A stretch of 64,000 bases of DNA, from contig NZ_VZRA01000004.1 of assembly GCF_008802355.1 (NCBI RefSeq), forward strand, positions 1 to 64,000. Direction: 5' to 3'. Under the pieces are notes generated by a model. The model saw nothing but the letters and a program-made list of their open reading frames with translations. It was not told the origin of the DNA and did not search any database. This stretch comes from Oryzomonas sagensis. Its GTDB lineage: Bacteria; Desulfobacterota; Desulfuromonadia; Geobacterales; Pseudopelobacteraceae. Position numbers and translations under genes: made by a program. Below are positions 1-64,000 of this stretch, in pieces (position 1 is the first letter of the stretch; each line of letters opens with the position of its first letter).

Positions 1-152
1 CCCTTGCGCAGGGACAGGAGGATGAACTCCAGAAACTTCTTGGGGATGTTCCCGGCCTTGGCCAGGTCGGAAATCAATACCGGCTGGGAGGCGGGCTGCC
101 CGGCCAGATGATAGAGCGCCTTGAGCGCGTATTTGGTCTTTTTCGATATCAT
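1..152 (-). CDS. Rrf2-family transcriptional regulator, N-terminal part
   Basis: Partial gene: the N-terminus is read leftwards from an ATG at 152 and the window edge cuts the rest. The 50 visible residues start MISKKTKYALKALYHLAG and continue with LISDLAKAGNIPKKFLEFIL. This is the winged-helix start typical of Rrf2/IscR-like regulators (KYALKAL, then the IPxKFLExIL recognition helix). The cysteines that would bind an Fe-S cluster lie beyond the edge, so the sensed signal is unknown. A good promoter with an overlapping palindrome lies directly upstream, which suggests autoregulation. Confidence 0.85.
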   Translation of the reverse strand, partial: MISKKTKYALKALYHLAGQPASQPVLISDLAKAGNIPKKFLEFILLSLRK

Positions 153-195
153 ATCTAGTTGAACTATAGATAAAATAAATATACCCCGACGTCAA
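153..195 (-). promoter_or_regulatory. Promoter and palindromic operator of the Rrf2-type gene
   Basis: Read on the minus strand: TTGACG (190-195), a 17-nt spacer, TATCTA (167-172). The palindrome TAGTTCAACTA overlaps the downstream edge of the -10 box, between it and the start codon at 152. Rrf2 proteins commonly repress their own promoter, so this is a natural autoregulatory site. The regulatory role is inference. Confidence 0.6.
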
Positions 196-369
196 GGACT
201 TTTTTTACCTCATCTCTACCCGATATGGGAAAATGCCATGGGGCGCGACCCAGCTCGAAGGCTGGCAGGTTTTTCTCATGGTGCGAGTGGGCAGGCGGAC
301 ATGGGGGCTTCTCCTGAATTGCTGGTGTTTTCCGTTCATGCCGTGCCAGCGTGTCGGGAACTGAAGCCG

Positions 370-1560
<1,191 letters not shown>

Positions 1561-1610
1561 GGCTGTGTGCTCCTTTCAGGTTTGAAATCCGGTTCTTGGA
1601 ATGGTCAAAA

Positions 1611-1644
1611 ACGAAAAAAAGGCCGGGGGATACATCCCCCGGCC
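1611..1644 (-). terminator. Intrinsic terminator inside the metK leader
   Basis: Perfect 10-bp stem (1621-1630 with 1635-1644, GGCCGGGGGA and its complement) with a 4-nt loop, followed on the minus strand by seven T residues (1614-1620). It lies about 50 nt upstream of the metK start codon and more than 700 nt downstream of the nearest upstream minus-strand gene. It is therefore more likely a regulatory attenuator of metK than a terminator of the preceding gene. Confidence 0.75.
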
Positions 1645-2379
1645 TCCAGTGTGTCTGGTCAGCAAGTTCATGTTTTTTTGCCTGATTTGTTGTCCTGCTG
1701 AAAAGGTCGCTATCTTTTCGGGGTGCCTCCGGGAAAGAACAGCAAAACCTCTTTGTATGACAAGGGCCCTGGCGTCCGGTTTTCCGGTTGGCCTCCACCT
1801 CGCCTCGGTGGATACGGTTTGTTAAAACTGCAAGAACATATTTAATCTGTATTTTTTATAGATTATTATTCCGTCTCTGCGAGGCTGTCAATAAAAAAAT
1901 GGGATTGTTGCCAAAAAAAGGTGATGTTTGGTACAGGCCGAGCGGTTATTTTCGGTCCATAAGAGAGGCGGTTTGCCCATAATTTGGACTATTGACGTAT
2001 GCATAATTCAGATGCAATGTTTAAAGCCTATTGAAAATTAAATATATATTTTGTGCTGCTTCATGCGGGATCAATCTGCATTTCTAACGCTGATAAAACA
2101 AAAAACGGCAAAGCGGCAACAGTAGCTGTGGATAACAGACAACGACTTAGCTTTGTTGAGCTAAGTCGTTGTAATTATTGGCGCGCTCGGTAATAATGAA
2201 AAACAGTACCGGGGGATATGTCTTGACATCAGCCGGATATAGCTGCTCATTGGTCTATTTGAAGTCCGGTTGTATTTTAGTGTATATGGTTCGAGTTCGG
2301 CTTTGTCCCAAGTATGGACAAATCTAGGCGCTCATAATAACGCCAGGGAGCGATGCCGCGGCAGAGAAAAATATGGAAA
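1645..2379. other. Long non-coding interval upstream of metK
   Basis: No convincing gene on either strand over about 735 bp. The part nearest metK (about 1650-1830) is GC-rich and full of local inverted repeats on the minus strand, for example CCGG-AAAA-CCGG and TGCTG...CAGCA. It could be the aptamer half of a metK leader. I compared it from memory with SAM-I, SAM-II, SAM-III, SAH, GEMM and cobalamin consensus elements and could not match it to any. The rest is AT-rich. Confidence 0.4.
2139..2172. repeat. Perfect 14-bp inverted repeat (hairpin)
   Basis: ACAACGACTTAGCT (2139-2152) pairs perfectly with 2159-2172 across a 6-nt loop. There is no T-run on either side, so it is not a classical terminator, although it lies about 200 nt downstream of the Cache sensor gene and might stabilise that transcript end. 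Confidence 0.7.
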
Positions 2380-3612
2380 TCATACGCTGATGCCATAATG
2401 GGCTTTAGCACATTCAGGACACACGCCGTGACTGAACATTGCATCAGAATGTTCGGTTATATATTTCTCCAACTGTTCCCAGTTTTGTTGCTCAGTACGA
2501 ATTTTTTTGCAGTGGCTGCAAATAGAAATGATTCCTTCAAGCCGTTTTATTCTTAACATTGCGGCAATAAGTTCCTCGTTCTGTTGACGCATCTCCTCGC
2601 CATATCGTTGCGCCTCGGCATGGAGTAATGTGGTTACATTGCTTTTTAACATCATATAAGCCGAAGTTACCGTGGTCAGCGTAAAGCAGATGGCCAGTAT
2701 CAGCGCAATTATCAATTCTTTACGCCATGCCGACAAATAGTCACTGGGGGCAATGGTGGAGAAGACATAGAAAGAATAGTTGGTAGCTTTGCGGAACGTT
2801 ACCATCCGTTCCTTTTTATCACGTGCAAATACGGTCTTATAGGTTGCGGTAATTGGATTCGCTCGGATCATGTCACGCGTTTTTTTTGATATCACGTCAG
2901 AACCAATTTGGCTTCCCGGCTCCTCCCCCTTCGGCTGTAGGGCAACAAGCTTAAAATCCGGATCGCGAATTCCCATAGCCCCATTCTTACCAATGTCGAT
3001 TTGCGAAAATAGTTTATCAAAATAGTTAACATCGAACATTCCAAGGACTATTCCAGCAAAAGAACCGTCCGGATTGTTAATGCGTTTGGCTATGGTAAGA
3101 TTCCATTTGCCAGATATCCGTCCTTGTATCAGTTTGGATACAGCATGCTTTTGATGTGAATTTTCGCGCAACTGTCGGAAATAGTCCCGATCGCTGACAT
3201 TTATTGGCTTGCCATCAGGTATGTCTGTGCCATAAAGCAAATTTCCCTGTATGTCAGTAACACGTATGCCGTACAATCCCGGGAGTTGATGAATCTGTTT
3301 TGCTATATAGGCATTTAGACTTTCTTTATTGATACCGTTACGAGCTATTTGTTTCTCAGATTCAAAACCTACTGCCGACAATCCGATATCAATTTTATCG
3401 AATATATCGCACAGATTTGTGTCCAAGGCTTTTGCCATGTTCTGAGTTGCTATCTCAGCAAGTCTGTTATAATGTAATTGACTCGTAGAGAGTGAATAGC
3501 CAAATATTGCATATACAAAGATATTTATGAATAAAGTACCTGATATTAATCTATATATAAAACCATCCTGCTTTCTGACAGCGGATGTTGTGGCATCAAA
3601 ATACTTCTGCAT
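2380..3612 (-). CDS. Membrane Cache-type sensor with C-terminal CxxC tail
   Basis: Inner-membrane sensor of 410 aa. A first transmembrane segment (about residues 20-40) is followed by a large periplasmic PAS-like Cache region (about 45-300, including DRDYFRQL and KWNLTIAKRI), then a second transmembrane segment (about 300-325) and a short coiled coil. The end has SICSHCKKIR and FSHGVCPECAK, a cysteine-rich tail that I recognise from the ends of many deltaproteobacterial signalling proteins. No kinase, GGDEF, EAL or methyl-accepting output domain is present. The start at 3612 is chosen because AAGGAG precedes it by 7 nt; another ATG lies 7 codons upstream at 3633. The ligand is unknown. Confidence 0.7.
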   Translation of the reverse strand: MQKYFDATTSAVRKQDGFIYRLISGTLFINIFVYAIFGYSLSTSQLHYNRLAEIATQNMAKALDTNLCDIFDKIDIGLSAVGFESEKQIARNGINKESLNAYIAKQIHQLPGLYGIRVTDIQGNLLYGTDIPDGKPINVSDRDYFRQLRENSHQKHAVSKLIQGRISGKWNLTIAKRINNPDGSFAGIVLGMFDVNYFDKLFSQIDIGKNGAMGIRDPDFKLVALQPKGEEPGSQIGSDVISKKTRDMIRANPITATYKTVFARDKKERMVTFRKATNYSFYVFSTIAPSDYLSAWRKELIIALILAICFTLTTVTSAYMMLKSNVTTLLHAEAQRYGEEMRQQNEELIAAMLRIKRLEGIISICSHCKKIRTEQQNWEQLEKYITEHSDAMFSHGVCPECAKAHYGISV

Positions 3613-4029
3613 TTTAAGCTCCTTTGAATTCATAGACAGTCATCAGCTTCACCCGTTTCAGTAACACGGGAATTTACAGATACGAAGATTATGGCTAAGT
3701 CTGAATCGCATGCCGCCAATGCTATTGGAAATTGTGCCTGGCATCTCCGGGTGTTGAGTTCAACCCGAACAGCACGCCGTTTCAATCCCCACCAGCTCGA
3801 ATTGGGCTGGTGCACTGTGGTGTACCGTCCGGTTGCCGATACCGGGCAATGAACTCAGGAATGTCTTTCTTTCTCACGCATCCCCCCTCTTTGTCTCATA
3901 ATGATACATTTCAAAACCGATGTTAAAAATATTAACACATTATTTCAATGTGTTGCGTCGCATAATCGCTCCATGTCACCCATTGCGCAAGCATTAAATT
4001 TCTTCCATCTCCTTCTTGTCCAAGAGACA
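3613..4029. other. Non-coding interval with small inverted repeats
   Basis: About 400 bp between the sensor gene and the broken integrase. It holds a hairpin near 3787-3809 (CACCAGC...GCTGGTG) and AT-rich stretches. No open frame here has a ribosome site or recognisable protein. It may be decayed DNA of an older integrated element. Confidence 0.4.
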
Positions 4030-4531
4030 ACAACAATCTCAGGGAAACGGAAAATCCCGCTCACCGACAAGATGAAACCGCTTGTGACAAAAACGGTGGC
4101 CAAATCGACTTCTACCAGAATGATCCGCTTTGAAGGAGGGATGGAATTCCCTGCCGAGGCATTCCTGCTGACCATGCTGGACGGTAGGCCGTTCAACTAT
4201 GATTTTTTCAGGGATACGGTATGGAACAAGGCAATGAAGCGGACGGGGCTGCCCCGCAGGATTCCCTCTGCGTCGCGGCACACCGTTGTACAGTGGGCGC
4301 TCCTGGTGGGGGCCAAGAATGATGGGACACAGCACCAAAAAGATGATCGACGGGGTGTACGGCAGGTCTCGCAAAGGGCAGATCGACGAACGGGAACGCA
4401 TTCTGGATTGCCCGGGCGACGACTTCCTGTCCCTTGAGGAGTTGAAAAGCGCGTTTCCGGGCCGCTATCAGAAAAAGATGGCCGAGCCGGTAATTCCGTC
4501 CCAGATAGCAAAAAAACTGACCTTACCATAG
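4030..4531 (+). pseudogene. Broken tyrosine recombinase (integrase) remnant
   Basis: The C-terminal half of a phage-type integrase is spread over two frames. The first frame gives GKRKIPLTDKM and the catalytic-type string RHTVVQWALLVG. After a frame change near 4300-4315 the second gives MGHSTKKMIDGVYGRSRKG, which carries the expected His and the catalytic Tyr region. The N-terminus is missing. It lies 72 bp left of the left attachment repeat, in the same orientation and position that the intact integrase has to the right one. It is most simply the relic of an earlier element in the same tRNA gene. Confidence 0.8.
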
Positions 4532-4602
4532 CTGTTGGTCACCGTTTTGGTCAAAGCCAAGGGCTCTGTGCGGATAACTGTCTTCAATGGTTATTATTTA
4601 AA

Positions 4603-4648
4603 TGGCGCGCCCGGAGAGATTCGAACTCCCGACAACCTGGTTCGAAGC
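4603..4648. other. attL: duplicated 3' end of tRNA-Arg
   Basis: 46 bp identical to 46960-47005, covering the CCA end, acceptor and T arms, variable loop and the 3' side of the anticodon stem and loop. The sequence diverges at 4649. It has no 5' half, so it is not a functional tRNA. Confidence 0.95.
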
Positions 4649-4708
4649 TATGCCGTCTGTTTTGCAAAGTGTTAGTATTATTAAATAATCACCTAGATTA
4701 AAATAGCG

Positions 4709-4728
4709 AGTGCAAGAAAAAGTGCAAG
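4709..4728 (+). repeat. Candidate integrase arm-type sites, left end
   Basis: Two copies of AGTGCAAG at 4709 and 4721, 12 bp apart. The same paired arrangement (AGTGCAAA at 46779, AGTGTAAG at 46791, also 12 bp apart, same strand) occurs just inside the right end. Paired short repeats inside both prophage ends are what lambda-type integrases use as arm sites. The assignment is inference. Confidence 0.5.
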
Positions 4729-4751
4729 CGCAGTTATGGGTTTAAACGACA

Positions 4752-4783
4752 TTTAAAAAGCGCCCCCCTTTCTGAGGGCGCTT
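4752..4783 (-). terminator. Terminator of the leftward late operon
   Basis: AAGCGCCC (4758-4765) pairs with 4776-4783, and on the minus strand the hairpin runs into TTTTT. It follows the last phage gene (4831) by about 50 nt. Confidence 0.85.
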
Positions 4784-4830
4784 CCACATCGGCGGGCAGG
4801 AAGGAGGTACTCCCGTTACGGGGGCCGACG

Positions 4831-5046
4831 TTACTGTTTGGCCGGGCATGCTTTCAACAGCTTGTACATGCCGGCGGGCGATACCAAAAAACCATCATTT
4901 GGGGCTGTCTGCCCTTGCTTGAGCGCTACCGTTGCCGACTCCGGCAGGATCACCGGCGGGGTTGTCGCGCAAGACGTTATCAATACGCTCATTGATAGCA
5001 TCAGCATCCAGAGAAAGGCATTCTTGCCGGAATATGGCGTCCTCAT
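4831..5046 (-). CDS. o-spanin-like outer-membrane lipoprotein (Rz1 role)
   Basis: A 71-aa lipoprotein with a charged start, one hydrophobic segment and a lipobox ending LITSC, so the mature N-terminus is a lipidated Cys near residue 26. The start at 5046 is preferred because GGAGG lies 8 nt upstream. Most of the gene lies inside the 82-aa membrane gene at 4895-5143 in another frame, the nested arrangement typical of Rz/Rz1 spanins, which fuse inner and outer membranes at the end of lysis. The proline-rich stretch after the lipobox (TTPPVILP) fits Rz1. Function is inferred from architecture and position in the lysis cassette. Confidence 0.7.
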   Translation of the reverse strand: MRTPYSGKNAFLWMLMLSMSVLITSCATTPPVILPESATVALKQGQTAPNDGFLVSPAGMYKLLKACPAKQ

Positions 5047-5143
5047 CGTTCTTTTCCTCCGTGGCCCTTGCCGGGCTGTTCTGCACCCATAGCTCAAGTA
5101 CGATAGAAACTACCCCAAGTATGGCAGTAATAAGGGCGATCAT
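4895..5143 (-). CDS. i-spanin-like small membrane protein (Rz role)
   Basis: 82 aa with a single N-terminal transmembrane segment (MIALITAILGVVSIVLELWV) and a polar tail. It starts with an ATGA overlap with the holin-like gene upstream and overlaps the lipoprotein gene in another frame. The layout matches an inner-membrane spanin, although the periplasmic part is shorter than in lambda Rz. It could instead be a small holin with the next gene as a lipoprotein of other function. Confidence 0.6.
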   Translation of the reverse strand: MIALITAILGVVSIVLELWVQNSPARATEEKNDEDAIFRQECLSLDADAINERIDNVLRDNPAGDPAGVGNGSAQARADSPK

Positions 5144-5424
5144 GCCGCCGGCGGAGGGGTCTTGCCAGACAGCGCGACAAGGCCCTTGATGATCGAATCC
5201 AGGATACCGTTACCTTTGAACGCCGGGATGGCCGCCAGCAGTTCGGACAGCGCCAGGGCCACACCCAGCACCAGGGATGTGTTCTGTTTGAACCAATCGA
5301 GGAAGCCGACGGTGGCGGCAGGGGTTACGGTGGCGGGGGCCACCACTGCGACGGGATCAGCACCAAAGGCCGCAACGGCCATGCATGCAACCAGCATCGT
5401 TACCAACAGAATCAGCTTTTTCAT
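5140..5424 (-). CDS. Holin candidate with signal-like N-terminus
   Basis: 94 aa, with a signal-like first hydrophobic segment (MKKLILLVTMLVACMAVAAFGA) and a second one (about residues 50-68). It lies between the endolysin gene and the spanin-like pair, where a holin is expected. The stop overlaps the next start as ATGA. Because the first segment ends in a signal-peptidase-like AFGA, it may be processed, which would leave one membrane segment. A pinholin-like or secreted role cannot be excluded. Confidence 0.55.
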   Translation of the reverse strand: MKKLILLVTMLVACMAVAAFGADPVAVVAPATVTPAATVGFLDWFKQNTSLVLGVALALSELLAAIPAFKGNGILDSIIKGLVALSGKTPPPAA

Positions 5425-5486
5425 TTCTCACTCTCCATTTGTTTGATAGGCGGGTTACGCCTTGCTGCAACTTTTCCACTCGGTTG

Positions 5487-6059
5487 TTACGCGTTTTCTG
5501 TCTTGAGTACATCGATCAGGTTGTTATACCGGCGCAGGCAGTCGGCCGGGTGATCTTTGCCGTACTTCGTGATCTTCAGTTTGAAGTCCAACACCATTTC
5601 CGCAGTGATCGGTTGCCCCTGGGAGCGGTAATACGACGCCGAACCCAGGCCCGGCATGCCGTACTGGTTGATGTAATCGGCCAGGGCCAATAAGCCCCCG
5701 TTGCCGTCGCAGGGGAGGCCGTAGTTTTCCAGGAACCGGCCGGCGCCATCGAGACAGTATTGTAACTGGGCCTCGTCGTACCGCTCCACCACATCCGCGT
5801 GGGCTTTCAGCTTTGCGGCCAGGGGTCGCACGTCGATGGTCTGGTCAACGATGCCGTGGATCTCGTCCTGAGTAAAACCACAATCGCGGAGGCATGCCAA
5901 TGCTGTTGTGTTGTTCCTGGTGTCCCACTGTACCGCTCCGAAGCTCCACCCGGATTTACCCGAGCGCACGCCGTCAGGATCGTCAAACGCCAGGGGGTCG
6001 GCATTGCCAATTTCGTCTCGCTTAATAATTTCTCGTAAACTTTCATTGAGGGTTTTCAT
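5487..6059 (-). CDS. Putative endolysin (peptidoglycan hydrolase)
   Basis: 190 aa, no signal peptide. A conserved-looking block GKSGWSFGAVQWDTRNN follows a glutamate-containing helix (KRDEIGNADPLAF) and resembles the E...SxGxxQxD layout of lysozyme-like and transglycosylase-like hydrolases. The position at the head of a cassette with holin- and spanin-like genes supports a cell-wall-degrading role. The enzyme class is not certain from sequence alone. Confidence 0.55.
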   Translation of the reverse strand: MKTLNESLREIIKRDEIGNADPLAFDDPDGVRSGKSGWSFGAVQWDTRNNTTALACLRDCGFTQDEIHGIVDQTIDVRPLAAKLKAHADVVERYDEAQLQYCLDGAGRFLENYGLPCDGNGGLLALADYINQYGMPGLGSASYYRSQGQPITAEMVLDFKLKITKYGKDHPADCLRRYNNLIDVLKTENA

Positions 6060-6063
6060 GGAT

Positions 6064-7752
6064 TCACCTACCTATAATTTTTACAGTGGGGGCAGTCGTG
6101 TACGAAAATGATATGTTGTCGCCAGGTGACACCCTGTAAACTCCAGAGGTTGTAGGGTACGCCACGCTGGTGCCCCCCCGCGTGTACGTCACCCCCGTGA
6201 CAGCCCCGCCTATAATCGAAAGATCAACATCATAATTGTAGGTATTGATCCAAGTTGTGGGGGATGAAACAAGCGATAAAGTTTGGATACCGTTGCTGCC
6301 TGCCCCTGATTTACCATTTATCAATGTTCCTGAACCGGCATCTATCACATCGGCTGGTTGGACCCCGTACACCTGCGTATCGATAGAATCGCTAGAAATG
6401 AGTAGTTTTCTTTCTCTGGTAAGCCCCTGGACAACAGCACCATCGGTGTAAAACAATGAAATGTCCGCGGTGAGAGCGCCCCCATCCACGATGCTTCCGG
6501 CGCCTATGGTGATCCCTTTAAATTTATTGGCTACTCCGCCGCTGCCATCAGAAGTGATAACCGCCTGCGCCACGATAGGGCTCGATCCGTTGGTTATGGG
6601 CCCGATGTTGATTCCGTAACGCGGGGGGTAGTACGCCCCTCCGGGGGCGGTGGCCCCAACATTGGTGAGCGAAACCACCGATCCCGTGGCGTCTACTGAC
6701 CCGGTAGACGAAAGGCCTCGGTGCACTATCTTGCCGATCGTGATCCCGTGGTAATTGCTATTCATCTGGACAAGGGCATTGGGAGCGTGCCCGCTGGCAA
6801 AGCCCGTAGAATTGATAAAATCCACCACAAAATCGGTAATGCTGTTATTTGCTCCTGCAGAGCCGTCAAGCGTAAGAATAGGCCCATACAACCCGCCTGA
6901 ATCCATAAAATCAAATTTCACGTCACTGACCTGCTTATTTTGAGTCGGTTGTAAAAGCCACCCTGCAGTTCTGTAAATTTCCTGGTAGGGGATGCGCATG
7001 TGGCTTGAGCCGTACATGATCCCGGCGCGCTGGCATAGGCCGTTATTCCCCTCAATAGAAAGCTTGTCGGGGAAGTGGATGTAATCAACTTTATTCGCCC
7101 CGGTAGACGTGCCAATCTGCCACATCCACGGGATAGACGCGGTGCAGACAAAACCGCCAGGCGTCAGGATTGTGGTATTCTGTTGGGGGGAGTCAATAAT
7201 AATCGGGGAGTCAACCCGCCACCGGGGCCCCCATACGCCAAAACCACTCATTGTAAAGGTGGTTGCCCAAGCATCTGTTGAGTTGGGAGTTGAAAACCGC
7301 ACCACCTTGCTCAACCCGTTCGTGTTTTGGATGCCCTTGGCGCAAGCCGCCCACTTGCTTGATGCATCCGTGCCAGGGAACCAAGCCACTTCTATGACGT
7401 CTGTGTTAATTACGACAGTCCCTGACCCGGTAAAAAGCTGCCTGGTCGGCCATTGCGACGTATCCCCTGAATAAACGAATTTTGTTGTATTGCCGATACT
7501 GCCGCCATCCCTGAACTCCAATGTTCTGTCAGAGGGCCAGCCATGGACGGTAGCACTGGATATATTGCTTTGCACTGCTGACAATGGTGAGGTTACAACC
7601 ACCGTTTTCCCCGCGCAATCTGCTGATGTTGCCGCTGTAGCAAGATCAGGTTTTGTGGTATTGATGCCGTTTGGACGTAAAACTGTTACAGATGAATTGG
7701 CGTAACCGACCAGTCCCAATAAAAATAAAAGTGCACACAAGAAACTTTTCAT
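6064..7752 (-). CDS. Tailspike-like beta-structured protein with signal peptide
   Basis: 562 aa, rich in Gly, Ser, Thr, Asn and Val, with repeating short beta-like segments in the middle (ITIGKIVHRG, INIGPITNG, ITIGAGSIVDGG), the look of a right-handed beta-helix spike. It is last in the structural operon before lysis, a normal place for a receptor-binding spike. Oddly it begins with a clear Sec-type signal (MKSFLCALLFLLGLVGYANS), unusual for a protein assembled on a cytoplasmic virion. No catalytic residues for a depolymerase can be named. Confidence 0.6.
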   Translation of the reverse strand: MKSFLCALLFLLGLVGYANSSVTVLRPNGINTTKPDLATAATSADCAGKTVVVTSPLSAVQSNISSATVHGWPSDRTLEFRDGGSIGNTTKFVYSGDTSQWPTRQLFTGSGTVVINTDVIEVAWFPGTDASSKWAACAKGIQNTNGLSKVVRFSTPNSTDAWATTFTMSGFGVWGPRWRVDSPIIIDSPQQNTTILTPGGFVCTASIPWMWQIGTSTGANKVDYIHFPDKLSIEGNNGLCQRAGIMYGSSHMRIPYQEIYRTAGWLLQPTQNKQVSDVKFDFMDSGGLYGPILTLDGSAGANNSITDFVVDFINSTGFASGHAPNALVQMNSNYHGITIGKIVHRGLSSTGSVDATGSVVSLTNVGATAPGGAYYPPRYGINIGPITNGSSPIVAQAVITSDGSGGVANKFKGITIGAGSIVDGGALTADISLFYTDGAVVQGLTRERKLLISSDSIDTQVYGVQPADVIDAGSGTLINGKSGAGSNGIQTLSLVSSPTTWINTYNYDVDLSIIGGAVTGVTYTRGGTSVAYPTTSGVYRVSPGDNISFSYTTAPTVKIIGR

Positions 7753-7776
7753 AATTTAACTCCACAGTGAATTTCG

Positions 7777-8871
7777 TTACTGACATTGATAAATTATTGT
7801 TCCAAATATAGATTTACCTGACAATTGGCTGTTTGCATAAAGGACTGCGCTGCTATTTGATATGTAATAAGCTGTGTTGTTCGGGGCAACCAAGTAATTA
7901 AAATCAGTCCCGCCTATCAATGACCCATTAAAATTCGCTGATGGGGTGTTGATAGAAGAACAAGGCAGTCCCCCGATAACCGACGTTGAAGCATTCACTG
8001 TGGTCGGGTAAGAAAAATGAAATGTCGCGAACATGACCTTGCCGATTTTGATGTAAGTGTTGTCCCCGGCTGCCCCGGAAAAAGTGAGGCTGGCACCGCT
8101 GATATCGGCAGGGGCCCATGTTCCAGTCGCATAATCGCTTGTGGCGGATGTTGCCGTTTGGATGTTTGCCGATCCGTCAAATGCCACTCCGTTTATGTTC
8201 CGAGACGTAGCCAGTTTCGCGGCGCTGCCGGTCGTATTCGCCGCATTGTTCGGGATGTCCCCGCTCGCCAGTGTCGGGAGTTGTGCATGAGGAAGAGTGC
8301 CGGTGGTTAGGTCGCTGGCCGATATCGTGACGTTGCTGGTCAGAGCGTGGCCGTTGATGGTGGTGGCAGTCGGGACTTTAGTGGAGTCCGTCACAGTGAT
8401 GTCAGCGGTGCCGTTGAAGGCAACCCCATTGATATTCCGTGGAGTTTGCAAAGCCGTTGCCGTCCCGGCGTTTCCCGTGATCGTGGTGATATTCACGTTC
8501 GCAGAGAGCGGTTGTCCATTGACGGTGGTGGACTTATCCACTTTCCCCGCTTGCAGCGCCGCAATCTCCCCTTGGCGGTCAGTGGAGTAGCCGGTGAAAT
8601 GTACTTTATCCAACTTTGCAGAAACATCCGTGGTACTCACGGCCCCGGTGATGGTGATTGTCCTCCCCGAGTGGGTGATAGTGCCGTTGACACCATTGAG
8701 AGTAAACGTGTCACTGGGCCGGGAGGCGGTGATCTTCCCTCCAGGTGTGGAAATATTCCCAAAACCAAAGGATGGCCCGATAGGGGTTACAGCACCCGGA
8801 GCGGCGAACCCGGCGCATAGCGCCGCCAATGTCGCGGAGATTGTGACCGCTGTGATCAATAATTTATTCAT
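7777..8871 (-). CDS. Tail-fibre-like repeat protein with signal peptide
   Basis: 364 aa. The middle carries the fibre-type repeats TVNGQPLSANVNI, RNINGVAFNGTADIT and INGHALTSNVTIS, which recur in many phage fibres, and the end looks like a receptor-binding tip. The start ATG at 8871 overlaps the upstream gene by 8 nt (ATGAATAA), implying coupled translation. The N-terminus (MNKLLITAVTISATLAALCAGFAA) is a Sec-type signal, followed by FGFGNIS, a string shared with the signal-bearing protein at 19507-19968 (FVFGNIS). Receptor binding is inferred from the repeats. Confidence 0.65.
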   Translation of the reverse strand: MNKLLITAVTISATLAALCAGFAAPGAVTPIGPSFGFGNISTPGGKITASRPSDTFTLNGVNGTITHSGRTITITGAVSTTDVSAKLDKVHFTGYSTDRQGEIAALQAGKVDKSTTVNGQPLSANVNITTITGNAGTATALQTPRNINGVAFNGTADITVTDSTKVPTATTINGHALTSNVTISASDLTTGTLPHAQLPTLASGDIPNNAANTTGSAAKLATSRNINGVAFDGSANIQTATSATSDYATGTWAPADISGASLTFSGAAGDNTYIKIGKVMFATFHFSYPTTVNASTSVIGGLPCSSINTPSANFNGSLIGGTDFNYLVAPNNTAYYISNSSAVLYANSQLSGKSIFGTIIYQCQ

Positions 8872-9139
8872 GTGTGGTATCCGTTGATCTTCTCCTGATC
8901 GGCTCGTTACACCCTCGTATGTCCTGTATGGTTTCGACCCGTTCAATTCGCCGGCTGTGGTCGTTGCGGCTTTCAAACAGTTCCTTTAGCCCCTGGTTAA
9001 TCGTCGTCAACGACTCGCTGATGGCCGGCAACATTGCATTACTGCGCTCCACCCCGCGCATGAGCCATTTGCCTATGATAGCGAAACCCGCAAGAGAACC
9101 CGCAGCATTGCCGACAGCTTGCCAATCAATAATGTTCAT
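8864..9139 (-). CDS. Small membrane protein with coiled coil
   Basis: 91 aa. One hydrophobic segment near the start (about residues 10-27) is followed by a long charged helix (SESLTTINQGLKELFESRND). This is the shape of haemolysin XhlA-like or holin-accessory proteins, but it lies in the fibre region rather than in the lysis cassette. The start at 9139 is chosen because GGAG lies 8 nt upstream; a TTG start at 9193 is also open. Function unknown. Confidence 0.6.
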   Translation of the reverse strand: MNIIDWQAVGNAAGSLAGFAIIGKWLMRGVERSNAMLPAISESLTTINQGLKELFESRNDHSRRIERVETIQDIRGCNEPIRRRSTDTTHE

Positions 9140-9190
9140 GCCTGTGTTCTCCATGAGTATGATTATTTTATCGTTATTGTCTGTTTTTCT

Positions 9191-9207
9191 CAACAGAATA
9201 TCTGTTA
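9191..9207 (-). promoter_or_regulatory. Operator-like motif, copy 1
   Basis: Minus strand TAACAGATATTCTGTTG, with inverted arms AACAG and CTGTT. Near-identical copies in the same orientation lie at 27719 and 43344. It falls in the short gap between the 119-aa and 91-aa genes. Confidence 0.45.
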
Positions 9208-9564
9208 TCCGACGCGATACCAGTTGGTCCCGATCAGTTGAAACACCATAAACTCATCCTGGACAGATGGGCCATCGGTTGAAGGCTGGCGTATTACCGT
9301 TTGCCCCGCTATAGCAGGGGTTATAGTCACGGGGTTCCCGGAATTATCATCGCGGATGTATTCCACTATGCCGCTGATGGGCAATAACTGGTTTACTGGC
9401 CCAGAACTGGCATTGATAAGCACTTTCGGGATATTCGCTACCAGATTGGAATACGGAATCGCGTTGATCACCCCCGACTGTGAAATCAAAAGCAAGTCAG
9501 AACCCACCGGCGGAGTGGCACCGGGGCGGCTGGAAACGTATGTCGAAAAGGGCTCATCGGCCAT
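9205..9564 (-). CDS. Small virion-module protein, unknown
   Basis: 119 aa, start MADEPFSTYVSSRPGATPP, with a beta-rich composition and no membrane segment. An AGGAGG-type site precedes the ATG. Phage genes beginning with a similar (L/I)xxRPGATPPVGxD block often lie just before fibre genes, so a fibre-attachment or short-fibre role is plausible but not shown. Confidence 0.55.
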   Translation of the reverse strand: MADEPFSTYVSSRPGATPPVGSDLLLISQSGVINAIPYSNLVANIPKVLINASSGPVNQLLPISGIVEYIRDDNSGNPVTITPAIAGQTVIRQPSTDGPSVQDEFMVFQLIGTNWYRVG

Positions 9565-9576
9565 GTTCAGGCCTCC

Positions 9577-9954
9577 TTATTTGGGTAATGGCTCGGCATT
9601 GTAATGGTCCTCCCACTTCACACCGTCCTGATGGCATAGAAGGCGCTCCACCTGGTCGGACTGCATATGTTCCAGGTGGTAGGGTGCGCACTTCAACAGG
9701 CCGGGGTCGTCACTCGCCGGGTGGGCCATGTCGAAATTATCAATCTCTTTGAAATCAAGCCCCCGCTTCTTGCAGCGCCAGGCTTCAAGCACTTCATGGA
9801 TGGCGATACGTATGGCCACGTCCGGATCTGCAAATTCGGATACCAACACAACGAGGGTGCCATCGTCGTTGATGTAATAATCGCCATAGGTATCATACCG
9901 CTGGTGTTTGTGCGGGATGATGCGGATATTAATCTGTTTAAAAGAATATCCCAA
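9577..9954 (-). CDS. Small protein with HEVLE metal-site-like motif
   Basis: About 125 aa from a TTG at 9954 that has GGAAGGGG 6 nt upstream; an ATG at 10008 would deepen the overlap with the ATP-grasp gene from 17 to 71 bp. The centre reads AIRIAIHEVLEAWRCKKRG, a helix with His-Glu spaced like a metallopeptidase helix but without the second His of HExxH. Two further Cys and several His residues follow. It could be a divergent metalloprotein. It overlaps the end of the PurD-like gene, so the two are probably made together. Confidence 0.5.
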   Translation of the reverse strand: MGYSFKQINIRIIPHKHQRYDTYGDYYINDDGTLVVLVSEFADPDVAIRIAIHEVLEAWRCKKRGLDFKEIDNFDMAHPASDDPGLLKCAPYHLEHMQSDQVERLLCHQDGVKWEDHYNAEPLPK

Positions 9955-11194
9955 AACGCGCCCCTTCCTTGATGGCTTCCCCTGCCTTATCAAACAAGCC
10001 CCGGTCATATTCCAGCTTGAAAATCTCCAGTTGTTCCACGCGCTCCATGACCAGCTTGGTTACTTCCTCCATGCTGGCACCCACAGCCACGATGCTGCCG
10101 AATATCCCGTCATTGTCGTTCGGGATGCAGTAGTAGCGCCCACTCTTTCCGACATGGTTTTTTAGCTTCAGCCACTGTTCCAGCCCCTTCGGCACTGGTA
10201 TGAATATTTCCTCGCAAGCGTGCCATTTCGAGTCCAGGACGATTTCCGCCCCGTACTCATGTTCGTAGCCGCTCAGGTCCGGCATTTCCCCATGGGCAAG
10301 CGACCAGATGGCCTGAGCGTATGCTTCCCCGTACATCTCGCAGAGCACGGCGGAAGGAGGAGAGCCGCACCGGCATGTTTCGTCAATGGTATAGACCTTG
10401 CCGCCGGAGGTGATCCGGTTTTCATCACTGTATGCCCCCTGATACCCCAACTTATCGTAAACCGGGGACAATGCATCAAGGGTAGGACGCAGCACTTTCG
10501 GGATCTCTGGCACGATGCGCTCGATGATACCCTTGTCCTTGATCTCGTAGCCTATAGCAACCGGAGTTGCCATTTTCCCATTCAGCCGGAACCCGTCGAT
10601 GCCGATTTCACAAGCCGACCGGACCGGATCTTGGATCAGTATTTCGATCTCCGATGCCCGTTTGATCCCCATGATCTGACGCTTCGAGTTGAGGAATATT
10701 TCCGTCTGGTGCTTGTTGCGGTGCGCCGTGGTCTCCCAGTCGGAGCGGTATTTGTCCGCGCACTTCATGTAACATTCCCCGCGGTCTCTGACGTGTTCCC
10801 ACACGTCGTCAAGGCCTTCGGCCCGGTAGGTCTTCGGGATCGGTAGCCCGGCCTCCTCCAGTTGATCGAGAAAAAATATCTTGTCCAACTCCATGCGCTC
10901 ACCGTGGCCGGAACCGGCCACCTTATACCCCTTGGACCTCAAGAACACCTGGTGTCTGCCGTCCATGCAGTCGGGATACCAGATGATATCTACCTTGTCG
11001 ATGGCGTCTTCTTCGTGCTCCACCCACGTCACGCCTTTGAGGCCCTGGCCGATGATGGACACGGCGGCCTCCGGGTAGCTGGCGCTTGCCGGATTGTGGT
11101 AATAAACACTCCCGAAGTACCTGGCCATGAACTCAGCCATGAAGCTGTAAAGGCCCCGGTCAACGATCAGTATGGACTTACTGGAAAGGTTCAT
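9938..11194 (-). CDS. PurD-like ATP-grasp ligase in the virion module
   Basis: 418 aa. The order of blocks follows glycinamide-ribonucleotide synthetase-type ATP-grasp enzymes: GSGHGERMELDKIFFLDQL and GLPIPKTYR (residues 94-124), a VVKA-like MKCADKYR (143-150), an acid-rich EIGIDGF (196-202), GYQGAYSDE (250-258) and the metal-site-like DETCRCGSPPS (271-281), which parallels EFNxRFGDPE of PurD. Such enzymes join a carboxylate to an amine using ATP. The N-terminal Rossmann-like domain is present. The substrate is unknown, and a classical purine role is unlikely because it sits between internal-virion and fibre genes. Start ATG at 11194 overlaps the upstream gene by 4 bp. Confidence 0.75.
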   Translation of the reverse strand: MNLSSKSILIVDRGLYSFMAEFMARYFGSVYYHNPASASYPEAAVSIIGQGLKGVTWVEHEEDAIDKVDIIWYPDCMDGRHQVFLRSKGYKVAGSGHGERMELDKIFFLDQLEEAGLPIPKTYRAEGLDDVWEHVRDRGECYMKCADKYRSDWETTAHRNKHQTEIFLNSKRQIMGIKRASEIEILIQDPVRSACEIGIDGFRLNGKMATPVAIGYEIKDKGIIERIVPEIPKVLRPTLDALSPVYDKLGYQGAYSDENRITSGGKVYTIDETCRCGSPPSAVLCEMYGEAYAQAIWSLAHGEMPDLSGYEHEYGAEIVLDSKWHACEEIFIPVPKGLEQWLKLKNHVGKSGRYYCIPNDNDGIFGSIVAVGASMEEVTKLVMERVEQLEIFKLEYDRGLFDKAGEAIKEGARFGIFF

Positions 11195-12153
11195 ATCCCC
11201 GCCGCCTCGTTATATTGTTCAGTGTGGAGCCGCTTAACTCCCCGGAGGTTCGCCGCGGTCTGCGGGTCATTTTTCTTCAACCACAGCACGGCGGCTTTCC
11301 GGGACAATACCGTCCCGTCCGGGGTTATGAACCCACGGGTCTTGATGGAGGTAGGAAGGCCCTTGTCCTGCAACACCTCGTCGTGGGTCTGGCCGGCCTC
11401 TCCGATCATGCGTTTGTTGTTGTGGAAAACGATGGGGCGCAGTTGAGCTCCCCCCGCCTCTACTTGCCGCCCTTCTTGCCGCTGGACATTGTCATCGGCT
11501 TGCCCGGTTTCATCCCCGGTTTGCCCTTGCCCGTCAATGCCGCTTTCCCCGCTCTCGGTGCTTTCATCGTTGATTTCCTCCCCGATGGTTTTCCATTTTT
11601 GTGCGACACGTTCAGCGTGCCTCTGTACATCTGCGTTTTCGCCTTCTGCTGCCCATATCACGCCGCCCTGGTCGTGGGCGGTCGCAATATCTCCCATATC
11701 GGTGAGCACATTGCCGCCATTGTCAACAGCCATGGTCACGGGATTTTCTACGTCTCGTTTCGGATAGCCGAGCAAGGTTGATTCGATTTCCCCCCCAGCT
11801 TCCAAGTCTTGCTTCGCCATCTTTAACGACTGCGCCGGGGAGACTCCGTAAAGCTCCTGTACGGCCTTTGCATTGATTATGTAGGCTTCGCCACCCTTGC
11901 CAATATGGATCACGTTCCCCGGAGCGATTTGGCCGGTCTGCTTCAATTTTAAGACCTCTGCCTTTGTCCCCTTCACAACCGGTTTGATCTCCGGGGCTAT
12001 CGCTTGCAACTGGTGAGACGTTTCAGCGCTTACGCCGTCCTCTAAATTGTCGTGATTGGCGTTTACCAATCCTTTTTTACTAAGGGCAGCAAGGAGCGCG
12101 TCGTCTGGCATGTCGCTGTACTGCGGATATTGTTGGCGGAAGTCTTCAAGCAT
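11191..12153 (-). CDS. Internal virion or ejection-type protein, unknown
   Basis: 320 aa, soluble, acidic and Gln/Asp-rich in the middle. The opening FRQQYPQYSDMPDDALLAAL resembles the FxxxYPxYxDxxD start of many podovirus internal or structural proteins. The end (GRGFITPDGT-like segment and KKAAVLWLKKND) has no assigned role. It is encoded between two large internal proteins and the ATP-grasp gene, with 1- and 4-nt overlaps, so it is translated with the virion set. Confidence 0.5.
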   Translation of the reverse strand: MLEDFRQQYPQYSDMPDDALLAALSKKGLVNANHDNLEDGVSAETSHQLQAIAPEIKPVVKGTKAEVLKLKQTGQIAPGNVIHIGKGGEAYIINAKAVQELYGVSPAQSLKMAKQDLEAGGEIESTLLGYPKRDVENPVTMAVDNGGNVLTDMGDIATAHDQGGVIWAAEGENADVQRHAERVAQKWKTIGEEINDESTESGESGIDGQGQTGDETGQADDNVQRQEGRQVEAGGAQLRPIVFHNNKRMIGEAGQTHDEVLQDKGLPTSIKTRGFITPDGTVLSRKAAVLWLKKNDPQTAANLRGVKRLHTEQYNEAAGI

Positions 12154-13571
12154 CAGCGTATCCCCAGAGGGTCATTTGTGGTAAGCAAGGCCGATTCAAA
12201 TGCGGCCCTTGCCGCCGGCGCCGCAACTTTGCCTATTTTCTTGAGTGCCTGCCGTGTCGGGCCTTTTGTGCCTTGCTGGCTTGCTTTGAAAAGCAACTGC
12301 GCCACTCGTGATTTGATTTCTGGCCGGTCCCACACTGCGGCAACCATTTTACCGACAGCCCCAGGCGCGGAATCAACTGAGCTCTTGATGGGCGCCAGCA
12401 TGGCTTTTTCCCCCAAGCCGACAATATCCCTCTGGCTGATGCGGTTGATGGCGCGGGCAAAGTACGGCTCCAAAGCAAGCAATTCCGAGGAATCCATGTT
12501 GTACGGAATGGCGCCGGGGTACTTCTCGTCAAGAGTCTGCTTGATGGCGCTGGCAAGCGTCTTCTGCGCGCTCTCCGTTGCGTCATTGATAGAGTGGTTT
12601 TTGTAGCTGTTGCTGATGTCCTGGTAGAGTTGACGCTTTGCCACGTTCAACTCGGTCGGGGTGTAAGGCTTCGGCACGGCCGGGATGGTAGTAGTCGATG
12701 CCGGGCGGCCGTCTACCCCGAGTATGGCCGATTCGATGGTTTTCTCTGGTTCTCCGGCGGCACCCTGTTTGAACTTACCCAGGACGCTATGCACCCGGCC
12801 GGTATAATCAGGGGCCACGCCTCGGACATTCTCCCCACGGTTCAACAGCCGCCCAAAATCGCCCCGAGCAAGAACATCCTGCGCCGGGAAGGTATCGCCC
12901 GCCCGCGTTCCGCCCGCATAAATATCGTCAACCTTTGAGGTGTTGCCCTTGATCGTGTCCAACATCTTTTGCCAGTTAGATTCATCGAAGTTGTAGCCCT
13001 TCTTCAAAACAGTATCGGCCATGGCCTTTTGCTCGGTCGGAGTAAGCCCCCCGCCTGTCCCGAATTTCCCGGCGGATCTGGTCAGCCAGTTGGCAGCGCC
13101 GCCCAATGCGTTCTTAACCGGGGCAATATCGGTGACAGCCTTGAGTAACCCCCCAACGGCCCGACCACCGCCCTCAATGGTAGCACCCTTGAGAAAATCC
13201 CCGGCTACATCCCCGCCGGTGGTCGGCTCATCGGCAATTTTGCGCTGCAGGTACTTTGCCCCGGCGTTTAGCCCGCCGGCCACGCCCATACCAAGGCCGG
13301 TGGCTTTCAAGGGGCTGGCCGCCATAGGGAGGAGGTCAAGCGCGGTCATGGCCCCGGCGTATAGGTTTGGATTGTCGCGGCCCCACTTCGGTACACCGTC
13401 AACCGTTTCATTGGCGTTGTAGGGTTGAGGCTTTACCTTCGGTGCCTCCGCTTGGCTGGCCCCGGCGCCGGCAATATGAGCCATGTCTTCATCCGTGGGG
13501 GGCGCCTCACCATCCCACTGGAAGGTGATATTCTTGCCGGTCTTAGTATCCTGGACGGTGTAATTTGCCAT
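12153..13571 (-). CDS. Internal virion/ejection protein, unknown family
   Basis: 472 aa. After a 60-residue polar start there are small-residue-rich, weakly hydrophobic helices (LYAGAMTALDLLPMAASPL, GMGVAGGLNAGAKYL), then long Lys/Glu helices and an Ala-rich end. Proteins of this kind next to the connector genes of short-tailed phages are usually ejected with DNA and insert in the membrane. The role is inferred from position and composition. Confidence 0.5.
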   Translation of the reverse strand: MANYTVQDTKTGKNITFQWDGEAPPTDEDMAHIAGAGASQAEAPKVKPQPYNANETVDGVPKWGRDNPNLYAGAMTALDLLPMAASPLKATGLGMGVAGGLNAGAKYLQRKIADEPTTGGDVAGDFLKGATIEGGGRAVGGLLKAVTDIAPVKNALGGAANWLTRSAGKFGTGGGLTPTEQKAMADTVLKKGYNFDESNWQKMLDTIKGNTSKVDDIYAGGTRAGDTFPAQDVLARGDFGRLLNRGENVRGVAPDYTGRVHSVLGKFKQGAAGEPEKTIESAILGVDGRPASTTTIPAVPKPYTPTELNVAKRQLYQDISNSYKNHSINDATESAQKTLASAIKQTLDEKYPGAIPYNMDSSELLALEPYFARAINRISQRDIVGLGEKAMLAPIKSSVDSAPGAVGKMVAAVWDRPEIKSRVAQLLFKASQQGTKGPTRQALKKIGKVAAPAARAAFESALLTTNDPLGIR

Positions 13572-13572
13572 G

Positions 13573-15102
13573 TTATTTCACCCCTATGATCTTGAAACGT
13601 CCGCCGGATGGGGCGACGTTGCCGCCTCTCGCTCCTGGGGCCGGCCCCTGTGCCAAAGAATCAAGACGTGCCCTGATAACAAGTCTGGTGTTTTTGATTG
13701 CTGCTTTCAACTGTGATAAGCTCTGAGCGCTATTGATGTTCTTGATGGCGCGGTTGTATTTGGAGTCGGACAGAACACCTGAACCCATCAACCCGCGTTC
13801 CACTTCGGCAACAACATCGTCACGCAGGTTGTTGAACCCAACAATATCAGACTGGCCGGTGGCCTCTTTGAGGTAGTTCTTAGCGCGGTTGAAGCCCGGC
13901 AATGAAGAGTTGCCCAACACTCCTCCCGCCCGCTCCAAAGCGTCAAGGAGGGGATCGATGGTGTTAAGCAGGGCTTTGGTGTTCATCACACCGGCATTGC
14001 GACCGAATGCCGCCTGTGCACCAAGATCGTTCCACCTCCGGCCTGGCTGTCTCAATTCCTGCTGTGCATAAATCTTGGCTGTTCGGCTGTTCACCTTGTA
14101 CGGATCAAGCCCGTTGTCTATGGCCCGGCCTAGAGCTTCGTTTTCTTGTTCGGAAAGGCCGTTTATGTTCAGGTTGTGAGCCCTGTTCTCGGCTTTTGCC
14201 TTTTCACGCAGCGTGATCGTAGTTTGTATCCTTTGCGTGGCCGCTTGCTGGTTTTCGGCCCGAACCTGTTTGGCTGCTTCGTACTGGATTTTTTCGGGCT
14301 TCCAGTCGGGATGTTTAGCCTGGAGTTCAGACTCCAGACCTTTCCGGTAATTGCCCTCTGTGCTGGTCGGTTCCTTATCCGTGGCAAAAAAGTTATTGCC
14401 CGTGAATTGCGACACGGCTTTTTCATAGGTCGGCATGTCCGGGTTGTATTGTTTGGCCGCTGCGGTGATGGCGGATAAAACGTCGCCCGGGGTTTTTGCC
14501 GTCTTGACTGCTTCGCCGGCGGCTGTAAAGAAGTTCCTGTTAGCTGGTGTTACGGTATCAGGTGTCGGAGGCGCGAACGCTGCTGGGGCCTTTTCCAAAG
14601 AGGTTAGATGAGGTAGCATCTCCGAGTTAAGCGCGAACCGGGACAAACTGCCGGCGTCTTGCACCGGAGTGCCCATACGCTGTAGCTGATCGGCATACCC
14701 TTTCTCATTCTGCGCCTGGCCACCGAAACCCGTCACCGCCGCCAGGATGTTCGGGTTGCTCATGTCCGGGCTGGACAGGTTCGCTTGTGGCACACCGGTT
14801 GTGTTGAAAACCGGGTTTTCGCGCAAACCTTCTTCCCACTCGGACCCGGTGAACGACGGGTCGCTGCTCCACCCCCTATTTTTCCAATCGGCCTGTTGAG
14901 CTAAGAGTGGTATGGCCGCCTTGCCTTGCAATTCGGCAAGTTTTTTCGCTCTGGCTGCCTCAATACCTTGGGGATCGTAACTTCCGGAGGATTTAGTGCC
15001 ATACACATCCCACAGACTGGGAGGGTCAAATTGCGTATTTTGCAATTGATTCGGGTCTTTTGCCCCGGCAATAGTGCTGTATGCATCTGCCCAATTTGCC
15101 AT
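13573..15102 (-). CDS. Internal virion/ejection protein, unknown family
   Basis: 509 aa, almost entirely helical and polar, Gln- and Ala-rich (for example KAKENRAHNLNINGLSEQEN). No signal or membrane segment. It is one of three consecutive large, Ala/Gln-rich proteins after the connector genes, the gene pattern seen for the P22 gp7/gp16/gp20 group, although no sequence match to those can be claimed. Confidence 0.5.
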   Translation of the reverse strand: MANWADAYSTIAGAKDPNQLQNTQFDPPSLWDVYGTKSSGSYDPQGIEAARAKKLAELQGKAAIPLLAQQADWKNRGWSSDPSFTGSEWEEGLRENPVFNTTGVPQANLSSPDMSNPNILAAVTGFGGQAQNEKGYADQLQRMGTPVQDAGSLSRFALNSEMLPHLTSLEKAPAAFAPPTPDTVTPANRNFFTAAGEAVKTAKTPGDVLSAITAAAKQYNPDMPTYEKAVSQFTGNNFFATDKEPTSTEGNYRKGLESELQAKHPDWKPEKIQYEAAKQVRAENQQAATQRIQTTITLREKAKAENRAHNLNINGLSEQENEALGRAIDNGLDPYKVNSRTAKIYAQQELRQPGRRWNDLGAQAAFGRNAGVMNTKALLNTIDPLLDALERAGGVLGNSSLPGFNRAKNYLKEATGQSDIVGFNNLRDDVVAEVERGLMGSGVLSDSKYNRAIKNINSAQSLSQLKAAIKNTRLVIRARLDSLAQGPAPGARGGNVAPSGGRFKIIGVK

Positions 15103-15111
15103 TACAGCCCC

Positions 15112-15867
15112 CTAGATGTTGATGTTAGCGCCAAAACTGTTGCTTCCGCCGACATTCCCCGCCGTACCAGACCAGATGCTTGACAGGTAATTGAGCGGTG
15201 CCCACCCGGAGGTGAACTGGTTCTGGGCATTCGTTTGGTTGAACTGGTTTGCCTGATTGGCCGCGTTGAGGTTATATTGATTCTGCGCAGTCGCTTGATC
15301 AGCCCCGGCCTTCTCGTATGCCCCGGAATATGCCGAGTTCAAATCCTTAGTGGCCTGTTCCGCCAAGCCTGACGACCAAATCCCCCTGCTGGCCAGGTCA
15401 CTATTCAATTTGCTGGCGTCCTGGGCCTTGGCGTAGTCAAGCCCGGCAGTGTATCCTCCTTTTTGGAAGTCTCCGGCGGACTGATACGTGGGCGTCTGGT
15501 AGGTCGGGAAGTTAATACCGCCGGCACTTGCCGATCCGGTCGGCATTTGCATGTTTGGTGTATCAGCAAGCCCGAACGGATTCAGACTTTTCATCCCGCT
15601 CTGGTTACTATCCTGTGATGCGGACCCGGCAGCATTATAGAGATTGCCGGAGGCGGCACCTATTGCTCCGGTCCCCGATCCGAGAGTTGAACCATTCGGG
15701 TTAAAAGTTGCTGCAGTGGTGTTCATGCTACCCTGGCCGCCAACCGGCAACCCGCTTTCGATGTAGGTGTTTTTGATATTCCCAACGGCACCGTTATAAA
15801 TGTCCTGCCGCTCTGCTGCGGTCAATGGCCTGTTTTCAGTACTTGAACTTGTTGTCCCGCCCCCCAT
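15112..15867 (-). CDS. Gly/Ser/Asn-rich internal virion protein
   Basis: 251 aa, low complexity: Gly, Ser, Asn, Gln and Ala dominate, starting MGGGTTSSSTENRPLT and ending in an Asn/Gln-rich helix (NQANQFNQTNAQNQF). Its place between connector and larger internal proteins fits a small ejection protein. Function inferred only from context. Confidence 0.5.
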   Translation of the reverse strand: MGGGTTSSSTENRPLTAAERQDIYNGAVGNIKNTYIESGLPVGGQGSMNTTAATFNPNGSTLGSGTGAIGAASGNLYNAAGSASQDSNQSGMKSLNPFGLADTPNMQMPTGSASAGGINFPTYQTPTYQSAGDFQKGGYTAGLDYAKAQDASKLNSDLASRGIWSSGLAEQATKDLNSAYSGAYEKAGADQATAQNQYNLNAANQANQFNQTNAQNQFTSGWAPLNYLSSIWSGTAGNVGGSNSFGANINI

Positions 15868-15868
15868 A

Positions 15869-16279
15869 CTATGCTCCTTTCTGCCCTGCGAAGATTCTGA
15901 ACCCTTCGCCAGCGTGGTTGTATATCAAACCTTGGCATCCCTTCGCCCGGTGCCGTAATTCTCTGATTGCACGCCTCATGCTCTTCATCCCTGCCTTGTT
16001 CCCATGTTCAGCCACGAACAGCACCGAACCGTAGTAGATATCTACGGGAGTAACCCCGTCAAGCACATCTTGTATTTCGTCGCTGCGTACCTTCCAGTAG
16101 CACAGATAATGTTCGATTTTACCCGCAGCATCCCGATACAGAATGTATTGATCGGACGCCAGCGAAATGATTACGCGTTCTTCCAGCCGCCTTGAATATC
16201 CCTCGTAAATCCCGCCACACGACTGCATGAATTCCATGATTTCCTGTCGTAGGGCCTCCGCTGCTTCAAAGTCAGTCAT
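15869..16279 (-). CDS. Virion-module protein, possibly acyltransferase-like
   Basis: 136 aa. A central beta-like stretch (IEHYLCYWKV, VDIYYGSVLFVAEHG), then a helix and a C-terminal strand (GEGFRIFAGQKGA), recall the GNAT or toxin-acyltransferase fold seen in small proteins beside podovirus connector genes. Key catalytic residues cannot be fixed, so this is a weak assignment. It overlaps the following small gene by 4 bp. Confidence 0.4.
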   Translation of the reverse strand: MTDFEAAEALRQEIMEFMQSCGGIYEGYSRRLEERVIISLASDQYILYRDAAGKIEHYLCYWKVRSDEIQDVLDGVTPVDIYYGSVLFVAEHGNKAGMKSMRRAIRELRHRAKGCQGLIYNHAGEGFRIFAGQKGA

Positions 16280-16479
16280 GGTGCTATTTCCATAATGCTC
16301 AGGGTTGGGTATTCAACGGGGTTGCCGAGGGTGTCAGTGCCCATGACGATATTTATCCCATTGATGATCCATTTCCGATTACTGCCGCCAAGGTCGCGCA
16401 GGATGAAGCTGTCGCATATCTCTTGAACCTGGCGGTCAAGGTCACGGTCTTGAAAATTTGCGAGCTTGCGGGCCTTCAT
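16276..16479 (-). CDS. Small structural-module protein, unknown
   Basis: 67 aa, start MKARKLANFQDRDLDRQ. Tightly coupled on both sides by 4-nt overlaps with the gp10-like gene and the 136-aa gene. No recognisable domain. Confidence 0.55.
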   Translation of the reverse strand: MKARKLANFQDRDLDRQVQEICDSFILRDLGGSNRKWIINGINIVMGTDTLGNPVEYPTLSIMEIAP

Positions 16480-18059
16480 ACGTCAGGCCCCGCTAACGCG
16501 TATTTCAGGCGCAGTTCTTGAATCAGAAAATCACCCGGGGTGGAATCGAAGGTCAGATAATTCCCCGTGGTCTCGCTTTTCAACAGATTACCAGTGGTGT
16601 CATTCGCCAGGATGGTGGAAACCGTCGCTCCGTTGTTGAATGTCAATCTGATGCTGATGGTGCGCGCCCTCGGAAAGTTGTTGCCGGGGGTGAGCCCGGA
16701 TGCGTTGTTAAGGACAAAGATGTTGTCTCCGGCGCTGAGAATCACATTTGACGCGATTGCGATTGGATAGGGGGAGTAATCAAGAAACGCATCGATACTC
16801 GCACCAAATACCGCGTCATGCACCGTAACGGCAAATTCCTTCCATTCCTTCTGCCGTGTGGAGTCTGCGTCTTCATGCCGAGTCTGTAAAACTGCCATGT
16901 GCGGCTTCTGTAGATCCCTGGAAGGGTAGGTGCTTTTAACCAGCGTCCCGGCGCTCTGGCCAAACAGAAAATCGGTATTGATATCATTAAGGGCCAGGGT
17001 CATGGGGCATTCTTGTGGGAGCAGCAAATTGCCCTTTGAATATCCATTGTTCAGGTAGTAGTACAACAGGCTCTGAGTCCCACCATATTGCACCGGCCAC
17101 GTGTACAAAATGGCGTAGAATTTTTGCAGATGGACGGCGGTGATGCTCTGCGGTGAAGCTGTCAGCATCGGGAAAATTGACTTGAAAAACTCCTGTTGAC
17201 TATGCGGTTGCAGCGCGGCCGCATTCAGGGTGGTGGCGTAAATCCCCTCGGTGCTGAGGATGTAGACAACGCCGTTGCTTTCTGCGTTGGCCCCGGTGAG
17301 CCGTTTACCCAGTTGCAACGGGACAAAGGTAATGTCCCGGTAATCAGCGCCGTACATGGCATAGATCGAACTGGCACCGTAGACGATGGCCCCACCCTGT
17401 ACCGGGACGAAATCAAGCGCCGGTTCCTGGTTCGGCAACCAGAGGATATTGAGCGGGTTCCAGACGGTAGCATCACCATTATCTGAAATTTGGATCGTGC
17501 CGTCGCTGTTCACCGCCCACAACCTGTTGGTGTACACCCGCAGCTTCCTGATCGTTTTGCCGGGGATGGAAATAGTTGTGAAGTCCGTCAGGTTAAGGAT
17601 GCCGTTTTTCGTGTTGTCCGGGTTCGGGTTGGTGCAATACTGTTTACCCAGAAACATAACCGGCTTTTCGATGCCGCTGATGTACGCGTTTGCAACGGCG
17701 CGGGCGGTTCCGGCCGACACGTTGAGCGGAAGATCGTTGGAGGTGTCCAACGCGCTTGTGTAGACGTTGCCGTCCCCAGGGGCAAAATAAGCGTTGTATG
17801 CGCCGCCAAATGCCAAAGCAAGGCACACTCCGGGGGTGGCTCCGGTTATTACTGCGGCATCCAGTTCGAAGAACGACGACAAATATCCGGTAGAGAAGAG
17901 CAGCACATTCTCCATCCGCAGCAGTTGGTTACGTCCTACGGCTTCCGGCAATAATGCCTGGGTCTCGCAGCCTCGGAAATCCCTCTGCCGGTGGATTTGC
18001 CAGCCGTCCTTGACGCTCGCTGCGTCATCGGGCAGTATTTTGAGAGCTAGGGGTTTCAA
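16476..18059 (-). CDS. P22 gp10-like connector / DNA-stabilisation protein
   Basis: 527 aa with repeated beta-propeller-like strands (RKLRVYTNRLWAVNSDGTIQISD, YGASSIYAMYG, VVYILSTEGIYATT), the features of the P22 gp10 family that forms the hexameric ring below the portal and keeps packaged DNA inside. The length is close to the 472 aa of gp10. It follows the 217-aa adaptor-like gene, as gp10 follows gp4 in P22-type phages. Family assignment is from pattern and context. Confidence 0.65.
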   Translation of the reverse strand: MKPLALKILPDDAASVKDGWQIHRQRDFRGCETQALLPEAVGRNQLLRMENVLLFSTGYLSSFFELDAAVITGATPGVCLALAFGGAYNAYFAPGDGNVYTSALDTSNDLPLNVSAGTARAVANAYISGIEKPVMFLGKQYCTNPNPDNTKNGILNLTDFTTISIPGKTIRKLRVYTNRLWAVNSDGTIQISDNGDATVWNPLNILWLPNQEPALDFVPVQGGAIVYGASSIYAMYGADYRDITFVPLQLGKRLTGANAESNGVVYILSTEGIYATTLNAAALQPHSQQEFFKSIFPMLTASPQSITAVHLQKFYAILYTWPVQYGGTQSLLYYYLNNGYSKGNLLLPQECPMTLALNDINTDFLFGQSAGTLVKSTYPSRDLQKPHMAVLQTRHEDADSTRQKEWKEFAVTVHDAVFGASIDAFLDYSPYPIAIASNVILSAGDNIFVLNNASGLTPGNNFPRARTISIRLTFNNGATVSTILANDTTGNLLKSETTGNYLTFDSTPGDFLIQELRLKYALAGPDV

Positions 18060-18709
18060 GGCACTCCTCTGATATAGCCATGGTTATTCAGCTTCGGGAG
18101 AGCTTTGCGCCGGTTGTCCCATGCTTTCATCTGGGACATCTGGTACTGGTACAGCATGGATTCTTTCGTGTACCTCCCGTCCTTGTCCTGATCGTAGAAG
18201 CTCATGCGCAATCCGGTAATAAAGAGGTTACTGAAAGCATCGGGGAAAATTGTGTCCTGGTTGTCGGCATACGGGGCTGTAATGTCGGCCATGGCCGTGA
18301 CGGTTGCTGATGCCACGGTCTGAATCGCAGGGTGAAACGTTACAACCTTCCCCGCCGCATCCAAGGTATATCCCTGGTACTGTGGGGGGATAGGTTCTCC
18401 AAATGTCTGATCAAGAAGCGATACCCCTGAATTGTCAATGGCGTTTGCCTCTTCGTCGGAAAGCTGGTTTTTGCGGGAGAAAAAGAACGTGCCCGCATGG
18501 ATCGATACAATTTCCGAGACACCAGCTGGCAGGGTGATTTGGTTGTTGGTGATCACCAGCGTCAGCGGTTCGTCCAAAAACTTCCATTCCCTCGGTTGCC
18601 GGAGGATATCCTGGACGATTTCATTGAACCACGCGACGAACACGGGCCGGGGCTGGTTCCCCACGATCTTCGTCAATGCGCTGGTTATGGCCGTACCTAC
18701 GTTGATCAC
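18056..18709 (-). CDS. Head-to-tail adaptor-like protein
   Basis: 217 aa, GTG start at 18709. Begins with a helix (GTAITSALTKIVGN) and then ILRQPREWKFLDEPLTLVIT, the layout of small head-completion or tail-accessory proteins placed between capsid and connector genes in short-tailed phages. The GTG start overlaps a stop codon (GTGA) of the zinc-finger reading frame just upstream, and that would couple its translation to the frame reached only after a frameshift. Confidence 0.6.
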   Translation of the reverse strand: MINVGTAITSALTKIVGNQPRPVFVAWFNEIVQDILRQPREWKFLDEPLTLVITNNQITLPAGVSEIVSIHAGTFFFSRKNQLSDEEANAIDNSGVSLLDQTFGEPIPPQYQGYTLDAAGKVVTFHPAIQTVASATVTAMADITAPYADNQDTIFPDAFSNLFITGLRMSFYDQDKDGRYTKESMLYQYQMSQMKAWDNRRKALPKLNNHGYIRGVP

Positions 18710-18795
18710 TTGTGGCTCCGCATGTGTGCACTCAGGGCGAGTTTACTCGGGCATTCCCGCCCACACTCTGGGCAGGCAACCGATTCAGAAGTTAC
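18706..18795 (-). CDS. C2H2 zinc-finger extension, reachable by -1 frameshift
   Basis: In the -1 frame relative to the 109-aa gene, the 90 nt before the 217-aa gene encode 29 residues that include CPECGRECPSKLALSAHMRS followed by H, a textbook C2H2 finger (C-x2-C-x12-H-x3-H). The frame is open but I found no ATG, GTG or TTG in it over at least the preceding 130 nt. The junction is nine A residues (18796-18804) read AAA AAA AAG then TAA in the upstream gene, containing A AAA AAG as in the dnaX frameshift site. A stem (CTGCCCA with TGGGCGG) follows about 19 nt later. The fused product would be 138 aa. Recoding or polymerase slippage on the A run is inference. Confidence 0.6.
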   Translation of the reverse strand, partial: VTSESVACPECGRECPSKLALSAHMRSHK

Positions 18796-19121
18796 TTTTT
18801 TTTTACCTCGTCCGGCAGGAACGGATCGGAATAGAGGTATGTCTTGTTTGTCGCCTTTAGATGATCTGCCGTATGTGACGGGACAATGGCGTAAGGGGCC
18901 GGCTCCGCGTCCCTGTAGCGTTTGTCGGCAGGCATCAAGATTGCGGTAGACTTGTGTTGTTTCCCGTCACTGATGAACGATTCCGTAAGCACGGCAGTGC
19001 CGTCGTGGTGGTTGTCGCTGGGATGGATAAAAGACTGCCCGGCGATGGTAATGCGGGTATCGGGCTCCGGCTTCACGACCTTGACGACGAAACGGCTTAA
19101 GATCTCTTCCTGGGTGGTCAT
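18792..19121 (-). CDS. Small head-module protein, frameshift-extended candidate
   Basis: 109 aa, soluble beta-rich protein (MTTQEEILSRFVVKVVKPEP at the start, FLPDEVKKK at the end). No family recognised. It ends exactly in the nine-A run with an immediate TAA. A -1 slip would fuse the zinc-finger segment described at 18706-18795. As the next gene starts inside the zinc-finger stop codon, the extended form is probably the one whose translation reaches the neighbour. Confidence 0.6.
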   Translation of the reverse strand: MTTQEEILSRFVVKVVKPEPDTRITIAGQSFIHPSDNHHDGTAVLTESFISDGKQHKSTAILMPADKRYRDAEPAPYAIVPSHTADHLKATNKTYLYSDPFLPDEVKKK

Positions 19122-19139
19122 TGGTTCTCGCTTTCCGCC

Positions 19140-19466
19140 CTACCGGGCTAAATCAACAAATAACTTTGGTTTTTCACCAATTTGCTTTTCGGTGCGTTTG
19201 TATTCGGGATGGCGTTCAAGCCATTTCCCAAGTTCGTCAGCATCTTCCAGAATGCCCAACTGTTGAAGCTTTATGGCAACCACACGGGGTATCCTGGCCA
19301 CCGGTTTCATATCAGGATCGGCGGCATTCCAGTTTTCTTCGCTGTTCTTGCGCTGTTCCTCGTTGAAATTCATGATGCGCCCGACAACCTGGCCGTGGGT
19401 GGCAAACATTTCATGCCCATCAGTTTGGTAAACGAGCAATTCCGGTTTGATGACTTCGATTTCCAT
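19140..19466 (-). CDS. Small head-module protein, unknown
   Basis: 108 aa, start MEIEVIKPELLVYQTDGHEM with GAGGT just upstream, helical at the end. Encoded between the signal-bearing protein and the zinc-finger gene. No recognised domain. Confidence 0.55.
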   Translation of the reverse strand: MEIEVIKPELLVYQTDGHEMFATHGQVVGRIMNFNEEQRKNSEENWNAADPDMKPVARIPRVVAIKLQQLGILEDADELGKWLERHPEYKRTEKQIGEKPKLFVDLAR

Positions 19467-19506
19467 GGGGACCTCTGCGGCGGGTATTACCCCGCCGCTT
19501 TTGGGA

Positions 19507-19968
19507 TTAACGGTCGAGCGTCTGCAACCACATTTTGATCTTGTGGCCGGCGGCGGACGGCGTCCATTGAAGCCGAATATAATTCACGGCGTCCTGCCAG
19601 GAAAGTATACCGTTGCTGGTCATAGACACCGCCGCCCCTGCCGAAGTCTGGGCTTGTGCGCAGGATGCCCACGGGCCATTGGAGGTCGGGCCGCACTGTG
19701 CCACTGCGGTGCCGCTCATGTTCTGGAATACCGGGTTGCTGGCGGAACTGGTGAGCGTAACCCCGGAGACGTTGAGGGTCTTGGTCTTGTACCCCTGGAC
19801 GTTCCATGCCCCGGAATACTTGATGTTGGTGGCCCCGGCTGCTGAAATGTTGCCGAAGACAAACCCTCCGGGGGCGTCCCCGAGAGCGGATGCCTTGTGG
19901 GTGCCGATCATGGAAACTGCGACCGCGATCATGATTACCGCGGCGAAAGAAAATATCCTGGTTTTCAT
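19507..19968 (-). CDS. Secreted-type beta-sandwich protein beside capsid genes
   Basis: 153 aa. A Sec-type signal (MKTRIFSFAAVIMIAVAVS, cleavage expected after a KASA-type motif) is followed by FVFGNIS and short strands (IKYSGAWNVQGYKTK, VNYIRLQWTP). The start at 19968 is fixed by AGGAGG 7 nt upstream and overlaps the stop of the extended upstream frame as ATGA. Such a leader is unexpected beside capsid genes. It could be a capsid decoration protein with an uncleaved hydrophobic end, or a protein displayed by the host. Confidence 0.6.
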   Translation of the reverse strand: MKTRIFSFAAVIMIAVAVSMIGTHKASALGDAPGGFVFGNISAAGATNIKYSGAWNVQGYKTKTLNVSGVTLTSSASNPVFQNMSGTAVAQCGPTSNGPWASCAQAQTSAGAAVSMTSNGILSWQDAVNYIRLQWTPSAAGHKIKMWLQTLDR

Positions 19969-20225
19969 TGGGTTCCTCCTGCCGGTGCCTCGGGGGCCGG
20001 GGTGGCTTCCTGGGGTGCCGGGGGTTGTGGTGTTTGTTCGCCCGGGGGTGTCTGTCACGGTGCCTCGGGGGCCGGGGTGGCTGCAATCCTCCCGCCGAAT
20101 TGATCGACGATGGACTTGTCGAACGGTGCACCGATCTCGACAAACTTCACCCCATCTTCTTCCTGAACCTGCGCCCCATACAGAAACCGACGCGTTTCTC
20201 CATCGGGCAAAATAACCTTGCTCAT
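19965..20225 (-). CDS. 56-aa protein with UGA-interrupted proline-rich tail
   Basis: The ATG at 20225 has AAGGAGA upstream. The first 56 codons give MSKVILPDGETRRFLYGAQ and so on to APEAP, then a TGA at 20055-20057. The same frame continues for 29 codons (QTPPGEQTPQPPAPQEAT..., Pro/Gln-rich) to a TGA that overlaps the next start as ATGA. The tail repeats the TPAPEAP segment encoded just before the first TGA, through a 25-bp direct repeat 75 bp apart. Either the first TGA is a recent nonsense change or it is read through; UGA followed by C is a leaky context. Without readthrough the gene is 20055-20225. Confidence 0.6.
19983..20082. repeat. 25-bp direct repeat, 75 bp apart
   Basis: Identical 25-bp copies at 19983-20007 and 20058-20082. 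The 75-bp offset is a multiple of three, so it is an in-frame duplication encoding the TPAPEAP segment twice, before and after the internal TGA. Confidence 0.85.
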
Positions 20226-20235
20226 ACTGGTCTCC

Positions 20236-20403
20236 TTATGCTCTCGTCGCGGGGCCGTGATGCGCGGTAACTACCGCCACATGGGCCGGGTTGACCTGAA
20301 TGGACGGCGCACCCTTGTTGGTGCGATCAATCAGGCTGCCATAGAGCATGGTATGTGCTTCGCTGTCCGAAAGGACCACTTTAGTGTCATTACTTGCCGG
20401 CAT
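20236..20403 (-). CDS. 55-aa protein downstream of the capsid gene
   Basis: Too short for usual calling but well supported: ATG at 20403 with AAGGAG 8 nt upstream, stop 10 nt before the next gene start. Sequence begins MPASNDTKVVLSDSEAHTML and ends AVVTAHHGPATRA. It contains a VVLSDSEAHTMLYG segment similar in layout to KVILPDGETRRFLYG of the next gene, so the two may be related small head proteins. Confidence 0.65.
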   Translation of the reverse strand: MPASNDTKVVLSDSEAHTMLYGSLIDRTNKGAPSIQVNPAHVAVVTAHHGPATRA

Positions 20404-20443
20404 GGTTCACTCCTTGGAACAGGGGGCTTTCGCCCCCGCCCGG

Positions 20444-21409
20444 TTAGGTGTACTGGACATTCGTGTCGAGGTTGGTGATCCTGCCGGAACTGGCCTCGTT
20501 CTTCGCCTCCAGGGTATGGTTGACCGTGATGTGGTATTTCTCGTTCAGGGCTGAAGAAGTCGCCAGTTTGGTTTCCCCGATGGTTTCCAGGGTTGCCTTG
20601 CGCCAGTAGGTCATGTTCATGAGGGCCAGGACATCAACCGGCATTTCCACATCCAACTCGGTGACGACCTTGCCAAAGGCGGTAACGTACACGTCGACGT
20701 AATCGTCCACCTTGGAGCCTTCAACAAACCGCTGTTTGTTGCCGCCGGCTGTTGCTACGTTGTCGAACTGGGCCTGCTGTACGGCGTTGCAGTACCCCTT
20801 GACGGTCTTGTTTTTGTCAACGGACCCCGTGGTGTACATGTTTTGCATGGTCTGTTTGATCAGGCCAGCGGTCAGGAGCCGGGGGGTGCCGCCGGTCACG
20901 GTGCCGTCAGCGTTCAGCACGGCGTCGCCGGCCATGTTCAGGTTGGTGAGTATCCAGTTCAGGGCACCCTTCATCTTGTACGCCGTGGCGGCGTCGTCGC
21001 CCTGTACCAGTGTGCTTTTCAGGAATGCGCGGTTGATATCTTTGGAAAGCCCCTCCATGTGTTTGCGGCGTTGGAGGTCGCGTTCGGAAGAACGACCGGC
21101 GATCTTGACGGCTCCCGAGGTGGACGAAACAGAATAGCTCTCGTCCTGGATCTGGCAGAAGTTGTACAGCCTGGATGGCTGGGTGGATGCCTGGATGGTC
21201 GGGTCCGCGCCTTCAAGCTGCGCGTTGTCCGCCGAAGCTCTGATGACATCGGTGAGAAATTCGTGTTTTTTGGCGCCGGGTTTTTTGCCCTGCCCAAGGT
21301 CATGGTAAAAAACGGCGATGGCCGGGGTGATGATGGAAAGCTCATCCAACAGAGATTCCCTGACCCCCACCATATTGGTTGTTTGTACAGTATTTGCGGG
21401 TACGCCCAT
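20444..21409 (-). CDS. Major capsid protein, SU10 type
   Basis: 321 aa, HK97-fold candidate. It starts near a loop (RESLLDELSIITPAIAVFYH) and has the central RSSERDLQRRKHMEGLSKDI segment and the late WRKATLETIGETKLATSS strand pattern of SU10-type capsid proteins (the family often annotated DUF5309). Position after scaffold and portal genes agrees. Start ATG preceded by AGGAGAG. Confidence 0.75.
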   Translation of the reverse strand: MGVPANTVQTTNMVGVRESLLDELSIITPAIAVFYHDLGQGKKPGAKKHEFLTDVIRASADNAQLEGADPTIQASTQPSRLYNFCQIQDESYSVSSTSGAVKIAGRSSERDLQRRKHMEGLSKDINRAFLKSTLVQGDDAATAYKMKGALNWILTNLNMAGDAVLNADGTVTGGTPRLLTAGLIKQTMQNMYTTGSVDKNKTVKGYCNAVQQAQFDNVATAGGNKQRFVEGSKVDDYVDVYVTAFGKVVTELDVEMPVDVLALMNMTYWRKATLETIGETKLATSSALNEKYHITVNHTLEAKNEASSGRITNLDTNVQYT

Positions 21410-21421
21410 GGCGACTCTCCT

Positions 21422-22468
21422 TTAGCGTTTCACCCCGGCTTTGCGTGCGGCATTCACATAGTTCAGGTAGTCTTCTTCGCTGCCTGATTGCTGCGCCTTT
21501 GCCAGAAGTTTCTTCAACTCCGGGTTTGGGCCTGATTTCTGCGGCACCGCCGATACTCCGGGGGAAAGTTTGTTTTTTGCCTGTTCTTTTTTGTCCAGTT
21601 CTTCTTGTGCTGCTTTGCCCATGTGCTCGTTGCAGTAGTTGAAGGCGAATTCCACCGCCGCCACATCTCCGTGCAGCCGGTAGACGTCGGCAAATTTGGC
21701 CCCTAGTAACTTGTCGATCTTGACCTGATCGGCAAACCACTTGCTGGATTCGTCCCACGCATCCTGGGGGATGCCCTTAGCCTCACGGAAGGTTTCAGCC
21801 GTGGCTTCAAGGCGTTTGCCTCGTTCGGCGTTATCCCGTTGCAGGGCGGTAACGGATTCCTGTTTTTTTGTCCATTCGGCCTTTTTCGCTTCGTTGTCCG
21901 CGTACCAAGCCTCGGTGTCGCTGATCCATTTTTCGGTACGGCGCAACTCGCTGAGGTACTGGGTCTTGTCGGCGGGATCTTCGGTGAGCCGGAACAGTTC
22001 CCGCAACTCCTCGCGACGCTCACATGCCGCCAGGTAGTCGTTGTTGATTCTGGTGGTCTGTTCGGGCGAAAGATCAACGAATGGTTTTTGCTCCGCTTCC
22101 AGACGAGCGCGGGTTTCGCTCTCGATCCGCTCCCGCTCCTTGGTCAGGGCTTCCGCCACCTTCTTTTCTGCAATTTGGGCGGCGCGTTCCTCCAACGGGG
22201 TCTGAACAAGCCCCTTTTTCTTCTCTTCCTCCGCAGCCTGGTCGGCTTCTTGATCGGTGGTTTCGTCGGCATCGCCTTCTTCGTCTTGATCCGCATCAAG
22301 ATTGGACTCATCATCCTGGGTATCGGCCCCATAGTCGGCTTCTTCGCCTTGATTGCCCTGCTGATCCGCATCAGCAGCTTCGCCATCGGCGGCGGCGTCC
22401 AGTCCTTCGGGTATCCCCATCATCATCCAGAAGGGGAAAAGCATAATTTTTTTGATCCATTTATTCAT
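21422..22468 (-). CDS. Scaffolding-like head assembly protein
   Basis: 348 aa. A very acidic, low-complexity segment (about residues 25-95, many Asp/Glu/Gln) is followed by long charged helices and a Lys-rich end (ARKAGVKR). This composition and the position between portal and capsid genes are typical of scaffolding proteins, which shape the procapsid and then leave. The first 20 residues are unusually hydrophobic (KKIMLFPFWMMMG). Confidence 0.65.
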   Translation of the reverse strand: MNKWIKKIMLFPFWMMMGIPEGLDAAADGEAADADQQGNQGEEADYGADTQDDESNLDADQDEEGDADETTDQEADQAAEEEKKKGLVQTPLEERAAQIAEKKVAEALTKERERIESETRARLEAEQKPFVDLSPEQTTRINNDYLAACERREELRELFRLTEDPADKTQYLSELRRTEKWISDTEAWYADNEAKKAEWTKKQESVTALQRDNAERGKRLEATAETFREAKGIPQDAWDESSKWFADQVKIDKLLGAKFADVYRLHGDVAAVEFAFNYCNEHMGKAAQEELDKKEQAKNKLSPGVSAVPQKSGPNPELKKLLAKAQQSGSEEDYLNYVNAARKAGVKR

Positions 22469-22498
22469 GTCGTGGTGCTCACTTTCTCCCTTACGGGG

Positions 22499-22813
22499 TT
22501 ACTTCCTGAACCATTCGAAAATCGACCAGCGCTTTTTCAGCGGGACTTTCTTATCCACCGCTGCGGGGTCGTAATTCACAATCCCTTCGATGATCCCCGG
22601 TAGCATGACGGTCAGCACGTAGCGCAGTTGCTGGTTGCGCTTGATCTCGTCGGGTTGCGTGTACGGATCGGCGTCAAGCTGGCGTTTCAGGGCCATACGG
22701 GCTTGTCCGCGCAGCTTACCGGCAATCAGGGCGGCGCCGGGGTGCTGCACCCACTCGCGCATCAACTCCCGTTCCTTAATCAACCGTTCGAGGTCGTCAA
22801 GCGATTCCCGCAT
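22499..22813 (-). CDS. Small portal-adjacent protein, unknown
   Basis: 104 aa, helical: MRESLDDLERLIKERELMRE at the start and KKRWSIFEWFRK at the end. Overlaps the portal gene by 17 bp. Genes of this size at this place often code head-assembly helpers. No family recognised. Confidence 0.55.
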   Translation of the reverse strand: MRESLDDLERLIKERELMREWVQHPGAALIAGKLRGQARMALKRQLDADPYTQPDEIKRNQQLRYVLTVMLPGIIEGIVNYDPAAVDKKVPLKKRWSIFEWFRK

Positions 22814-24872
22814 TTTGCTGGCCTCCCGCGCTCATCGCCGCGCCCATCTCGCCCCGCATGTCCGGCGCTGCCATTCCGGACCGCTCGGGAAGTCCGATCC
22901 CACCGTTTTGCTTCGACTCGTTGATAGCTTTCTGCATCTGGGGGTTTTTGCCGTCCACTTTAGCGGTGATACTCATCCCGCCGGCCATCATCTTCTGCAG
23001 GAGCACCATTTGTGCTTGCGGCGGCAGTTGGGCCAGGTCGATGTTGATATTCGCCTTGTAATCGACCTCCGGGGGTTGCGGGGGAGGGGGTTGGGCGTTG
23101 AACTGGTCGGCATTGAATCCGGCCAGCACGTTCAATTGGCTGGCGATCTGCCCCCAATCGGTCGGGATGTTCCACTCTTTGCGGAATTTGGCGATTTCAA
23201 GGATATTTTGGGCTTTTTTATAGCGGGGAGTGGCCCCCAGCCCGGCGTTGATCTGCACATCAAACTCAAAGTCGAACATGGTGAGGTCGATGATCTGCCG
23301 GCCGTTGTGGAAGGTCGTGGGGAATTGTGTTCCGGCGTTCCGGGCGGCGATCTTCAACACAACTTCGTCAGATTCAAACGCCATGGTCAGATGGGCGATC
23401 AATGCCAGCACCGGTTTGAAAAAAGTGTTGTTGCGGATCATCAGGTTGACGCCCAACTTCGCGTTGTTGTCCTGTTCGGCCATCTGGTGAAGACCAAGCC
23501 CCTTGGTGGAACCCTTCATGGCGAGCTGGCGGGACCGGTCGGCAATACCCATGGGGACCAGTGAGGCGATATCCTGGGTCCGGGCATCGTCCATCCGCAT
23601 CGATTCCAACAGCCCTGTGGGGTATTGGATAAACTCCACCTCATCCTTCTCAGCTTCAAACGCCCTCGCGTTCAGGACGTCATCCAGGTTGACGTTGTGG
23701 TCGGGGGAAAGGCGAATACGCCCGCCCTGGGCAATCTGTTTTGCAATGTCGTTGGCGTTGTTGCGATGATCGGAAAGTTCATCTTCGATGGGAGCAATAA
23801 CTTCCGGGAAACCAACACCAGTGGCATCCCACAGCCTGGATTTGCAGTACCCAACAACCATCGGCAGTCGGTTGACCGGGCGACCGTTGAAGAACACATC
23901 GTTGACCGGCTGGAAGGTGGACAACTCGAAGGTGCCTTGCAATGAAAACTGCACAAACCACTGGAAGTCCCGTTTTTCGAAGAAAATCATCAATTCGGCG
24001 CGGTTCTTTTCCTGTAAATCAACACGCTCCGCATCGGAAAAGTCGTAGTTGGAAAGCTGCATCGCCGCGTCGTTGCCGTCACGGGTAGAAGAGAGCATCC
24101 CGAGGGCTTCGCCCATGTCGAAGTCAGCATCAAAAACGCCGATTTCCTTGAACTTCTCAATTTCCTCCGCAGTGACCGGAATCATAATCCCGGCGTAGGT
24201 GCCAAGGTTCACATCGAGGTAGGGGATCTTCGGGTCCCAAAAACAGTCACGGCGCGGCATGAGCTTGTCGATAACCCACGTGTCACGAACGGTGATGGTC
24301 TGGCTATTCTTCACCGTCTCAAACTCGTAAATGTCCTTCAAGGCGCCGTAAATGGCTTCTGGCACTTCCTCCCCGGTGGCCTTGAGCACCCGGCGATCTG
24401 GAAGGGGTTTCTCGTAGGCTTCCTTGACCCAATGGACAAAAGCGGCCTCAAGTCCATCAGTGGCGCCGGCCCTCAGGCTGGATTCTTCCCACAGGTGGTA
24501 GTTGGAGGTGTTGTCCTTCCGGTAAATGAAATCTTCGGTGAGAATTTGCGCGCGCTTGTCTTTGACCGGGTCGGTGGCCGTGCGGGAAGTGAAAGAAATA
24601 GCGTCAGGGTCTTGGTTGTATTCCAGGATGGCGTTTTCAACAAACCCATCAACGATGGAAGTTGATTTGGTGGAGGGTAGGGCGGAAAGCCCGCGGGATA
24701 TACGATCCTGAGCATCGTCCAGGATCATCATGTACCGGTTGCGGCAGTCATCGATAATCGATTTGAGATGAAAGTCATACCAGTTGTCAAACGACCTTTT
24801 TAATTGCAAGGGCCGCGACAGATCATCGTCGTCGATATCTTCGAATTTTCCCGAAGCGCTGCCTTTTTCCAT
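22797..24872 (-). CDS. Portal protein
   Basis: 691 aa, the size of portals of short-tailed P22/SU10-like phages. An acidic N-terminus (EDIDDDDLSRPLQLKRSF) is followed by a wing region, TWVIDKLMPRRDCFWDPKIP, the stem-like segment VVGYCKSRLWDATGVGFPEVIAPIEDELSDHRNN, which matches the portal core helix pattern, and a C-terminal Gln/Met-rich barrel. It lies between the large terminase and scaffold genes. AAGGGAG precedes the ATG. Confidence 0.8.
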   Translation of the reverse strand: MEKGSASGKFEDIDDDDLSRPLQLKRSFDNWYDFHLKSIIDDCRNRYMMILDDAQDRISRGLSALPSTKSTSIVDGFVENAILEYNQDPDAISFTSRTATDPVKDKRAQILTEDFIYRKDNTSNYHLWEESSLRAGATDGLEAAFVHWVKEAYEKPLPDRRVLKATGEEVPEAIYGALKDIYEFETVKNSQTITVRDTWVIDKLMPRRDCFWDPKIPYLDVNLGTYAGIMIPVTAEEIEKFKEIGVFDADFDMGEALGMLSSTRDGNDAAMQLSNYDFSDAERVDLQEKNRAELMIFFEKRDFQWFVQFSLQGTFELSTFQPVNDVFFNGRPVNRLPMVVGYCKSRLWDATGVGFPEVIAPIEDELSDHRNNANDIAKQIAQGGRIRLSPDHNVNLDDVLNARAFEAEKDEVEFIQYPTGLLESMRMDDARTQDIASLVPMGIADRSRQLAMKGSTKGLGLHQMAEQDNNAKLGVNLMIRNNTFFKPVLALIAHLTMAFESDEVVLKIAARNAGTQFPTTFHNGRQIIDLTMFDFEFDVQINAGLGATPRYKKAQNILEIAKFRKEWNIPTDWGQIASQLNVLAGFNADQFNAQPPPPQPPEVDYKANINIDLAQLPPQAQMVLLQKMMAGGMSITAKVDGKNPQMQKAINESKQNGGIGLPERSGMAAPDMRGEMGAAMSAGGQQNAGIA

Positions 24873-24988
24873 AATGCCGGAGTCTCCCTTTTTGACTCGT
24901 CCGGTCTTTACAAGCCTCCCCGCCCATTGCAGGAAAGTTAAATAAACAGATTATTTGTCAAATATCACAGAATAGTTGTTGACGTCAA
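24873..24988 (-). promoter_or_regulatory. Gap between terL and portal with weak promoter
   Basis: 112 nt, AT-rich near 24940-24990. TTGACG overlaps the terL stop (24983-24988), with a poor -10 candidate ATATTT 17 nt on. A partial match to the operator-like motif (AACAGATTATTTGT) lies around 24946. A supplementary late promoter is possible but weakly supported. Confidence 0.3.
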
Positions 24989-26517
24989 CGTAAAAAAACC
25001 TCTGTGAAATCCAGGCCCCGGCCTTTTTTCTTCCCACCCCGGCGGAATAGGTGATCAGGCTGGTAATATGACAGTGCGAGAGCATCAACCTCGTCAGGGG
25101 AAAGCCCCCCCAGTTTCCGCTTCATTTCCTTCTTGTCGGGCATTTTCAGCCTGTTTTCAGATAAGGTTTCAAACCTGACAGCCCCCAGGGCGTTTATCAG
25201 GTCTTCATCGTTGGGGATCGATATCGTGCCCTGAATAAATTCCTCACACATCCGCCAGTAGCATTCCGTCCGCTTGTTGAAAAATTTATCCGACTGGCTG
25301 GCCGAACTCCTGAAATCTCCTTTACGGGCATTCAGCCCCCGTGTCCTGAGTTTCGCGGGGAGATACCACCCCAGGCCGATATTGTCGATAAAGGCCACAT
25401 CCGCCGACTCGTCGTTGAGCACGCTGGCAGACCAGTCTTCAAGCTCCTCGGAATCGTGCGTCTGCTTTTTAAACAACCGGACCACCGGGCCTTCCCGTAC
25501 TACCGTTACCGACTTATCACCCCCGCCGGCGCAGTCAACCCCGCACATGACAGGTTCACTTCCCGTTGTCTCAAATTCCCTTTCGATGGCGTCCATAATC
25601 CGGTCATAAGGGATAAACCCACCCTCAGAAACAAGGGGCGGAAGACCCAAAACCTTGACCCGGTACGTGTTGGAATCCTTCCCATACCTCGCCATCTTCT
25701 CAAGGTGTTCAGGGGTGACAAGCTCGGACTCTTCGGCGTTCCATCTTCCGGTGATCCACTTATCGGCATATTTGTGGTGGGAGTCGTAAGCATACCCTTT
25801 TGCCTTGATCGGGTTGAAGATCATCAGGGCAAAGTTGACTTTGCGGGTAAGCGTACCTTCCAAAGGTTCAAAGATCGGCTCGGGGCAACCGGCGGCCTCG
25901 TCAACAACAATCATCTGCCAATCTTCGTGGCGCCCGTAAATGGTCTTCGCCTGTTCCTCCACCTGGGCATGGGGGTTGATAGTGACCGCCTCAGCAAACC
26001 ATTCCGCCCCCGGCCGTTTCGCCCCTTTGTGAAAAATCTTCTCAGTCTGCCACTCCAAGGCGTCTTCTAATACCGTCGAAGAACGCGGGTCCGAAGGATT
26101 GGACGCCACAGCCAGGCGCATAACCTTGGAAACCTCGCGCCAGAGGATATTCCGCAGGTGCTTCCCGGTGACACCAGTCGCGGTTATCAAAGCGTTGGGG
26201 CAGCAATCAAGCATCCAGCAAATCGTCAGTGCCGCAATAAAATCCTTGCCGACACCCTGGCCGGCCATGATGGAAATACCGATCTTCGAGGCGTATTCAA
26301 GTTCCTCGTCGGTCAAAGGCGGGCCGTCATAACCGGGTTTATTGGCGTTCCAGGCTTTTATTTTTGCGTTGACCAGCTTGCCGAGTTCAAGAAAAAACCA
26401 AACCTGTTGAGAAGAGAGTTTAACGGATGGGAATTTGTCATAGACCCAATCGATAGGCTTTGTGCGCCAATGACGGTAGGAGGCTGCTTCTTTTGATTTC
26501 TGTTGTTCGGGGGTCAC
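24985..26517 (-). CDS. Terminase large subunit
   Basis: DNA-packaging motor. About 510 aa from a GTG at 26517 with AAGGGG upstream. The frame is open to 26826, but the extra 103 residues look like translated non-coding DNA. ATPase: Walker-A-like AGQGVGKD (about residues 85-92) and Walker B MIVVDEA (D206, E207). Nuclease: MCGVDCAGGGDKS (D about 328), VAFIDNIGLG and SPDEVDALALSY supply the acidic residues of the RNase H-like fold. Gene order terS-terL-portal is standard. Confidence 0.85.
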   Translation of the reverse strand: MTPEQQKSKEAASYRHWRTKPIDWVYDKFPSVKLSSQQVWFFLELGKLVNAKIKAWNANKPGYDGPPLTDEELEYASKIGISIMAGQGVGKDFIAALTICWMLDCCPNALITATGVTGKHLRNILWREVSKVMRLAVASNPSDPRSSTVLEDALEWQTEKIFHKGAKRPGAEWFAEAVTINPHAQVEEQAKTIYGRHEDWQMIVVDEAAGCPEPIFEPLEGTLTRKVNFALMIFNPIKAKGYAYDSHHKYADKWITGRWNAEESELVTPEHLEKMARYGKDSNTYRVKVLGLPPLVSEGGFIPYDRIMDAIEREFETTGSEPVMCGVDCAGGGDKSVTVVREGPVVRLFKKQTHDSEELEDWSASVLNDESADVAFIDNIGLGWYLPAKLRTRGLNARKGDFRSSASQSDKFFNKRTECYWRMCEEFIQGTISIPNDEDLINALGAVRFETLSENRLKMPDKKEMKRKLGGLSPDEVDALALSYYQPDHLFRRGGKKKGRGLDFTEVFLR

Positions 26518-27036
26518 AAGCCGCCCCTTGCTGGTTGCCAAAACAAATAATAACGTCCAGGTCCGACATAATGTTCTGCAATAAAACAAAGCTGGTGAGT
26601 AGTTTCTTTCCGCGAGTGAGAAAACGGGTCGATCCGTCTGCACCACCACGGCAGCATTATACGCAGGACGTCCCCTACTGGTGCACCGGTGGACAGTGGG
26701 GTCACTTTGCCACGCCATATCCATGCGTCGGGGCACAGAGAACCTTCGGCAATATTTTGGTTGGAGTAGAATCTCATCAAAAGGCCCCTTTATTTTTTGT
26801 TGCGCGGAGAGGGGAGATACAAACAAACCGGGGGGCGTCCCATCCCACCCCCCCGTGGATGGTTTTGCCGCTGGCCCCAGCTGGGGAGGAGGAGGCCCGG
26901 CCCGGCCAGGTTTGGAGCCAGTCCCCGGCCCCTTGCGTGGTGCCTCCCTAGTCCATAGCTAGGCTGTCTAGTGCTGCAACGCTATGGAATAATTATGGTT
27001 ATCACGTAGTGGCTTTCCCGAGTGCAAAGAAAAGCA
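26518..27036. other. Unusually long gap between terS and terL
   Basis: About 520 bp without a credible gene in an otherwise overlapping operon. It has a C-tract (26841-26855 region), GC-rich runs near 26870-26935 and an AT-rich end near 26970-27010. Open frames on either strand are Cys/Trp/Arg-rich and lack ribosome sites. A packaging (pac or cos) site or a lost small gene would explain the gap. Neither can be shown. Confidence 0.4.
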
Positions 27037-27633
27037 TCAATCTTCGTCGCTTTCGAGCACTGCCGAGGCCATCCGGACCGCTATGTTCTGGGTAGATTGC
27101 CCGCGCTCCAACCGCTCTTTGTCGTAGAGCGTACCGAGTAAAATCGTGCGATCTCGGACACTTGCCTTTTTGATATCGGCCCTGCTGAATGACCCGGCGA
27201 CCGTCTCTTGTAGCCCTGCAAATATATCTGCCCTGTTTATCTTGAACGATTCCAAGTGTTTGTCGGTAATCCCATATCTCTTAAGCATTTGCCCGACCGC
27301 GTTTGGAGAAACATTCAGATTTTTGGCGACTTGAGTTTTGTTATTGCCAGCAGCGAGTTGGGCCACAATTCTCTTGATAGGGGTATGCTTTGGAGCTTTG
27401 CGTGGGTCTTTCTTCCTGGTGGTTTTCTCGGTGGGTTCCGCCACGGTGCTCTCCCGCCCGTTGGTTGGGCGCGCTTGCGGCGCTGGCCGGCGCTGCGCTT
27501 GGTTATGCAGTTTTGGCCCGTGGGTTTGGGCCATCTGCGGATATGTTGGCTGCGTACAATGTTCCGCTGCGGTTATTGGCCGGAGTATATGGGGTTTTGG
27601 GGGCGCTGCCGCCTCGCTCATCCTATATCTCAT
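27037..27633 (-). CDS. Terminase small subunit
   Basis: Recognises phage DNA for packaging. Residues after the first 60 carry a helix-turn-helix (IVAQLAAGNNKTQVAKNLNV, then SPNAVGQMLKRYGI) and a helical C-terminus, the TerS layout, and the gene directly precedes terL. The start is uncertain: an ATG at 27633 gives 198 aa with a Pro/Gln/His-rich leader, while a GTG at 27444 with GGGAG 6 nt upstream gives a compact 135 aa and looks more natural. Confidence 0.7.
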   Translation of the reverse strand: MRYRMSEAAAPPKPHILRPITAAEHCTQPTYPQMAQTHGPKLHNQAQRRPAPQARPTNGRESTVAEPTEKTTRKKDPRKAPKHTPIKRIVAQLAAGNNKTQVAKNLNVSPNAVGQMLKRYGITDKHLESFKINRADIFAGLQETVAGSFSRADIKKASVRDRTILLGTLYDKERLERGQSTQNIAVRMASAVLESDED

Positions 27634-27694
27634 GCCCCTGCGCTCTCAGGGGTCGTTTGGGGGCGCGGGCCACGCCCTCCGGCTATTAATTCCG

Positions 27695-27723
27695 CTATAA
27701 CCCAAAATGCCTGTTGTTGTCAA
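27695..27723 (-). promoter_or_regulatory. Promoter upstream of terS and the late operon
   Basis: TTGACA (27718-27723), a 17-nt spacer and TTATAG (27695-27700) on the minus strand, directly before terS. The -35 is embedded in the operator-like motif at 27719-27735, so regulator binding there would control late transcription. Confidence 0.65.
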
Positions 27724-27735
27724 CAAAATACCTGT
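27719..27735 (-). promoter_or_regulatory. Operator-like motif, copy 2
   Basis: Minus strand TAACAGGTATTTTGTTG, the same as copies 1 and 3 except for one or two bases. It overlaps the -35 of the terS promoter, and a second partial AACAGGCATTTTG lies between the -35 and -10 boxes. Confidence 0.5.
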
Positions 27736-29072
27736 TACTCGACACCTTCAAAACGCTGGAACTCCCCGAGCCATATCAGGGGGATTGACCTGTTGGCTTC
27801 CCCGTTGCGCTGTTTGGCGATTATCAACTCAGCCACCGACATGTGCTCATAGAGGTTGTGGTGGTCATCGTCCACTCGGTCTATGCATTTTTGGCAGTAC
27901 ACCGCCGGGCGGAACGGGAACAAAATCATGTCCGCATCCTGCTCAATCTCGCCCGAATCTCTCAGGTCACTCATTGTGGGTTTTTTGTTGGGGCGATTTT
28001 CCACGGCTCGGCTCAGTTGGGAAAGCAGAACAACAGCGCAATCCAATTCCCTCGCCAGTTGTTTCAACCCCCGGGAACACTCCCCCACTTCCTGCGACCT
28101 ATTGTTTTTCTCGCTCATCCTCATCAGCTGCAGGTAATCTACTACCACCAAATCCAGACCAGAGCGTTTCTGTTTCCGACATTTCGAGCGGATCTCCCGC
28201 AGCGAGATTGCCGGGGTATCGTCTATCAACAGGCGCATGCGGCTGATTTGTTCCTGCGCCCTTACACATTTTGTCCATTCAGTGTCGTGGAGTTGACCGC
28301 TGCGCATCCGGGTGTAGTTGATTCTCCCCCGACTCGTTATCATCCGGTCCATGATGTTTTCCCGGGACATTTCGAGGCTAAAAATCATCCCCGCATCGTT
28401 GGTGGCGCCACAGATGTTTTCCGCGATGTTCGATGCAAGGGCAGATTTGCCCATTGAGGGCCGGCCAGCGATAATGACGAGGTCGCCACGATGAAGCCCC
28501 TCGGTGATGTTGTCCAGGGCGGGGATGCCAAAACTCATACCCTGCACCTGTCCCCTGCGATCATGCCGGGCCTGTAACCGCTTATTGGCGTCTCTCAGTA
28601 AGTCGGTGACAGCTACCGGTTCGTTTTTCTGCTGCACGGACAGTTTCATCAGCGCGGATTCGAGCAATTCCCCAGCGCCAGGTTCCTCGGCATACCCCAA
28701 CGCCGTCAATTCGTTGCCGACTGTGATCATCCTACGGTTCAGTGCCCGGTCTTTGACAATCCGGCAGTAGTAGGCGCAGTTTGCTGCGGTTGGAGTGTAA
28801 TCGGCCAGGGTGAGGATGTAGGCCATACCCCCAACGGCTTCCAAATCTCCCCGGCGCCGCAGCTCGTCATTGAGGGTGATCGCGTCAATCGGGCTATCTG
28901 CATCCGACAGGCTCACCATGGCGCCGAAGATTTTACGATGCGGCTCCCGGTAGAAATCATCACCCGACAGGATGGAGAGGGCCGTATGCACCGTCTCGTT
29001 GTCGAGGAAGATCGAGCCAAGTACCGACATTTCAGCAGCCGCATCCTGCGGCGGTAGTTTCTGATCCTGCAT
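27735..29072 (-). CDS. dnaB: Replicative DNA helicase
   Basis: 445 aa DnaB-type hexameric helicase. The N-terminal domain starts PPQDAAAEMSVLGSIFLD. The RecA-like domain has Walker A GRPSMGKSAL, Walker B LVVVDYLQLM and the conserved LSQLSRAVENR and RDSGEIEQDAD. A short insertion with two Cys and three His (YCQKCIDRVDDDHHNLYEH) near the end replaces the usual acidic loop. Starts inside the end of the O-like gene (41-bp overlap) with AAGGGA 6 nt upstream. The pair O plus DnaB would open and unwind the origin inside the O gene. Confidence 0.95.
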   Translation of the reverse strand: MQDQKLPPQDAAAEMSVLGSIFLDNETVHTALSILSGDDFYREPHRKIFGAMVSLSDADSPIDAITLNDELRRRGDLEAVGGMAYILTLADYTPTAANCAYYCRIVKDRALNRRMITVGNELTALGYAEEPGAGELLESALMKLSVQQKNEPVAVTDLLRDANKRLQARHDRRGQVQGMSFGIPALDNITEGLHRGDLVIIAGRPSMGKSALASNIAENICGATNDAGMIFSLEMSRENIMDRMITSRGRINYTRMRSGQLHDTEWTKCVRAQEQISRMRLLIDDTPAISLREIRSKCRKQKRSGLDLVVVDYLQLMRMSEKNNRSQEVGECSRGLKQLARELDCAVVLLSQLSRAVENRPNKKPTMSDLRDSGEIEQDADMILFPFRPAVYCQKCIDRVDDDHHNLYEHMSVAELIIAKQRNGEANRSIPLIWLGEFQRFEGVE

Positions 29073-29775
29073 AGCGTTCCCTTGCTCGTTTTATTGCATC
29101 AGACATTTCAGGGGCTACAGCCTGTTTAATTTCCTCAACCAGCTGGGCATCATTTTTTTTCAGGGGGTAAAGGTCTTGCCAGCACGCCGCAGTTGATTGG
29201 TTGAGCACCGCGATAGGGTCTTGCCCTTGCACCTGTAATTTTATCAAATCGCCTACTCGTAGTTTCATGGCATAAGGAGTCAGAGGCTTTTTAATTTTAA
29301 CCCTCATCTCTACGTATGCTTTCCAAGCGATACAGATTTCGAACATCTCCCTTTCTTTTTTTTCTTTAAAAGATTCTCTTTCTTTTGTATTAACCTTTTT
29401 GGGTAACGGCAAATTACCTTTTTGGGTAACGATTATTACCTTTTTGGGTAACGTTACCTTTTTGGGTAACAACAACCATGTATTGTAATTCTTGTTAATT
29501 CCATAACTTGTGCCTTTTGCGTTACCTTTTTGGGTAACTATCATATTCATGTTTTCGAGCTTCGAAATGGCTCTCGAGATATGGGTTTTTACAATGCCCG
29601 TAGCGTCCGAAAGCTGGCTCAATGCGATCACATCCGACTTTTTCCCATACCCATAAGTTTTTCTCATGATGGTCATAAAAACCTGCATTGATTCACCTGG
29701 GATACGAGTAAGACATAACGCATCAAGCAACTCATTTGCAATCTTGGTGTAGCCGTCTTCGCATTGTGGCCCCAT
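29032..29775 (-). CDS. O-like replication initiator with embedded iterons
   Basis: 247 aa. The first 110 residues match the lambda O/phage RepO N-terminal winged helix (YTKIANELLDALCLTRIPGE, VFMTIMRKTYGYGKKSD, LSDATGIVKTHISRAISKLE). The middle, encoded by tandem palindromic DNA repeats, reads VTQKGN and LPKKV several times. The C-terminus is helical and probably contacts the DnaB encoded next. The iterons make this the likely replication origin as well as the initiator gene, as in lambda. Confidence 0.85.
   Translation of the reverse strand: MGPQCEDGYTKIANELLDALCLTRIPGESMQVFMTIMRKTYGYGKKSDVIALSQLSDATGIVKTHISRAISKLENMNMIVTQKGNAKGTSYGINKNYNTWLLLPKKVTLPKKVIIVTQKGNLPLPKKVNTKERESFKEKKEREMFEICIAWKAYVEMRVKIKKPLTPYAMKLRVGDLIKLQVQGQDPIAVLNQSTAACWQDLYPLKKNDAQLVEEIKQAVAPEMSDAIKRARERYAGSETTAAGCGC
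29341..29538. repeat. Iteron array, candidate prophage replication origin
   Basis: Five copies of the 17-bp near-palindrome TTACCTTTTTGGGTAAC: 29414-29430, 29436-29452, 29454-29470 and 29522-29538 are exact, and 29390-29407 carries one extra base. They lie inside the O-like gene, next to a pyrimidine-rich and AT-rich stretch at 29341-29395. Iterons plus an AT-rich tract inside gene O is the lambdoid ori architecture. Confidence 0.8.
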
Positions 29776-29778
29776 ATT

Positions 29779-29934
29779 TCACCCCGCCGCGTGGACAAGC
29801 AATGGAGTCCCACAAACGGGGCAGTAGTTGGCATGCAACGGTGCCAGATATTCCTCTTTGCTCTCCGGGTCTATCAGCACACCAAAAAGTTTTATATCGC
29901 AGCACTCGACCTTTTTAACGTCTTTTTGTGCCAT
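29779..29934 (-). CDS. 51-aa zinc-ribbon-like protein
   Basis: ATG at 29934, stop 3 nt before the O-like start. Carries VECCD near the start and NYCPVCGTPLLVH near the end, four cysteines in two pairs that would form a small zinc knuckle. The upstream ribosome site is weak (GGTGAT). The role is unknown; such proteins are frequent in phage early operons. Confidence 0.6.
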   Translation of the reverse strand: MAQKDVKKVECCDIKLFGVLIDPESKEEYLAPLHANYCPVCGTPLLVHAAG

Positions 29935-30103
29935 TATATCACCATTGTAAACACAAAACCCCCAATCCTCATGGATGCAGCCACTTGGAAAAGGGGGTTT
30001 TGCTTCTGGCTAAAAGCCATACCGTAAACTAGCCGAACCCCTGCACAGGCTGAACTAGTAATTTTATATTGAGCTACCCTATCATATCTAGACATTTTTG
30101 TCT

Positions 30104-30454
30104 CTACTTCGTTATCTCTTTTTTTAAGTAGCCAACTGTTTTTTTGGCCTTGAGTGTTTCGTGCAGATAGCCCATGGCGTTGAAAATGAGAGCACACAGA
30201 GCCTCTTCGTTGCATACTCCCCGGCGGTGATCGCGCCACCAGTCGAAGAAATGCCGCCAGCCTGACTTGATATAGGCGTTCAGCGGGATACCCTTTTGCC
30301 AGTTGTCGGATTCCCTCAGATTACCGTCGGCCTGGGTACGGTGCTGGTTCATGTATGCCGCATACCGTTCAAGCACAGCGGGGGAGAGAAAACCCTCAAA
30401 ATCAATTTTGTCATCATCGCCATCCCGGGTTGCCCCGGTTGAAAATTCGCGCAT
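30104..30454 (-). CDS. DUF5664-type dNTP diphosphohydrolase-like protein
   Basis: 116 aa from an ATG at 30454 with AAGGG 5 nt upstream. The whole length follows the phage family often named dATP/dGTP diphosphohydrolase N-terminal domain: FSTGATRDGDDDKIDFEGFL, then SPAVLERYAAYMNQHRTQAD and SDNWQKGIP, then WRHFFDWWRDHRRG and EALCALIFNAMGYLHE. It may adjust nucleotide pools. No PurZ-like gene is present, so it does not indicate diaminopurine DNA. Confidence 0.65.
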   Translation of the reverse strand: MREFSTGATRDGDDDKIDFEGFLSPAVLERYAAYMNQHRTQADGNLRESDNWQKGIPLNAYIKSGWRHFFDWWRDHRRGVCNEEALCALIFNAMGYLHETLKAKKTVGYLKKEITK

Positions 30455-30512
30455 ATCCACCCTTTCGATTTCAATTATTTTTCTCCATACGTATTTTTAT
30501 TTGATTTTTGTG

Positions 30513-30541
30513 TTGACAAATATCATTGGTGGTGTTATTGT
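30513..30541 (+). promoter_or_regulatory. Promoter of the plus-strand early pair
   Basis: TTGACA (30513-30518), a 17-nt spacer, TATTGT (30536-30541), 42 nt before the ATG at 30583. It is one of the best sigma-70 matches in the prophage and drives the only plus-strand genes inside the leftward operons. Confidence 0.7.
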
Positions 30542-30582
30542 TAAATCAACGATGGGAACACATCAAACCAGGAGGCCACACC

Positions 30583-30786
30583 ATGAACGCGAACGAAACC
30601 ACCACGATTAAAGCTCAGGTGCGCGGCAAAGAAATGACCCTCAATGTTTTGAAGCGTGGCAGCAAACAGTTCATCAACGCCGATACCGGGGACCGCTCCT
30701 ATTCCATGGTCGAATGCATCTCAAAATCGTTCGGCGTTCAGATGCAGGAAGCCAACGAGATCAAAAAAGCAAACGGGTTATGGTGA
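30583..30786 (+). CDS. 67-aa protein in plus-strand island, unknown
   Basis: Start MNANETTTIKAQVRGKEMTL with AGGAGG upstream. Two beta-like strands and a helix (YSMVECISKSFGVQMQEANE), soluble. The stop TGA overlaps the next ATG (TGATG), so the two are coupled. No known family. Confidence 0.65.
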   Translation: MNANETTTIKAQVRGKEMTLNVLKRGSKQFINADTGDRSYSMVECISKSFGVQMQEANEIKKANGLW

Positions 30787-30992
30787 TGAGGGGCGGCGCA
30801 CGAGAGGGGGCCGGGCGCAAACCCGGCTCAAGCAACCGCCAAGTACGATGGCCGGTCAGGTGGACCGAGGAAGAGCAGCGGGAAATTGAATCCGCCGCTG
30901 TTGCCATGAATCGGCCTCCATCTGAGATCATCCGCGCCGGCACACTCGAAAAAATACGTATGGAGTTGTCAAAGATCGTGGCCCCCGGATAG
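30786..30992 (+). CDS. Ribbon-helix-helix-like phage protein
   Basis: 68 aa. Starts with the phage-typical basic leader GGAREGAGRKPGSSN, then VRWTEEEQREIESAAVAMNR and PPSEIIRAGTLEKI, the strand-helix-helix order of Arc/MetJ-type repressors. It likely binds DNA. It is expressed from its own promoter, opposite to the surrounding operons, and so could act as a timing regulator or antirepressor. Confidence 0.6.
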   Translation: MRGGAREGAGRKPGSSNRQVRWPVRWTEEEQREIESAAVAMNRPPSEIIRAGTLEKIRMELSKIVAPG

Positions 30993-31022
30993 GGGGCTAT
31001 CCTTCCCGGTGGTGTTGGTTAA

Positions 31023-31178
31023 TCAGACCAGCCTTTCGACCATTTCCTCTAGAAGCCGTATCTTCTCCGACATCGCAGATTTAGCATGCTGGGGTATCGC
31101 GGGGTCCAGAGTCATACCCCTGAGCATGTTGGCGGTCGATTCAAGCAAAAGAGCTATTTCTTCTTGCAATTCTTCCAT
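31023..31178 (-). CDS. 51-aa coiled-coil protein
   Basis: ATG at 31178 with GGGAG 7 nt upstream. MEELQEEIALLLESTANMLR at the start and SEKIRLLEEMVERLV at the end form amphipathic helices. Function unknown. Confidence 0.55.
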   Translation of the reverse strand: MEELQEEIALLLESTANMLRGMTLDPAIPQHAKSAMSEKIRLLEEMVERLV

Positions 31179-31213
31179 TATTCTCTCCCTTCGGCCTATT
31201 GGCTTAATTTGGC

Positions 31214-31378
31214 TCAACCCTTTGGCGCTGGCGGTAATGGTTGCCATTCATGGGCGGTGGCTAGACCTGCGAGGAAGGCTATTTTAGCGTGATCAGGGTC
31301 AACATTTGCCGTATGCCGCCAAGCGCCTGTTTCTTGGTAAAACCATTCCTCAAACAGTTCCTCCGGTGTCTTGCTCAT
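31214..31378 (-). CDS. 54-aa early protein, unknown
   Basis: ATG at 31378 with GGGGGAG upstream. Begins MSKTPEELFEEWFYQETG and ends EWQPLPPAPKG, a small acidic helical protein of the kind frequent in phage early operons. Confidence 0.55.
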   Translation of the reverse strand: MSKTPEELFEEWFYQETGAWRHTANVDPDHAKIAFLAGLATAHEWQPLPPAPKG

Positions 31379-31462
31379 GCCCATCTCCCCCCATGTTGTC
31401 CACAGTCAATTATTTGGTCGCCATATTCGTAAAAAACAGCAGCCGCAAGATAATTTTGGGGC

Positions 31463-31483
31463 ATTCGTAAAAAGTCGTTGACG
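31463..31483 (+). repeat. 21-bp inverted repeat, left copy
   Basis: Begins ATTCGTAAAAAGTCG and is the exact reverse complement of 32006-32026. A shorter third match (ATTCGTAAAAA) lies near 31429. The pair brackets one gene. Confidence 0.85.
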
Positions 31484-31510
31484 GATGAGTAAAATAACTA
31501 CTCACTGTCA

Positions 31511-31547
31511 ATCTGGTTATACCGCCATTGTGGCGGTATAACCAGAT
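31511..31547. repeat. Perfect 17-bp stem hairpin
   Basis: 31511-31527 pairs perfectly with 31531-31547 over a 3-nt loop; the arms begin ATCTGGTTATACC. There is no T-run. It lies inside the inverted-repeat unit, just after the stop of the 111-aa gene. Confidence 0.85.
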
Positions 31548-31557
31548 GTTAAGCCGA

Positions 31558-31893
31558 CTATGGTCGCTCTTTCGCATTATCGAATATTTGTAAAAACTTG
31601 TTGCCGTCCGTGTGAGTGTCCACGCAGATCATGGTGTAGTCCTTGCCACGGTAAACCCACTTTGGCAGAAACCGCTGAGTGTAGATTTCGTTTGAATATC
31701 CATCATCCTTCGTACCGCCGAAGAGGTTTTTTTCTTCCCTGGCGAATTTGACTTCATCACCGTGGGCCTCTCCGGTCAAGTGCCAGAAATACTCTCTGGC
31801 GTCATCAATCGGGATTGCTCGCCAGTCCTCGACATATCCGAAGTAGTCGAAAATTTGTTTTTGCAGGTCAAGGTACTGATCCAATAATTGCAT
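31558..31893 (-). CDS. 111-aa protein in inverted-repeat-bounded cassette
   Basis: Start MQLLDQYLDLQKQIFDYFGY with GGGAGG upstream. Acidic and aromatic-rich, soluble, with a beta-rich end (WVYRGKDYTMICVDTHTDG). Unlike the neighbours it does not overlap other genes. It is bracketed by a 21-bp inverted repeat and carries a candidate promoter of its own in the right repeat (TTGACG at 32005-32010 region). Function unknown. Confidence 0.55.
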   Translation of the reverse strand: MQLLDQYLDLQKQIFDYFGYVEDWRAIPIDDAREYFWHLTGEAHGDEVKFAREEKNLFGGTKDDGYSNEIYTQRFLPKWVYRGKDYTMICVDTHTDGNKFLQIFDNAKERP

Positions 31894-32005
31894 AATTCCT
31901 CCCGTAAATTAGTGGTTCGCCGGTTTAACCAGGATGCCGCCCAAAGACGGCGGTCAGCGCCCAGGCCGTTAAATATGTGTAACTTTATTGAGTACATTTT
32001 TGATG

Positions 32006-32026
32006 CGTCAACGACTTTTTACGAAT
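32006..32026 (-). repeat. 21-bp inverted repeat, right copy
   Basis: Reverse complement of 31463-31483. On the minus strand it ends in TTGACG, which could serve as a -35 box for the gene at 31558-31893, with ATAAAG 17 nt on as a weak -10. Confidence 0.8.
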
Positions 32027-32095
32027 ACCCTAATTTTGAAAGACCTTTTGCCAACCGGGTTAATACATCTTTGTTGCTTTCTTGGCCCTTGCCGG

Positions 32096-32521
32096 TCATA
32101 CGTCCTCCTTAATGCCGTACTTGTCGCGTAACTCATCCAAATCGCAATCTTGGATATCGTAAATATGCGTTGATCCTATAGCGTCGGGTACAGTCCCTTG
32201 GTTGATGATATACTGGATGATCTCCCGCGCCGTCTCTTGACGGGCCTGTTCAAGGGATTTGTCGTAATCGGCTTTTGTCATCATCAGCATATAATCTGGG
32301 TCAGTCGGTAATACGATTTTTGCGCATACGGGTCCTAAGAGTGATAACTGCTGTTTCAGCGCGTCCCGCTCCTTGGTAAGCTCGGATACCTGGGCGCGGA
32401 GGCGGGCGATCTCGTCAGCGGCCTGGATATACCGGGAATGCCGCTGCATCTGGTCTATTGGGCCATTGTTCCACAACTCAATAGGCATCCTTAAAACTGC
32501 TTCCAGCATTATTTCGCTCAC
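32096..32521 (-). CDS. Coiled-coil early protein, unknown
   Basis: 141 aa from a GTG at 32521, which overlaps the previous stop (GTGA) and has GGAGG 7 nt upstream. A coiled coil (about residues 30-60, EIARLRAQVSELTKERDAL) is followed by mixed helices (SLEQARQETAREIIQYI). No known domain. Confidence 0.6.
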   Translation of the reverse strand: MSEIMLEAVLRMPIELWNNGPIDQMQRHSRYIQAADEIARLRAQVSELTKERDALKQQLSLLGPVCAKIVLPTDPDYMLMMTKADYDKSLEQARQETAREIIQYIINQGTVPDAIGSTHIYDIQDCDLDELRDKYGIKEDV

Positions 32522-32835
32522 CCCTGTACCTCCTTGAGAGCAGCGCGGGCAGCATCGACACATTTTGCAAACACGATAGGGAAATTTTCTCCATCCATTT
32601 TGGCTATCCTTTCCAGTGCCTCTCTATACTGGGCGTTCTCGGCTTGCAGGGCGGCAAAACTATTGCCCCTGTCAACCGCCTGTATCCGGTTGCATTCAGC
32701 GTCCAATTCTGCCGCTTCCAGGGCCGCGAGAAGACCTTGTATGATCTTGTCGGCTTCCGGAACCGCCATCGAGTTACAGTATTTCGACCGAACCCATGCC
32801 CTTGCTCTTTCCTTCAACTCTTCGTTATTGTTCAT
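32518..32835 (-). CDS. Helical early protein, unknown
   Basis: 105 aa from an ATG at 32835 with GGAGG 5 nt upstream. Ala/Glu-rich helices (LLAALEAAELDAECNRIQAV, LQAENAQYREALERIAKMDG). Overlaps the previous gene by 11 bp. Confidence 0.6.
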   Translation of the reverse strand: MNNNEELKERARAWVRSKYCNSMAVPEADKIIQGLLAALEAAELDAECNRIQAVDRGNSFAALQAENAQYREALERIAKMDGENFPIVFAKCVDAARAALKEVQG

Positions 32836-33241
32836 GGGGTACCTCCAAGATAATCCCGCATTGCAAATAGTTAAAAACCACCTGGGCGCCGGTTTTGCTA
32901 CTTGTTGACCGTGCATACCCGCATGACAGTAGCGCCACATCTAGTTGTTTTTCTATCAACTGGATATGTTCGATATTTTGGGTATCCAGACCAAAATTTA
33001 ACGTCACGGTAACGGGATATTTCATCCCCTCCGGTGCGGCGGGAGTCGGGCTGTCGCAGCCGCATGACTCTATTTTTACCATCCAAATCGTGCCAAATCT
33101 TGGCTCTACCGTGTTGCCGCCAGCTAACCACTTCCCCAATATTTTGCCAGCATCGTTGCGGTTGGTGCGGCCATAATCAAGGGCCCCAACAATAGCCCCG
33201 CATCTACATCTCGCTATGTATCCGGTCGGCTTTTCCTGCAT
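32825..33241 (-). CDS. Cys-rich early protein, unknown
   Basis: 138 aa from an ATG at 33241 with GGAGGAG upstream. CRCGAIVGAL near the start and ESCGCDSP later may bind a metal. A beta-like segment (YPVTVTLNFGLD) follows. No family recognised. Confidence 0.55.
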   Translation of the reverse strand: MQEKPTGYIARCRCGAIVGALDYGRTNRNDAGKILGKWLAGGNTVEPRFGTIWMVKIESCGCDSPTPAAPEGMKYPVTVTLNFGLDTQNIEHIQLIEKQLDVALLSCGYARSTSSKTGAQVVFNYLQCGIILEVPHEQ

Positions 33242-33397
33242 GGTCTCCTCCATCCTGTTAATTGTTAGCGGGGGCCGGGCTTGATACCGGCTATCAGATC
33301 ATGTGGGCCATCTCTACGGATGCCTGTTACCTGCGCTACCGCTGCGCGTCCTTCAGTGCTGCCCCGCTGTTAATTTTGTGGCAAATCTGCCACTGGG

Positions 33398-33676
33398 TTA
33401 TTGCTGCGCCCTGAATCGCTCATTGTACCCTGCGATCATCTCCGCCAATTTATCAGCACCCCACGGGCCGCGCTTGCCATGCTGGTTATGCAGCCTATGG
33501 TGGCAGAGGTAACACAACGGGATGGTCTTAAAATCGCTCCCCTTGGTGCTCATGCCCCCGCCCTCGGTGTGGTGTGAATTGATACCGTCCAGGCGGCCAC
33601 ACATTGCGCAGGGCTGGCGGCGGATGAAGGACAGATACATCGGGCTGCGTTCTGGTTTGTCTTTGGGTAGCATCAT
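33398..33676 (-). CDS. HNH endonuclease
   Basis: 92 aa from the ATG at 33676 that overlaps the RuvC-like stop (ATGA). CAMCGRLDGINSHHTEGG and LCYLCHHRLHNQHG provide the zinc cysteines and the HNH catalytic core. Small HNH nucleases beside Holliday-junction enzymes are common in phage recombination modules (compare NinG and Rap roles). The exact substrate is unknown. Confidence 0.75.
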   Translation of the reverse strand: MMLPKDKPERSPMYLSFIRRQPCAMCGRLDGINSHHTEGGGMSTKGSDFKTIPLCYLCHHRLHNQHGKRGPWGADKLAEMIAGYNERFRAQQ

Positions 33677-34125
33677 GGCAGAGTGCGCCCGTAGTGCATG
33701 AGACATACGGCGTCGGCCATCCCGTCATGGGGCTTTCGGCATCCCTTTGGCACTAGGTTGATCTCCGGGTAAAGGTTCTCCGCAACCTGTATTGCGGCGT
33801 CCTTACTTTTGTCGGTCCCGGCCAGTACCACCTTCTTCCACGCTTGCGGAGTAGGCTCGATAATCTCGGCTCCAAGGGCCGTGAGGATTCCAAGCACCTC
33901 ACCATACCCTTTACCAAATTTAAACGTGCTGGCGACGCCCTGTTTCGGCATGGAGTGGACAGACTCGACAACAGCCTTGAGTTTTGCGCCGGCAAGGTTG
34001 TCTCTCAAAAGCTGGTAAAGCTGTTTCCGCGTCGCTGGCATAGGATGTGATTTGACCGATTCTCCATTGTCCCAACACCACGCCACGCCCCCCTTGATGC
34101 CGGGGTCAATCCCCAAAATAATCAT
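33673..34125 (-). CDS. RuvC-like Holliday-junction resolvase
   Basis: 150 aa, RNase H fold. LGIDPGIKGGVAW gives the first catalytic Asp, AVVESVHSMP a catalytic Glu, and KPHDGMADAVCLMHYG the C-terminal acidic pair. FKFGKGYGEVLGIL matches the RuvC DNA-contact helix. It would resolve recombination intermediates before packaging, along with the ERF/exonuclease genes. Confidence 0.8.
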   Translation of the reverse strand: MIILGIDPGIKGGVAWCWDNGESVKSHPMPATRKQLYQLLRDNLAGAKLKAVVESVHSMPKQGVASTFKFGKGYGEVLGILTALGAEIIEPTPQAWKKVVLAGTDKSKDAAIQVAENLYPEINLVPKGCRKPHDGMADAVCLMHYGRTLP

Positions 34126-34157
34126 CCTTCTCCCCCTTCCGCCGTGGTGGGTGATTG

Positions 34158-34409
34158 TTAAATACCCATCTGCCTTTTTAAATCAGCTACTACCTCAGAA
34201 GCCGTTTCAGATGTCTGCTCGTCAAAAACTTGTGCCATAGCCGACCACCCCTTATCAGTGTCCTTCCCGTTGATTGCCATGGAACAGACGCCCAACCCTT
34301 CGGGTGCAAAGTAATATCTGAGTTCAGGTGCGCCATCATCCCCGCTATCAAGTTTAACGAGTATCTGGCCGTGCTCTTGCGTTTCAAAAAGCTTCGCAAA
34401 CTTTTGCAT
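34158..34409 (-). CDS. 83-aa early protein, unknown
   Basis: Start MQKFAKLFETQEHGQILVKL. Beta-rich first half (ELRYYFAPEGLGVCSM), helical end (ETASEVVADLKRQMGI). An AAGGAG-like site precedes the ATG. No family recognised. Confidence 0.6.
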   Translation of the reverse strand: MQKFAKLFETQEHGQILVKLDSGDDGAPELRYYFAPEGLGVCSMAINGKDTDKGWSAMAQVFDEQTSETASEVVADLKRQMGI

Positions 34410-34457
34410 ATTATTTCTCCTTAAAATATTGACGGGATACCGTTGGGATATTTGCGG

Positions 34458-34637
34458 TCAAGCCCCACGCCGTTCGCGCCCGACCTCTTTGACCGCGTAC
34501 CCGATAGATGCGATTGTTGAGGTAGCACCCATAAATGCGAACGTCCACCCCCACATCATGTAGCCAAAACCAAATCCAAGAACGGATGATATAACCCACA
34601 GCACTGCTATAATTTCCTCTGCATGGCTTTTACTCAT
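34458..34637 (-). CDS. 59-aa two-helix membrane protein
   Basis: ATG at 34637 with AGGAG upstream. Two hydrophobic segments (about residues 8-27 and 31-46) and a basic tail (VKEVGRERRGA). Phage early membrane proteins of this kind include exclusion proteins and lysis helpers. The role is unknown. Confidence 0.6.
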   Translation of the reverse strand: MSKSHAEEIIAVLWVISSVLGFGFGYMMWGWTFAFMGATSTIASIGYAVKEVGRERRGA

Positions 34638-34673
34638 TCTCTTCTCCTTTCTCCCATCAGGGCGGGGGTTGGG

Positions 34674-35315
34674 TTACAGGGTATTCAGATACTCCATCAA
34701 TTGCCGCCCGATCCATTCGGTGTATGCCGGCGGGATCGCTTGGGCCAGACCTTTGCCGTTCATCCAGTCTATTCCCATTGCCTCGCGCCATTCCGCCGTG
34801 CTGAACTGAGTAATGCCGTCTCTCAAACTTCTGCCGCCAGCATTGCCGTATACCCCTATCGCCCTTTTCCGGTGGTCGCAACATGGCACCAGCCCAACAT
34901 CAAAAGAGGTTTCAAAGTAACGGTGCCGTTGTAAATCTGCTGCTGTAATGCCAAGCCCAAACATAGTCCCGCAAAGCATGAGTTGAGCCTTGAGGGGAGA
35001 GCCCGGAACATTTTCTATTACGAACGGCTTACCTATCTTTTTGAGCAATCCCCGGGTCGCACCAACAAAGTCAGGATGCCCATCTTTGTATTTTGGCATT
35101 GTCTTCATGGCGGTGTATGCTTGGCACGGTGGGCTTGCATGGATAGCGTCGAACTCATGCCCGTGGGCCGCTAAATATTCCAATGCATCCCCCTGAATGA
35201 ATCGAAAGGGGTAGCGGGGCTGTGGGTTGATATCTACGCCCGTCACGTCGAATCCGGCACGGTGGTAGCCCATTCCCGCCCCGCCTTGGCAACAAAATAA
35301 ATCGAGAAGTTTCAC
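34674..35315 (-). CDS. Phage cytosine-5 DNA methyltransferase-like protein
   Basis: 213 aa, GTG start overlapping the upstream stop (GTGA). Motif I LLDLFCCQGGAGMGYHRAGF, motif IV ASPPCQAY with the catalytic Cys, and motif VI-like FVIENVPGSP are present. The protein lacks a sizeable target-recognition domain, which agrees with the compact Dcm-like enzymes of phages. No partner restriction enzyme is encoded, so it is an orphan methylase that may protect phage DNA. Confidence 0.8.
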   Translation of the reverse strand: MKLLDLFCCQGGAGMGYHRAGFDVTGVDINPQPRYPFRFIQGDALEYLAAHGHEFDAIHASPPCQAYTAMKTMPKYKDGHPDFVGATRGLLKKIGKPFVIENVPGSPLKAQLMLCGTMFGLGITAADLQRHRYFETSFDVGLVPCCDHRKRAIGVYGNAGGRSLRDGITQFSTAEWREAMGIDWMNGKGLAQAIPPAYTEWIGRQLMEYLNTL

Positions 35316-37822
35316 GCCGCCTCCATGAAGTCGAACAGGGTGGGCATGGCCATCTCTTCCTCGGCCGCTTTCAAGTACCCGACGCCGTCCCGGAAATAAT
35401 CGTGGTTCAGTTCGATGCCGTACCCCCGGCGCCCGAGTTTGAGGGCCATGTACGGCACCGTCATGATGCCGCCGAACGGGTCCATGACCACATCGCCTTT
35501 GTTGCTGTACCTGGTGATGATCCTCTCCACGATATCCAACTGCAGGGGGCAGACGTGAAGTTGCCGCCCTTTCATGCTTTGAGCGGTGTTGAGGGTCCGC
35601 ATGCGGTTAATATCGTCCCAAATATCGCTGTTGATTGACGCTGGCGCCGCCACCATGAAAATCTTTGGCAGCTTGCCGCTTTCCTCCAGGCGCTGCACCA
35701 TGGCCAGGTGCTCGTGGTAATTGTAAATGCTGTCCCGGCTGTACTTGCGGTAGGCCGCCTGGAAGGCCCCGCCGTCGATGGGGAGCGCGGCAATCTCGTC
35801 AGGGGTGAGCAACCGGTCCCCGGAGCTCCTCCAGTGAGCATGAGCATCCAACTGCCACCTGGAACATGGGTATTCCTCCTTGCTCTTCACCACCGGCACA
35901 TCGGCATAGGCGGTGGATTTGTCAGAAGGGAGTTTACGAAACAGGAGGATGTATTCCGGGCAGCCCACTCCCATTTTAGAGCCGTCCTTGCACTGTTCCG
36001 TCCATCCCAGGCGGTAGGTCTGGTTGTTTTCCCTCACCACGTCCGTGTCCACAGTGATCATCCCGATCTTCTTGAAGCCGTGCCGCTGGAAGTGCAGGCT
36101 CGTCTCCTCGTGGAAGGAATCGCAGGTCGGCATGCCGTCGCCGGTCGTGTTGCCGAACAGGATGCGGTCTTTGACGTGGATCGCGGCAATGCGGCCCGGC
36201 TGGAGTATCCGAAGCAACTGCGGGGTGAGGAAATCCATCTGCGCCCAAAAATGAGGATTGCCGCTGGTGTGGCCAAAGTCGTTGTACGAGGGGGTGTACT
36301 CGTAATGGTTGGCGAACGGGATGCTGGTGCAGATCAGGCCGACGCTGTTGTCCGGCATCCTGGTGGTTTCCTCAACGCAGTCATTATTGACCGCGGTAAA
36401 AAGGTCGGTTTTGATTTCCACGCGCTTTACTCCTATGTGACGCTGCAGGACGCCCTCTTTCCCAGCGGCCGACAGCCCGTATTTTTTGATGATTGCAATC
36501 ATCTTTTCGACCATGCGGTCATGCTGCGTCCACTTCCGTTTCAGGTCCTCCAGGATGGCCCGCTCGGATTCCGTATAGATCACGTCGATGCGGACCTGGT
36601 TCGGCTGCATGAAACGATAGATTCGGTAGATGGCCTGAATGAAATCGTGGAACTTGTGATCGATGCCGACGAATATTGCCCGATGGCAGTGGCGCTGGAA
36701 GTTCCCCCCGGCAGCGCTGATGCTTTTCTTGGTAGCCATGCGGGGGATTATGCCGTTGGCAAAATCATGGAGACGTTCGGCGCGCTCTTCCAAGTCTCCA
36801 GTCCCGGTGATGATAGCCACATCCTCAATGGTGTGTTTGATCTCGTCACGTTCGCTGTCCTGGTCATGCCAGATCAGGTAATGGTCATCCGGCGCCTCGT
36901 TGATAATCTCAGCGGCCTTGGCAATGCGCTGAACCATACTGTCCCGTTTCTCTTTGGCGGCCGCCGGCAAGCCACCGGAACTGGCATCCCGGTACAGCTT
37001 CATCTGCCCGTCGCGCTCGGCCCCGGCGCCGGCATGGTCCACCTTGATCTCGTGATACCGGATATCCATCGGCGGGAGGTCATAACCGGCATCGTCAAAG
37101 CCAAGGTCAGAGGGTTTGGTGATGAAGAGCGCCCAGGTTGACACCCACAGCCAGAATTCATCCTCTTTGTGAGGGTATAGCGTGAGGTTATTCGCCTTGC
37201 TGCTATCGCGCTGGAAGAATCTGGTCAAGGCCTGCCCGGTGTCCATCACCCCCAGGTACCCGGCGTAATGAATCAACTCTTTGTACCGGTTGGGCGAAGG
37301 AGTGGCCGTAGCAACGAACCGGTACGGTACCTGCGCGAACTTTGGCAGAAACTCTTGATACGTTTTCGAACCGAACGACCGGAGGATTGATGCTTCGTCC
37401 AGGGAGGTGACGGCGAAATAGCTCGGGTCAATATCGCCGTCGCGCACTCGCTCATAATTGGTGATCAGTACCTGCTCGGTTGATGCTTTGATCTCGGCCA
37501 TATTGCGGACGTACCGGGTCGGGAGATTGAGCAGGTTATGGGCGTCGTTGGCAAACTCCAGGCGCACGTCGAGGGGGCAAACGATAAGCGCTCGGCCGCC
37601 CTCGTGCTGTGCGATGATGCGGCAGATTTCCAGTTGCTGAATGGATTTACCCAGGCCGAACGACTCGAACAGTGCCCGGCACCCACCACGGATCGCCCAC
37701 TTTACCGCGGCGTGCTGGTGAGGTTTGAGCACCAGAGATATGGCAGAGTCAGGGACTTCAAAACCGCTCTCTTGGGCGATTTCTATTTTGCTCTTGAGGA
37801 AGTCCAGGTAGGCGTCGCTCAT
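35312..37822 (-). CDS. SNF2-type helicase fused to DNA methyltransferase
   Basis: 836 aa from the ATG at 37822 (ATGA overlap). The N-terminal half is an SF2/SNF2-like motor: LKPHQHAAVKWAI, ESFGLGKSIQQLE (Walker A), SLDEASILRSFG (DExx box), VATATPSPNRYKEL, and IYRIYRFMQPNQVR as motif VI-like. The C-terminal half is an N6/N4-type methylase: NDCVEETTRMPDNSVGLICT, then SIPF in place of the usual (D/S/N)PPY, and GDVVMDPFGGIMTVPYMALK as the SAM site. Helicase-methylase fusions occur in phages and in defence systems. Here it is probably a DNA-modifying enzyme that scans along DNA. Confidence 0.8.
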   Translation of the reverse strand: MSDAYLDFLKSKIEIAQESGFEVPDSAISLVLKPHQHAAVKWAIRGGCRALFESFGLGKSIQQLEICRIIAQHEGGRALIVCPLDVRLEFANDAHNLLNLPTRYVRNMAEIKASTEQVLITNYERVRDGDIDPSYFAVTSLDEASILRSFGSKTYQEFLPKFAQVPYRFVATATPSPNRYKELIHYAGYLGVMDTGQALTRFFQRDSSKANNLTLYPHKEDEFWLWVSTWALFITKPSDLGFDDAGYDLPPMDIRYHEIKVDHAGAGAERDGQMKLYRDASSGGLPAAAKEKRDSMVQRIAKAAEIINEAPDDHYLIWHDQDSERDEIKHTIEDVAIITGTGDLEERAERLHDFANGIIPRMATKKSISAAGGNFQRHCHRAIFVGIDHKFHDFIQAIYRIYRFMQPNQVRIDVIYTESERAILEDLKRKWTQHDRMVEKMIAIIKKYGLSAAGKEGVLQRHIGVKRVEIKTDLFTAVNNDCVEETTRMPDNSVGLICTSIPFANHYEYTPSYNDFGHTSGNPHFWAQMDFLTPQLLRILQPGRIAAIHVKDRILFGNTTGDGMPTCDSFHEETSLHFQRHGFKKIGMITVDTDVVRENNQTYRLGWTEQCKDGSKMGVGCPEYILLFRKLPSDKSTAYADVPVVKSKEEYPCSRWQLDAHAHWRSSGDRLLTPDEIAALPIDGGAFQAAYRKYSRDSIYNYHEHLAMVQRLEESGKLPKIFMVAAPASINSDIWDDINRMRTLNTAQSMKGRQLHVCPLQLDIVERIITRYSNKGDVVMDPFGGIMTVPYMALKLGRRGYGIELNHDYFRDGVGYLKAAEEEMAMPTLFDFMEAA

Positions 37823-38055
37823 ATCTGCCCCGCCATCTGCCGCATGGGGGTATCGCAATACCCGGCCCTGTAGATCGCCGCCGCCTCACTACGCGTCGGG
37901 AAAAGGTGCCTCACACCCTCGCGCTTGATAGCTGTGATCAAAGCGGACTTGCTACATCCTATTTCAGCCCGGACATCAGATTGCAGCATGCCGGACAACT
38001 CTATTAATCGTTCCCGCGTCAACTTGCGGGGCTTGCGGTCGTAATGCCCTTTCAT
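37819..38055 (-). CDS. Small DNA-binding-like protein
   Basis: 78 aa. RLIELSGMLQSDVRAEIGCS, then KSALITAIKREG, reads as a helix-turn-helix, preceded by a basic start (MKGHYDRKPRKLTRER). It overlaps its neighbours on both sides by 4 bp. Confidence 0.5.
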   Translation of the reverse strand: MKGHYDRKPRKLTRERLIELSGMLQSDVRAEIGCSKSALITAIKREGVRHLFPTRSEAAAIYRAGYCDTPMRQMAGQI

Positions 38056-38438
38056 GCCGCCATCCTTTCCAGAGACTTGCGCATCATGGTTTTATGGGTG
38101 CAATACGTGTTCGTCAGCGTTTGAGGGGAGCAGATAATCCCAAACTTGGCTTTTACCCATTGGCAGATGTCGGGCCACGGGTCTGTTTCCCGCATCGTTG
38201 TTATGTCCTCAAAATGCTCCCGTACGACCTGGGCTAAAGACATTTCCGGCCGGGGCAAGATGGGGATTTCCATGCGGGGGTGATCTGCAAATAGTTCCTC
38301 ATGGTGGCCGCAGTAGATGCAACTGTATGCTGAGACAAATGGTGCTGCGTGGTCGTTTATCCTTACGAGGGAGGACGGCACCGGAGTGATCGTTATGAGG
38401 CGGTAGCCGTTCCTCCCTTTGCAATGTGGGCAATCCAT
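38052..38438 (-). CDS. Zinc-ribbon early protein, unknown
   Basis: 128 aa from the ATG at 38438 that shares a base with the NinB stop (TAATG). MDCPHCKGRNGYRL and YSCIYCGHHEEL give two Cys pairs of a zinc ribbon. A helical domain follows (LAQVVREHFEDITTM, SPQTLTNTYCTHKTMM). Likely DNA- or protein-binding. Confidence 0.6.
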   Translation of the reverse strand: MDCPHCKGRNGYRLITITPVPSSLVRINDHAAPFVSAYSCIYCGHHEELFADHPRMEIPILPRPEMSLAQVVREHFEDITTMRETDPWPDICQWVKAKFGIICSPQTLTNTYCTHKTMMRKSLERMAA

Positions 38439-38827
38439 TATTCGTAATCCCTCCATTTCACGTTGTGTTGGCACCCGAAGGCCATCGCAAATTCGATCAG
38501 TTCCGACATCTCGGAAACGCTCATTTTGGACGTATGCGCCCCGATAACCACAAAACCACCGTCTATGCCGGGTACAACCTTTAAACGCTTCAGCGAGGCG
38601 GTGAATACGTCCTTCCAATCCTCTTTGGTCAGCCTCTGCCCGTACCAGTCAACCTGCTCTGATATGTCGGTGAGCATGGCCCACATCCGGGCGTTCTGCT
38701 CGAGGTTGCGAGTGGTCTTATGCTCCCGGATATCGAGGTCATGGGCAACATCCAAGGGGAGTGCCCTGATGATCTCGATGGCCCGGTGGCGCAGGGGCTC
38801 GGATGATATGGTGAGTTTCTGCTTCAT
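38438..38827 (-). CDS. ninB: NinB-like recombination protein
   Basis: 129 aa. RNLEQNARMWAMLTDISEQV, LTKEDWKDVFTASLKRLKVV and PGIDGGFVVIGAHTSKMSVS match lambda NinB (Orf), a single-stranded-DNA-binding recombination mediator that can replace RecFOR functions. It lies directly after the exonuclease gene (ATGA overlap), giving a complete ERF-exonuclease-NinB module. Confidence 0.9.
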   Translation of the reverse strand: MKQKLTISSEPLRHRAIEIIRALPLDVAHDLDIREHKTTRNLEQNARMWAMLTDISEQVDWYGQRLTKEDWKDVFTASLKRLKVVPGIDGGFVVIGAHTSKMSVSEMSELIEFAMAFGCQHNVKWRDYE

Positions 38828-39447
38828 GCCCGCAGCGCCCTGAGGTCGGCAATCATCTGGTCAACGGAAGAGTTGAAAGCGACAACGGCGGCCTCCATCT
38901 TCTGAATCTCGCCATCATCCCGGCGGAAACGCACAACGAACAATTGCATTTCTTCGGGCAAGCGCGGGTCGTAGGAAACGAAATCCACCCATTTCCGGCC
39001 AGTACAGGCGAGTTGCCATGTCATCTGCGGTATGTATTGAGCGGGAGGTTCACCGCCCAACAGGTAATCAATGTGCGTTGCCGTGTTTGGACATTTGATC
39101 TCCACCAGCCCATCATCCCCCACCAGCCCATCCGGGCTTGCCCCGGCCATCGGGATTGTTGGGTGATCGATAAAGGCAACCTGCTCCACCGTGACGCCCT
39201 TCAAAAACTCGTAGCACTCACGGGCGAACGGTTCCAACTCGGTCCCGCGCTGCATGGCGGCATTGGTATAGGTTTCCTCCATAGCGCCGGTGAGACGCTC
39301 GCACACCAACTGCGCCCGATAGTTCCGAACCCCAGCCGATTCCGCGCTGCCCCGTCCCTTGCTCATTACGTCAGCCACTTTGGAGGCCGTGACCTTGCCG
39401 AGACGCATCTGAAACCATTCGGGCGTACCCTGCTGGATATCCATCAC
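38824..39447 (-). CDS. YqaJ/lambda-exonuclease-type recombination nuclease
   Basis: 207 aa. The PD-(D/E)xK core is clear: GTPEWFQMRLGKVTASKVAD at the start, then GASPDGLVGDDGLVEIKCPN with catalytic Asp, Glu and Lys. It degrades one strand to make tails for the annealing protein encoded next to it. The start may be the GTG at 39447 or the ATG three bases on. Confidence 0.9.
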   Translation of the reverse strand: MMDIQQGTPEWFQMRLGKVTASKVADVMSKGRGSAESAGVRNYRAQLVCERLTGAMEETYTNAAMQRGTELEPFARECYEFLKGVTVEQVAFIDHPTIPMAGASPDGLVGDDGLVEIKCPNTATHIDYLLGGEPPAQYIPQMTWQLACTGRKWVDFVSYDPRLPEEMQLFVVRFRRDDGEIQKMEAAVVAFNSSVDQMIADLRALRA

Positions 39448-40145
39448 GCCCCCCGTTTCTTTTCGAGCATCTTTACGGCACTGGCAAATTTGGCAGCGGG
39501 GAGATACTTCACGGCGTCAATTTTCCAGTACACGCAAAATTTTGCCACGTCCGCCCCCACATTCTCGATCAGGGTGAGCAGGTCGCTTGCCTGGGCCTCG
39601 GTGATAATCGGGGCGTCATCTTTTTTACCGGCCCCGTTGCCGTCATCGTCCATGTCCCGACTTGAGAGCCCGAGGATTGCATAGAGGGTGTAGCGTTCGA
39701 GGTAGGAGACCGTCGACCCGATAGCTTGGATTGCGTTCTTGCTGCCGCTAGTGTCAGGGGAAGAGGACAAACTGGTTGACTCCGAATGCCCCATACGATG
39801 CGTGACGGTGCATTCAACGGTGATAAGGTTACCGTCCTGCCGTGTCTTCCATTGGTGGGACAGGCCGAATTGAGAAAGCAAAGGTTGTATGGCTTCGATG
39901 GACTCCGAAAGGCCCGCATATTTGATATTGTGGCCGGTACGAGTCTTGGCAATCGCCGGGGCTTTCTCCCGGAAATTTGCCATGGCATCGTTATATGCTT
40001 TCCGCGCCTCATTCGCCTCATAGCGAAGTTGCAGGTCGAAAAGCTGCTGCATCTGGTCAATACTCGCGTTCGAATGCTGCGCTCTCACGATTAGGTCCAT
40101 CGGTGTGATTGATGCTGCCGGTATCGTGGTTATTTCATTATCCAT
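39444..40145 (-). CDS. erf: ERF-family single-strand annealing protein
   Basis: 233 aa from the ATG at 40145, which overlaps the upstream stop by 8 bp and has AAGGAGG 7 nt upstream. YNDAMANFREKAPAIAKTRT, NIKYAGLSESIEAIQPLLSQ, FGLSHQWKTRQDGN and AIGSTVSYLERYTLYAILGL match P22 Erf-type recombinases. It anneals single strands in phage recombination and in genome circularisation. Confidence 0.9.
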   Translation of the reverse strand: MDNEITTIPAASITPMDLIVRAQHSNASIDQMQQLFDLQLRYEANEARKAYNDAMANFREKAPAIAKTRTGHNIKYAGLSESIEAIQPLLSQFGLSHQWKTRQDGNLITVECTVTHRMGHSESTSLSSSPDTSGSKNAIQAIGSTVSYLERYTLYAILGLSSRDMDDDGNGAGKKDDAPIITEAQASDLLTLIENVGADVAKFCVYWKIDAVKYLPAAKFASAVKMLEKKRGA

Positions 40146-40479
40146 TCGAGGCCTCCTTCTGCGGCTCTTCCGTATCCCCGGCGTTGAGTTCGGCAAGGTG
40201 AGCGATTTCTTTATCAATGCCCATAAGCGCGGCGGCTTGATCGTTCAAATCGCGTGCAGCACAAATGGCGGAGTAGATGGCTGCTTGGACTGCTAAATAT
40301 TTAGTCGGGCCGTGACCGTGACAGTTGATGTATTCCCCGACCTGAAAACTAAGTTGGCATCCATAACGGTTATCGGGGTCATCATTGCCAGGATAAATCC
40401 GACCAATATCCCGCCCATCTACGATGATTCGCTCCTCTATCGCATGCGTTGGTCTTGAGGGTTGCAAAATTACGTTCAT
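40138..40479 (-). CDS. 113-aa early protein, unknown
   Basis: Start MNVILQPSRPTHAIEERIIV, beta-rich (YGCQLSFQVGEYINCHGHGP) followed by an Ala-rich helix and an acidic tail. Proteins with this look often precede recombination genes in phages. Function unknown. Confidence 0.55.
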   Translation of the reverse strand: MNVILQPSRPTHAIEERIIVDGRDIGRIYPGNDDPDNRYGCQLSFQVGEYINCHGHGPTKYLAVQAAIYSAICAARDLNDQAAALMGIDKEIAHLAELNAGDTEEPQKEASNG

Positions 40480-40518
40480 GTGGTATTCTCCTTCGTGACC
40501 TCCAAAGTCACTGTTGTT

Positions 40519-40550
40519 GATCGAGCCGTGCTAGCGGCTCTTTCTTTTTT
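40519..40550 (+). terminator. Plus-strand terminator-like hairpin
   Basis: GAGCCG and CGGCTC enclose a 6-nt loop, and the plus strand then runs TTTCTTTTTT. No plus-strand gene ends here. It would stop antisense transcription entering the repeat gene. On the minus strand it lacks a T-run. Confidence 0.5.
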
Positions 40551-42081
40551 AGTACTCAGCAGACCACTCCACATCGGCAGGAAGTCCGAAACTCGCCGCC
40601 TTCGCCTTCCAACAGTCCTTTTCCTGAGTTTCAAGATAGTATTCCCGGCCTCCGCTGGGACAATGGCAATTCAGGTAACGGAACGGCTGCCGTATACCCG
40701 GCAGTTTGAAACTGACGATCCGCATGGGGTATCCGTGGCCGTCATCTGCGACCTCGTGGATTACCTCCAAACCATCCAACCCCGCCATTTTGGACTTATC
40801 CATCACCTCATACGCTACCCGGCGTTGTTCCATGTTGTCGATTGCGAATACCTGAGGAGCGGAAATTGACCCGTCGGAGATTGATCTCCAAAGGTTCACA
40901 TCGTCGAACCTGACGCCATGAATGAAGTACAGACCCCATCCATCAGGGTACTTGATCGCCATGTCTGATAATGAGTGCAGGCGACCTTGATTATCCTTTT
41001 CAGCCCTGGTCGGGCGGGCGCAGACCATAACGAAGTCCCGATTGGGCCAGATATAGTTGACCGATTCGCAGACCTTGCGATAAGCGGTAGCGCGATCTAC
41101 AATATCTTTCGCCAGCTTGAGCTTGCAGACATCCATGAAAAAAGCGACGAAGGCCACGCCCCACCACCATCCGCCTACCCAGAACTGGCCACCGATCCAG
41201 TAATGCCAAGAGATCGAGACTCCGGCTTTATTGGCAATATTGGCAGCTGATTGGACCGCGCCACCGACCGCGCCACCGACCGCGACATCGACCGCGTCAC
41301 GGACCGCGTCACCGACCGCGACACCGACCGCGCCATCGACCGCGACACCGACCGCGCCACCGACCGCGTCACGGACCGCGTCACCGACCGCGACATCGAC
41401 CGCGTCACGGACCGCGACACCGACCGCGCCATCGACCGCGACACCGACCGCGCCACCGACCGCGTCACGGACCGCGTCACCGACCGCGTCACCGACCGCG
41501 ACACCGACCGCGACATCGACCGCGTCACGGACCGCGTCACCGACCGCGACACCGACCGCGTCACCGACCGCGACATCGACCGCGCCACCGACCGCGACAC
41601 CGACCGCGCCATCGACCGCGCCACCGACCGCGTCACGGACCGCGCCATCGACCGCGTCACGGACCGCGTCACGGACCGCGCCATCGACCGCGTCACGGAC
41701 CGCGTCACGGACCGCGACACCGACCGCGCCATCGACCGCCCCACGGACCGCGACATCGACCGCGCCACCGACCGCGACACCGACCGCGCCACGGACCGCG
41801 TCACGGACCGCGCCACCGACCGCGTAAACGCCGCTTGCGCGGCGTTTACGCCAAATCCCCTCAGCAACTGCTGCGGCTAAAGCGCCAACGAGCGGGGAGG
41901 AAACCCGAATCACGCGGGACGGGTATGGGAGGCCGGCTTTTTCGTAGCAAATCGGCATGTGTTTGTCGAAAGTAGCCCAGTCGGTTTCGCCGGTTTTGAG
42001 ACCGATATTGATCCATTCCTGTGCGAACGCTGGCATTACGGCCTTCTGTTTTTCCGTCAATTTATCGATACGAATTGGCAT
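40549..42081 (-). CDS. DUF6745-type protein with 47 tetrapeptide repeats
   Basis: 510 aa. The N-terminal block ([20 protein letters not shown], then [15 protein letters not shown]) and the C-terminal block ([20 protein letters not shown] followed by IHGV, then [12 protein letters not shown] and [12 protein letters not shown]) follow the domain usually annotated DUF6745, whose function is unknown. In between lie 47 tandem tetrapeptides AV[GDR][GDV], from about residue 86 to residue 273, then a Trp/Gly-rich segment ([16 protein letters not shown]). Members of the family I remember also have four-residue repeats at this place, but with other residues. AAGGA precedes the ATG. The small gene immediately upstream belongs to a family that accompanies it elsewhere. 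Confidence 0.75.
41263..41826 (-). repeat. Tandem array of 47 twelve-bp units
   Basis: Unit on the minus strand: GCGGTC then (G/C)(G/A)TG(G/A/T)C. Only codons 3 and 4 vary. Seven of nine possible pairs occur (GG, GV, GD, DG, DV, RD, RG; never DD or RV). Higher-order copying is visible: the four-unit order GG-GV-DG-GV occurs twice, eight units (96 bp) apart. No frame on either strand contains a stop within the array. Confidence 0.95.
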
Positions 42082-42092
42082 GTCGGTTCCTT

Positions 42093-42425
42093 TCAGTCGA
42101 CGACCTGGGTCATGGACTCATGTTTGTGTTCGAACTGGCGGCGGAGCTCGTAAACACCCGCAGGCAGCTTCGCGGTCTTGATGGCGCCTTTCCCCGCGCC
42201 ATGGTCCGGGTGCAGGAGCGTGCAACCTGTAGTGGCCATCAGATAGCCAAAGACGAACTGGTCAACACCCTTGAGGTACACCGTGCCATTGCGGACATCG
42301 TGGTTATTACCGCCGCTGCCCTGCATAAGGGTTTGAGTGGAGGCCGCCTGTAACCCTTCCGGTAACTTGTCGATTTTCACCAGCGCTAAATCCCCGTGTC
42401 GAATTACTCTTGTTTTTTTAGCCAT
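42093..42425 (-). CDS. Partner protein of the DUF6745-type gene
   Basis: 110 aa. IRHGDLALVKIDKLPEGLQA at the start, TTGCTLLHPDHGAG, and a C-terminal KLPAGVYELRRQFEHKHESM then TQVVD. This matches the small family RQGDVLL...HEEH.PI.LP.G.Y.V.RQREY...VaD that I remember beside DUF6745 genes in bacteria. It ends 11 nt before the repeat gene, so the two are co-expressed. The function of the pair is unknown. Confidence 0.6.
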   Translation of the reverse strand: MAKKTRVIRHGDLALVKIDKLPEGLQAASTQTLMQGSGGNNHDVRNGTVYLKGVDQFVFGYLMATTGCTLLHPDHGAGKGAIKTAKLPAGVYELRRQFEHKHESMTQVVD

Positions 42426-42494
42426 TTGCTTGTAACCTTTCTGTGATCCCTTCGATCACCGTTTCAGGAGTGGCCCCCCTGCAAAGGGGCTTTT

Positions 42495-42725
42495 CTATTG
42501 CTTCGCCAGAAACGCCCACACCTGTCGTTCGATCCCGTCAAGCTGGTTCTGCAACAGCATCTCCGTGATATCCCCGTCGTTGTGCTTCACCGTTGCAATG
42601 TCGATTTCCGCCGGGCTGTCTGGCGTGATCGGTAGGCCGTAACCATCTTTTGTGCCGCGGTCCGCCGGGGTAAACTCGAACTCGACCACCAGAGGCACGT
42701 CGAAGTACGTGATATTTGCGATCAT
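42495..42725 (-). CDS. 76-aa early protein, unknown
   Basis: ATG at 42725 overlaps the stop of the 26-aa gene. Beta-like start MIANITYFDVPLVVEFEFTP and helical end (NQLDGIERQVWAFLAKQ). No family recognised. Confidence 0.6.
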   Translation of the reverse strand: MIANITYFDVPLVVEFEFTPADRGTKDGYGLPITPDSPAEIDIATVKHNDGDITEMLLQNQLDGIERQVWAFLAKQ

Positions 42726-42802
42726 CGTCCGTTCATCCTCCCCATGCAGACGATCAGGGCCGCGATACCGCAACAAACCCCAAAGACGATAAATGTGGTC
42801 AT
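42722..42802 (-). CDS. 26-aa single-pass membrane peptide
   Basis: Begins MTTFIVFGVCCGIAALIVCM and ends GRMNGR: one hydrophobic segment with three Cys and a basic tail. Its ATG overlaps the stop of the upstream gene (ATGA), and its TGA overlaps the start of the downstream gene (ATGA). Perfect overlap on both sides in a dense operon is good evidence that it is translated. The role is unknown. Confidence 0.6.
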   Translation of the reverse strand: MTTFIVFGVCCGIAALIVCMGRMNGR

Positions 42803-43065
42803 GGGCGTTCAATATTTTTCGGATTGGGCCCCCTGGCGGCCAGCATGGTGTCTGCATAAGCGTAAGCATCCTGGCAATGATTCCCGCGGGAGTCGTCTGG
42901 GCAGAGGGGGATAATTGCTGCCAGCGCCGCCATGGCAAACTGGTCCCGCAAGGTGGTCCGCTGATGCTCAAGCCCTTTGGCGTAAGCCACAAGCTCTTCC
43001 ATAGCGTTGGAAGTGCTTTGGTCTGAATGCAGCCATTTATTGAAGATGTCTTCTGCGTAGCTCAT
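42799..43065 (-). CDS. 88-aa early protein, unknown
   Basis: Start MSYAEDIFNKWLHSDQSTSN, helical, Ala-rich (QFAMAALAAIIPLCPDDSRG). The ATG overlaps the previous stop (ATGA). Soluble. No known family. Confidence 0.6.
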   Translation of the reverse strand: MSYAEDIFNKWLHSDQSTSNAMEELVAYAKGLEHQRTTLRDQFAMAALAAIIPLCPDDSRGNHCQDAYAYADTMLAARGPNPKNIERP

Positions 43066-43331
43066 CGCCGTACCCTCGCTTCCATCTCCGCCCGGTCCTT
43101 CCGCTCCCGGGTGTGCATGAGGATTGTCTCAGCCTCGTCATGGGTGGCTGCTTTCGCCAGCGACGAGGGCGGGGACAGCACCGGGGCATCTTCGGTTGAG
43201 CAAAAGCAGATAGTGCCACAGGAGACGACGAGGGCGATCAGGATTAACAGGCCCCGGAGTTGTTCGGCGTATTCGCGGGCCGTCTGCCGGCGGGTGCGGC
43301 GGTCGAGGGTTTGCAGCATTTGGCTTTTCAT
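43062..43331 (-). CDS. 89-aa single-pass membrane protein
   Basis: ATG at 43331 with GGAGG 8 nt upstream. Basic N-terminus (LDRRTRRQTAREYAEQL), one transmembrane segment (LLILIALVVSCGTICFC), then a polar C-terminus with a charged helix. N-in topology expected. An operator-like motif lies just before its ribosome site. Confidence 0.6.
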   Translation of the reverse strand: MKSQMLQTLDRRTRRQTAREYAEQLRGLLILIALVVSCGTICFCSTEDAPVLSPPSSLAKAATHDEAETILMHTRERKDRAEMEARVRR

Positions 43332-43343
43332 GTCTGTCGCCTC

Positions 43344-43360
43344 CAACAGAATACCTGTTA
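43344..43360 (-). promoter_or_regulatory. Operator-like motif, copy 3
   Basis: Minus strand TAACAGGTATTCTGTTG, arms AACAG and CTGTT, located between the Xis-like gene and the ribosome site of the 89-aa membrane protein. Compare copies at 9191 and 27719. Confidence 0.5.
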
Positions 43361-43380
43361 CACAAGGTAAAAAAATAGCG

Positions 43381-43602
43381 CTACGCTTTCCGCTTCTTGT
43401 CTCCGAACAGTCGGCCCATGCCATCGGGAGTGACCCACCAAGCCCCTCCGCGCTTGACGGCCCCTGGTACATTGCCCCGCAGACATTCCAACGAAAGATA
43501 TCGAGGGGCAAGCCCGTACAGGTGGGCCACTGCTCCCGATCTGGCCCGGGCCATGTTCTGAAACTGTGTCAGGGTTATTTTCTGCACTTCTGTTCTTGCC
43601 AT
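43381..43602 (-). CDS. Excisionase-like DNA-binding protein
   Basis: 73 aa. A helix (LTQFQNMARARSGAVAHLYG) and a winged segment (VPGAVKRGGAWWVTPDGMGR) resemble small winged-helix excisionase or MerR-like modules. It is third in the leftward early operon after the Cro-like gene. Binding near the prophage ends has not been shown, so excisionase is a guess. Confidence 0.45.
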   Translation of the reverse strand: MARTEVQKITLTQFQNMARARSGAVAHLYGLAPRYLSLECLRGNVPGAVKRGGAWWVTPDGMGRLFGDKKRKA

Positions 43603-43605
43603 AAT

Positions 43606-43761
43606 CTACTCGCTTTCCAATGAAATGTACGCAGGGCAACCATTATCAGCGGGGATATGCTGCGGCTCTATCATCGATGTGTGGTTGATCAAAACTTCAA
43701 TATCTTTGCCGTGAATAGTTTTAAGCGCCTCAAGTTTACTGATAAGTGCTTCAATGTTCAC
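43606..43761 (-). CDS. 51-aa early protein, unknown
   Basis: GTG at 43761 overlaps the Cro-like stop (GTGA). Start MNIEALISKLEALKTIHGKD, then IEVLINHTSMIEP. Small mixed alpha/beta protein of unknown function. Confidence 0.55.
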   Translation of the reverse strand: MNIEALISKLEALKTIHGKDIEVLINHTSMIEPQHIPADNGCPAYISLESE

Positions 43762-43946
43762 ACGCTGCCCCTTTCCACAAGTAAATTGTCTTCCTTGAGA
43801 GCATTGATTTCTTCCTGGTTGATTTTAACTGTACCATTCAGCGTGTTTCGAAACCGTACCGGGTCAAAATTGCGCTGTTTTGCCCATGTTGCCATTTTGC
43901 GGCCGGTTTCATCGAAACGTTTTCGTGTTTCTACTAAATCAATCAA
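43758..43946 (-). CDS. Cro-like regulator
   Basis: 62 aa from a TTG with GGGGGTG upstream. MIDLVETRKRFDETGRKMAT, then WAKQRNFDPVRFRNTLNGTV, a helix-turn-helix of the small Cro/Cox type. Divergent from the repressor gene with 129 bp between, the classical immunity switch. Confidence 0.65.
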   Translation of the reverse strand: MIDLVETRKRFDETGRKMATWAKQRNFDPVRFRNTLNGTVKINQEEINALKEDNLLVERGSV

Positions 43947-44075
43947 TTGATCACCCCCTTTTTAACTCGTTTGGTAGAAATATGTTCAGAATGTGTTATT
44001 GTGAATTTGTGCTTTATGTATATTCCTATGGAAACGACCTGTCAATAATAAAAAAGAAGATATCAAGGAATTTTT
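43947..44075. promoter_or_regulatory. Immunity region between cro-like and CI-like genes
   Basis: 129 bp, AT-rich, between divergent regulators. It should contain the two opposing promoters and operators. I see no long perfect palindrome; short repeats (GTGTTATTGTG) are present. Confidence 0.5.
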
Positions 44076-44408
44076 ATGGAAAGCGTCTACGACCGGATAC
44101 AACAGGCGATTGCAGCCTGTAAGATATCCAGAAATGAACTTGTTGATATCACTGGATACACTCAGGGGGCAGTAAGCAAAATATTAAATGGCGGAGTAGG
44201 GATCACTCCCCAGTTCATCAAAATTTTCTGCCTGGCGCTTGGGGTGTCCGAAGATTGGGTTAAGACGGGCAAGGGGGGTATGTTCTCTCTTTCTCCTGCG
44301 GCCCGGGAGCTGGTTGATCTCGTAAAAGGTCTATCTGATGCCGAAGCACAAGCAATCCTTGATCGTAGCCGTAACGAGAAACCAAAAAAATCATCAGATC
44401 ACGTTTAG
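44076..44408 (+). CDS. CI-like repressor
   Basis: 110 aa. HTH_3-type domain (NELVDITGYTQGAVSKILNG then GVGITPQFIKIFCLALGVSE) with a short C-terminal helix and no LexA-like autoprotease domain. Induction must therefore work without RecA-driven self-cleavage, for example by an antirepressor. AAGGAA lies upstream of the ATG. Confidence 0.75.
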   Translation: MESVYDRIQQAIAACKISRNELVDITGYTQGAVSKILNGGVGITPQFIKIFCLALGVSEDWVKTGKGGMFSLSPAARELVDLVKGLSDAEAQAILDRSRNEKPKKSSDHV

Positions 44409-44513
44409 CAGACACAATCCGCCTCCTAAGTGCAAGATGGTATTTTTTGTAGCATACAAGCCTGACAGAATAGGCCCACATGGGGCAGTATGGTTATTAT
44501 TTTGAGGTAACCA

Positions 44514-44537
44514 ATGTAATGCCATGTGGCATTACAT
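44514..44537. repeat. 24-bp palindrome between repressor and RHH gene
   Basis: ATGTAATGCCA (44514-44524) pairs perfectly with 44527-44537 around a 2-nt centre. It lies about 40 nt past the end of the ribbon-helix-helix gene on the minus strand and has no T-run. It could be an operator for a dimeric regulator or a transcript end. Confidence 0.7.
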
Positions 44538-44575
44538 GAAAGTAAAAAAGAGAGTGGGAGGGGCTTTGTGCAGGA

Positions 44576-44716
44576 TTACAGGCGGGCGACTTCTCTCGAT
44601 ACAAGCCAGCGTATCAGCTCGGATTGGTTCATTGAATACGCTTTAGCAACTTTTTCGAGATCCGCCTTTTCCATGGGAGTGAATCTGACCTGTACGGGCT
44701 CGGTCTTGAGGCGCAT
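44576..44716 (-). CDS. 46-aa ribbon-helix-helix repressor
   Basis: TEPVQVRFTPMEKADLEKVA, then KAYSMNQSELIRWLVSREVA, the strand-helix-helix fold of Arc/CopG proteins at full size. Its ATG at 44716 is divergent from the lipoprotein gene start at 44764 with about 47 bp between, so it probably controls that gene and itself. No clear ribosome site, so translation may be weak or leaderless. Confidence 0.7.
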   Translation of the reverse strand: MRLKTEPVQVRFTPMEKADLEKVAKAYSMNQSELIRWLVSREVARL

Positions 44717-44763
44717 AACGTATGTATATACAGCATGAGCCGGTAAAAATAAAGGAGGCGTTT

Positions 44764-45096
44764 ATGTTGAAGCCAATGAATTTGGTGCTGTTGGCTGCTT
44801 TGACCATCATCCTTGCCGGATGTGGCCCGCACATGACCACCACGGATCTTGCCCCTGGCATGACCAGCCAGGAAGTAATCCAGAAACTGGGAAAGCCCAC
44901 CAGCGCCTCGCTGGTGGACAATATGAGATACCTGATATTCAAGGTGAATGACGACGCCTTTGGCCGTAGCGATAATTTTTACGCCGTGGGATTCAAGGAT
45001 GATCACCTTGTCAGTATCGCCCCCCTACCAGAAGACATGCAGGAAAATAGCATTTTCGACGCAGTTAAAAAACGAGGCATTTTTGTAATGCATTAA
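44764..45096 (+). CDS. BamE/SmpA-like prophage lipoprotein
   Basis: 110 aa with a lipoprotein signal (MNLVLLAALTIILAGC) and a BamE-like repeat (DLAPGMTSQEVIQKLGKPTS). ATG at 44764 with AAGGAGG 5 nt upstream. It lies in the lysogeny region between regulators and integrase, where genes that change the lysogen are found. Superinfection exclusion through the outer membrane, or envelope stress sensing, is possible. Confidence 0.65.
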   Translation: MLKPMNLVLLAALTIILAGCGPHMTTTDLAPGMTSQEVIQKLGKPTSASLVDNMRYLIFKVNDDAFGRSDNFYAVGFKDDHLVSIAPLPEDMQENSIFDAVKKRGIFVMH

Positions 45097-45106
45097 AAAA
45101 ATATGC

Positions 45107-45168
45107 TTGACAACGTTAAGTTATGTTGTTTAATGTCTTTCAAGACAGGTAAGTTGTCTGTTATGACA
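45107..45168 (+). promoter_or_regulatory. Promoter and operator of the regulator-integrase pair
   Basis: TTGACA (45107-45112), a 16-nt spacer, TTTAAT (45129-45134), then alternating half-sites AGACA-N7-TGTCT (45143-45159) and TGTC-N6-GACA (45155-45168) just before the ribosome site at about 45176. A regulator bound there would repress the regulator-integrase operon. Confidence 0.55.
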
Positions 45169-45185
45169 GGAAAATGGAGGGTTAC

Positions 45186-45554
45186 ATGAAGGCTTATAAA
45201 CCACTACAGGACGCATTCCGCAAAATGGACACATCAACGGTACACTGGCACAAAACTTCCAAATTTCCAAAAACCATGGAAACAGCCAATGCTGTTTTAT
45301 ACCGAGATGCGGTTGTGGACGCTTCAACTCTGGCCTATTTGGCCCACTGCCTCGGTTTGTCGAATGCCCAAGTAGTGGCGGTTTTAGACCAGTACGCGAA
45401 GGATGCGCCGAAGAAAGCTGCCGAAACGGCCATCCTCAAAAAGCTGATTGCCCCTATTGATCTAAATCGGGATGAGCAGGATCTTATTGAAAAAATACGA
45501 AAGCTGGATGATGCCAAGCGCAAGCTTGTAGCGGAGATGGTGAGGTCGTTATGA
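45186..45554 (+). CDS. Putative regulator co-transcribed with integrase
   Basis: 122 aa from the ATG at 45186 with GGAGGG 5 nt upstream. The middle (VDASTLAYLAHCLGLSNAQV) could be a helix-turn-helix, and the C-terminal LNRDEQDLIEKIRKLDDAKR is typical of the end of prophage repressors. Overlaps the integrase start as ATGA. It probably sets integrase levels, maybe through the half-sites upstream. Confidence 0.5.
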   Translation: MKAYKPLQDAFRKMDTSTVHWHKTSKFPKTMETANAVLYRDAVVDASTLAYLAHCLGLSNAQVVAVLDQYAKDAPKKAAETAILKKLIAPIDLNRDEQDLIEKIRKLDDAKRKLVAEMVRSL

Positions 45555-46768
45555 ACGACAAATCAGTGTTTAAAAAACTGGTATGCCCCAATTGTAGAAA
45601 ATGGACACCGGACGCGACAGGGAAAGCCGTACAGGAATGTCCTAAATGCCGCGTCAGGATGCAACCGTCCGTTAAGTGGCATGTCCGTATTACCCGAAAC
45701 GGGAAAACGTCTGTAAAGGCCGTTTCCAGCCGCAGACAAGATGCAATAGATTATCTGCACGCAGCAAAGGATGCTGTCCGCCGCGGGGCTCTACTGCCGG
45801 GGGAAGAAAAACCCATTACCTGGGAGTCTGCCAAGAAAGATTTTTCAGACTGGATTGACCGTTTCAACGAGAAAGACGATACATACGCCCTATCATTCAA
45901 GACGCGGGAAATATACCACCTCTGTCTGCGCCATCTCGACAACCATTTAAACGACGACCTGCAATCCATTACCGTCAAGCAGGTTGCGGATATGATCACC
46001 GAACTTTCCCGCACTCTATCAACAAAATACGTGTGTGAGACTGTCAAGCTGCTGAAACGGATGTATTCGTTGCAGTGCGGTTGGCACTCTGCCCGGACAA
46101 ATCCCGAACTCCATGCCGTGGCCGCCGACTTGGCTAAGATGGAAATGCCAGACTACAACAATAAGCGGCTGCGGTTCCTCACCGTAGAGGAAACCAAAGT
46201 ACTGTTGGACAACTGCACTGCCCCGCACCTGAAACTGGCGATTCAGATTGCCCTCGCTACTGGCTGGCGCCATGGTATGATTATGGGGCTTGAATGGCGG
46301 CAGATCGATTTTATTAACCGCACTGCCACATTTCAGCCAAAAGATATGAAGTCGGGCCGGGTGTTCGTGGCCCCGTTGATGGGGGGAATCTCTGTGCTGT
46401 TGACCGAATGGCGCAAGCTCCAAGCGAAAAAGAAAATCAGCCCCTTCGTGTTTCAATCCCCCACGCGGAAGGGCCAGCACATGGCTGATATGCAAACCAG
46501 CTGGGAAAAGCTAATGGAGGCATGCAATAAAAAATTGCAGAAGGAGGGAAAGCCCGACTTTTCAGATGTGTGCTTTCATACCCTGCGGCATACCTTCGCC
46601 TCGCACTTCCTGATGAACGGCGGCGACCTTGCTACACTCTCGGAACTGCTTGATCACGCTTCAATCCAGATCACTAAGGACCGCTACGGACACCTTTGCG
46701 TTGAGCATAAAAAAAAGGAAATAGACCGATTCGAGGGGGTGTTTTTTCAGTCTTCGGTCGACAGATAA
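45551..46768 (+). CDS. int: Tyrosine site-specific integrase
   Basis: 405 aa. A four-Cys zinc ribbon (Cys12, Cys15, Cys30, Cys33) begins the protein, followed by arm-binding and core-binding domains (LSFKTREIYHLCLRHLDNHL). The catalytic domain shows ATGWRHGMIMGLEWRQIDF (first Arg), FHTLRHTFASHFL (HxxR), LSELLDHASIQI (His) and KDRYGHL (Tyr nucleophile). It lies 191 bp from the attachment core in tRNA-Arg. Confidence 0.97.
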   Translation: MNDKSVFKKLVCPNCRKWTPDATGKAVQECPKCRVRMQPSVKWHVRITRNGKTSVKAVSSRRQDAIDYLHAAKDAVRRGALLPGEEKPITWESAKKDFSDWIDRFNEKDDTYALSFKTREIYHLCLRHLDNHLNDDLQSITVKQVADMITELSRTLSTKYVCETVKLLKRMYSLQCGWHSARTNPELHAVAADLAKMEMPDYNNKRLRFLTVEETKVLLDNCTAPHLKLAIQIALATGWRHGMIMGLEWRQIDFINRTATFQPKDMKSGRVFVAPLMGGISVLLTEWRKLQAKKKISPFVFQSPTRKGQHMADMQTSWEKLMEACNKKLQKEGKPDFSDVCFHTLRHTFASHFLMNGGDLATLSELLDHASIQITKDRYGHLCVEHKKKEIDRFEGVFFQSSVDR

Positions 46769-46778
46769 TCTGTTTCAG

Positions 46779-46798
46779 AGTGCAAAAAAGAGTGTAAG
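46779..46798 (+). repeat. Candidate integrase arm-type sites, right end
   Basis: AGTGCAAA at 46779 and AGTGTAAG at 46791, 12 bp apart, the partner of the pair at 4709 and 4721 and in the same orientation. Confidence 0.5.
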
Positions 46799-46959
46799 TT
46801 GTTCGACGTGCTTGTACGAATCGAAAGGCGATCATAAGCGGGTAAACCCTTGTGGCCGTTCATTTTATCTAACTATGCATAATACTTGTTAAAATTGATA
46901 AACAGGTTTTCTGCTGGCCTTTTTTAAAAGAAAAACCACCGTAAAAACGATGGTTTAAG

Positions 46960-47005
46960 TGGCGCGCCCGGAGAGATTCGAACTCCCGACAACCTGGTTC
47001 GAAGC
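46960..47005. other. attR core inside tRNA-Arg
   Basis: 46 bp shared exactly with 4603-4648, ending in the anticodon-stem region of the tRNA. Confidence 0.95.
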
Positions 47006-47036
47006 CAGGGACTCTATCCAGCTGAGCTACGGGCGC
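46960..47036 (-). tRNA. tRNA-Arg(UCG)
   Basis: 77 nt with CCA encoded. The acceptor stem GCGCCCG pairs with CGGGCGC. The anticodon loop CTTCGAA gives anticodon TCG, between CCTGG and CCAGG. The T-loop TTCGAAT is present. It is the integration target: the intact gene lies at the right prophage end. Confidence 0.97.
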
Positions 47037-47214
47037 ATACTGAGATTATGACAACTGAACCGCCATGCTGATGGTCGCTCCAGGTATCAGGATGGCACGT
47101 GGTGAGTCATGCACCTGCATATTCGAAAGCCCTAAGATATCACATGATGCAAAATTGGCAACAGCGCGGAAATGATTGCGTTGCCCGGTTTTTACCACCC
47201 ACTGCGATGGTGAT

Positions 47215-48150
47215 TTATTTCCCGTAACGTTCGATGAACCCCTGAACCTGGAGAGCGGTCTCGCTGGTCCGGTCCAGCTCCAGGTAACGGCGCCACGCCT
47301 CCCGCGCCTTGTCCATGCGGTTCAGGTCGAAGGCATTGACGTATCCGACATTATACAGGCTTTCCAGGTTATAGGGCGCGATCTTGAGCGCCCTCTCGAA
47401 ATTTGCCAGGGCTCGCGTGAAATCGCCTGACTGGCGGTACATAGCCCCCTGGTCGTTGAGTATGTCCGCATCGTCGGGGACGAGCGCCAGTGCCCGGTCG
47501 TAGGCCTCAATGGCCTGCTGGGGTTGGTCGCCGTCGTAATAGGCATTTCCCAGTTCGCGCCAGGCTGCCTGATTGCCCGGTGACTTTTGTGTTTTCTGGA
47601 GTGCCTCGGCAATACGTGCGCGTACCTCTTCAGGGACCTGTTGCGTACTGGCCTCCTCCGTGTCGTTGCTGTCCGGCGTTTCCACCTCATCGTCCGAAAC
47701 GGTTTCATCCTCAAATGACGGGCAGACCTGTTTGGCGGCCAGGTCGAGAGCCGAGCCGGGGAAGATGGCTGCCAGCGGGCCTCCCCCCTTCATTCTCGCC
47801 AATCGTTTCCCGTCCGGTCCGATGATGTCGATGAGTTCCAGAACATCCGTCTGTTCGCTGCAATCTATTTCGTAATATTCCAGGTGGAGGCGGTACTGTT
47901 TTTCGCCATATTCGCCGGCAGCCAGTTTGCGCTGCGGTTCGCCCAAGGGGGTGAACCGCAGCCAGACGGTTACCCTGCCCAGGGGGGTCAGTTTCAGGGA
48001 ATCCATGTCAACGGCGACGTCATGGCGCGCCGTACGGGCCAGGGGGCGCCATTGGATCGCCGCCGCCGTTCCCTGAAGAACAACGCCCAGGGAGGCCGCC
48101 AGCACCATGAGGCGCACGAAACGGTATGGTAGTGCTCGTCCTCTGTTCAC
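47215..48150 (-). CDS. Secreted surface-adhesin-like protein with TPR repeats
   Basis: About 311 aa from a GTG at 48150 (the frame is open to 48207). A signal-type segment (LMVLAASLGVVLQGTAAA) is followed by a beta-rich domain resembling Adhesin_E (WRPLARTARHDVAVDMDSLK, YEIDCSEQTDVLELIDIIG), an acidic linker, and about three TPR units (NQAAWRELGNAYYDGDQPQQ, ADILNDQGAMYRQSGDFTRA, LESLYNVGYVNAFDLNRMDK). Probably a periplasmic scaffold. No operon partner. Confidence 0.65.
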   Translation of the reverse strand: MNRGRALPYRFVRLMVLAASLGVVLQGTAAAIQWRPLARTARHDVAVDMDSLKLTPLGRVTVWLRFTPLGEPQRKLAAGEYGEKQYRLHLEYYEIDCSEQTDVLELIDIIGPDGKRLARMKGGGPLAAIFPGSALDLAAKQVCPSFEDETVSDDEVETPDSNDTEEASTQQVPEEVRARIAEALQKTQKSPGNQAAWRELGNAYYDGDQPQQAIEAYDRALALVPDDADILNDQGAMYRQSGDFTRALANFERALKIAPYNLESLYNVGYVNAFDLNRMDKAREAWRRYLELDRTSETALQVQGFIERYGK

Positions 48151-48332
48151 ATTGAATTCCCCGGCATTTTCAAGGATAGGCCCGACTGCGCCATTGTACT
48201 GGAGCATGGTTTGTTTTCAACTGTTTTTTCCGCGGCGTTTCATCTTTTGCCTGGAGTGCTTCCGACTTGACGCCTATACTGTTTTAAGGTAGCTTTCGGC
48301 AGATAGAGTATACAGGAAAGGTGACGCCGGAA

Positions 48333-48896
48333 ATGCGCGTAATTGCGGGTAGTGTGCGGGGAATGAAGCTTGCGGCGCCCCGAGGGATGCAAACCCGTCC
48401 TACAGCCGACCGGGTCCGTGAAGCACTTTTCAGCATCGTTTCGAGCCGTCGCGACCTTCAAGAGGCCCAAGTGCTGGATATCTGTGCAGGAACCGGGAGC
48501 CTGGGGATCGAAGCCCTCAGCCGGGGGGCGGCCTTTTGTTGTTTTGTGGAGCATGATAGGCACGTACAGGCGGTTTTGGAAAAAAATTTGGAGGCCACCG
48601 GCCTTGCCTTCCGGTCTCAGGTCCTTACCTTCGATTGTCTCAAAGCCTTGCGTCTCTTGGCGTCACAAGGGCGGCGCTTCGATGTGGCGTTCTTTGATCC
48701 CCCCTACGCCTCTGCCCTTTACGATACCGTGCCGGAGGCGGTAGGCGGCCTGTCCCTGCTGGCGGATGACGGGGTGCTGATCGTGGAATGCGCGGCGCGC
48801 AAGCCCCTGCCCGAACGGGTCGGGACGCTTATCAAGTGCGATCGCCGGGTTTACGGTGACACGGCACTGGAGTTCTTTATGTTGGAGGACGCATGA
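48333..48896 (+). CDS. rsmD: 16S rRNA guanine-966 N2-methyltransferase
   Basis: 187 aa. MRVIAGSVRGMKLAAPRGM, then TRPTADRVREALFSI, the SAM motif VLDICAGTGSLGIEALSRGA and the catalytic FDPPYASALY are all RsmD hallmarks. Starts at the ATG of 48333. Followed by coaD with ATGA overlap, an arrangement common in bacteria. Confidence 0.93.
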   Translation: MRVIAGSVRGMKLAAPRGMQTRPTADRVREALFSIVSSRRDLQEAQVLDICAGTGSLGIEALSRGAAFCCFVEHDRHVQAVLEKNLEATGLAFRSQVLTFDCLKALRLLASQGRRFDVAFFDPPYASALYDTVPEAVGGLSLLADDGVLIVECAARKPLPERVGTLIKCDRRVYGDTALEFFMLEDA

Positions 48897-49378
48897 AAAA
48901 GATCGCTGTCTATCCCGGTTCCTTCGATCCCATCACCTACGGCCACGTGGATATCATAAACCGCGGCTTGAAGATCTTCGATCAGGTGGTGGTGGCGGTG
49001 GCCGCCAACTCCCAGAAGAACCCCCTGTTTTCCATCGACGAACGGGTCGCCCTGATCCGCGATGTGTTCAGGGAGGAACCGCGGGTGGTTGTTGACACCT
49101 TCAGCGGCCTTCTGATAGATTATGTGTCCTCACGACGGGCACATGTCATCATCCGGGGGCTGCGCGCCATCTCGGACTTTGAGTACGAGTTTCAGATCGC
49201 CCAGATGAACAGCACGATCGGCCAAGGCGTCGAGACGCTGTTCATGATGACATCGCTGCAATACGGTTATCTCTCCTCCTCCATCGTCAAGGAGGTCTGT
49301 CTGCTGAACGGGAACATCGACCGGTTTGTGCCGCCGGAAGTAAAGGCCGCCCTCAGGGCAAAATTCGGACTCGAGTGA
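48893..49378 (+). CDS. coaD: Phosphopantetheine adenylyltransferase
   Basis: 161 aa. Makes dephospho-CoA from 4'-phosphopantetheine and ATP. AVYPGSFDPITYGHVDIINR with the T-x-G-H nucleotidyl-transfer site, NSQKNPLFSIDERVALIRDV, and MTSLQYGYLSSSIVKEV as the second ATP site. Overlaps rsmD by ATGA. Confidence 0.97.
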   Translation: MKKIAVYPGSFDPITYGHVDIINRGLKIFDQVVVAVAANSQKNPLFSIDERVALIRDVFREEPRVVVDTFSGLLIDYVSSRRAHVIIRGLRAISDFEYEFQIAQMNSTIGQGVETLFMMTSLQYGYLSSSIVKEVCLLNGNIDRFVPPEVKAALRAKFGLE

Positions 49379-49484
49379 ACGACCGCCAATGGGCGGTGCC
49401 AAACGGAACCAAGCGTGCAACGAAGCAAAACGACCCAGGCGCTCCAAAGCCCATCCTTTTTTGCAAGCAAGCGAGGTGCGTACC

Positions 49485-49676
49485 ATGATCACACGGGACA
49501 TGATTATCGCCGATATTATCAGACAGCACCCCGAAACAGTGTCGGTATTCCAGCGCTATCATCTTGACTGTTACGAATGCCAGATCGCCGATCTGGAAAC
49601 CGTTGAGCATGGGGCCGGCGTTCACAAGGTTGCCATCGCCGAACTTATCGAAGCATTGAACAAATCTCTGGAATGA
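49485..49676 (+). CDS. DUF1858-type CxxC protein
   Basis: 63 aa, ATG at 49485 with GAGGTG upstream. RDMIIADIIRQHPETVSVFQ, then RYHLDCYECQIADLETVEHG, the small DUF1858 family with one CxxC motif typical of anaerobic bacteria. Probably metal- or redox-linked. Function unknown. Confidence 0.85.
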   Translation: MITRDMIIADIIRQHPETVSVFQRYHLDCYECQIADLETVEHGAGVHKVAIAELIEALNKSLE

Positions 49677-49728
49677 ATACCACGGCTCACGATCACCGGC
49701 AGGTTATTTCCTTGGCGGATTTCACCCC

Positions 49729-50898
49729 ATGAATGATTTTGATAATTACGCCAATTATTTCCCCGCCGGCATGAAGGTCAACGTCGGCATTCCCCTGGCG
49801 AATGCCGGCGTGTTCCGCGATTGGGCCATAATTCTCGAGATCGACGAGGATTTCGTCTCCCTCCAGCTTTCCCGCGATCAACTCCCCCTCGGCGCTTCCC
49901 TCCACGTCGGGCAGATCCTCGATCTGCGCGGCGGCAAGGATGACAGCGGCTACAGTTGCCGGGCCATCATCGTTGCCGAAGGTCCTGCCCGGGAGATACT
50001 TCTCCGCCTGATCGGCGAGATCGTCTCCGACGAACTGCGGGAATTCTACCGCATCGATGCTTTTTTGCCGATCAAGTACTACCTTTCCTCTGAACAGAAC
50101 GTGGACATTCTCAAGCAGGAGTGGGTGGAGCGCCGCGAGCAGCGTCAGGCCGTCGATGCCGAACTCAGGAACAAACGTTGGGACAGCAACCTGCTGCTGG
50201 GGCGTTCGGAACTTCCTCCGGAGCGGCGGCTCGAACAAGCAGAAGTCGATGAGGACGAGGGAGAAGAGCACGACGGGGAACATGACGAAGAATATGAGGG
50301 GGAAGCGGAGCGCGACGGGCTGGAAAAGGAGCGCGAAGAGCCCGAGGGTGGGGAAGAAGCCCCGGCCGACTCATGGGATACCATTATACCGCTGGCCGCC
50401 AACATCAGCGGCGGCGGCGTGCGTATCATCACCCACCAGCAGTTTGAAAGCGGCGTCTATGTGCTGCTGGAAATCCTTGTCCCCATGCCGCGCCGCATCG
50501 TGGACATCGTGGCGCGGGTCATCACCGCCAACCGCAATTTCGCCGCCGGCAATGACCGTGAATACTTCAATACCGGCCTGCAATTCGTCTTTATCGACGA
50601 GCGGGATCGGGACGCCATCATCAGCCACATTTCAAACGTCCAGCTCAAGCGGATACGCCAATTGCGCGAACAGTTCATCTTCCGTGACGGCCGTCCGGTA
50701 GGGGGGGAAGAACAGGATGAGGCGTCCCGGTTCAACTGGGGCCGCTTCGGCAGGCGACTTGTCTATGCCCTCGTCTTTCTGCTGATCACCATGCTCATCG
50801 CCGATTATTTCAGGCATTATGCCAAGGGGCACCCCAAAAACGAGATCGAAGAGATCTTCGAGGGGGGGATCAGGAAGTACCTGGAGAGGTTCAAATAA
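49729..50898 (+). CDS. PilZ-domain membrane protein
   Basis: 389 aa. An N-terminal beta domain (MKVNVGIPLANAGVFRDWAI and following) is of the PilZ-partner type. After an acidic linker (about residues 165-210) a PilZ-like domain has LAANISGGGVRIITHQQFES and ARVITANRNF. A C-terminal transmembrane segment (VYALVFLLITMLIADYF) follows. The canonical RxxxR motif of c-di-GMP binding is not evident, so nucleotide binding is uncertain. Confidence 0.7.
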   Translation: MNDFDNYANYFPAGMKVNVGIPLANAGVFRDWAIILEIDEDFVSLQLSRDQLPLGASLHVGQILDLRGGKDDSGYSCRAIIVAEGPAREILLRLIGEIVSDELREFYRIDAFLPIKYYLSSEQNVDILKQEWVERREQRQAVDAELRNKRWDSNLLLGRSELPPERRLEQAEVDEDEGEEHDGEHDEEYEGEAERDGLEKEREEPEGGEEAPADSWDTIIPLAANISGGGVRIITHQQFESGVYVLLEILVPMPRRIVDIVARVITANRNFAAGNDREYFNTGLQFVFIDERDRDAIISHISNVQLKRIRQLREQFIFRDGRPVGGEEQDEASRFNWGRFGRRLVYALVFLLITMLIADYFRHYAKGHPKNEIEEIFEGGIRKYLERFK

Positions 50899-50922
50899 TT
50901 TTTGATCCTGTCGTGAACGCGG

Positions 50923-50962
50923 CGCGAGCCCGGACGGATACCGTCCCGGCTCGCGTTTTTTT
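50923..50962 (+). terminator. Terminator after the PilZ gene
   Basis: CGCGAGCC...GGCTCGCG hairpin of about 15 bp with one mismatch, followed by TTTTTTT on the plus strand. Confidence 0.85.
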
Positions 50963-51129
50963 ATGCCCAGAGTCCCCGAAAAGCCTTCCCGCCCGGAAAA
51001 ATCGCCACAGAGCCCCAGAGAACGGCACAACATTGGGGAAAACTGATATCGGATGTGCCGCCTATGTCCACCTCGCTCACGGTTTTCCCTGTGCCTGTGC
51101 GGCTTTGTGGCGGAATTCGAAACGGTCAT

Positions 51130-54100
51130 CTACCGCAAGCCCGCCTCGCCGTTCGCCAGCAAGAGCTCGTTTGCCCTGCTGATGAACAGGGGCGATGGCT
51201 GGTCGTAGTAGATGCCGTACTCGACCGAACCGGTCGCAATCCCCCGCAGGAAAACGTAAATGGCGCCGCCGAAATGGGTGGCGTAATCATAGCCCGGCAG
51301 GCGCAGGCGTAGCACCCGGTCGAGCGCCAGGGTGTAGAGGTGGTATTGGAGGATATAGGCGTGCCGGGCCATGGGTTCCGGGAGCCTGTCGGTGCGATAG
51401 TCCTCGTGCCGGTTCCCCAGATGGTTGGATTTCCAGTCGATGATGTAGTAGCGGCCGTTGTGCTCGAAGACCATGTCCATGAAGCCCTGCAGCATGCCGC
51501 GGGTCTCCTGGACGTGGAGTGCGGCCAGGACCTCCGGGAACTCGCCATGCCGGTCGGAACTCAGCAGCCCGGCGAACAGTTCGGTCAAACGGCTGCCGCT
51601 CAATCGGTTCAGGGGGAGGAAAAACTCCATCTCGACCTGCCACGAGCCCGGCTTGAGGTGCGAGAGGGAGAAGCCGGGATCGGCGGGGAGGAGCGGGGCG
51701 GAGATGATGTCCATGACCATGCGCTGCACGGCCGGCAGCCAGCGCCGGTCATAGCCGTTGCGCAGCAGAACGGCCTGGCAGAGCCGCTCCAGGGACGCAC
51801 CCTCCACGGCGCTGAAATCGAGTTGCTCGAACAGTTCATGGAGGCAGGTGCCGGCGGCCGCGCCGCGGGGAAAGCCGAAGATCGACAGATCCGTTCCGAA
51901 CCCGGCCACGGGGCTGTCGCCGGTGGCCGGGGAAGCGCCGGGCGTGGCGACGGCATCGTAATCGTGCGGCTGGAGGTGGCGTTCGGAACCACTGGTAATG
52001 GCACTGAAGCTGGAGACGCGCCACTCCGTGGAGATTGTCCGCTGCACCTCGCGGCAGGCAAAGGTGCCGGAGGCATCCTGTTCTGGGGTATAGGGGGGGG
52101 CGGCTATCTCCGCCGGCATAAACCGGGCGGCAATGGGGCTGGGACCATCGGTATGGACCGCCTTGCCGGCCAGCCCGGCGACCGCATCCAGAATCTCCTG
52201 ATCGTCGGCGGCGCCGAACGATTTGGCGTCCTTGAAGTTCTCACCGTGCAGCAGCCTGCGCAACGGCGATTCGTAAGCGCCCTTGATGGCGCCCCAGGTG
52301 ACATAGCAGAGAAACTCGGCCCGGGTGAGGGCCACATACAGGAGGCGCGCCGCCTCGGCATCCTGTTCCTCCCTGGCCAAGCGTTTGTGGTCCGTATCCC
52401 GCTGGTCCGATCCCAGATCGAGCGTCAACCCGCCGCTGGCATCGTGAAAGAGTACCTGCCTGCTTGTGGCGGAAGGGGGGGCCCAGGCAAAGGGGAGGAA
52501 CACCACCGGGTATTCCAGCCCCTTGCTGGCATGGATGGTTGAGAGAGTGACCGCGTTGGCGTCCGTCTCCAGGCGCAACAGAAAGGTGTCGTCCTGCAAC
52601 TCTCCCGTGATGCGCCGTTCCAGCCAGGCGATGGAGCCCTCCAGGCCGCGGCCCTGCTCCCGCTCCGCCTGGTGCAGCAGTTCGCAGCAGTGCAGGATAT
52701 TGGTCATGCGCCGGGGGCCTTCGGCAGAGGCGAGCGCCTGCCGCCGGACGCCGCACTCACCCAGCAGGCGCGAAACCAGGGCGATCACGCCGCCTGCCCG
52801 GGCCGCCTCGTGCAACGCCCGGAAACGCAGCAGCCATACCTCCCAGGCGCCTTCGTCATGTCGCAGGGCAACGACCTCGTTCGCCGACAGCCCGATGACG
52901 GAGGTCAGCAAAGCCTCGCGCACCAGGGCGCTGCGGGCCGGATCGGCCGCCGCCCGCAGGATGCGCAACAGGTCGAGCGCTTCGCGGGTCTCGAAGATGG
53001 TGGCATTGCCGTGCTGGACCGCGGGTATGCCGCGAGCGGTCAAGGCGCTCTGCATCTGGTCGGCCTGGTAGTGGGCCTTGACCAGGATGGCGATATCCCC
53101 CGGTTTGAGCGGCCGTTGGATGCCGTCCTTTGCTATGACCTCGTAGCTGCCGTCCAGCAGACGGGCGATCTCCGCTGCGGTCGCCGTGACCGTTGCCCCA
53201 CGGGCCGCGCCTTTGCCTGCCGCTTTTGACCGGTCTGCACGCTGGTACACCCAAAACTGCAGCGGGCTCTCCACCGGCCTGCCGTTGCACAGGAGTTGCT
53301 GCCGCCGGTCCCGGCCCGCCTGCACCGCACCGAACTGGATATCGGGATTGAGGAACGGGTTGTCCGCGTCGAACAGGGCATTGACGGCGGCCACCAGGGG
53401 CGGGGTGGAGCGGCGGTTGGTGGCCAGGGTCCAGCGCCGGTCTCCGTCCGTGGCCCGGGCCGCGGCGAGGTAGGCATGGATGTCGGCACCCCGGAAACTG
53501 TAAATGGCCTGCTTGGGGTCGCCAATCAGGAAGAGCGGGTATGGCGCCGTCCCGGGGGGGCTCCCGGCGCTCACCCCGCCGTGAGCTCCCAGCCCCGTTA
53601 TTGGCGGCAGCCCGGCCAGACGGGCGAATATCCGCCATTGCAACGGGTCGGTATCCTGGAATTCATCGATCAGGGCCGCCTTGTAGCGCTCGCGGAGTCC
53701 GGCCGCCAGCCGCGTCCCGCCCGGCCCCTCCAGGGCCAGGTGCAGATCCAGCAGCAGGTCGTCGTAACAGCGCAGGTTGAGGGTCTGTTTGCGCCGGGCC
53801 AGTTCGTCCCGCAACCACCCTTTGAGTTCGATCCGGCGATGGATCAGTTTCGCGGTGAACCCGTCGTCGACCCGGACAGCGGCATCGTGCAGCCTGCCGC
53901 AGAGCCCGAAAAACGGGTGCTCCGGCCGGGTGGACCCCTTCTTCATGCCTTTTTCGATGCGGGCCGGGGTAAACAGCGCCAGGCCGTCGCCCCCCTTGTC
54001 CAGAGCCCCGCGTCCCAGGCAGATGTCGAGTTTTGCCGCGGCTGCCTCGATCTGGTCCGGTTTGTAGCTGGTCTGGCTCAGGTTGGCCCGGTTGAGGATC

Positions 54101-54801
54101 TGGACGATGGCCGCGCGTTCCGCCGCCCACATGGCCGCTACCGGCGGCAGCAGGATGTCCCGTTGCTCCATGAGCCGGGCCAGGTCCACATCCTCCGCTG
54201 CGGGGATGACGTTCAGGTCCCGGTTCTGGTACTGCCCCTCAAAGGGTTCGGCCAGCTTGTCCGGCGTGTATCCCGCCCTGACCAGGCGTTCCAGGAATGG
54301 CCCTTCGTCGGCCATGATCCGGGTCCGCCAGAAGTCGTCGCACACCTGGGTTACCAGGGCGGACTGGTCGGCGGTCAGTTCGCTGTCGAACAGCGAACCG
54401 CTCTCGAAGGCGTTCTCCAGCAGCGCCCGCTGGCAGAAACCGTGGATGGTGAAGATGGCGGCGTCGTCAAAGGAGTACAGGGCGCGGGTAAGGAGGCGTT
54501 GTGCCGCGTCCCGGTCGACCTTGTGGCTGGCCAGCAGCATCCGTTCCAACTCGTCGGCCGGTTCCCGGCCCGTAACGTACAGGTCCAGGGTGGCGGCGAT
54601 CCGCTTCCTGATGCGGTCGCGCAGTTCGGCGGTGGCGGCCTTGGTGTAGGTCACCACCAGGATTTCCTCCGGCCGCATGCGCTCTTCCAGGAGCAGCAGG
54701 ATGTAAAGCGCGGTGATGGTCCAGGTCTTGCCGGTGCCGGCGCTGGCCTCGATCAAGGTCAGGCCGGAGGTGCCTATTTCGTGGAGGTCGAGGGTTTTCA
54801 T
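51130..54801 (-). CDS. recB: RecBCD enzyme beta subunit
   Basis: 1223 aa from the ATG at 54801, which overlaps the recC stop (ATGA). UvrD-like SF1 helicase motifs: IEASAGTGKTWTITALYILL (Walker A), ALIDEFQDTDPLQWRIF, FLIGDPKQAIYSFRGAD, TIHASKGLEYPVVFLPF. The C-terminal nuclease has GMLQGFMDMVFEHNGRYYII followed by DWKSNH, with catalytic Asp and Lys. It repairs double-strand breaks together with RecC. No recD follows. Confidence 0.95.
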   Translation of the reverse strand: MKTLDLHEIGTSGLTLIEASAGTGKTWTITALYILLLLEERMRPEEILVVTYTKAATAELRDRIRKRIAATLDLYVTGREPADELERMLLASHKVDRDAAQRLLTRALYSFDDAAIFTIHGFCQRALLENAFESGSLFDSELTADQSALVTQVCDDFWRTRIMADEGPFLERLVRAGYTPDKLAEPFEGQYQNRDLNVIPAAEDVDLARLMEQRDILLPPVAAMWAAERAAIVQILNRANLSQTSYKPDQIEAAAAKLDICLGRGALDKGGDGLALFTPARIEKGMKKGSTRPEHPFFGLCGRLHDAAVRVDDGFTAKLIHRRIELKGWLRDELARRKQTLNLRCYDDLLLDLHLALEGPGGTRLAAGLRERYKAALIDEFQDTDPLQWRIFARLAGLPPITGLGAHGGVSAGSPPGTAPYPLFLIGDPKQAIYSFRGADIHAYLAAARATDGDRRWTLATNRRSTPPLVAAVNALFDADNPFLNPDIQFGAVQAGRDRRQQLLCNGRPVESPLQFWVYQRADRSKAAGKGAARGATVTATAAEIARLLDGSYEVIAKDGIQRPLKPGDIAILVKAHYQADQMQSALTARGIPAVQHGNATIFETREALDLLRILRAAADPARSALVREALLTSVIGLSANEVVALRHDEGAWEVWLLRFRALHEAARAGGVIALVSRLLGECGVRRQALASAEGPRRMTNILHCCELLHQAEREQGRGLEGSIAWLERRITGELQDDTFLLRLETDANAVTLSTIHASKGLEYPVVFLPFAWAPPSATSRQVLFHDASGGLTLDLGSDQRDTDHKRLAREEQDAEAARLLYVALTRAEFLCYVTWGAIKGAYESPLRRLLHGENFKDAKSFGAADDQEILDAVAGLAGKAVHTDGPSPIAARFMPAEIAAPPYTPEQDASGTFACREVQRTISTEWRVSSFSAITSGSERHLQPHDYDAVATPGASPATGDSPVAGFGTDLSIFGFPRGAAAGTCLHELFEQLDFSAVEGASLERLCQAVLLRNGYDRRWLPAVQRMVMDIISAPLLPADPGFSLSHLKPGSWQVEMEFFLPLNRLSGSRLTELFAGLLSSDRHGEFPEVLAALHVQETRGMLQGFMDMVFEHNGRYYIIDWKSNHLGNRHEDYRTDRLPEPMARHAYILQYHLYTLALDRVLRLRLPGYDYATHFGGAIYVFLRGIATGSVEYGIYYDQPSPLFISRANELLLANGEAGLR

Positions 54802-57800
54802 GCCACCTTCTCCTCGGTCGCCACCGCCCGCATCGGTTCGAACACCCGGCGGCTCAGTTCGCTGAATTCCTGGTCCAGCGGGTTTGTATCGCCAAAACAG
54901 ATGGAGATTGACGGCTCGGCCGATTCGGCGGGATAGGGGGCGTGGTCGCTGCCGGTCCACCGCCCCTCCGCCTTGTCCCTGTTCTCCGTGAGGTAGAGCC
55001 AGGAAACTTGGGGAAAGAAGGGGAGCGGTCTCCTCAGGCCTTCGCGGTACAACTCCAGGAGGTCGCCCAAAATGGCGGCGGCGTTGTCCAGCGGCGCCAG
55101 GGCCAGGGACTGGTCGTTGCAGAGCAGGAGGCTCTGGCGCGGATACCCGGCGGGCGCCAGGGCGTTGAGGATCAGGTGCTCGACCCACAACTCCAGGCGG
55201 TCTTTCGCCTTCATGGCGGCGCAGCGCCAGCGCAGGTGCCGTGCCGAACGAATGCCGTTCACGATGCCCTTCAGCATCATGCCGCTGTGCCCGAATGCCA
55301 CTGCCAGAGGCTCCTGTTCCGCATCCAGGTACGGCGTCACCAGATCGGCAAACCTCCGGCCCTCATCCTGGGCCTCTCTGAAGGCGGTCTGTCCTGCGGC
55401 AAGGGGGGGGAGGAGGGAGCGGGCCCGGGCCGTCTCGTAGCTGCTGCCTGTCTCCGCGCCGGACAGAGCCTGTTGCACGAGATCCTGCCTGAGTCCGTAG
55501 GCGGTTATGCCGTCCAGGCGGAACGTTTCGCGCTCCTGCACCTCTTCGTCGGGACCGAAGGGGCGTACGCCCAGGCGCCGAGCCAGGAAAACGGCGCAGG
55601 GATTGCCCAGAAATCGTTGCAACTCCCGGAGTTCGATCTCCTGCACCAGGCCGGGATCGTCCGGCAGCGGTGCCGTGATGAAACGGCGCGTCACGGGGCC
55701 GGAGAGTTGCCGTGCCGCCAGGGCGTCCCGGTATTCGGTCGAGTAACTGAACAGCGGGGCGTTGGCGTCGGCGCTGAAGTAGTCGGGGCTGAAGGCTTGC
55801 AGGCGGTGTTTGACGAGGACGGGGGGGGCGGTCTCGGGGAGACCGGCGACCACCGCGCCGCGCGTCACGTAGTCAAGCAGTTCGGCAACCACCACCGAGG
55901 GGGGGATGACGGAGTTGTCCCGGTCGCTCTGGCCGGTGTAACTGATGTGCAGGCGTTCCCGGGCCGAGATGAGGGTCTCCAGGAACAGGTAGCGGTCCTC
56001 GTCCCTGAGGGACCGGTCGCCGCGCCGGCGTTTTCCCGACAGCAGGCTGAAACCGGGCTGGCGTTTGCCGCGGGGGAAGATGGCGTCGTTCATCCCGCAC
56101 AGGCAGATCACGCGAAAGGGGATGCTGCGCATGGGGAGCATGGCGCAAAAGGTGACCCGTCCCCCCAGAAAACCGAAGCCGCCGCCGGAATCATCCAGCA
56201 GGCCGTTCAGGGCTTCGCGCATCGCTTCCAGGGTGATGGGGGAGCTGAAACCGCTCAGTTCCTCGGCTTCACGTAAGGTCTGGAGGCTGTCGAAGAGCGG
56301 TTTGAGCCCATCATCGCCGTTGTCGGGACGGAGAAGGTCCTGGGCGATGGTGGTGAGGATATCGGCCCAGGCGGCCAGGGAATGGCGCCCCGACAGCTGC
56401 TTGACCGCCGTGCGCGCTGCCAGCAGGAACTCGGCCAGCTTGCCCAGGGGCACGGCGGAGCGCCCTTCGATATCCCCAAAGGGGAGGATGCCGTGAAACA
56501 GGCGGTCGTTGTCCGGCTCCAGGGCGTAGCCCAGGAAGAGGCGGTCCAGGGCGGCCTGCCAACTGAACTCTTCAAAGGGAGGGAAGCCGAGTTCGGCCCG
56601 CTGCTGGGCATCGAAGCCCCAGCGCACCCCGGTTTCATTCAGCCACCCCCTGATGGCCTCCAGTTCGTCGGGAGTGATGGCGAACCGCTCCAGTACCGGC
56701 GGCGATTCCAGCAGTTCCATGATCTGGTTGATCCCGAAGCGGGTTGCCGGGAGCCCCAGGATACGGGCAAAGGACTCCATGAGCGGGTTTTCCCGGCGCC
56801 GGCTGCGATCCGCAATGGTGAACGGTACGGCCGGCCGGCCCCCGGCCTGGGTGCCGAACACGGCGGCGATGTAGGGGGCATAGGTCTCGATGTCCGGTAT
56901 CATCACCACGATGTGGCGCGGCTCCAGATCGCTCAATTCATCGAACATGGCCAGCAGGTTGTCGTAGAGTACCTCCATTTCGCGCAGCGGGCCATGGCAG
57001 GAGTGCACCCGAAGGGAACGATCCCCCGGCGCTACGACGATCCGTTCGTCCCGGCCGCCGCTGTCCCGCAACTGGCGGATGTCGTTCTGGATAGCCTTCA
57101 GCAGGGTGGCGCCGGGCTGTTCGCCGCCGTCGTCCAGGTCAGTGGTGTCAAAGCCGTATTCCAGCAGCATGTCGTGGAACTCCTGCCCCATGGTTCCCAG
57201 GGAGGAGAGCAGCGGGTTGCCGGTGTCGTAGTACTCCTCGGCATCGGGGGACTCCCGCAGGGCCAGTTCCGCCAGCCGCTTGCGGGAAACGATATCGCCC
57301 CAAAAGGCGCCGCAGGGATTTTGCAGGTAGAAAACCACCTCGGCCGTGTGGGCCAGCAGCGAGAATGCCTCCAGGTGGAAGGGGGGGAGGTAGGAGATGC
57401 CGAACAGGTTGATCCGGTGCGGGAGCGCGCCGACCGGTTGTGCTCCCGCTTTGATGCGCTCCCGAAACATCCTGAGGTGCGCCGCCCGATGCTGTCCGGC
57501 GCAGTCGGCGGAGATCGCCCGCCACAGATCGGATTGCCAGCCGTCATCGCGGCCCCGGTCCCATGCCAGGACCATCTCGGGACGGAACATGACGTACTGG
57601 TCGAACAGGTCGGCCAGGGTACGGGAAATCTGGAGCAGCCGGCGGTCGTCGGCAGTCGCGCCCAGGTAGCCGGCCGCCTGCTCGAAGCCGGGACGGGTCA
57701 GCAGGGCGGGGAGTTGGGCCGCGATGCGCCAGGACATGCGCTCCCGCGTAAAGGGCGAACTGTCGGGCAAGCCGGGGATCATGGCGCGGAAGCAGCTATC

Positions 57801-58010
57801 CAGGATCTGGTTGGGAAAGGGGAAGTCAAGGCCGGCGGCAACCCCCCGGATGGTTGCCAGTTCCAGGGAGAGCCAACGGGCCATGCCGGGATTGAGCACC
57901 ACCACCGTGTCCCGTCCCAGGGGCGGGGTAGGGGAGCCTGCCATGTCGCCCGCCAGGGAAGCGGCCAGACGGGTGAGGGAGTTGCTGGTAATGACCTTGA
58001 GTGTGCCCAT
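54798..58010 (-). CDS. recC: RecBCD enzyme gamma subunit
   Basis: About 1070 aa from an ATG at 58010; a TTG at 58043 is possible. LKVITSNSLTRLAASLA at the start, then DFPFPNQILDSCFRAMIPG, HSCHGPLREMEVLYDNLLAM, PFTIADRSRR, TFCAMLPMRSIPFRVICLCG and GMNDAIFPR are RecC hallmarks. It recognises Chi-type signals and splits strands. Overlaps recB. Confidence 0.93.
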   Translation of the reverse strand: MGTLKVITSNSLTRLAASLAGDMAGSPTPPLGRDTVVVLNPGMARWLSLELATIRGVAAGLDFPFPNQILDSCFRAMIPGLPDSSPFTRERMSWRIAAQLPALLTRPGFEQAAGYLGATADDRRLLQISRTLADLFDQYVMFRPEMVLAWDRGRDDGWQSDLWRAISADCAGQHRAAHLRMFRERIKAGAQPVGALPHRINLFGISYLPPFHLEAFSLLAHTAEVVFYLQNPCGAFWGDIVSRKRLAELALRESPDAEEYYDTGNPLLSSLGTMGQEFHDMLLEYGFDTTDLDDGGEQPGATLLKAIQNDIRQLRDSGGRDERIVVAPGDRSLRVHSCHGPLREMEVLYDNLLAMFDELSDLEPRHIVVMIPDIETYAPYIAAVFGTQAGGRPAVPFTIADRSRRRENPLMESFARILGLPATRFGINQIMELLESPPVLERFAITPDELEAIRGWLNETGVRWGFDAQQRAELGFPPFEEFSWQAALDRLFLGYALEPDNDRLFHGILPFGDIEGRSAVPLGKLAEFLLAARTAVKQLSGRHSLAAWADILTTIAQDLLRPDNGDDGLKPLFDSLQTLREAEELSGFSSPITLEAMREALNGLLDDSGGGFGFLGGRVTFCAMLPMRSIPFRVICLCGMNDAIFPRGKRQPGFSLLSGKRRRGDRSLRDEDRYLFLETLISARERLHISYTGQSDRDNSVIPPSVVVAELLDYVTRGAVVAGLPETAPPVLVKHRLQAFSPDYFSADANAPLFSYSTEYRDALAARQLSGPVTRRFITAPLPDDPGLVQEIELRELQRFLGNPCAVFLARRLGVRPFGPDEEVQERETFRLDGITAYGLRQDLVQQALSGAETGSSYETARARSLLPPLAAGQTAFREAQDEGRRFADLVTPYLDAEQEPLAVAFGHSGMMLKGIVNGIRSARHLRWRCAAMKAKDRLELWVEHLILNALAPAGYPRQSLLLCNDQSLALAPLDNAAAILGDLLELYREGLRRPLPFFPQVSWLYLTENRDKAEGRWTGSDHAPYPAESAEPSISICFGDTNPLDQEFSELSRRVFEPMRAVATEEKVA

Positions 58011-58109
58011 GGCGGCTAGACTACACCGGAACCGGCAGGACAAACAAGCGGGAAGTGGAGGTCAACCCCGCGCCTGGCATCGTGTCGCCTGGCGCCTCTG
58101 CAAGAAAGC

Positions 58110-58187
58110 CATTGTCGCTGCAGGGAAAGGCATGCTATACAGGGAACACATCTGAACCACAGGGCCCATTCCTGTGGTTTTTGTTTT
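58110..58187 (+). promoter_or_regulatory. Leader with extended -10 promoter and terminator
   Basis: TTGTCG (58110 region), an 18-nt spacer and TATACA preceded by TGC. About 10-15 nt on lies a perfect 9-bp terminator hairpin (58155-58163 with 58171-58179, AACCACAGG) followed by TTTGTTTT, about 115 nt upstream of the helicase start. A transcript from here would end early unless antiterminated. Confidence 0.55.
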
Positions 58188-58300
58188 CCTGAAGCAACCG
58201 ATGCGGTCTTTTCTTCGCAAGAGACACGAAATTGTGCGGACGATGATGACGCTGCCGTGTCGTTTTTGTAGACAACAATCCGTTGTAAGGAGTCCGAACC

Positions 58301-59620
58301 ATGTCCTTTGAATCCCTCGGCCTGCGCGCCGAACTGCTGAGCGCCATCGCCTCCCGGGGCTACACCGAGCCGACCCCCATTCAGGCCGGGGCGATCCCGG
58401 TGATTTTCGAGGGGGGCGACCTGCTTGCCGGCGCCCAGACCGGCACCGGCAAGACGGCGGCGTTTGCCCTGCCGATCGTGCAGCGGCTGGCGGAACATCT
58501 CCCCCGGCAAAAGCGGCGGGCTCCGCGGGCGCTGGTCCTGGTGCCGACCCGGGAACTGGCGGCCCAGGTCAGCGAGCAGATGAACAATTTCGCCCGACGC
58601 CTTGCGCTGCGTTCCACGATGATCTACGGCGGGGTGACCATCCAGGCGCAGGTCGAGCGGTTGCACCGCGGCGTCGATATCGTGGTCGCCACGCCGGGGC
58701 GTCTGCTCGATCATGCGGAGCGGGGCACGGTGAACCTCTCCCGGATCGAATTCCTGGTCCTGGACGAGGCCGACCGCATGCTCGACCTGGGCTTTATCGA
58801 CGCGATCAAGGCGGTTGCGGAATATCTGCCGGCCAAACGCCAGACCCTGCTCTTTTCGGCAACCTATTCCCAGAGCATCAAGCAGCTTGCCGACCAACTG
58901 CTCGATCACCCGCGGCGGATCGAGGTGGCGCGCAAGAATATCGCCGCCGACGCGGTGACCCAGGCGGTCTACGAGGTGGAACGGAGCCGCAAACGGGAAA
59001 TGATCTCGCTTTTGATCCGCCAGGGAGGCTGGAATCAGGTGCTGGTCTTCGCCCGCACCCGCTACGGCGCGGACAAGCTGACGGAAGAGCTGCTCCTCGA
59101 CGGGATCAAGGCCGCCGCCATCCACAGCAACAAGAGCCAGTCCATTCGGACGCGCACCCTGGCGGAGTTCAAACGGGGGGAAGTGCGAGTGCTGGTGGCC
59201 ACCGATGTGGCGGCGCGCGGGCTCGACATCGAGCATCTGCCCCATGTGGTGAATTACGATCTGCCCCAGGTCCCCGAGGATTACGTGCACCGGATCGGCC
59301 GCACCGGCCGGGCCGGGGAGGAGGGGATCGCCCTCTCCCTGGTCTGCCCGGAGGAGCGGCCGCTGCTGGTCGCCATCGAGAAGCTGCTCAAAAATACCAT
59401 CCCGCGCCGGACGCTTGCGGAATTTCCCCCTGTAGCCGCCAGGAGGAGTGTCCGGGTCAAGGAGGTCAAGCAGGCCGATAAACTGTCCAAGGCGCGGAAG
59501 GCAAAGGACAGGCAGGCGCAGACTCCAGCCCCCAAGAATACGACCCCGCGACGGGGAAAGCCGGTGACCGAACGGCCCGCCCCCAAGACCGGCCGCCGGG
59601 GGAGCAGGTCGGTGCGGTAG
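58301..59620 (+). CDS. rhlE: DEAD-box RNA helicase, RhlE type
   Basis: 439 aa. [31 protein letters not shown] (motif I), [24 protein letters not shown] (DEAD), SATYSQ (SAT), [20 protein letters not shown] and [14 protein letters not shown] Lys/Arg-rich C-terminal tail is present as in RhlE. Remodels RNA, often in cold and in ribosome assembly. Preceded by a terminator-containing leader. Confidence 0.93.
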
Positions 59621-59665
59621 AGCCTGCCCCCTGATTTGATCACGATGCCGATTCTGAGAACAACA

Positions 59666-59694
59666 AAAAGGGCCCGCACGATGCGGGCCCTTTT
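59666..59694. terminator. Bidirectional terminator
   Basis: Perfect 13-bp stem (59666-59678 with 59682-59694) whose A and T ends give U-runs in both directions, between the convergent helicase and aminotransferase genes. Confidence 0.9.
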
Positions 59695-59728
59695 GGGGTT
59701 CCTGTGGATTATCGGACCACGCCGTGCA

Positions 59729-61033
59729 TCAGGTCAGGTCCTGAACACCCTGGTAGATGATGTCGAACAACTCGGGGATATGCTCCTCTGCGATGCAGGA
59801 AAAGGCGATGCGCAGGTCGGTCTTGCTGGTGGAGATGGCGCCGACCCCGTACTTGTCCAACAGGTGGACGCGCAGCTTTTCGGCATCCACCTGTTTCAGC
59901 TTCAGGCACATGAAGTACCCGGAGTTGAACGGGTAGTAGGTCCAGGCCGAGTCGTATTTGCCGCTGTTGAGTACCTGTTTGGTTTTCAGGGCGCGCCCCT
60001 TCATGACCTGGAATTTTTCCTCCTTCTGGGCCAGGAACTGGGGCGAACGCAGCGCCTCGATGACGAAGGTCTGGGAGGGGTGCGGGCAGTTGGAGATGCG
60101 GGCGCGGATGATTCCCATGGTCTTCTTCTCCAGGGCGGTCATGACCGGTGTATTCTCGTATTCGTTGCCGTCGGCAAAGGTGATGAACCCGGTACGGAAG
60201 CCCCAGACGAACTCCTCCTTGGTGGCGCCGTCCAGCTTGACCGCCAGGATGCGCGGGTGGAGGTTGGCGAGCTTGCCGAACAGGGATTCCTTGAGGCTGT
60301 CCTCGTAAAAGAGGCCGAAGTAGGCGTCGTCGGTCACGGCAACGATGTTGCAGCCGGATTCAGCCACTTCCTTGATGGCTGCCACCAGGGCATCGCCTTC
60401 GGCCACGGTCGGGGTGTAGCCGCTGGGGTTGTTGGGGAAGTTGAGCAGGACCACGGCCTTGCCCTTCTCTTCGGCCGTGTCCTTCAGGACCGCCTTGAAG
60501 GCGTCGATGTCGTAACCGCCGGCCACGGTAAAGGTCGGGTGTTTCTTGACGATCGCGCCGCAGCACGTGCCGAAGGTCAGGTTGTAGTTGCCCCAGAGCA
60601 TGTCGGGAAGGATCAGGTGATCCCCCTTGTCGATGAACAGGTCGGCGACGATGGAAAGACCGTGGGTCAGTGCATTGGTGACGATGGGGTTGCTGAAATG
60701 TTTGCCCTGAAGGCTCGGGTTTTCCCGCAGTTGCTTTTCCCGCCACAGGGAACGCAGTTCCGGCTTGCCGGCCGGGGGGGCATAGGGGAAGATATCCTTG
60801 GGGTCAAACGCGGACAGCTTGTCCTGGATACACGACAGGAACATCGGCCCGCCGTTCTCGGTGGCGATGCCGATGGTGGCGTTGTATTTGTGCGCCTTTC
60901 CTTTGGCTTCGGCCGACTGGGTCAGAATGCCTTTGGGGAAGAAGAGGTTCTTGCCGAGATCGGACAGCATTTCCAAAACATGCGGATTGTGCTGGGCAAG
61001 CAGGTCATTCAGTTCTTGTGCCAATGGGTTCAT
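59729..61033 (-). CDS. PLP-dependent class I/II aminotransferase
   Basis: 434 aa, fold type I. LLNFPNNPSGYTPTVAEGDA (substrate site), AVTDDAYFGLFYED (Asp-x-x-Tyr for PLP), and KLDGATKEEFVWGFRTGFIT with the Schiff-base Lys near GATKEE. The substrate is not clear from sequence. Confidence 0.85.
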   Translation of the reverse strand: MNPLAQELNDLLAQHNPHVLEMLSDLGKNLFFPKGILTQSAEAKGKAHKYNATIGIATENGGPMFLSCIQDKLSAFDPKDIFPYAPPAGKPELRSLWREKQLRENPSLQGKHFSNPIVTNALTHGLSIVADLFIDKGDHLILPDMLWGNYNLTFGTCCGAIVKKHPTFTVAGGYDIDAFKAVLKDTAEEKGKAVVLLNFPNNPSGYTPTVAEGDALVAAIKEVAESGCNIVAVTDDAYFGLFYEDSLKESLFGKLANLHPRILAVKLDGATKEEFVWGFRTGFITFADGNEYENTPVMTALEKKTMGIIRARISNCPHPSQTFVIEALRSPQFLAQKEEKFQVMKGRALKTKQVLNSGKYDSAWTYYPFNSGYFMCLKLKQVDAEKLRVHLLDKYGVGAISTSKTDLRIAFSCIAEEHIPELFDIIYQGVQDLT

Positions 61034-61261
61034 TGCGTTCCTCCTGGAGCTGATTTGAAGATTGTCTCACACACAATCCTGAGTGGTTCCAAACCGTAAA
61101 GATATAATTGAACAGTACCGGTTCCTCTTTGTCAATAGGGAATATGAGGAAACCACCTCCTGCGACCGGAACATTTCGCATCCTCAAACCTGTCGTTGAT
61201 GAAACGCTTGGGATGTTGTATGGTCCGAAGATCTGACGTTACCATGGAAAGAGGAGTCTCG

Positions 61262-62140
61262 ATGCTAAAGAGCATGACCGGATACGGCAAGGGAGAAGCG
61301 ACAGCAGAGCAAGGAACCTTCACGGTGGAGATCCGTTCGGTTAATCATCGCTACGGCGAGGTGTCGGTGCGGATGCCGCGCGGTTTCATGGCCCTGGAAA
61401 ACGAGGTCAAGCGGGCCGTTTCCGCCCAGCTCAAGCGGGGCAAGATCGATGTTTCCGTACAGTGGGAAGAGGCTCTGGCCGGTGAATCGCTGCCCCGGAT
61501 CGACACGGCCCTGGCGCGGGCCTATTTTAGCACGTTCAATCACCTGGCGGGCGAGTTGGGGCTCTTGGGCCAAGTGCCGCTCTCCCTGGTGATCGCCCAG
61601 AAGGGGGTCCTGCGGGAGGGGGGCACGACCCTTACCGAGGACGATTACCGCGATCAGCTCCTGTCGGCGGTCCAGACTGCCGTGACGGCGATGGACGCCA
61701 TGCGGACCCGGGAGGGGGAGGCGCTGGCGGCCGATCTGGCGGCCCGGCGTGCCCAGGTAGCGGAATGGACCGCCTTGATCAGGGAACGTACGCCGGCGGT
61801 GGTGATCGAGTATCGGCAGAAGTTGAAGGCGCGCCTGGAACAACTGCTGGAGGGGACGGAGATGGACGAGGCGCGTCTGGCCCAGGAGGTGGCCCTGATG
61901 GCCGACCGCTGCGACGTGACCGAGGAATTGGTCCGGCTCGCCAGCCATTTCACCCAGTTCGACGAGGCGCTGCGCCTCCCGGAGCCGGTGGGGCGCAAGC
62001 TGGACTTCCTGATGCAGGAGATGAACCGGGAGGTCAACACCATCGGCTCAAAATCCAGCGACGCCGAGATCACCTCGCTGGTTATCCGGATCAAGGCCGA
62101 GATGGAGAAGATGCGCGAGCAGGTGCAGAACATCGAATAA
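61262..62140 (+). CDS. yicC: YicC/YloC-family endoribonuclease
   Basis: 292 aa. MLKSMTGYGKGEATAEQGTF, then VEIRSVNHRYGEVSVRMPRG at the start and KLDFLMQEMNREVNTIGSKS at the end are diagnostic of the family, which has been linked to RNA cleavage. ATG at 61262 with GAGGAG 6 nt upstream. Placed before gmk, rpoZ and relA/spoT as in Geobacter. Confidence 0.93.
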   Translation: MLKSMTGYGKGEATAEQGTFTVEIRSVNHRYGEVSVRMPRGFMALENEVKRAVSAQLKRGKIDVSVQWEEALAGESLPRIDTALARAYFSTFNHLAGELGLLGQVPLSLVIAQKGVLREGGTTLTEDDYRDQLLSAVQTAVTAMDAMRTREGEALAADLAARRAQVAEWTALIRERTPAVVIEYRQKLKARLEQLLEGTEMDEARLAQEVALMADRCDVTEELVRLASHFTQFDEALRLPEPVGRKLDFLMQEMNREVNTIGSKSSDAEITSLVIRIKAEMEKMREQVQNIE

Positions 62141-62141
62141 G

Positions 62142-62262
62142 AGGTTGTTGAAAAACAGCCATCTCGTCGCCGTCCTCGAAAACCGCCTTGTGCGGCGTAG
62201 CGCTGCTACGCCTCCGCGGGGTTTTCTGCGGGTGCGACGATCTGACTATTTTTGAACAACCT
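62142..62262. repeat. 121-bp palindromic dispersed-type repeat
   Basis: AGGTTGTTGAAAAACAG on the left and the near-complement on the right (AGGTTGTTCAAAAATAG) bracket a long imperfect hairpin; the centre has GGCGTAGC-GCT-GCTACGCC. It is MITE- or REP-like and non-coding, between yicC and gmk. Multiple copies elsewhere in the genome are expected but cannot be seen here. Confidence 0.75.
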
Positions 62263-62405
62263 AGGCTTTTCAGCAGCCTGATTAATACTTATAGATTCGT
62301 ATAACGCGTGAATCATGAAGGTAAAATGGGCGGCCCTTCGGGTGGAACTTTCTTTTTGCGGCTGTTCTGTGCTACCCTCTGCAAAATTTCCGGGAAGGAC
62401 GTCCC

Positions 62406-63014
62406 ATGAAACGCGAAGGCCTGATCCTGATCATATCGGCTCCCTCGGGGGCCGGCAAAACCTCCCTCTGCAATGAACTCCTGCAACGTTTTCCGGCCAT
62501 GAGGGAGTCGGTGAGTTATACGACCCGGCCGCCGCGGGCCGGTGAAGTGGAAGGCCGGGATTATTTTTTCGTCTCCCGGCCGGAATTCGAACGCATGGTG
62601 GCCGAGGATGCCTTTGCCGAATGGGCTGAAGTACACGGCAACCTGTACGGCACGGCGCTGCATACCCTGGAGGATGCCCGCCGCAACGGCATCGACCTGG
62701 TGCTGGATATCGATTGCCAAGGGGCGATGATCCTGAAGGAACGCCTCGACGGCGGCGTGTTCGTGTTCATCCTGCCGCCGACCATGGAAGAGCTCCGCCA
62801 TCGTCTGGAGAGCCGTTCGTCGGACGCCCGCGAGGTTATCGAGCGCCGTATCGCACGGGCCGCGGATGAGATCAAGGAGTGCCGCTGGTACGATTACATC
62901 GTCATCAACGACCGCTTCGAGGATGCCGCCGAGGAACTGTCGGCCATCGTCCTGGCCCATCGTCGCCGGACCTCCCGAATGCTGGAGCAGGTGGCGAAAT
63001 TGTTTGATATTTGA
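62406..63014 (+). CDS. gmk: Guanylate kinase
   Basis: 202 aa. P-loop IISAPSGAGKTSLCNELLQR, SYTTRPPRAGEVEGRDYFFV (GMP site), EWAEVHGNLYGT and DIDCQGA. Phosphorylates GMP to GDP. ATG preceded by GGAAGGA. Confidence 0.97.
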   Translation: MKREGLILIISAPSGAGKTSLCNELLQRFPAMRESVSYTTRPPRAGEVEGRDYFFVSRPEFERMVAEDAFAEWAEVHGNLYGTALHTLEDARRNGIDLVLDIDCQGAMILKERLDGGVFVFILPPTMEELRHRLESRSSDAREVIERRIARAADEIKECRWYDYIVINDRFEDAAEELSAIVLAHRRRTSRMLEQVAKLFDI

Positions 63015-63074
63015 GATGAAGTCATGTAAAAATAATGTTCCATTTTTCTATCAGTAGCAGGAAGGAGTAACGCT

Positions 63075-63284
63075 ATGGCACGGGTAACCGTTGAAGATTG
63101 CCTCAAAAAGGTCGATAACCGTTTTCTTCTGGTGATGTTGGCCTCCAAGCGGGTCAAACAGCTCTACAAGGGGGCTCATCCGCTTATCGATGCGAAGAAC
63201 AACCGCATGGTGGTAACCGCGTTGCGGGAAATCGCCGCCGGCAAGGTCAACTTCGAAATCAACAAGAAACAGCAAGCCCATTAA
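63075..63284 (+). CDS. rpoZ: RNA polymerase omega subunit
   Basis: 69 aa. [20 protein letters not shown], then [20 protein letters not shown], typical omega. GGAAGGAG precedes the ATG. The gmk-rpoZ order matches many bacteria. Confidence 0.95.
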
Positions 63285-63294
63285 TTGCCGTACT

Positions 63295-63331
63295 GGGGTG
63301 AAATCGCAAATGGTGCGACTTCACCCTTTTT
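63295..63331 (+). terminator. Terminator after rpoZ
   Basis: GGGTGAA...TTCACCC hairpin with an inner TCGC/GCGA stem and a TTTTT tail. relA/spoT starts 57 nt later, so it may be partly attenuated. Confidence 0.75.
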
Positions 63332-63387
63332 GTATCCATCCCCGTACCTTTTCCAATCCTTTTCGTCCTGCGAGTAGATAACGGCGC

Positions 63388-64000
63388 ATGATCAGACTCA
63401 ACGACATTCTCGACACGGTAACGGCGTACAACCCGACGGCTGATCTCAATATCATCCGCAAGGCTTATGTGTACTGCGCCAAGGTACACCAGGGCCAGAC
63501 GCGCCTGTCCGGGGAGCCCTACATCATCCATCCCATGGAGGTGGCAGGCCTGCTGGCCGAGTTGCGCCTGGACGTCCCCAGCATCGTCACCGGTTTTCTC
63601 CACGATACCATCGAAGACACCCTGACGACCTACGAAGAGTTGGTGGAGATGTTCGGGGAAGAGGTGGCCAGGCTGGTGGATGGGGTCACCAAGATCAGCA
63701 AGATTCACTTCAAGACCAAGCAGGAGAGCCAGGCCGAGAATTTTCGCAAGATGCTCCTGGCCATGGCTAACGATATCCGCGTCATCCTGGTCAAGCTGGC
63801 CGACCGCCTGCACAATATGCGCACGCTGGAGTTCCAGCCCGAAACCAAGCAGCGCACCATCGCCCAGGAGACGATGGATATCTACGCCCCCATCGCCAAT
63901 CGCCTGGGCATATCCTGGGTCAAGGTGGAGTTGGAGGACTTGGCGTTCCGCTATCTTAACCCGGATCTTTACTTCGACCTGGCCCGCAAGGTGTCCATGA
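63388..64000 (+). CDS. RelA/SpoT-type (p)ppGpp enzyme, N-terminal part
   Basis: First 204 residues, cut by the window. MIRLNDILDTVTAYNP, YIIHPMEVAGLLAELRLDVP and GFLHDTIEDTLTTYEELVEM carry the HD-type hydrolase (His-Asp, Glu-Asp). VKLADRLHNMRTLEFQPETK and DIYAPIANRLGISWVKVELE match the start of Rel/SpoT proteins. Since HD residues are present, it is likely bifunctional. Confidence 0.93.
   Translation, partial: MIRLNDILDTVTAYNPTADLNIIRKAYVYCAKVHQGQTRLSGEPYIIHPMEVAGLLAELRLDVPSIVTGFLHDTIEDTLTTYEELVEMFGEEVARLVDGVTKISKIHFKTKQESQAENFRKMLLAMANDIRVILVKLADRLHNMRTLEFQPETKQRTIAQETMDIYAPIANRLGISWVKVELEDLAFRYLNPDLYFDLARKVSM

Follow-up and report, generated by a model that had tools for sequence, protein, structure and literature searches.

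A candidate programmed -1 recoding site predicted to add a C2H2 zinc finger to a small phage head-module protein

The head-module locus and its -1 extension

The window, i.e. the whole 64-kb stretch of DNA analysed here, carries on its minus strand the gene of an SU10-type major capsid protein (20444..21409; PF17236, 193.8 bits against a cut-off of 24.1), which served to find relatives, and the gene of an SU10-type adaptor (18056..18709, with a GTG start at 18707-18709; PF24175, 36.8 bits against a cut-off of 27). Between the two sits a small head-module gene on the same strand (18792..19121), which aligns with its homologues and whose 0-frame product comprises 109 amino acids. Its 3' end reads GTA AAA AAA AAG TAA, with the stop codon TAA at 18792-18794. 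The run of nine adenines (A9, 18796..18804) is the sole A/T homopolymer of nine or more in the 64-kb window, with four others reaching eight, and it includes most of the slippery heptamer A AAA AAG (18795..18801), which lies in register and abuts the 0-frame stop. A second in-register heptamer, A AAA AAA (18798..18804), overlaps the first one.

In the -1 frame, an extension of 29 codons (18709..18795) leads to a TGA (18706..18708) that overlaps the GTG start of the adaptor gene. The product of this frame, VTSESVACPECGRECPSKLALSAHMRSHK, includes the C2H2 zinc finger CPECGRECPSKLALSAHMRSH (18712..18774), with its ligands spaced as C-x2-C-x12-H-x3-H. It passes the Pfam cut-offs narrowly, with 27.3 bits against 27 for PF13894 and 25.3 against 25.2 for PF00096; by both ligand spacing and Pfam score the extension is thus a predicted C2H2 finger. 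An Ig-like fold was not found for it, the 29 codons matching C2H2 finger models in Pfam. Reading in -1 is uninterrupted over the 165 nt that precede the last heptamer and beyond it; ahead of the finger this frame holds one ATA but none of the codons ATG, GTG and TTG. The initial annotation had described the gene end in these terms, namely the heptamer with an immediate stop, a canonical finger in a -1 frame without a start codon, and a terminal TGA overlapping the start of the next gene, and the sequence agrees. Its claim that all other genes of the operon overlap does not hold, as gaps exist elsewhere in the block, for example at 19122-19139.

The surrounding prophage, if collinear, would extend from about 4895 to 46768 of the window, as judged by the offset of IMGVR_UViG_2894675838_000002 (41,874 bases). 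A tRNA-Arg (TCG) at 46963-47036 lies just outside and is a possible integration site.

Relatives with and without the finger

Relatives were sought through the capsid protein, because searches with the 109-aa protein gave nothing solid outside its own genome: against viral contigs it found only the identical sequence, against phages there was no match, and against 293 related genomes it returned its own copy and two weak short matches (G242, G014). The L093 copy of the small protein likewise had no match among phages. Two of the capsid searches contributed the best 80 of 124 and the best 80 of 410 matches; among plasmids, the capsid found three Sinorhizobium records at less than 30% identity.

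The arrangement recurs in five sequences reached in this way. L006, with a capsid 78% identical to that of the window, reads GAA AAA AAA AAG GAA TAG, so that its run is A10 and the 0-frame stop follows one codon after A AAA AAG; the finger in the -1 frame is CEVCGRACGSDLGLAAHMRTH. L087 lies on a contig from a Desulfuromonadaceae MAG and has a capsid 46% identical; it reads GGA AAA AAG TAA (A6) and continues in -1 with the finger CTECDFVAKNKLGLSAHMKKH. In L093 and L094 (capsid 44-45%) the gene ends in AAA AAG TAG, at a run of A6 in L093 and A7 in L094, and the -1 frame gives CPSCGKDCKIKMAYTNHVKAC, a C2HC version with the spacing C-x2-C-x12-H-x3-C. L200 reads GAA AAA AAG TAA (A7), followed in -1 by the finger CDICGKGFDHHLALSGHKRSH. 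Both L093 and L094 lie on IMGVR 3300025000_000167 (46,988 bases), as similar but distinct head-module copies near its two ends, and the contig represents either tandem prophages or a chimeric assembly. The two were treated as one lineage, and with this pair counted once there are at least six sequences in at least five lineages.

All six sequences share A AAA AAG in register, a 0-frame stop and an open -1 frame with a finger; in every member this small gene carries them at its 3' end, and the adaptor gene comes next. An alignment joins the carrier proteins into a single family, and neither the window protein nor any of five relatives has a match in Pfam or PHROG. The fingers of L006, L087 and L200 possess the ligands and score under the Pfam cut-off; those of L093 and L094 also fall below it, with a best E value of 0.02 for L093. 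The initial annotation had proposed an alignment of homologues as a check on the A run and the finger, and both turn out to be kept in five lineages, with the finger always in -1. The arrangement is hereby confirmed as a real feature of the window. Since it recurs in four other related lineages, the site looks like a kept signal rather than an accident.

The -1 frame itself bears the marks of coding constraint, with the finger present in all six sequences and a synonymous bias between L093 and L094. Nine base differences separate these two over the 34-codon extension, and seven of the nine codon changes are synonymous in the -1 frame, compared with none and three of nine in the two other frames, which also contain stops. 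A simulation with the same numbers of transitions and transversions gave an expectation of six non-synonymous codons, with P 0.004 for two or fewer. The two non-synonymous changes sit in the stem of a hairpin, and all three differences within this 15-bp stem preserve its pairing.

Other relatives of the small protein do without the finger. In L011 (7760-8017) and L203 (7596-7853) it ends in PKRGPGRPAKSE or AKRGPGRPAKSE, with a KRGPGRPAKSE tail that we take to be AT-hook-like, while the tails are KLKKKG in L201 and EKVETSKK in L202. In these finger-less loci the adaptor gene overlaps the small gene or follows it directly, with no gap, and A AAA AAG ahead of the stop is absent, L202 having T AAA AAA. 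Homologues with an ordinary stop and no finger had been named at the outset as the finding that would speak against a frameshift; such relatives do exist, yet they lack the heptamer and the gap along with the finger. The small gene of L202 (5025-5261) ends in AAA AAA TGA, and reading on in -1 leads directly into the adaptor gene, which overlaps it.

When the capsids of 17 chosen rows are arranged in a tree, one change suffices to account for the finger. The single origin of the finger in that tree is weakly supported (51/66; 62% of bootstrap trees), and the window, L006, L087, L093 and L094 form a clade at 100/100. More distant genomes with a capsid match are L101, L355, L356 and L357; their genes were listed on the plus strand, L101 and L357 match on the other strand, and L101 was included in the scans of both strands.

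A further gene is conserved after the capsid gene, and its product carries a putative Sec signal peptide, for example MKKIMLFFTMAVLVAFAAPVFAA, which is odd for a head module. It is found in the window at 19507-19968 (minus strand) and at L006:7220-7624, L087:7000-7425, L093:1025-1456, L094:6991-7422 and L011:6985-7407; the window and L087 copies have no PHROG match.

Slippage signals, host tRNAs and chance occurrence

A hairpin of the dnaX type generally begins 5-8 nt downstream of the slippery site, and Shine-Dalgarno (SD)-like elements range from 6 to 17 nt upstream (PMC4066793). In L093 and L094, a 15-bp stem is located 4 nt after the heptamer (z -5.1 and -5.3), and L087 has a 10-bp stem 5 nt downstream (z -4.0); folding as good occurs along the same loci at 0/526, 1/790 and 7/985 sampled positions in L093, L094 and L087, respectively. 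The hairpin of L200 is weak (6 nt, z -1.4), and that of L006 (z -0.2) was counted as absent. In the window, the stem comprises 8 bp and begins 18 nt after the heptamer (z -2.4, or -2.0 in a second run); its strength is equalled by 4.7% of the positions in the locus, and Rfam gave no match at the window site. An SD-like AGAGG or GGAG is present 7-11 nt upstream in L087, L093, L094 and L200; as 3.7-14.9% of the positions in those four loci have an equally good element, it is a weak signal by itself. The strongest SD duplex of L094 lies elsewhere, 16-18 nt away. The GAGG of the window sits too close, only 1-4 nt away from its heptamers and 4 nt ahead of the last one, and L006 has no SD-like element. 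Helper elements are therefore at a non-canonical distance or absent just in the window and L006, the A9/A10 pair.

The genome of the window host gave 46 tRNA matches, all read by ARAGORN, with one tRNA-Lys UUU and two tRNA-Lys CUU. It thus departs from the single tRNA-Lys UUU that is favourable for, and not strictly required by, dnaX-type slippage. In the MAG of L087, 37 of the 42 tRNA matches were identified, one of them a tRNA-Lys, with UUU; the other five are 82-88 nt long and, given this length, unlikely to be tRNA-Lys. The reference is E. coli with its single tRNA-Lys (UUU). Where a second Lys tRNA exists, tight pairing with AAG is expected of it, and this may explain the RNA polymerase slippage at Thermus thermophilus dnaX (PMC5009743). 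By the same reasoning, less slippage on AAG would be expected in the window host because of its two tRNA-Lys CUU genes (PMC5009743), and since both Lys tRNAs are present, RNA polymerase slippage is a live alternative in the window. The contrast between the two hosts serves as a lead only, because MAGs may miss genes and phage contigs may be misbinned.

How often a slippery site meets a finger was surveyed in 162 capsid-derived loci on the plus strand, some of them near-identical, with sites made unique by sequence context. These loci contain 52 slippery heptamers at most three codons from the end of an open stretch of at least 40 codons, among them 10 A AAA AAG, and 37 with a -1 extension of at least 20 residues. 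A finger in -1 follows 8 of the 52 entries, which are exactly the six family sequences, two of them having overlapping heptamers; of the 10 A AAA AAG sites close to a gene end, 6 belong to these sequences, and no other slippery site counted on the plus strand of the 162 loci is followed by a finger in -1.

When viral contigs were scanned for A AAA AAG TAR with a finger pattern behind it, 95 stretches matched, with the finger in +1 in 58, in -1 in 30 and in the 0 frame in 7. An open finger in -1 was present in 23 of the 95, and 11 of these end a 0-frame stretch of at least 40 codons. Three of the 11 have no ATG before the finger, namely the window (L092) together with L154 and L192 (the L093/L094 contig). 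L087, L006 and L200 were missed by this pattern on account of another collection, a stop one codon later and a longer spacing. In the remaining eight contigs a gene likewise closes with A AAA AAG TAA, and the finger-like ORF in -1 has an ATG ahead of the finger; L136, L143, L158 and L148, the last with its copies L155, L176, L182 and L185, were rejected for this reason, and their finger ORFs are probably coupled separate genes. A wider scan, which took in both strands of 273 loci, allowed up to 12 codons to the stop and used a loose finger pattern, brought up L002 and L012, which were discarded as antisense open frames, the loose pattern being met by long unrelated stretches, and L137, in which the extension starts with ATG. 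L090 is not a member either, being an unrelated phage with its finger in frame.

Interpretation, rival explanations and known systems

In our judgement it is highly probable that the 109-aa gene carries a programmed -1 recoding site adding a C-terminal finger, and the frameshift reading of the initial annotation is supported by the sequence comparison. Ordinary translation would halt at the TAA and give the short 109-aa protein. A fraction of the readings would slip back by one base on the A run, at the tandem Lys codons of A AAA AAG, and proceed through 29 more codons, so that the 109-aa protein would receive a C2H2 finger at its C terminus and translation would end at the adaptor start. The element common to the whole family would be the ribosomal site A AAA AAG; on the longer A runs of the window and L006, RNA polymerase may do the same job. 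That slippage occurs, and with what frequency, we infer from the sequence. The initial annotation had further suggested that a fixed minority of copies would carry the finger and could count or bind DNA as the head is completed, which is speculative.

Transcriptional slippage can accordingly be set against ribosomal slippage for the window and L006 lineages only, where it overlaps with programmed recoding as a sub-case. RNA polymerase would stutter on A9/A10, so that the mRNA gains one A or loses two, and ordinary translation would deliver the same finger-tailed product, as for Thermus thermophilus dnaX. The combination of A9/A10 with helpers off the canonical distance in just these two sequences and the presence of both Lys tRNAs in the window host point in this direction, as does the parallel with T. 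thermophilus dnaX, where slippage takes place at nine As (PMC3711429) in a host with two Lys tRNAs (PMC5009743). Against it stand the runs of A6 in L087 and L093 and of A7 in L094 and L200, compared with the more than seven As of transcriptional slippage runs (PMC3711429), and the register of A AAA AAG, which is held in six of six sequences. For its two lineages, we rate polymerase slippage a serious candidate with somewhat less than an even chance.

The remaining alternatives do without recoding. The finger might be encoded by a small gene of its own, with ribosomes re-initiating at a non-standard start once they have passed the 0-frame stop. The gene order would allow this, and an ATA precedes the finger in the -1 frame of the window, L006 and L093, as do two GTG and two CTG codons in L200; but the other five sequences have no ATG, GTG or TTG, L087 and L094 also lack CTG, ATT, ATA and ATC, and the eight other contigs of the same layout do carry an ATG between stop and finger. 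We regard re-initiation as very unlikely. A sequencing error or a decayed gene would imply that one A is missing and that the true gene is an in-frame fusion. Homopolymer runs are prone to sequencing errors, and one extra A would indeed fuse the frames. The same -1 offset is, however, seen in six sequences on five separately named contigs, four of them at A6/A7, and the synonymous bias in -1 likewise argues against an error, for which we see very little room. As to a chance finger within a non-coding gap, the motif is short, and C2H2-like matches arise by chance in long sequence; the homologues refute this, with the finger at the same place and in the same register in five lineages, and its probability is close to nil.

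Going beyond the recoding site as such, it is conceivable, though on balance doubtful, that two machines keep one phage fusion, with ribosomal slippage at A6/A7 and RNA polymerase slippage at A9/A10. The ribosomal branch would be marked by an SD-like element, by a strong hairpin in three of four sequences and by a host with a single Lys tRNA, and the polymerase branch by a lack of helpers at the canonical distance and by a host with tRNA-Lys CUU. If so, the recoding signal would follow the host tRNA set, as far as the tRNAs of two hosts go, and the split between the dnaX genes of E. coli and T. thermophilus would be repeated inside one phage family.

With regard to function, the position of the gene between capsid and adaptor, together with the AT-hook-like or Lys-rich tails of the relatives, suggests a DNA-binding tail, and the finger would presumably bind DNA. 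A tail in contact with DNA is further suggested by the exchange of tails among relatives and by L090 (IMGVR 3300027864_001019, 1267-1776, minus strand orientation), where a 169-aa protein has an in-frame C-terminal C2H2 finger and no recoding. This protein is encoded directly after a 354-aa gene, a putative capsid gene. Those copies that bear the finger would then make contact with the genome, either while it is packaged or close to the portal end. For the window protein, AlphaFold2 gave a poor model (pLDDT 66), and Foldseek found no match to it at E <= 0.001. The 78-aa relative from L202 was modelled at pLDDT 78; in two libraries nothing matched it at E <= 0.001, and the weak matches were to phage proteins that are themselves uncharacterised. 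Since it matches nothing of known function, the fold gives no indication of function.

If the recoding reading is true, a phage equips part of the copies of a small head-module protein, and not all of them, with a finger predicted to bind DNA, whereas relatives of the protein bear an in-frame AT-hook-like tail instead. How some of the molecules of a virion-module protein get tagged for genome contact could then be put to the test directly, and it points to fingers that are invisible to gene calling based on start codons. The six sites form a natural series in run length, SD-like element and hairpin, suited to separating ribosomal from transcriptional slippage. Among the titles and abstract openings listed from an open-access library with few subscription journals, none described a phage head module to which frameshifting adds a zinc finger, and the word zinc is absent from the main text of the bacterial frameshift-gene surveys PMC3711429 and PMC4066793.

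Among known systems, bacterial dnaX has the same heptamer A AAA AAG in the same register, and the likeness extends to the SD-like element and hairpin in L087, L093 and L094 and to the SD-like element in L200. There are also reports of dnaX genes of reversed layout, in which the slippery site is followed at once by the 0-frame stop (PMC5009743). The present site differs from bacterial dnaX in belonging to a short phage head-module gene, in leading to an extension and not a truncation, in its helpers, which are off the canonical distance in the window and missing in L006, and in the second Lys tRNA of the window host. The window shares with T. thermophilus dnaX the A9 run and a host with both Lys tRNAs; here, in contrast, it is the short product that is specified by the template frame, slippage is predicted, and the other members with A6/A7 runs depart from that model. 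The SU10-type head module is represented by the PF17236 capsid and the PF24175 adaptor that flank the 109-aa gene, which itself falls outside all Pfam and PHROG families. Pseudomonas phage Bjorn, one of 139 phage records with a related capsid, has a single small gene from the capsid to the putative adaptor gene; by eye, it resembles the 108-aa neighbour rather than the 109-aa gene.

A close precedent is provided by C-terminal extensions that frameshifting adds to phage structural proteins, as in T3, T7, A2, A118, A500 and PSA; the known recoded extensions include Ig-like domains, and the coat proteins of T3, A2, A118 and PSA are among the proteins concerned (PMC5009743). As in those phages, a C-terminal domain would be placed on some copies by recoding near the gene end. 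Here, however, what would be added is a zinc finger, some 21 residues long, in place of an Ig-like fold, and the carrier is a small accessory protein and not a major capsid or tail protein. That recoding adds a C-terminal domain to phage structural proteins is therefore known, and the zinc finger predicted here would represent a new variant of it.
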